From positions 1 through 12,581 of the forward strand of contig JAEXAJ010000115.1 in NCBI GenBank assembly GCA_023458215.1: a stretch of 12,581 nucleotides of DNA, read 5' to 3'. The position numbers and the translations under genes are program-made. A model generated the notes under the pieces. It ran no database searches. It worked only from the letters and a program-made list of their open reading frames with translations, and had not been told where the DNA came from. This DNA is from Bacteroidota bacterium (GTDB lineage Bacteria; Bacteroidota; Bacteroidia; Bacteroidales; Bacteroidaceae). Below, piece after piece: positions 1 to 12,581 of the stretch (within the stretch, counting starts at the first letter, position 1; each line of letters begins with the position of its first letter).

Positions 1-399
1 ATAAATGGCGAAGACGCTTATCTGCAATGGGGAATAAGCATGGACGATACTTCCTTGTCCGAACTGATGACACCTCCTGCCAACAAAGCGTTTATTGAAA
101 ACGAAAGCCGCTTGCAGCATGGCAAGCGGGTGGTAGTAGCGAATCCGAAGTTAGACCAAAGAAATCTGACGCTTCAGATCAACCTGACTGCTCCCACCGA
201 GGAGCAGTTTTTCGTAAGATACAGCAACTTTTGCAAGGTACTGGCAACCGGGGTGCTTCATCTCAAAACGAAGTACCAGCCGGGAGTGGTATATAAAACC
301 ATCTACCTCTCGTGCGGGCAGTTCAGCCAGTTTATGCGGGGTATCGGGAAATTCAGTTTAAAGCTCAATGAGCCTAATCCTAATGACAGAAAAGAATGA
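1..399 (+). CDS. Distal tail-like protein, 5' end missing
   Basis: The reading frame is open back to base 1, so the gene begins upstream. The first in-frame ATG (40) is probably internal, because the residues before it (INGEDAYLQWGIS) read like normal protein. About 132 residues are visible. The position directly before a hub-like gene, the small size and the predicted beta-rich content (for example LTLQINLTAPTEEQFFVRYSNF) fit a distal tail or baseplate-connector protein of a siphophage, which would form the ring between tail tube and tip. The stop codon overlaps the next start as ATGA, so the two genes are probably translationally coupled. The function rests on gene order and general resemblance to Bacteroides prophage tail genes, not on a diagnostic motif; a generic phage tail protein is the alternative. 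Confidence 0.6.
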   Translation: MNGEDAYLQWGISMDDTSLSELMTPPANKAFIENESRLQHGKRVVVANPKLDQRNLTLQINLTAPTEEQFFVRYSNFCKVLATGVLHLKTKYQPGVVYKTIYLSCGQFSQFMRGIGKFSLKLNEPNPNDRKE

Positions 400-3300
400 T
401 AGACATAAAAGATACTTTAGGAAATGTCCGTTTCTCCACCGAAATCAATGCGGGGAGCAAGCGGAAATTCATGTTGATGAAAGAAGACTACATCACCTTG
501 AAGTTTTCTTTGGAAGAGCCCGTCAACTTCAAGCTGGGAGATTATGTGGACGATCCACGTTTCGGATTGTTCGAACTCTGCGACTTGTACAAGCCGACGT
601 ACAACAGCACAAACGGCGGTTATGATTTTGAACTCCGCCTGGATGCTTATTACTGGAAGTGGAAGAATAAGTTGTTTAAATACATGCCGGAAGCTGCCCG
701 ACAGGAGGCTTCGTGGAATCTCACTGCCACGCTGGGAGTACATGCCGACGCCTTTTTGCGGGGACTTGCAGCACTGGGCTATACCTATAAAGGTACTCCG
801 TTTGAGTGCCTGATAGATGAATCTGTTGATACTTCTGCCAAGCTTGTGTCGTATGACAACATGAATATGCTCGATGCCCTTTTCAAAATGGCGGAAACAT
901 GGGAATGCGAATGTTGGGTGACGGAGAATGTAATACACTTCGGCAGATGTGAATATCATACTGCGGTTGACCTAGAGATGGGGGCTAATGTGGCAGAAAT
1001 GACCGCTTCCAATAGTCAGGGAACTTATGCTACCCGCATCTATGCCTTTGGCTCTACACGTAACTTACCTGCCGGGTATCGTCCGGTTGCCGAAGCGGCA
1101 GTTGTGAACGGGGTAGTACAAAAGCGTTTGATGTTGCCTGCCGATACTCCATATATTGATGCTTATCCGGGATTGTCTGCCGAAGAGGCTATTGAGAGTG
1201 TGGTTGTGTTCGATGATGTGTATCCTCGCAATGAAGGTACAATGTCTGATGTTACGACAAAGGAATATACGGACTCTATAGAGAATGCCGATGGCACTGT
1301 GACAAAAGAGAAGTGGAATGCATTCCGCTTTAAAGATGCCGGGCTTACTTTTTCTAAAGACTATATTCTTCCCGGTGAGGAACTTCATATAATATTTCAA
1401 TCGGGTGTGCTCAATGGGATGGATTTTGCAGTTAGGTTCGATCCGGAGAACAAAGATGAGCAACTGTGGGAGATTGTCAGAAACGAAGATTATGGACGCA
1501 AACTGCCGGATGAGGTGCTTGCGCCCAAGAATGGGGATAAGTATGTACTTTATGGCTGGGATGCAACACGGATAGATGCTTTGGGACTAGTGGCTGCTGC
1601 TGAACAGGAATTGAAAGCCAAAGCTATAGCATACACCGAGAAAGTGAAAATTGATCCGTCTACCTACTCTGTGAAGATGACATCGAATAGCGTTTATAGT
1701 GCAGACGGGGTGAATAAATTGTTAGAGATCGGCGATAGGGTTAAGCTTATCAATGGAGCGTATTGGGAAGCAGGCAGGCAGTCGAGGGTGATAGGCTATG
1801 AGTATAATCTGGATTTCCCGTATGACAGTCCCGTCTATACGGTTGGAGAAACAGCCCCTTATTCGAAGATTGGTGAATTGGAGGGGAAGGTAGAGAGCTT
1901 GACCTATAAGGGACAGAGTTATAGCGGTAGTGCCGCAGGACGTGGGATATATATCATTCGGGCGAATGATAATACACCGGCAACGGATAGTAATGTCTTA
2001 TCAGCGAAGCGAACTCTTAATGAAATTTCGCAAAAAGCTTTAAGTCGCTTGGGTGATGATGATGCAGCCGGAATCATTAGTTTTATCAAAGGATTGCTTG
2101 TAGGGAAGAAAAAGCATGGCATAACAGCTAGTGACAGTGGCGTAGTAACTGCTGTATTAGACGAATTAAAGAATATCTTTACTATTGTTTCTCCCGATTT
2201 TGTTTCGGGCGATTTAGGCAATGGGTTTACTCTGAAATATGATCAACAGGCGGGAAGGTCTTACTTGGAAGTTGATGAACTTCTTGTTCGCAAGCTGGCT
2301 TATTTTGTAGAGTTGGTCATTAAACAACTCCGGCATGTGGGTGGTGAAATCATTCTGACTCCGGCTTCCATGAAGTGTATCAAAGTCGAGGAGGTGAATG
2401 GAGGGTATCGTTGTTTCTTTGAACAAGACGATGGTGGTAGAAGTCTAAAGCAGGAATTTATTGTAGGAGATCAGGCACGCGCGCAGACATTTAATATCAA
2501 AGAAGGTACTTCACATAATGTTTCTAATAGGTATTATTGGAGACTTGTTACTGCTGTAGGTGATGATTATATTGATTTGAGCAAAACCGATTGTGATACC
2601 GGAAGTGGTAAACCGGAAGCGGGAGATGATATTGTTCAATTAGGCAATCGGGATAATGCTGCCCGACAAAATGCTATTATTCTTTCTACTGTGGGTGATG
2701 ATGCACCTTCGTTTAAGCAATACAAAGGCATCAATTCTTATTCATTAAAAGGAAAAGAAATTTCTGTTATTTCTGCTTCGCTTAATAAATTGGTCGGGGA
2801 GTTTATCTCTGTAGCTACTGGTAAGAGCTATGATGATATGTTTGACTCTATGCAGACTGATCTTGATCTTATTAAAGAGCAGACTGATAAGGAATACACC
2901 TTGTGGTTCTTTGATTATGATCCTACATTGACTAACACTCCCGCATCGGAATGGACTACAGACGAGTTGAAGTCAATGCATGAACAGGATATGTTCTATA
3001 ATCGCTTGACCGGTTATGCCTATCGGTTTGAGAAATTAGATGATTCATGGGGTTGGAATAAAATCACTGATCAGCAAACGGTCAAAGCACTGGAGAATGC
3101 AGCCAAAGCACAGGACACGGCGGACGGGAAAAGACGTGTGTTCGTCGTTCAGCCAGCCAATACGCAAGCGTATGATGTGGGGGACTTGTGGACAAACGCA
3201 ACAATCGGATCTTACGAAAATGACACTCTTGTTTGCAAAACAGCCAAGGCGGGAGGGATAGCGTTCAGTATTGAGCACTGGAAACCTGCAAGTAATGCCA

Positions 3301-4565
3301 CAACGGCATATATTGAGAACTTGGGTAATAGTATACGGCAAATAGTGACAACAAATAAAGAAAACGCTGACAAGGCTATCAAGAATGCCCAAGAGGTTGC
3401 CGATAAGGTAGCTCGAGATCTTGGTGAAACCCAAAAAAATGTTAGCGAGCAAACAACCGTTATTAATCAGACAAAAGAGAAAGTTGAAATTATAGCAGCC
3501 AACTTTAATGCTGACGGCTCAGTCAATGAATCTTCCGGATTATTGACCAAAGCAAATGGCAGTACTTTGTACGCAAGTAAGAACCTGGAGGACGGTAATA
3601 AACTCATAGGGTACATCAACCAAACAGCTACCACTACCACAATTTCAGCATCAAAAATAAATATTACAGGAGCGGTTAGTTTCAGTTCGTTCACTGCCGA
3701 TCTGCAAGGTACCATTAATGGCAAGGCAAGCAGCGATTCGGTACGTGAATTGTCAACCAAAGTGGACAGCAAGTACGGCAAGAGTGATGTGGACTCTGCT
3801 ATCAATGCCTACAACGCAACTCTTGGCGGTCTGGCTCACAAGGATGTGGTAGAAAAGGCAATGCTTGGTAACACACTTATCAGCGGTGCGTATATCAAGA
3901 CAGAGCTTATAGATGTTGATAACTTGTACGTGAAGCATCTGAACGGAGCTACGGGTGACTTTACTGGAACTCTTTCCGGTGTCAGAGGTACATTCTCCTT
4001 CCTTTCGAGTCCGGGAGGGGAGACCACAATGACTTTTGACAAAGTCTATTCCGGTATGCTTTTAACCGGTGACATCCATCATCATGAGCTTGTGAATTTC
4101 TATGGAAGCGCCGTTTTCGCCACTAAATCTTTAGGTTTCAATGCGCTTGCTTATATAAAAGTAACGGGTAATAAAGCCGAGTATTATAGGTTCGGGACAT
4201 ACAGCCACTCTCCTGAAAGAACTCTTACTTTGCAAAGCGTTTCAATCGGACCTTATACATGGTATAAGATACCTCTTGCTCCAAGTGGGAGGTATTATGA
4301 TGATTGCTATAACATGGTCTTTCTATGTAACAGTAACGGTAATCGTTATTTATTTGATGATGCTTTGCCGGGTAATGTGTTCTATGTTTTCAATACCAAC
4401 GATACAATATCCAATATTTATTATGACAATAGCGGAGCTGTTAATATAGAAGGAGGGGTGGTTCATACTTTGATGCAAGCAGCCAGGACTTGGCTCATTC
4501 CTGCCGTAGGCAATGTTTATGGAGCTGGACTTATGCGTATAAGCGCATGTGATAATAACTGGTGA
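396..4565 (+). CDS. Large phage tail hub / tip protein (1389 aa)
   Basis: A very long modular structural protein at the tail tip. Residues 1 to about 500 look like a phage tail-hub domain (gp27/gp44-like N-terminal region of minor structural proteins), ending near the AEQELKAKAIAYTEKVKI helix and an SRVIGYEYNLD strand. Residues about 834-930 hold a module common in tail-tip and fibre proteins: YTLWFFDYDPTLTNTP, a Trp-rich section, then DGKRRVFVVQP at 910 and DVGDLW. Residues about 986-1035 are rich in Lys, Glu and Ala and look coiled-coil. A GATGDFTGTLSG motif near 1184 is typical of the shaft of tail-tip proteins, and the last 150 residues form a separate Tyr-rich beta domain. The ATG at 396 overlaps the previous stop (ATGA) and fixes the start. 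The protein probably forms the central hub or spike on which the downstream fibre is mounted. I see no peptidase or lysozyme signature. Confidence 0.75.
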   Translation: MIDIKDTLGNVRFSTEINAGSKRKFMLMKEDYITLKFSLEEPVNFKLGDYVDDPRFGLFELCDLYKPTYNSTNGGYDFELRLDAYYWKWKNKLFKYMPEAARQEASWNLTATLGVHADAFLRGLAALGYTYKGTPFECLIDESVDTSAKLVSYDNMNMLDALFKMAETWECECWVTENVIHFGRCEYHTAVDLEMGANVAEMTASNSQGTYATRIYAFGSTRNLPAGYRPVAEAAVVNGVVQKRLMLPADTPYIDAYPGLSAEEAIESVVVFDDVYPRNEGTMSDVTTKEYTDSIENADGTVTKEKWNAFRFKDAGLTFSKDYILPGEELHIIFQSGVLNGMDFAVRFDPENKDEQLWEIVRNEDYGRKLPDEVLAPKNGDKYVLYGWDATRIDALGLVAAAEQELKAKAIAYTEKVKIDPSTYSVKMTSNSVYSADGVNKLLEIGDRVKLINGAYWEAGRQSRVIGYEYNLDFPYDSPVYTVGETAPYSKIGELEGKVESLTYKGQSYSGSAAGRGIYIIRANDNTPATDSNVLSAKRTLNEISQKALSRLGDDDAAGIISFIKGLLVGKKKHGITASDSGVVTAVLDELKNIFTIVSPDFVSGDLGNGFTLKYDQQAGRSYLEVDELLVRKLAYFVELVIKQLRHVGGEIILTPASMKCIKVEEVNGGYRCFFEQDDGGRSLKQEFIVGDQARAQTFNIKEGTSHNVSNRYYWRLVTAVGDDYIDLSKTDCDTGSGKPEAGDDIVQLGNRDNAARQNAIILSTVGDDAPSFKQYKGINSYSLKGKEISVISASLNKLVGEFISVATGKSYDDMFDSMQTDLDLIKEQTDKEYTLWFFDYDPTLTNTPASEWTTDELKSMHEQDMFYNRLTGYAYRFEKLDDSWGWNKITDQQTVKALENAAKAQDTADGKRRVFVVQPANTQAYDVGDLWTNATIGSYENDTLVCKTAKAGGIAFSIEHWKPASNATTAYIENLGNSIRQIVTTNKENADKAIKNAQEVADKVARDLGETQKNVSEQTTVINQTKEKVEIIAANFNADGSVNESSGLLTKANGSTLYASKNLEDGNKLIGYINQTATTTTISASKINITGAVSFSSFTADLQGTINGKASSDSVRELSTKVDSKYGKSDVDSAINAYNATLGGLAHKDVVEKAMLGNTLISGAYIKTELIDVDNLYVKHLNGATGDFTGTLSGVRGTFSFLSSPGGETTMTFDKVYSGMLLTGDIHHHELVNFYGSAVFATKSLGFNALAYIKVTGNKAEYYRFGTYSHSPERTLTLQSVSIGPYTWYKIPLAPSGRYYDDCYNMVFLCNSNGNRYLFDDALPGNVFYVFNTNDTISNIYYDNSGAVNIEGGVVHTLMQAARTWLIPAVGNVYGAGLMRISACDNNW

Positions 4566-4590
4566 TAAAAAGCCGATAATAATAGAAATT

Positions 4591-4866
4591 ATGAAAGTGA
4601 ATTTTAAGAAATTCGAGGTGCAAACCTCTTTTGAAGGTAAGAAGCAAACCTTTGATATTGCGGAGACTTTGGGTAATGATATGATGTACAATGGTTCGGT
4701 TCTTTTAGATATAGGGTTTGAAGAACTGGCACGTGAAATCTACTATTCTGCCCATGAAGTAGAAATTCCCGAACGTTATTGCAAGGCGATTGAAACGGTA
4801 GTCCGCAATTCTAATTTCATTGTCGCCATCAAACGTGAATTAGTCAATCGGCTAAATAGCAATTGA
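4591..4866 (+). CDS. Small phage protein of unknown function (91 aa)
   Basis: The longest frame starts at 4549, inside the end of the tail-tip gene. I chose the ATG at 4591 because the protein then begins with a well-formed sequence (MKVNFKKFEVQTSFEGKKQ) and the 14 residues upstream are low-complexity Ile/Lys-rich. The product is a small mixed alpha/beta protein with a charged C-terminal helix (CKAIETVVRNSNFIVAIKREL). It has no signal peptide or membrane segment. It lies between tail tip and tail fibre and ends one base before the next start. Its place suggests a structural accessory or assembly factor for the tail tip or fibre, but the sequence does not show a function. Confidence 0.6.
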   Translation: MKVNFKKFEVQTSFEGKKQTFDIAETLGNDMMYNGSVLLDIGFEELAREIYYSAHEVEIPERYCKAIETVVRNSNFIVAIKRELVNRLNSN

Positions 4867-4867
4867 T

Positions 4868-5086
4868 ATGGGCTACATCAAGTTCGTCATGAGTACCCGT
4901 AAAACGGATGAGATTGGTTATGTCACCCATGCCCGTATCAGTCGTATCGAAAGTGATATGGCCGATACAGGCATGCTTGAGACAAATCTGATAATGCATG
5001 CCCTTTCGGCACGGGGAGGTGAAGTGATAGAAAATTTGGAATTCATACTGAATTCCGGAGTATTGAACAATGATATACTAGGATAA
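4868..5086 (+). CDS. Small phage protein of unknown function (72 aa)
   Basis: Begins one base after the previous stop and ends one base before the fibre start, so it is embedded in the tail operon. A second in-frame ATG at 4889 (MSTRKTDEIGYV) is a possible alternative start. The product is soluble, with no Cys and no membrane segment. It appears mostly helical, with a repeated Met/Glu pattern (RIESDMADTGMLETNLIMHAL). I do not recognise the family. The tight spacing argues that it is real and co-translated with its neighbours; involvement in tail assembly is inference from position only. Confidence 0.55.
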   Translation: MGYIKFVMSTRKTDEIGYVTHARISRIESDMADTGMLETNLIMHALSARGGEVIENLEFILNSGVLNNDILG

Positions 5087-5087
5087 T

Positions 5088-8000
5088 ATGGATAAATTAA
5101 ATAGAAAATTTACCAAAGGTAACGTTCTGAAAGCTGAGGAACTGAACGAAGTGGTGGGTAAAATCAACGAGTTGGTTGGTTCGAGCCTTGAACTGGGTAC
5201 TACCGCAGGTACGGCATACGATGGCGCTTCCGGGGCATCATTGGAACAAATAGTAAGAGAACTGGCAGGTGGAGCGGGCACCATGTATAGCGTATATGTA
5301 CGCAATAACATGGAATCACTCGGCTTTGCCTCCCAATACGGAGAAAAGTGTGTACTCGACTTTACCTTCGTATCACAATATCGGGATGACATCTCCGAAC
5401 CATACAAGCCGACCGGAGAGCTTGGAACTTGTACCCTCATGGTGAAGAATGCCAAGTATGCTGATTTTACCACCGTGAAGACGATGCAAGTATCTTCCAA
5501 TGCATCCATCAAACTGGATGTTTCGGAATGGCTATCCAATGGTAGTAATAATATCAAAATAACGATTGCCGGTATAAACACAGATAAAGTTACGGCGCCG
5601 ATTACTTATACCGTACAACTTACTTCATTGGGTATCAGCGCTCCGAACTTCCGCTGGTGGACGGCATTCACCGATGCGATCAGTATTCCACTGAATATTG
5701 GCGGAAATATATCCAAGATATTGCATGTCTCCATTGCGGGTGAAGGATATAGCAAGAACTACGAAGTTCCTCTGGGTACTACCGTTTATACCGAAACTGC
5801 GTATAATTACCGACTTCAGCATCCGGGACAATCGGGAGTGTATAACGTTTCTATGCATGTGGCAAATACCGACGGCACCATACGGACACGGACGGTATCT
5901 TATAACATCATCTGTGTGGAGGCGGGAGATCGTGTAAAACTGATAGCCGTCAACAATGTGATAGAGAAAGCTACGAACTGGACGGAGAATGCTTTGTTTG
6001 ACTACACAATATACGATGGCAGCAATGCGGTTACATCCGCCCGGTTTGAAGTGAAGAAGGCGGATGTTACTGTATTCTCTTCTGAAGAAGACAGTATTTC
6101 GACTTCGGCCAAACATACTTTCTCCTTGCCGCTTGAGGTTGAAACGATAGACAATACGGATTTCGACCTTGGGGTGAGTGTGCGGGATGAGGCTGGGAAA
6201 CTGGCGTTGGCGATGACTATTCCGGTGAATAATTCCTTGGGCTTTTCCTCCGTTGCAGGAGCCGCCTTTTACATGAATCCCCGTACCCGAAGCAATAACC
6301 AGAGCAACTACTTGTCGGTAGTCAATGAGATGACGGGCGGACTGGTGCCTGCTACCTGGAAGGGTATGAACTGGGGAAGTGACGGTTGGGCTACAGATGC
6401 TGACGGGAACAGGGTGCTTCGTGTGATGGCAAGTGCGCAGGTGAGCATCGGATATAAAGCTTTTGCAAAAGAAGCGGCACGCACGGGCAAGACCATCGAG
6501 ATAGACTACAAAGTAGATAATGTGACCGATTTTAACCATCCGGTGATAAGTTTGTCGAGTGCCGGAGATGCGTTTGTTGGGTTGCGGGTGTTTCCTGATA
6601 ATGTGTTGATGCACTCCAATGCACTGAAAAATGCGGATAATCAGGGGATCAATCTTTTCGAAGGCAAACGACTTCGCCTGACGTTGGTCATCATGCCGGA
6701 TGCCTACGGTAACAGTGGTTTCAACCTCTGTATCATCTACATCAATGGCGTGAAGAACCGTGAGTTCACCTACGAGAACAATGATTATTTCGCTCAGCAG
6801 AGTGATATCGTGATAGGTTCGGATTATGCCGACGTGGATGTTTACGGCATGCGTGTATATGATTCTGCGCTGACTTCGGAATCAGTATTGCGCAACTATA
6901 TAAACTGGTTGACGGACAATACCGAGAAAACAGCGGTAAAGGCGGAAAATGATGTGATGGACGGCAACGGTTCGGAAATTGATTTTGAGAATACAAAAGA
7001 CCAGTTCAATGTGTTTGTGTTTGATAACAAGTTCCCGAGTCTGGGCAATCCTAACAAAATGACGGGTACCCTGGAGGTGTTTTTTGCCGATCATCCGGAA
7101 TGGAATGTGTCTATTCCTAACGTTGAGGCGAAAGGGCAGGGAACTTCTTCCATGCGCTATTGGAAGTGGAATGTGCGTTTCTCATTAGGCGGATGGTCGA
7201 TGGTGCCCGCTTTGGCTAAAGCTACAAAGGTCACCGCCAAGAAGAATTTTGCTTCTTCCATGCAGTCTCATAAAATAGGTTCGGTAAATTCCGTTGACGA
7301 TTTGTACCGGGCCATGGGCTATCTGAATGAAGCGATGAAGACGCAGCAGTATGCCAATGCACGTGTAGCGGTGTATCAACTTCCTTTCGTAGCTTTTGAG
7401 AAGAGCATCAATGAAGAGGGTGAAACGGTTTATGCCTTTATGGGACTTTACACGATGGGGCCGGATAAAGGTGACAAGAATACCTTCGGGTATGACACCA
7501 AACTATTTCCGGGACTTCTTGCCATTGAAGGTTCGGATAACTCACCGCTGTGCACATTGTTCCGTGTCCCTTGGAATTCGCGGATGCAATACAACGAAGA
7601 GGAGGAAGCTTTTCAGTATAACGGAGCTAATGCGTGGGACTTTGGCGCGGGCGATATTGCTAATATCAGTAAGTGGATTCCGGCTTATAACCTCGCATAT
7701 ACCTGTGGCAATAGGCTGAAGCCTTTTAACGGGACATTGGCGGAACTGAATGCGCAAGTAGCCACTTACCGCAATGAACCTTACGAATTTTGGATTGCGA
7801 AAGCGGGAGATGCCAATCTCTATAATGTGTACTATTATGAGTCGGGCGAAGGTAAATTCATCCCATCCGATGTGGGTGCGGGTACCATCAATCTCAGGAC
7901 TCAGCTTGTAGACAAGGGATATGGATTGCTGACTGCCGATCTTTCGGGCAAGACGGCCGATCAACTGAATACTTTGTTCATCAACGCCCGCATACAGAAG

Positions 8001-10268
8001 TTCAGAAAAGAGGCTTCGCAGTATTGGGATATTGACGATGCTATCCTGCATCGGAATTGGGTGGAGTTTCATGCCGGTACTGACAACCGTGCCAAAAACA
8101 CTTATCCATATAATTTCGGGAATGCCGGCAGTAAGTGGAAATGGCGTTATGATGACCTTGATACCATCTTCGATACAGACAACCAAGGGCAGGCAAAGAA
8201 GGGATATAGCGTAGAGTTTCACGATAAGTACGATACGGGTGGTAGCGTATGGAATGGTGAGACAAGTAATTTCTGGAATCTGCTCGATTTGGCTTTTCCT
8301 GATGAGATATGGATGGGAATGCGCAAAATGATGGTCAAGATGGAGGAGCTTGGCGGGCTGAAATCGGGTACTGACTTCGACAAGCTATATGCTTATTTCG
8401 AAAAGTATTACTTCCGGGAAGCGCAGGAGTATTTTCCGCAGAATTTGTATAATGGGGATGCCAAGTTTACCTACGAAGGTTCTAAACTGGCTTATATGGA
8501 TGGGCGTTATACGAATGATACCGACCCGATTACTCAGTCCTTGGGCGATCACTATGCAGCCGAGCAGCGCTGGATAACGAAGCGTATTCTGTACATGATG
8601 AGCAAGTATAGTTTCGGCTTGTTCTCAGCCGATGGTACGGATAATATAACGGTACGTGCAGCGGGTAATACCATTCAGTATGAGCTGATTCCGGCAATGG
8701 ATATGTATCCTGCAATAGCCAATGGAACTTCGATTATACGGGGAACAAGAACGAAAGCCGGGGACGTTTGCCGGATGTTGATAGAGCTATCAGGTAGTGG
8801 CGACCAGCAGAATACCATACAGGCGGCTTCTTATTTGCAGGATATCGGTGATTGGTATGACAAGAATGTCACGGGTAGTATGATTATTCAGGGGCGTATG
8901 TTGCGTGATTTGCGTTTGGGAAGCAAGACGGGAAATATTGCCATCTCGATTACATCGTTGACTGTTTCCAATTGTGTGTCGTTGCAAAATATTGATTTGT
9001 CGCGTATTGCTACATTGCGGGGTACTCTGAACTTATCTGCTTGTACACACTTGAAATCGGTTTATGCCGGTGGCACGTCGTTGACGCAGCTTGTTCTGCC
9101 CAAAGGCGGTGGATTGGAGACAATAGAGTATAATGCAAACAATCAGTATGTGATGTTGCAAAATTACCCGTTAATAAAAAACAGTGGTGTATTGCTTGAT
9201 TATTGCAAAGAGAATGTAACGGACTTTTTTGTAGAGAACTGCCCTCAGCTGAAACCAATGCAACTCTTGTCTACTATTATTGAGGCACAGCAAGCACAAG
9301 GGGCGAATCATTCGCTGAAACATATCCGTGCCGTTGGCTTTGATGAGGAGTATTATACGGCGGATGCATTGGATATGCTAGCTAAATTATCGGATGAAAG
9401 CTATTCAGGACTGTCTGCGGAAGGGCTGGCAGGAGAGGATGCGATACCGGTGTTGGAGGGGAGGATTACGGTGCATAGTAAGTACTATCAGGACTTCGTA
9501 GATGCACTTCGCAACTCTTTCACCAAACTGGATTTAGTTTTAGACGGAGAACCAGCAATTTACTTCGCAGATAAGTATGCTAGAACTTTTATCGTTTCAG
9601 TTTTTGATGTAGATAAAGATGGCTATGTAACTGCTGAAGAAGCGGCTATTGCGAGGCAATTATACTGGGATAGATATTCCGACGCCGATAAAGTTAAAAT
9701 TGCAGATTTAAGAAAACTGAATGCGCTAGAGGGTTCTCTTGGTAAATTGATTAATATCAAAGAGTATTATATGGGATATCATGCCACAGAACTTGGGCAA
9801 AGTTCGTTCTATCAGAATGTAAGTCTTGAAGTTTTACATATAGGAATTAATGTCACTAGAATATCACAACGGTCTTGTAGAGAGTGTACTTCATTACGCA
9901 AAGTAATTCTGAACGATAAAATTACAATATTATATGGAGACCCATTTTACAAGTGCGCCAATCTAACAGAAATAAGTGATATGCCAGATACTTGTACAGA
10001 AATTGGCGGCGATTGCTTTTTCGAGTGTTCATCCTTGCCTCGTATTGTTGTTGGAAGTGGAATCACGAAAATATCGAATAAAGCATTCTGTGAATGCTCA
10101 TCAATGCATTCATTTTATATCAAAGCAACCACACCACCGACACTTGGTACTGATGTATTCAAGGATAACCCTTGCAAAATATATGTACCTCGTGGTAGCG
10201 GTGCTGCTTACAAGGCTGCTACAAATTGGAACGTATGGGCATCAAGAATACAAGAATATGATTTTTAA
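5088..10268 (+). CDS. Giant modular tail fibre with exchangeable LRR tip (1726 aa)
   Basis: Probable receptor-binding tail fibre. Residues 1-31 (MDKLNRKFTKGNVLKAEELN...) form a short helical N-terminus of a kind seen at the start of Bacteroides phage fibres, followed by beta-sandwich-like repeats. Residues about 390-610 look like a concanavalin/LamG-type domain (YINGVKNREF, then VDVYGMRVYDSALTSESV). Residues about 640-1030 resemble a CotH-type kinase fold: KGQGTSSMRYWKWNVRF at 682-698, TDNRAKN at 998-1004 and WRYDDLD at 1019-1025. Residues about 1270-1420 carry LRR-like segments. A perfect EF-hand loop (DVDKDGYVTAEE, 1507-1518) is followed by BspA-like leucine-rich repeats (C..L..I pattern) ending in YVPRGSGAAYKAATNW. 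Codons 1465-1469 (KYYQD) coincide with one copy of a 17-bp inverted repeat, so residues from 1465 on appear to be the switchable tip. The ATG at 5088, one base after the preceding stop, sets the start. Confidence 0.8.
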   Translation: MDKLNRKFTKGNVLKAEELNEVVGKINELVGSSLELGTTAGTAYDGASGASLEQIVRELAGGAGTMYSVYVRNNMESLGFASQYGEKCVLDFTFVSQYRDDISEPYKPTGELGTCTLMVKNAKYADFTTVKTMQVSSNASIKLDVSEWLSNGSNNIKITIAGINTDKVTAPITYTVQLTSLGISAPNFRWWTAFTDAISIPLNIGGNISKILHVSIAGEGYSKNYEVPLGTTVYTETAYNYRLQHPGQSGVYNVSMHVANTDGTIRTRTVSYNIICVEAGDRVKLIAVNNVIEKATNWTENALFDYTIYDGSNAVTSARFEVKKADVTVFSSEEDSISTSAKHTFSLPLEVETIDNTDFDLGVSVRDEAGKLALAMTIPVNNSLGFSSVAGAAFYMNPRTRSNNQSNYLSVVNEMTGGLVPATWKGMNWGSDGWATDADGNRVLRVMASAQVSIGYKAFAKEAARTGKTIEIDYKVDNVTDFNHPVISLSSAGDAFVGLRVFPDNVLMHSNALKNADNQGINLFEGKRLRLTLVIMPDAYGNSGFNLCIIYINGVKNREFTYENNDYFAQQSDIVIGSDYADVDVYGMRVYDSALTSESVLRNYINWLTDNTEKTAVKAENDVMDGNGSEIDFENTKDQFNVFVFDNKFPSLGNPNKMTGTLEVFFADHPEWNVSIPNVEAKGQGTSSMRYWKWNVRFSLGGWSMVPALAKATKVTAKKNFASSMQSHKIGSVNSVDDLYRAMGYLNEAMKTQQYANARVAVYQLPFVAFEKSINEEGETVYAFMGLYTMGPDKGDKNTFGYDTKLFPGLLAIEGSDNSPLCTLFRVPWNSRMQYNEEEEAFQYNGANAWDFGAGDIANISKWIPAYNLAYTCGNRLKPFNGTLAELNAQVATYRNEPYEFWIAKAGDANLYNVYYYESGEGKFIPSDVGAGTINLRTQLVDKGYGLLTADLSGKTADQLNTLFINARIQKFRKEASQYWDIDDAILHRNWVEFHAGTDNRAKNTYPYNFGNAGSKWKWRYDDLDTIFDTDNQGQAKKGYSVEFHDKYDTGGSVWNGETSNFWNLLDLAFPDEIWMGMRKMMVKMEELGGLKSGTDFDKLYAYFEKYYFREAQEYFPQNLYNGDAKFTYEGSKLAYMDGRYTNDTDPITQSLGDHYAAEQRWITKRILYMMSKYSFGLFSADGTDNITVRAAGNTIQYELIPAMDMYPAIANGTSIIRGTRTKAGDVCRMLIELSGSGDQQNTIQAASYLQDIGDWYDKNVTGSMIIQGRMLRDLRLGSKTGNIAISITSLTVSNCVSLQNIDLSRIATLRGTLNLSACTHLKSVYAGGTSLTQLVLPKGGGLETIEYNANNQYVMLQNYPLIKNSGVLLDYCKENVTDFFVENCPQLKPMQLLSTIIEAQQAQGANHSLKHIRAVGFDEEYYTADALDMLAKLSDESYSGLSAEGLAGEDAIPVLEGRITVHSKYYQDFVDALRNSFTKLDLVLDGEPAIYFADKYARTFIVSVFDVDKDGYVTAEEAAIARQLYWDRYSDADKVKIADLRKLNALEGSLGKLINIKEYYMGYHATELGQSSFYQNVSLEVLHIGINVTRISQRSCRECTSLRKVILNDKITILYGDPFYKCANLTEISDMPDTCTEIGGDCFFECSSLPRIVVGSGITKISNKAFCECSSMHSFYIKATTPPTLGTDVFKDNPCKIYVPRGSGAAYKAATNWNVWASRIQEYDF
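9479..9495 (+). repeat. Inverted repeat, left copy (putative crossover site)
   Basis: The 17-mer TAAGTACTATCAGGACT lies inside the fibre gene, covering codons for KYYQD (residues 1465-1469). Its exact reverse complement occurs at 11467-11483. Identity stops sharply on both sides although the two coding modules continue to align at the protein level. Confidence 0.85.
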
Positions 10269-10279
10269 ATTATAATGAT

Positions 10280-10480
10280 ATGGAAACTAAAACTGTTGCA
10301 ACGACCGTATTAAAGGCGAGTGAAGGAAAAGTTTTACGTCGCAAGTCAGATGGCTATATTGCCGGACAAGAAATATACTTGGGATATACCTATTACCTTG
10401 ATAGTAGAAAGTTAGTAGAACCACTCCTCGAACTCCCAAAGCATTACGAAGAGATAGATGCGCCAATAGACGGAGAATAA
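10280..10480 (+). CDS. Fibre-partner small protein, active copy (66 aa)
   Basis: Starts 11 bases after the fibre stop and ends just before a hairpin terminator. Its minus-strand paralogue (10533-10736) matches it at about 46 of 66 aligned residues by hand count, with the blocks ASEGKVLRR, EIYLGYTYYL, KLVEP and HYEEI identical. Many synonymous sites differ, so both copies look old and under selection rather than recently duplicated. It has no signal peptide or membrane segment. Its place directly behind the variable fibre tip matches gene U of phage Mu, a tail-fibre assembly factor that is switched together with the fibre tip. It could equally be a small capping subunit of the fibre. I do not recognise a named family. 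Confidence 0.7.
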   Translation: METKTVATTVLKASEGKVLRRKSDGYIAGQEIYLGYTYYLDSRKLVEPLLELPKHYEEIDAPIDGE

Positions 10481-10485
10481 TAAGA

Positions 10486-10520
10486 AAACCAGCCCGTAAC
10501 ACATCTTACGGGCTGATTTT
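10486..10520. terminator. Bidirectional terminator at the centre of the inversion segment
   Basis: A perfect 10-bp stem (CAGCCCGTAA at 10490-10499 pairing with 10506-10515) encloses a 6-base loop. On the plus strand it is followed by ATTTT; on the other side GAAAAC precedes the stem, giving a T-run on the minus strand. It lies between the two convergent partner genes and can end transcription from either side, so the active cassette keeps a terminator in both orientations. Confidence 0.85.
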
Positions 10521-10532
10521 CGCTTAAATAGG

Positions 10533-10736
10533 TTACTTCAAGTAGTCTTCCGGCATGTTGATTTCCTCGTAGTGTTCAGGGAGTTCTAATATCGGTTCTA
10601 CTAGTTTGATACCACCAAGGTAATAAGTGTAGCCGAGATAGATTTCATTGCTGAACATTCTTCCATCCGATATGCGTCGAAGTACTTTTCCCTCTGAGGC
10701 TTTAATTATCGTAGTTATTACTGTTTTAATTTCCAT
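10533..10736 (-). CDS. Fibre-partner small protein, silent inverted copy (67 aa)
   Basis: The frame extends upstream to 10805, but those extra residues overlap the end of the minus-strand fibre cassette. The ATG at 10736 gives MEIKTVITTIIKASEGKVLRR, which aligns from residue 1 with the plus-strand partner protein. It begins 17 bases after the stop of the inverted fibre cassette, mirroring the 11-base gap on the plus strand. As drawn it has no visible promoter of its own, so it is presumably expressed only when the segment is flipped behind the fibre gene. Function as for its paralogue: probably assembly or capping of the alternative tip. Confidence 0.7.
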   Translation of the reverse strand: MEIKTVITTIIKASEGKVLRRISDGRMFSNEIYLGYTYYLGGIKLVEPILELPEHYEEINMPEDYLK

Positions 10737-10753
10737 GTCACTAATTAATTTTA

Positions 10754-11524
10754 TTATTCGACATAAGTTGATAAAGGTCTTATTCTTGCCGCATAAATCG
10801 ACCAATTCGTAGCAGTCTTGTAAGCATTCAGTGAAGCATCTGGAACATAAATATCCCCTGGTTCCGCATTATATCCCCATCTAATTAGAGTTGGAGGCGT
10901 TATTGCACGGCAAATGATTGATGATTTACACTCTCTAAACCAAGCATCTCCAAGTTCTATAGTAGTGCTCGGTAAATCTATCATTTGAAGTGCAGCGCAT
11001 GATTGAAAGACATTGTCCTTAAGTGTAGTAACTCCTTCCGGAATAATTAAATATTTTATTTTCGTATTCAAAAAAGCCCATCCTTCTATACTTGTTATAG
11101 CAGGAGGAAGAGTTATTTCATGTAAGGATGTACATCCGCCGAATGCTTGTGATGGAATATTTTTTAAACCCGTAAAGTATTGAAATTCATTAAATATTTC
11201 TATTTCGGTATTGTTCCTGAATATGCTATAAGCCCTATCATTACTGGGACTTAACGACTGAACACTGGCCGCTTCCGTGTAATCAATCATTCCGTCTTCA
11301 TTCCTATCTACGAGAGCCTTGATCCCTGTTGACGGGTTAGGATAGTCAATAAAAGCTTTCTCTGTAGTAAGAACCCTCAAAATTTCTGGATCCGCAAAAC
11401 GGATAGCAGGAGTTCCATCCATAACCAAATTCAACTTTTTGAAGATCGTTCTTAGTTCCTCCACCGAGTCCTGATAGTACTTATACTTATGTCTATTTAG
11501 TATTGTAATCGGTAGGAATATCAA
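10754..11524 (-). CDS. Silent alternative tail-fibre C-terminus (start-less cassette)
   Basis: Encodes an EF-hand plus BspA-like LRR module homologous to the last 262 residues of the plus-strand fibre. Shared landmarks are KYYQD, LVMDGTPAIRFAD (against LVLDGEPAIYFAD), an EF-hand loop DRNEDGMIDYTE (11273-11308), LRR units such as FGGCTSLHEITLPPAITSI, and a YVP...YKTATNW ending. No ATG precedes the homologous part. The frame is open upstream to a TGA with only a TTG (11522-11524) as a poor start, and I see no ribosome binding site, so this is probably not an independent gene. It reads as a stored tip: recombination at the 17-bp repeat (11467-11483) would join its 242 codons in frame to fibre residue 1464, giving a fibre of 1706 residues. 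A free-standing LRR protein or a decaying fibre fragment are alternatives, but intact coding over the whole length argues against decay. Confidence 0.7.
   Translation of the reverse strand: MIFLPITILNRHKYKYYQDSVEELRTIFKKLNLVMDGTPAIRFADPEILRVLTTEKAFIDYPNPSTGIKALVDRNEDGMIDYTEAASVQSLSPSNDRAYSIFRNNTEIEIFNEFQYFTGLKNIPSQAFGGCTSLHEITLPPAITSIEGWAFLNTKIKYLIIPEGVTTLKDNVFQSCAALQMIDLPSTTIELGDAWFRECKSSIICRAITPPTLIRWGYNAEPGDIYVPDASLNAYKTATNWSIYAARIRPLSTYVE
11467..11483 (-). repeat. Inverted repeat, right copy (putative crossover site)
   Basis: Reverse complement of the 17-mer at 9479-9495. It encodes KYYQD in the minus-strand cassette with identical codons (AAG TAC TAT CAG GAC) and in the same phase, so an exchange keeps the reading frame. 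Confidence 0.85.
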
Positions 11525-11721
11525 AGTGTCATTTTGTATTTTTAATCAACTGTGAATCCATTATTCCTATCGGATGCCAGTGAGAATCGAAATGCGCAAA
11601 TGAAAATGCGGAAGGTGTAGATTATTAAAGTTTTATCGAAATGCTTACAATCGTTTTAGAATAATATATTCGTTAAATTTACGCTTGTAGGAGTGAAACC
11701 TGACGCAGATAAGTCCGTTAT

Positions 11722-11809
11722 CGGTAGGTAGTAGGTCTTTTACCTATAGGTAGTAACTCTTTTACTTGTAAGTAGTAACTATATTGCCTATAGGTAGTAA
11801 CCCTTTTTC
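11722..11809. repeat. Four tandem 22-bp repeats with palindromic junctions
   Basis: Units run 11722-11743, 11744-11765, 11766-11787 and 11788-11809, with the approximate consensus CTATAGGTAGTAACTCTTTTAC. Unit 3 is the most divergent. The junctions form dyads 22 bp apart: TACCTATAGGTA (11741-11752, perfect), TACTTGTAAGTA (11763-11774, arms of five) and CCTATAGG (11787-11794). The spacing is close to two helical turns, so neighbouring sites would face the same side of the DNA, as expected for a protein-binding array. Confidence 0.8.
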
Positions 11810-11874
11810 TGCATAAATCACCTTTAAATATGTATTATAAGCTAAATATAATGCGTATTTATTCTTGATTTATT

Positions 11875-11901
11875 CACAAGATGTTCTGGAACGTAAATTT
11901 G
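11875..11901 (+). promoter_or_regulatory. Possible Bacteroides-type promoter for the P5-like gene
   Basis: TAAATTTG at 11894-11901 fits the TAnnTTTG -7 element of Bacteroides. A TTG at 11875-11877 could be the -33 element, but the 16-base gap is shorter than the usual 19-21. It would leave a leader of roughly 100 bases before the ATG at 12015. Weak call. Confidence 0.3.
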
Positions 11902-12000
11902 AAATGGCAAGGGTGTTATTGAAAGAGAAAATTTACTGTCGATATGGATGTAAAACAGGTGTTTTAGTGTGAATATGAATCATAAATTATAAACATAGAA

Positions 12001-12005
12001 AGGAG
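12001..12005 (+). promoter_or_regulatory. Shine-Dalgarno site of the P5-like gene
   Basis: AGGAG, within the longer GAAAGGAG, ends nine bases before the ATG at 12015. It is the clearest ribosome binding site in the window; the tail genes upstream rely on tight spacing or stop/start overlap instead. Confidence 0.7.
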
Positions 12006-12014
12006 AATAACACA

Positions 12015-12410
12015 ATGAGTAGAGGTTTAAGAAATTGTAATCCCGGAAACATTCGGAATAGTTCAACGGTGTGGATTGGAGAAGTTGTACCATCCCAAGA
12101 TAATACTTTTAAGCAATTTAAATCAATGGCTTATGGCTATCGCGCACTTATCAAACTATTGCAGAATTATAGAAAGTTGTATAACAAGCAAACTATTACT
12201 GAATTTATACAGCGATGGGCACCTCCAAAGGAGAATGATACATCTGCATATATCAATAGAGTATGTAGAGAAATGCAAGTCTCGGCTACATATATTCCTG
12301 ATATTGAAGATCGGAAGATAATGTGTGCCTTTGCAGCAGCTATTTCTCAGGTAGAAAACGGAGTGCCGGCTGTCATGTCCGATATTGAAAAAGGCTGGGA
12401 ATTACTATGA
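12015..12410 (+). CDS. Structural protein P5-like / putative phage lysozyme-family protein (131 aa)
   Basis: The N-terminus RGLRNCNPGNIRNS is the hallmark of proteins usually annotated as structural protein P5, a small phage-encoded group named after a virion-associated murein-degrading protein. Further typical parts are FKQFKSMAYGYRALIKLLQNY, a TITEFIQRWAPPKENDTSAYI stretch and a C-terminal helix. The length of 131 residues is normal for the group. There is no signal peptide or membrane segment, so export would need a holin or release with the virion. A strong Shine-Dalgarno, a separate upstream gap and a terminator behind it suggest a stand-alone unit. A role in cell-wall degradation at entry or lysis is inferred from the family; I cannot point to a catalytic residue with certainty. 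Confidence 0.7.
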   Translation: MSRGLRNCNPGNIRNSSTVWIGEVVPSQDNTFKQFKSMAYGYRALIKLLQNYRKLYNKQTITEFIQRWAPPKENDTSAYINRVCREMQVSATYIPDIEDRKIMCAFAAAISQVENGVPAVMSDIEKGWELL

Positions 12411-12436
12411 AAGGAAAGAAGAAAGTTTAAATGAAT

Positions 12437-12471
12437 AAAGGTCTAATTCCGTAAAGAATTAGACCTTTTTT
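12437..12471 (+). terminator. Rho-independent terminator after the P5-like gene
   Basis: A 13-bp stem (12437-12449 pairing with 12456-12468) encloses a 6-base loop and is followed by a run of T. The A-rich left arm means it could also act on the minus strand downstream of the tRNA-Pro. It separates the last phage gene from the tRNA. Confidence 0.9.
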
Positions 12472-12477
12472 CGTATG

Positions 12478-12550
12478 TCGGAATGAGGCGACTCGAACGC
12501 CCGACCCCTACGTCCCGAACGTAGTGCGCTACCAACTGCGCTACATTCCG
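12478..12550 (-). tRNA. tRNA-Pro (anticodon CGG)
   Basis: Read on the minus strand, all four arms fold. The acceptor CGGAATG pairs with CATTCCG, the D stem is GCGC/GCGC around AGTTGGTA, the anticodon arm is CTACG-TTCGGGA-CGTAG with anticodon CGG, and the T arm is GGGCG-TTCGAGT-CGCCT with one G-U pair. The discriminator base is A and CCA is not encoded. The 3' end faces the phage genes. Confidence 0.93.
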
Positions 12551-12564
12551 ATCTCTTTCGGAAG

Positions 12565-12581
12565 TGGTGCCACCAGGAATC
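12565..12581 (-). tRNA. Partial tRNA, 3' end only, cut by the window edge
   Basis: The minus strand reads part of a T loop, a T-stem half CCTGG, an acceptor half TGGCACC and discriminator A, 14 bases upstream of the tRNA-Pro gene. This is the pattern of a tRNA 3' end in a tandem tRNA cluster. The anticodon lies outside the window, so the amino acid cannot be named. Confidence 0.65.

Follow-up and report, generated by a model that had tools for sequence, protein, structure and literature searches.

An invertible segment that probably switches a tail fibre between two LRR tips in a Bacteroidales prophage

We found that the fibre gene in the window (the whole 12,581-nt stretch analysed; all coordinates without a locus name refer to it) very probably forms a two-state tail-fibre switch, in which recombination between two 17-bp repeats inverts the 2-kb segment 9479–11483. 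The anatomy of the segment, a public protein that equals the inverted product, record breaks at the core of the repeat in a relative, and the exchange of whole tips at the junction were all observed and carry this reading.

From left to right, the window contains tail genes, the 1726-aa fibre (5088–10268), a 66-aa partner gene and a hairpin; 3' of the hairpin, on the opposite strand, lie a 67-aa partner gene and then a start-less second fibre end, to the right of which are an endolysin-like gene and tRNA-Pro. The individual features are as follows.

5088–9479, + strand: constant part of the fibre, residues 1–1464 (ORF; phage protein families; identical in protein P0017)
9479–9495, + strand: left inverted repeat, presumed crossover site, with core GTACTATCAGGACT, coding K-Y-Y-Q-D (repeat search; core common to four relatives)
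9480–10268, + strand: LRR_5 tip now used by the fibre, 262 aa counted from the KYYQD junction (Pfam; predicted fold; structure search)
10280–10480, + strand: putative partner gene 1, 66 aa (ORF; no Pfam match)
10484–10521, both strands: terminator-like hairpin between the two convergent gene sets (+ 10490–10515; − 10521–10484; inverted repeat I7)
10533–10736, − strand: partner gene 2, 67 aa (46/64 identical to partner 1)
10754–11482, − strand: second LRR_5 tip, silent, 242 aa counted from the junction; P0017 is its fused form (alignment; Pfam; predicted fold)
11467–11483, − strand: right inverted repeat, presumed crossover site (repeat search)
11483–11524, − strand: leader (14 residues) of the silent frame, unlike the fibre (ORF; comparison with the fibre)

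The repeat TAAGTACTATCAGGACT (17 bp, exact) occurs at 9479–9495 (+) and 11467–11483 (−) and has no further copy in the window. Two matches to it were seen in 0 of 200 dinucleotide shuffles of the sequence, and about 0.0005 17-mer pairs of this kind are expected in 4.1 kb at equal base frequencies. The mirror copy is an open frame (10754–11524, −) that lacks the N-terminal part of the fibre and meets the junction at the same residues (KYYQD) and in the same frame as the fibre. The initial annotation had described a full fibre and partner facing a mirrored second partner and a start-less fibre C-terminus, with both tips joining the constant part at a 17-bp inverted repeat in one frame; the ORFs bear out the gene order, and KYYQD at both arms bears out the junction. 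The term "start-less" is correct in the sense that the silent frame has a TTG, followed by a 14-residue leader unlike the fibre, and no fibre start. The locus shows two features of G- and C-like segments, namely mirrored variable tips with a single constant gene and in-frame inverted repeats at both tip starts. Between the switch and the endolysin-like gene, three overlapping repeat copies with 22-nt spacing were seen at 11710–11797. The tRNA-Pro gene (12477–12550, −) has its 3' end towards the phage genes and the last bases of the window resemble a second tRNA by eye, so a tRNA attachment site may mark the end of the element.

A search with the end of the fibre returned 515 proteins, and our analyses rest on the best 120 of them. 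One protein among these 120, P0017 (1706 aa; ENA, one contig of 18,004 nt, 4 members), matched the constant part of the window joined to its silent tip over 1706 of 1706 residues at the protein level; this is the fibre expected after inversion. Fibres of 1726 or 1706 residues had been predicted; the former is an ORF of the window and the latter was found as P0017. The presence of the same fibre with the other tip in public data indicates that the DNA between the tips evidently flips. The used form of the window had no entry of its own among the 120 proteins listed, possibly because it was grouped with P0017 by the 90% clustering, and the reciprocal detached product (window leader and used tip) was absent from the 54 proteins checked (best match 70%). 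These data also bear on the idea that the locus is a static inverted gene duplication whose minus-strand tip is a dead remnant. The silent frame does lack a fibre start, and at the L001 and L008 switches the partner gene was matched over 11–14 residues only; however, the silent tip is fused, intact and identical in P0017, which already contradicts a static duplication, and it is open over its full length and predicted to fold. We therefore regard a dead remnant as extremely improbable.

In the two-state switch, recombination between the 17-bp repeats would invert 9479–11483, and the constant 1464-residue body would be fused in frame to either tip, giving a fibre of 1726 aa (now used) or 1706 aa (now silent). 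A small partner gene would accompany each tip, and transcription arriving from either side would stop at the central hairpin. The recombination would be site-specific and carried out by an enzyme from elsewhere in the element or the host. The tips would bind receptors, and inversion would probably alter what the particle grabs and might thereby change its host range.

When 115 loci and the window were screened with a tip set, 52 sources gave tip matches, many loci being overlapping copies or incomplete. Mirror tips occurred in seven distinct elements (the window, L001, L008, G044/L039, G156/L046, L040 and L115), and in many other fibre loci of the same screen a tip was present with no mirror copy. 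When related prophages were compared for the opposite orientation, a check proposed with the initial annotation, L001 and L008 were found to share the mirror arrangement but to express the other class of tip. The expressed tips of these two loci have 47% identity with the silent tip of the window and 27–28% with its used tip, and their silent tips are 44% (L001) and 34% (L008) identical to the used tip and 31% and 30% to the silent tip, so that the silent tip of L008 is scarcely nearer the former than the latter. Two silent cassettes in tandem were found in G044/L039, as against one in the window. In addition, a second, upstream fibre-like frame of L001 (6353–7361) has an LRR tip, is accompanied by a partner-like gene and shows no adjoining mirror copy.

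The core GTWCTATCAGGACT is present at both arms in five of the seven elements; the L040 record ends before its second arm. L115 (MT835639, a phage contig from human faeces) has LRR tips in mirror image and an exact 62-bp inverted repeat at 6180–6241 and 7297–7358. It was rejected as an instance of the same site because this repeat lies elsewhere, inside the tip, which suggests an analogous switch of similar design with another site. The arms of L001 match over 43 bp, and those of L008 are identical over 11 bp only. In G001, G044 and G156, the four silent arms read GTTCT and the three coding arms GTACT, so that the crossover would lie to the right of the differing base. Inspection by eye shows an imperfect dyad in the core, AGTACT-ATC-AGGACT, consistent with a recombinase site. 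Among 158 Bacteroides genomes, the extended core GTWCTATCAGGACTNNGT had 7 sites in 3 genomes, all at switches, and its reversed control had 0 matches; use of the site across host genomes is thus not supported. Apart from the G001 pair, the 399 family genomes contained two single GTWCTATCAGGACTNNGT sites, in two genomes, compared with two reversed-control matches. The exact 17-mer was also considered in viral contigs and gave six single sites, at loci with no fibre-tip match. No near-identical DNA to the window was found in 50,697 phage records.

Further signs of inversion came from Bacteroides stercorirosoris. Locus L008 (strain DSM 26884) has mirror tips with cores at 11971–11981 and 13557–13567 and a core-to-core span of 1583 (inner) to 1597 (outer) nt. 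A separate virus record, L002, is 99.992% identical to it over 11,977 nt and ends at CTATCAG inside the left core. Similarly, P0197, an NCBI partial protein from this species, comes from a contig of 1580 nt, about the length of the segment; its first residue is the one directly after YYQD, and it equals the L008 tip over 233/233 residues. An 11-bp match would otherwise be too short to break an assembly, and breaks at the 11-bp core therefore suggest that two junctions were present. Both breaks would be expected if the two orientations occurred among the reads, with the proviso that L008, L002 and P0197 possibly do not represent separate read sets.

We further compared tips and constant ends among the 120 listed fibres together with the window, L008 and L001, of which 86 had a recognisable junction. 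The constant end was taken as the last 460 residues, and P0026, the sole fibre with a tip of <180 residues, was left out. For constant ends at least 99.5% identical (36 non-independent pairs, with P0060 and L001 possibly representing a single element), tips were <60% identical in 17 pairs, at least 90% identical in 19 and between these values in none. For constant ends at 97–99.5% (354 pairs), the corresponding numbers were 219 and 74, with 61 intermediate. For example, P0011, P0014 and P0035 share a constant part identical over 1463/1463 residues and carry three different tips, and P0043 and P0094 share 1511 of 1512 constant residues. One tip (99.6% over 261) was found detached behind another leader and fused in the pair P0121 and P0003. 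Among the short tip proteins, 59 had at least 200 residues, and 8 of these matched a fused tip at 90% or more, including the silent tip of the window, although not all eight are clearly silent copies, e.g., P0128 (with fibre sequence before the tip) and P0197. Besides, tips at least 90% identical sat on constant ends <75% identical in 35 pairs, suggesting that cassettes also move between phages.

This last observation raises another explanation, namely that homologous recombination between phages swaps tips at the conserved junction and that the mirror copy is a captured donor tip, a by-product with no programmed switch behind it. The 35 pairs indicate that horizontal exchange at the junction occurs, and the 43-bp arms of L001 also favour such a process. 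However, P0017 joins the window's own silent tip to its own constant part with zero differences, the mirror layout recurs in seven elements, and records break at the 11-bp core. Exchange between phages is thus unlikely to account for the locus, and we retain the inversion switch as the preferred reading.

Which enzyme would drive the inversion was approached through recombinase families. No Gin-type or any other recombinase was recognised among the nine window proteins scanned. Neither PF00589 nor PF00239 was matched in two virus records, G006 (which ends near its second arm) and G161, in the G044 element or on contig C155 of G156. In G044, the closest recombinase match lies ~28 kb away and has two equally scoring copies elsewhere. 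A 412-aa integrase lies ~5 kb from the switch in G001, and at L008 the prophage integrase is ~5 kb away. With regard to IS110/Piv-type invertases, PF01548 had no match in G006, G161, G044 and G001 and one on another G156 contig. Thus, a serine recombinase beside the segment, as in Gin, Cin and Min systems, was found neither among the nine window proteins nor near the relatives' switches, and a tyrosine recombinase beside the tips, as in Rin and Rci systems, was absent from these nine proteins, G006, G161, the G044 element and G156 contig C155. The proposed likeness to the Mu G segment stands for layout, with no recombinase of this kind recognised in the window or beside the switches of the relatives checked. 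A Mu/P1-type switch of the Gin/Cin family with its invertase gene outside the window would agree with the gene order, which is that of the Mu G segment, and two of the relatives carry MuA- and MuB-like genes; yet PF00239 had no match in G006 and G161, and its matches in G044, G156 and G001 lie either on different contigs or >100 kb away from the switch, making this version very unlikely. As no recombinase was found in the element in three of the four relatives checked, an enzyme supplied in trans is the likeliest source. In the available passages of a report on bifidophages, a second inverted locus without a recombinase is described and supply in trans is suggested (PMC6109161).

In G006 (L055, 2472–14625) and G044 (L043/L056), the switched fibre lies within roughly 27 kb of sequence together with repressor-like, MuA-like (phrog_310), MuB-like (phrog_296), tape measure, tail and endolysin-like genes. 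A scan of the 10 main G006 proteins revealed no recognisable head gene; PHROG families with the label "head and packaging" were among those matched by the endolysin-like gene. Pfam searches for PF03237 and PF04233 gave zero matches and are uninformative on head genes, because G164, the record of prophage copy L008 with a portal gene, also gave zero. These elements are possibly transposable and tailocin-like, or deleted prophages. A broader and more tentative reading, which we consider possible at somewhat less than even chance, is a portable fibre shufflon without its own recombinase, in which a short site and LRR tip cassettes have spread over unrelated backbones and are all inverted in trans by one putative Bacteroides recombinase; the backbones would be an integrase-type phage with a portal gene and MuA/MuB-like, possibly tailocin-like elements with no head gene seen.

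The used and silent tips are identical at 79 of 263 positions (30%), and the partner genes at 46 of 64 (72%); a Pfam scan of partner gene 1 gave no match. Of the EF-hand/LRR modules first proposed for the tips, the LRR part was confirmed by LRR_5 (BspA-type) matches in both (E 1.4e-21 and 4.1e-20), and the EF-hand part is weak, with matches below the Pfam cut-off (E 0.0046 and 0.1). Folds were predicted with confidence (mean pLDDT 94.7 for the used and 89.8 for the silent tip). For both, the best solved structures were the Bacteroides LRR cell-surface proteins 4fd0 and 4fdw (used tip, E 7e-7 and 8e-7, TM-score 0.56; silent tip, E ~2e-5, low TM-scores of 0.29 and 0.27). Bacteroides surfaces vary by DNA inversion, according to the part of PMC5903667 available to us, and phage elements of the same hosts appear to carry inversion-switched fibre tips. 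The site can be tracked in read sets, and the driving enzyme, and whether tip state follows host surface state, become testable.

In the G segment of phage Mu and the C segment of P1, two mirrored variable fibre tips with partner genes serve one constant part. The likeness to the present locus lies in this layout; the differences are that no serine invertase was found beside the switch, the tips are of LRR type and one relative has two silent cassettes. In the passages available, PMC6109161 names Gin and Cin as tail-fibre inversion systems and describes the Rin shufflon of bifidophages, in which receptor-binding tips of gut prophages are exchanged at a short asymmetric repeat (11 bp). Rin, compared here by description, differs in its repeat, TTCCCTAACCC, and in the tyrosine recombinase encoded next to its tips. 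Hankyphage is likewise a transposable Bacteroides phage that diversifies its tail fibre, by a mutagenic retroelement (DGR) instead of inversion, as stated in the available text of PMC12135933. A further case is that of the Bacteroides uniformis "Meggiephages", for which accessible passages report a ~2-kb inversion in a putative tail-fibre gene, with both forms recovered and no apparent influence on host range (PMC9727126), which speaks against a change of target range by inversion. This comparison is by description, since these passages give no repeat, tips or recombinase, and Meggiephages were not recognised among the 8 phage records matching the window tip. In the open-licence PMC literature, as far as its text was available, we found no description of an LRR-tip switch, which is no proof of its being unpublished. 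Inversion in Bacteroides phage fibres is therefore not wholly new, given the B. uniformis case as reported in those passages (PMC9727126); the present analysis adds the site itself, a repertoire of LRR tips, one locus in which two cassettes are silent, and a switch for which no local recombinase was found.
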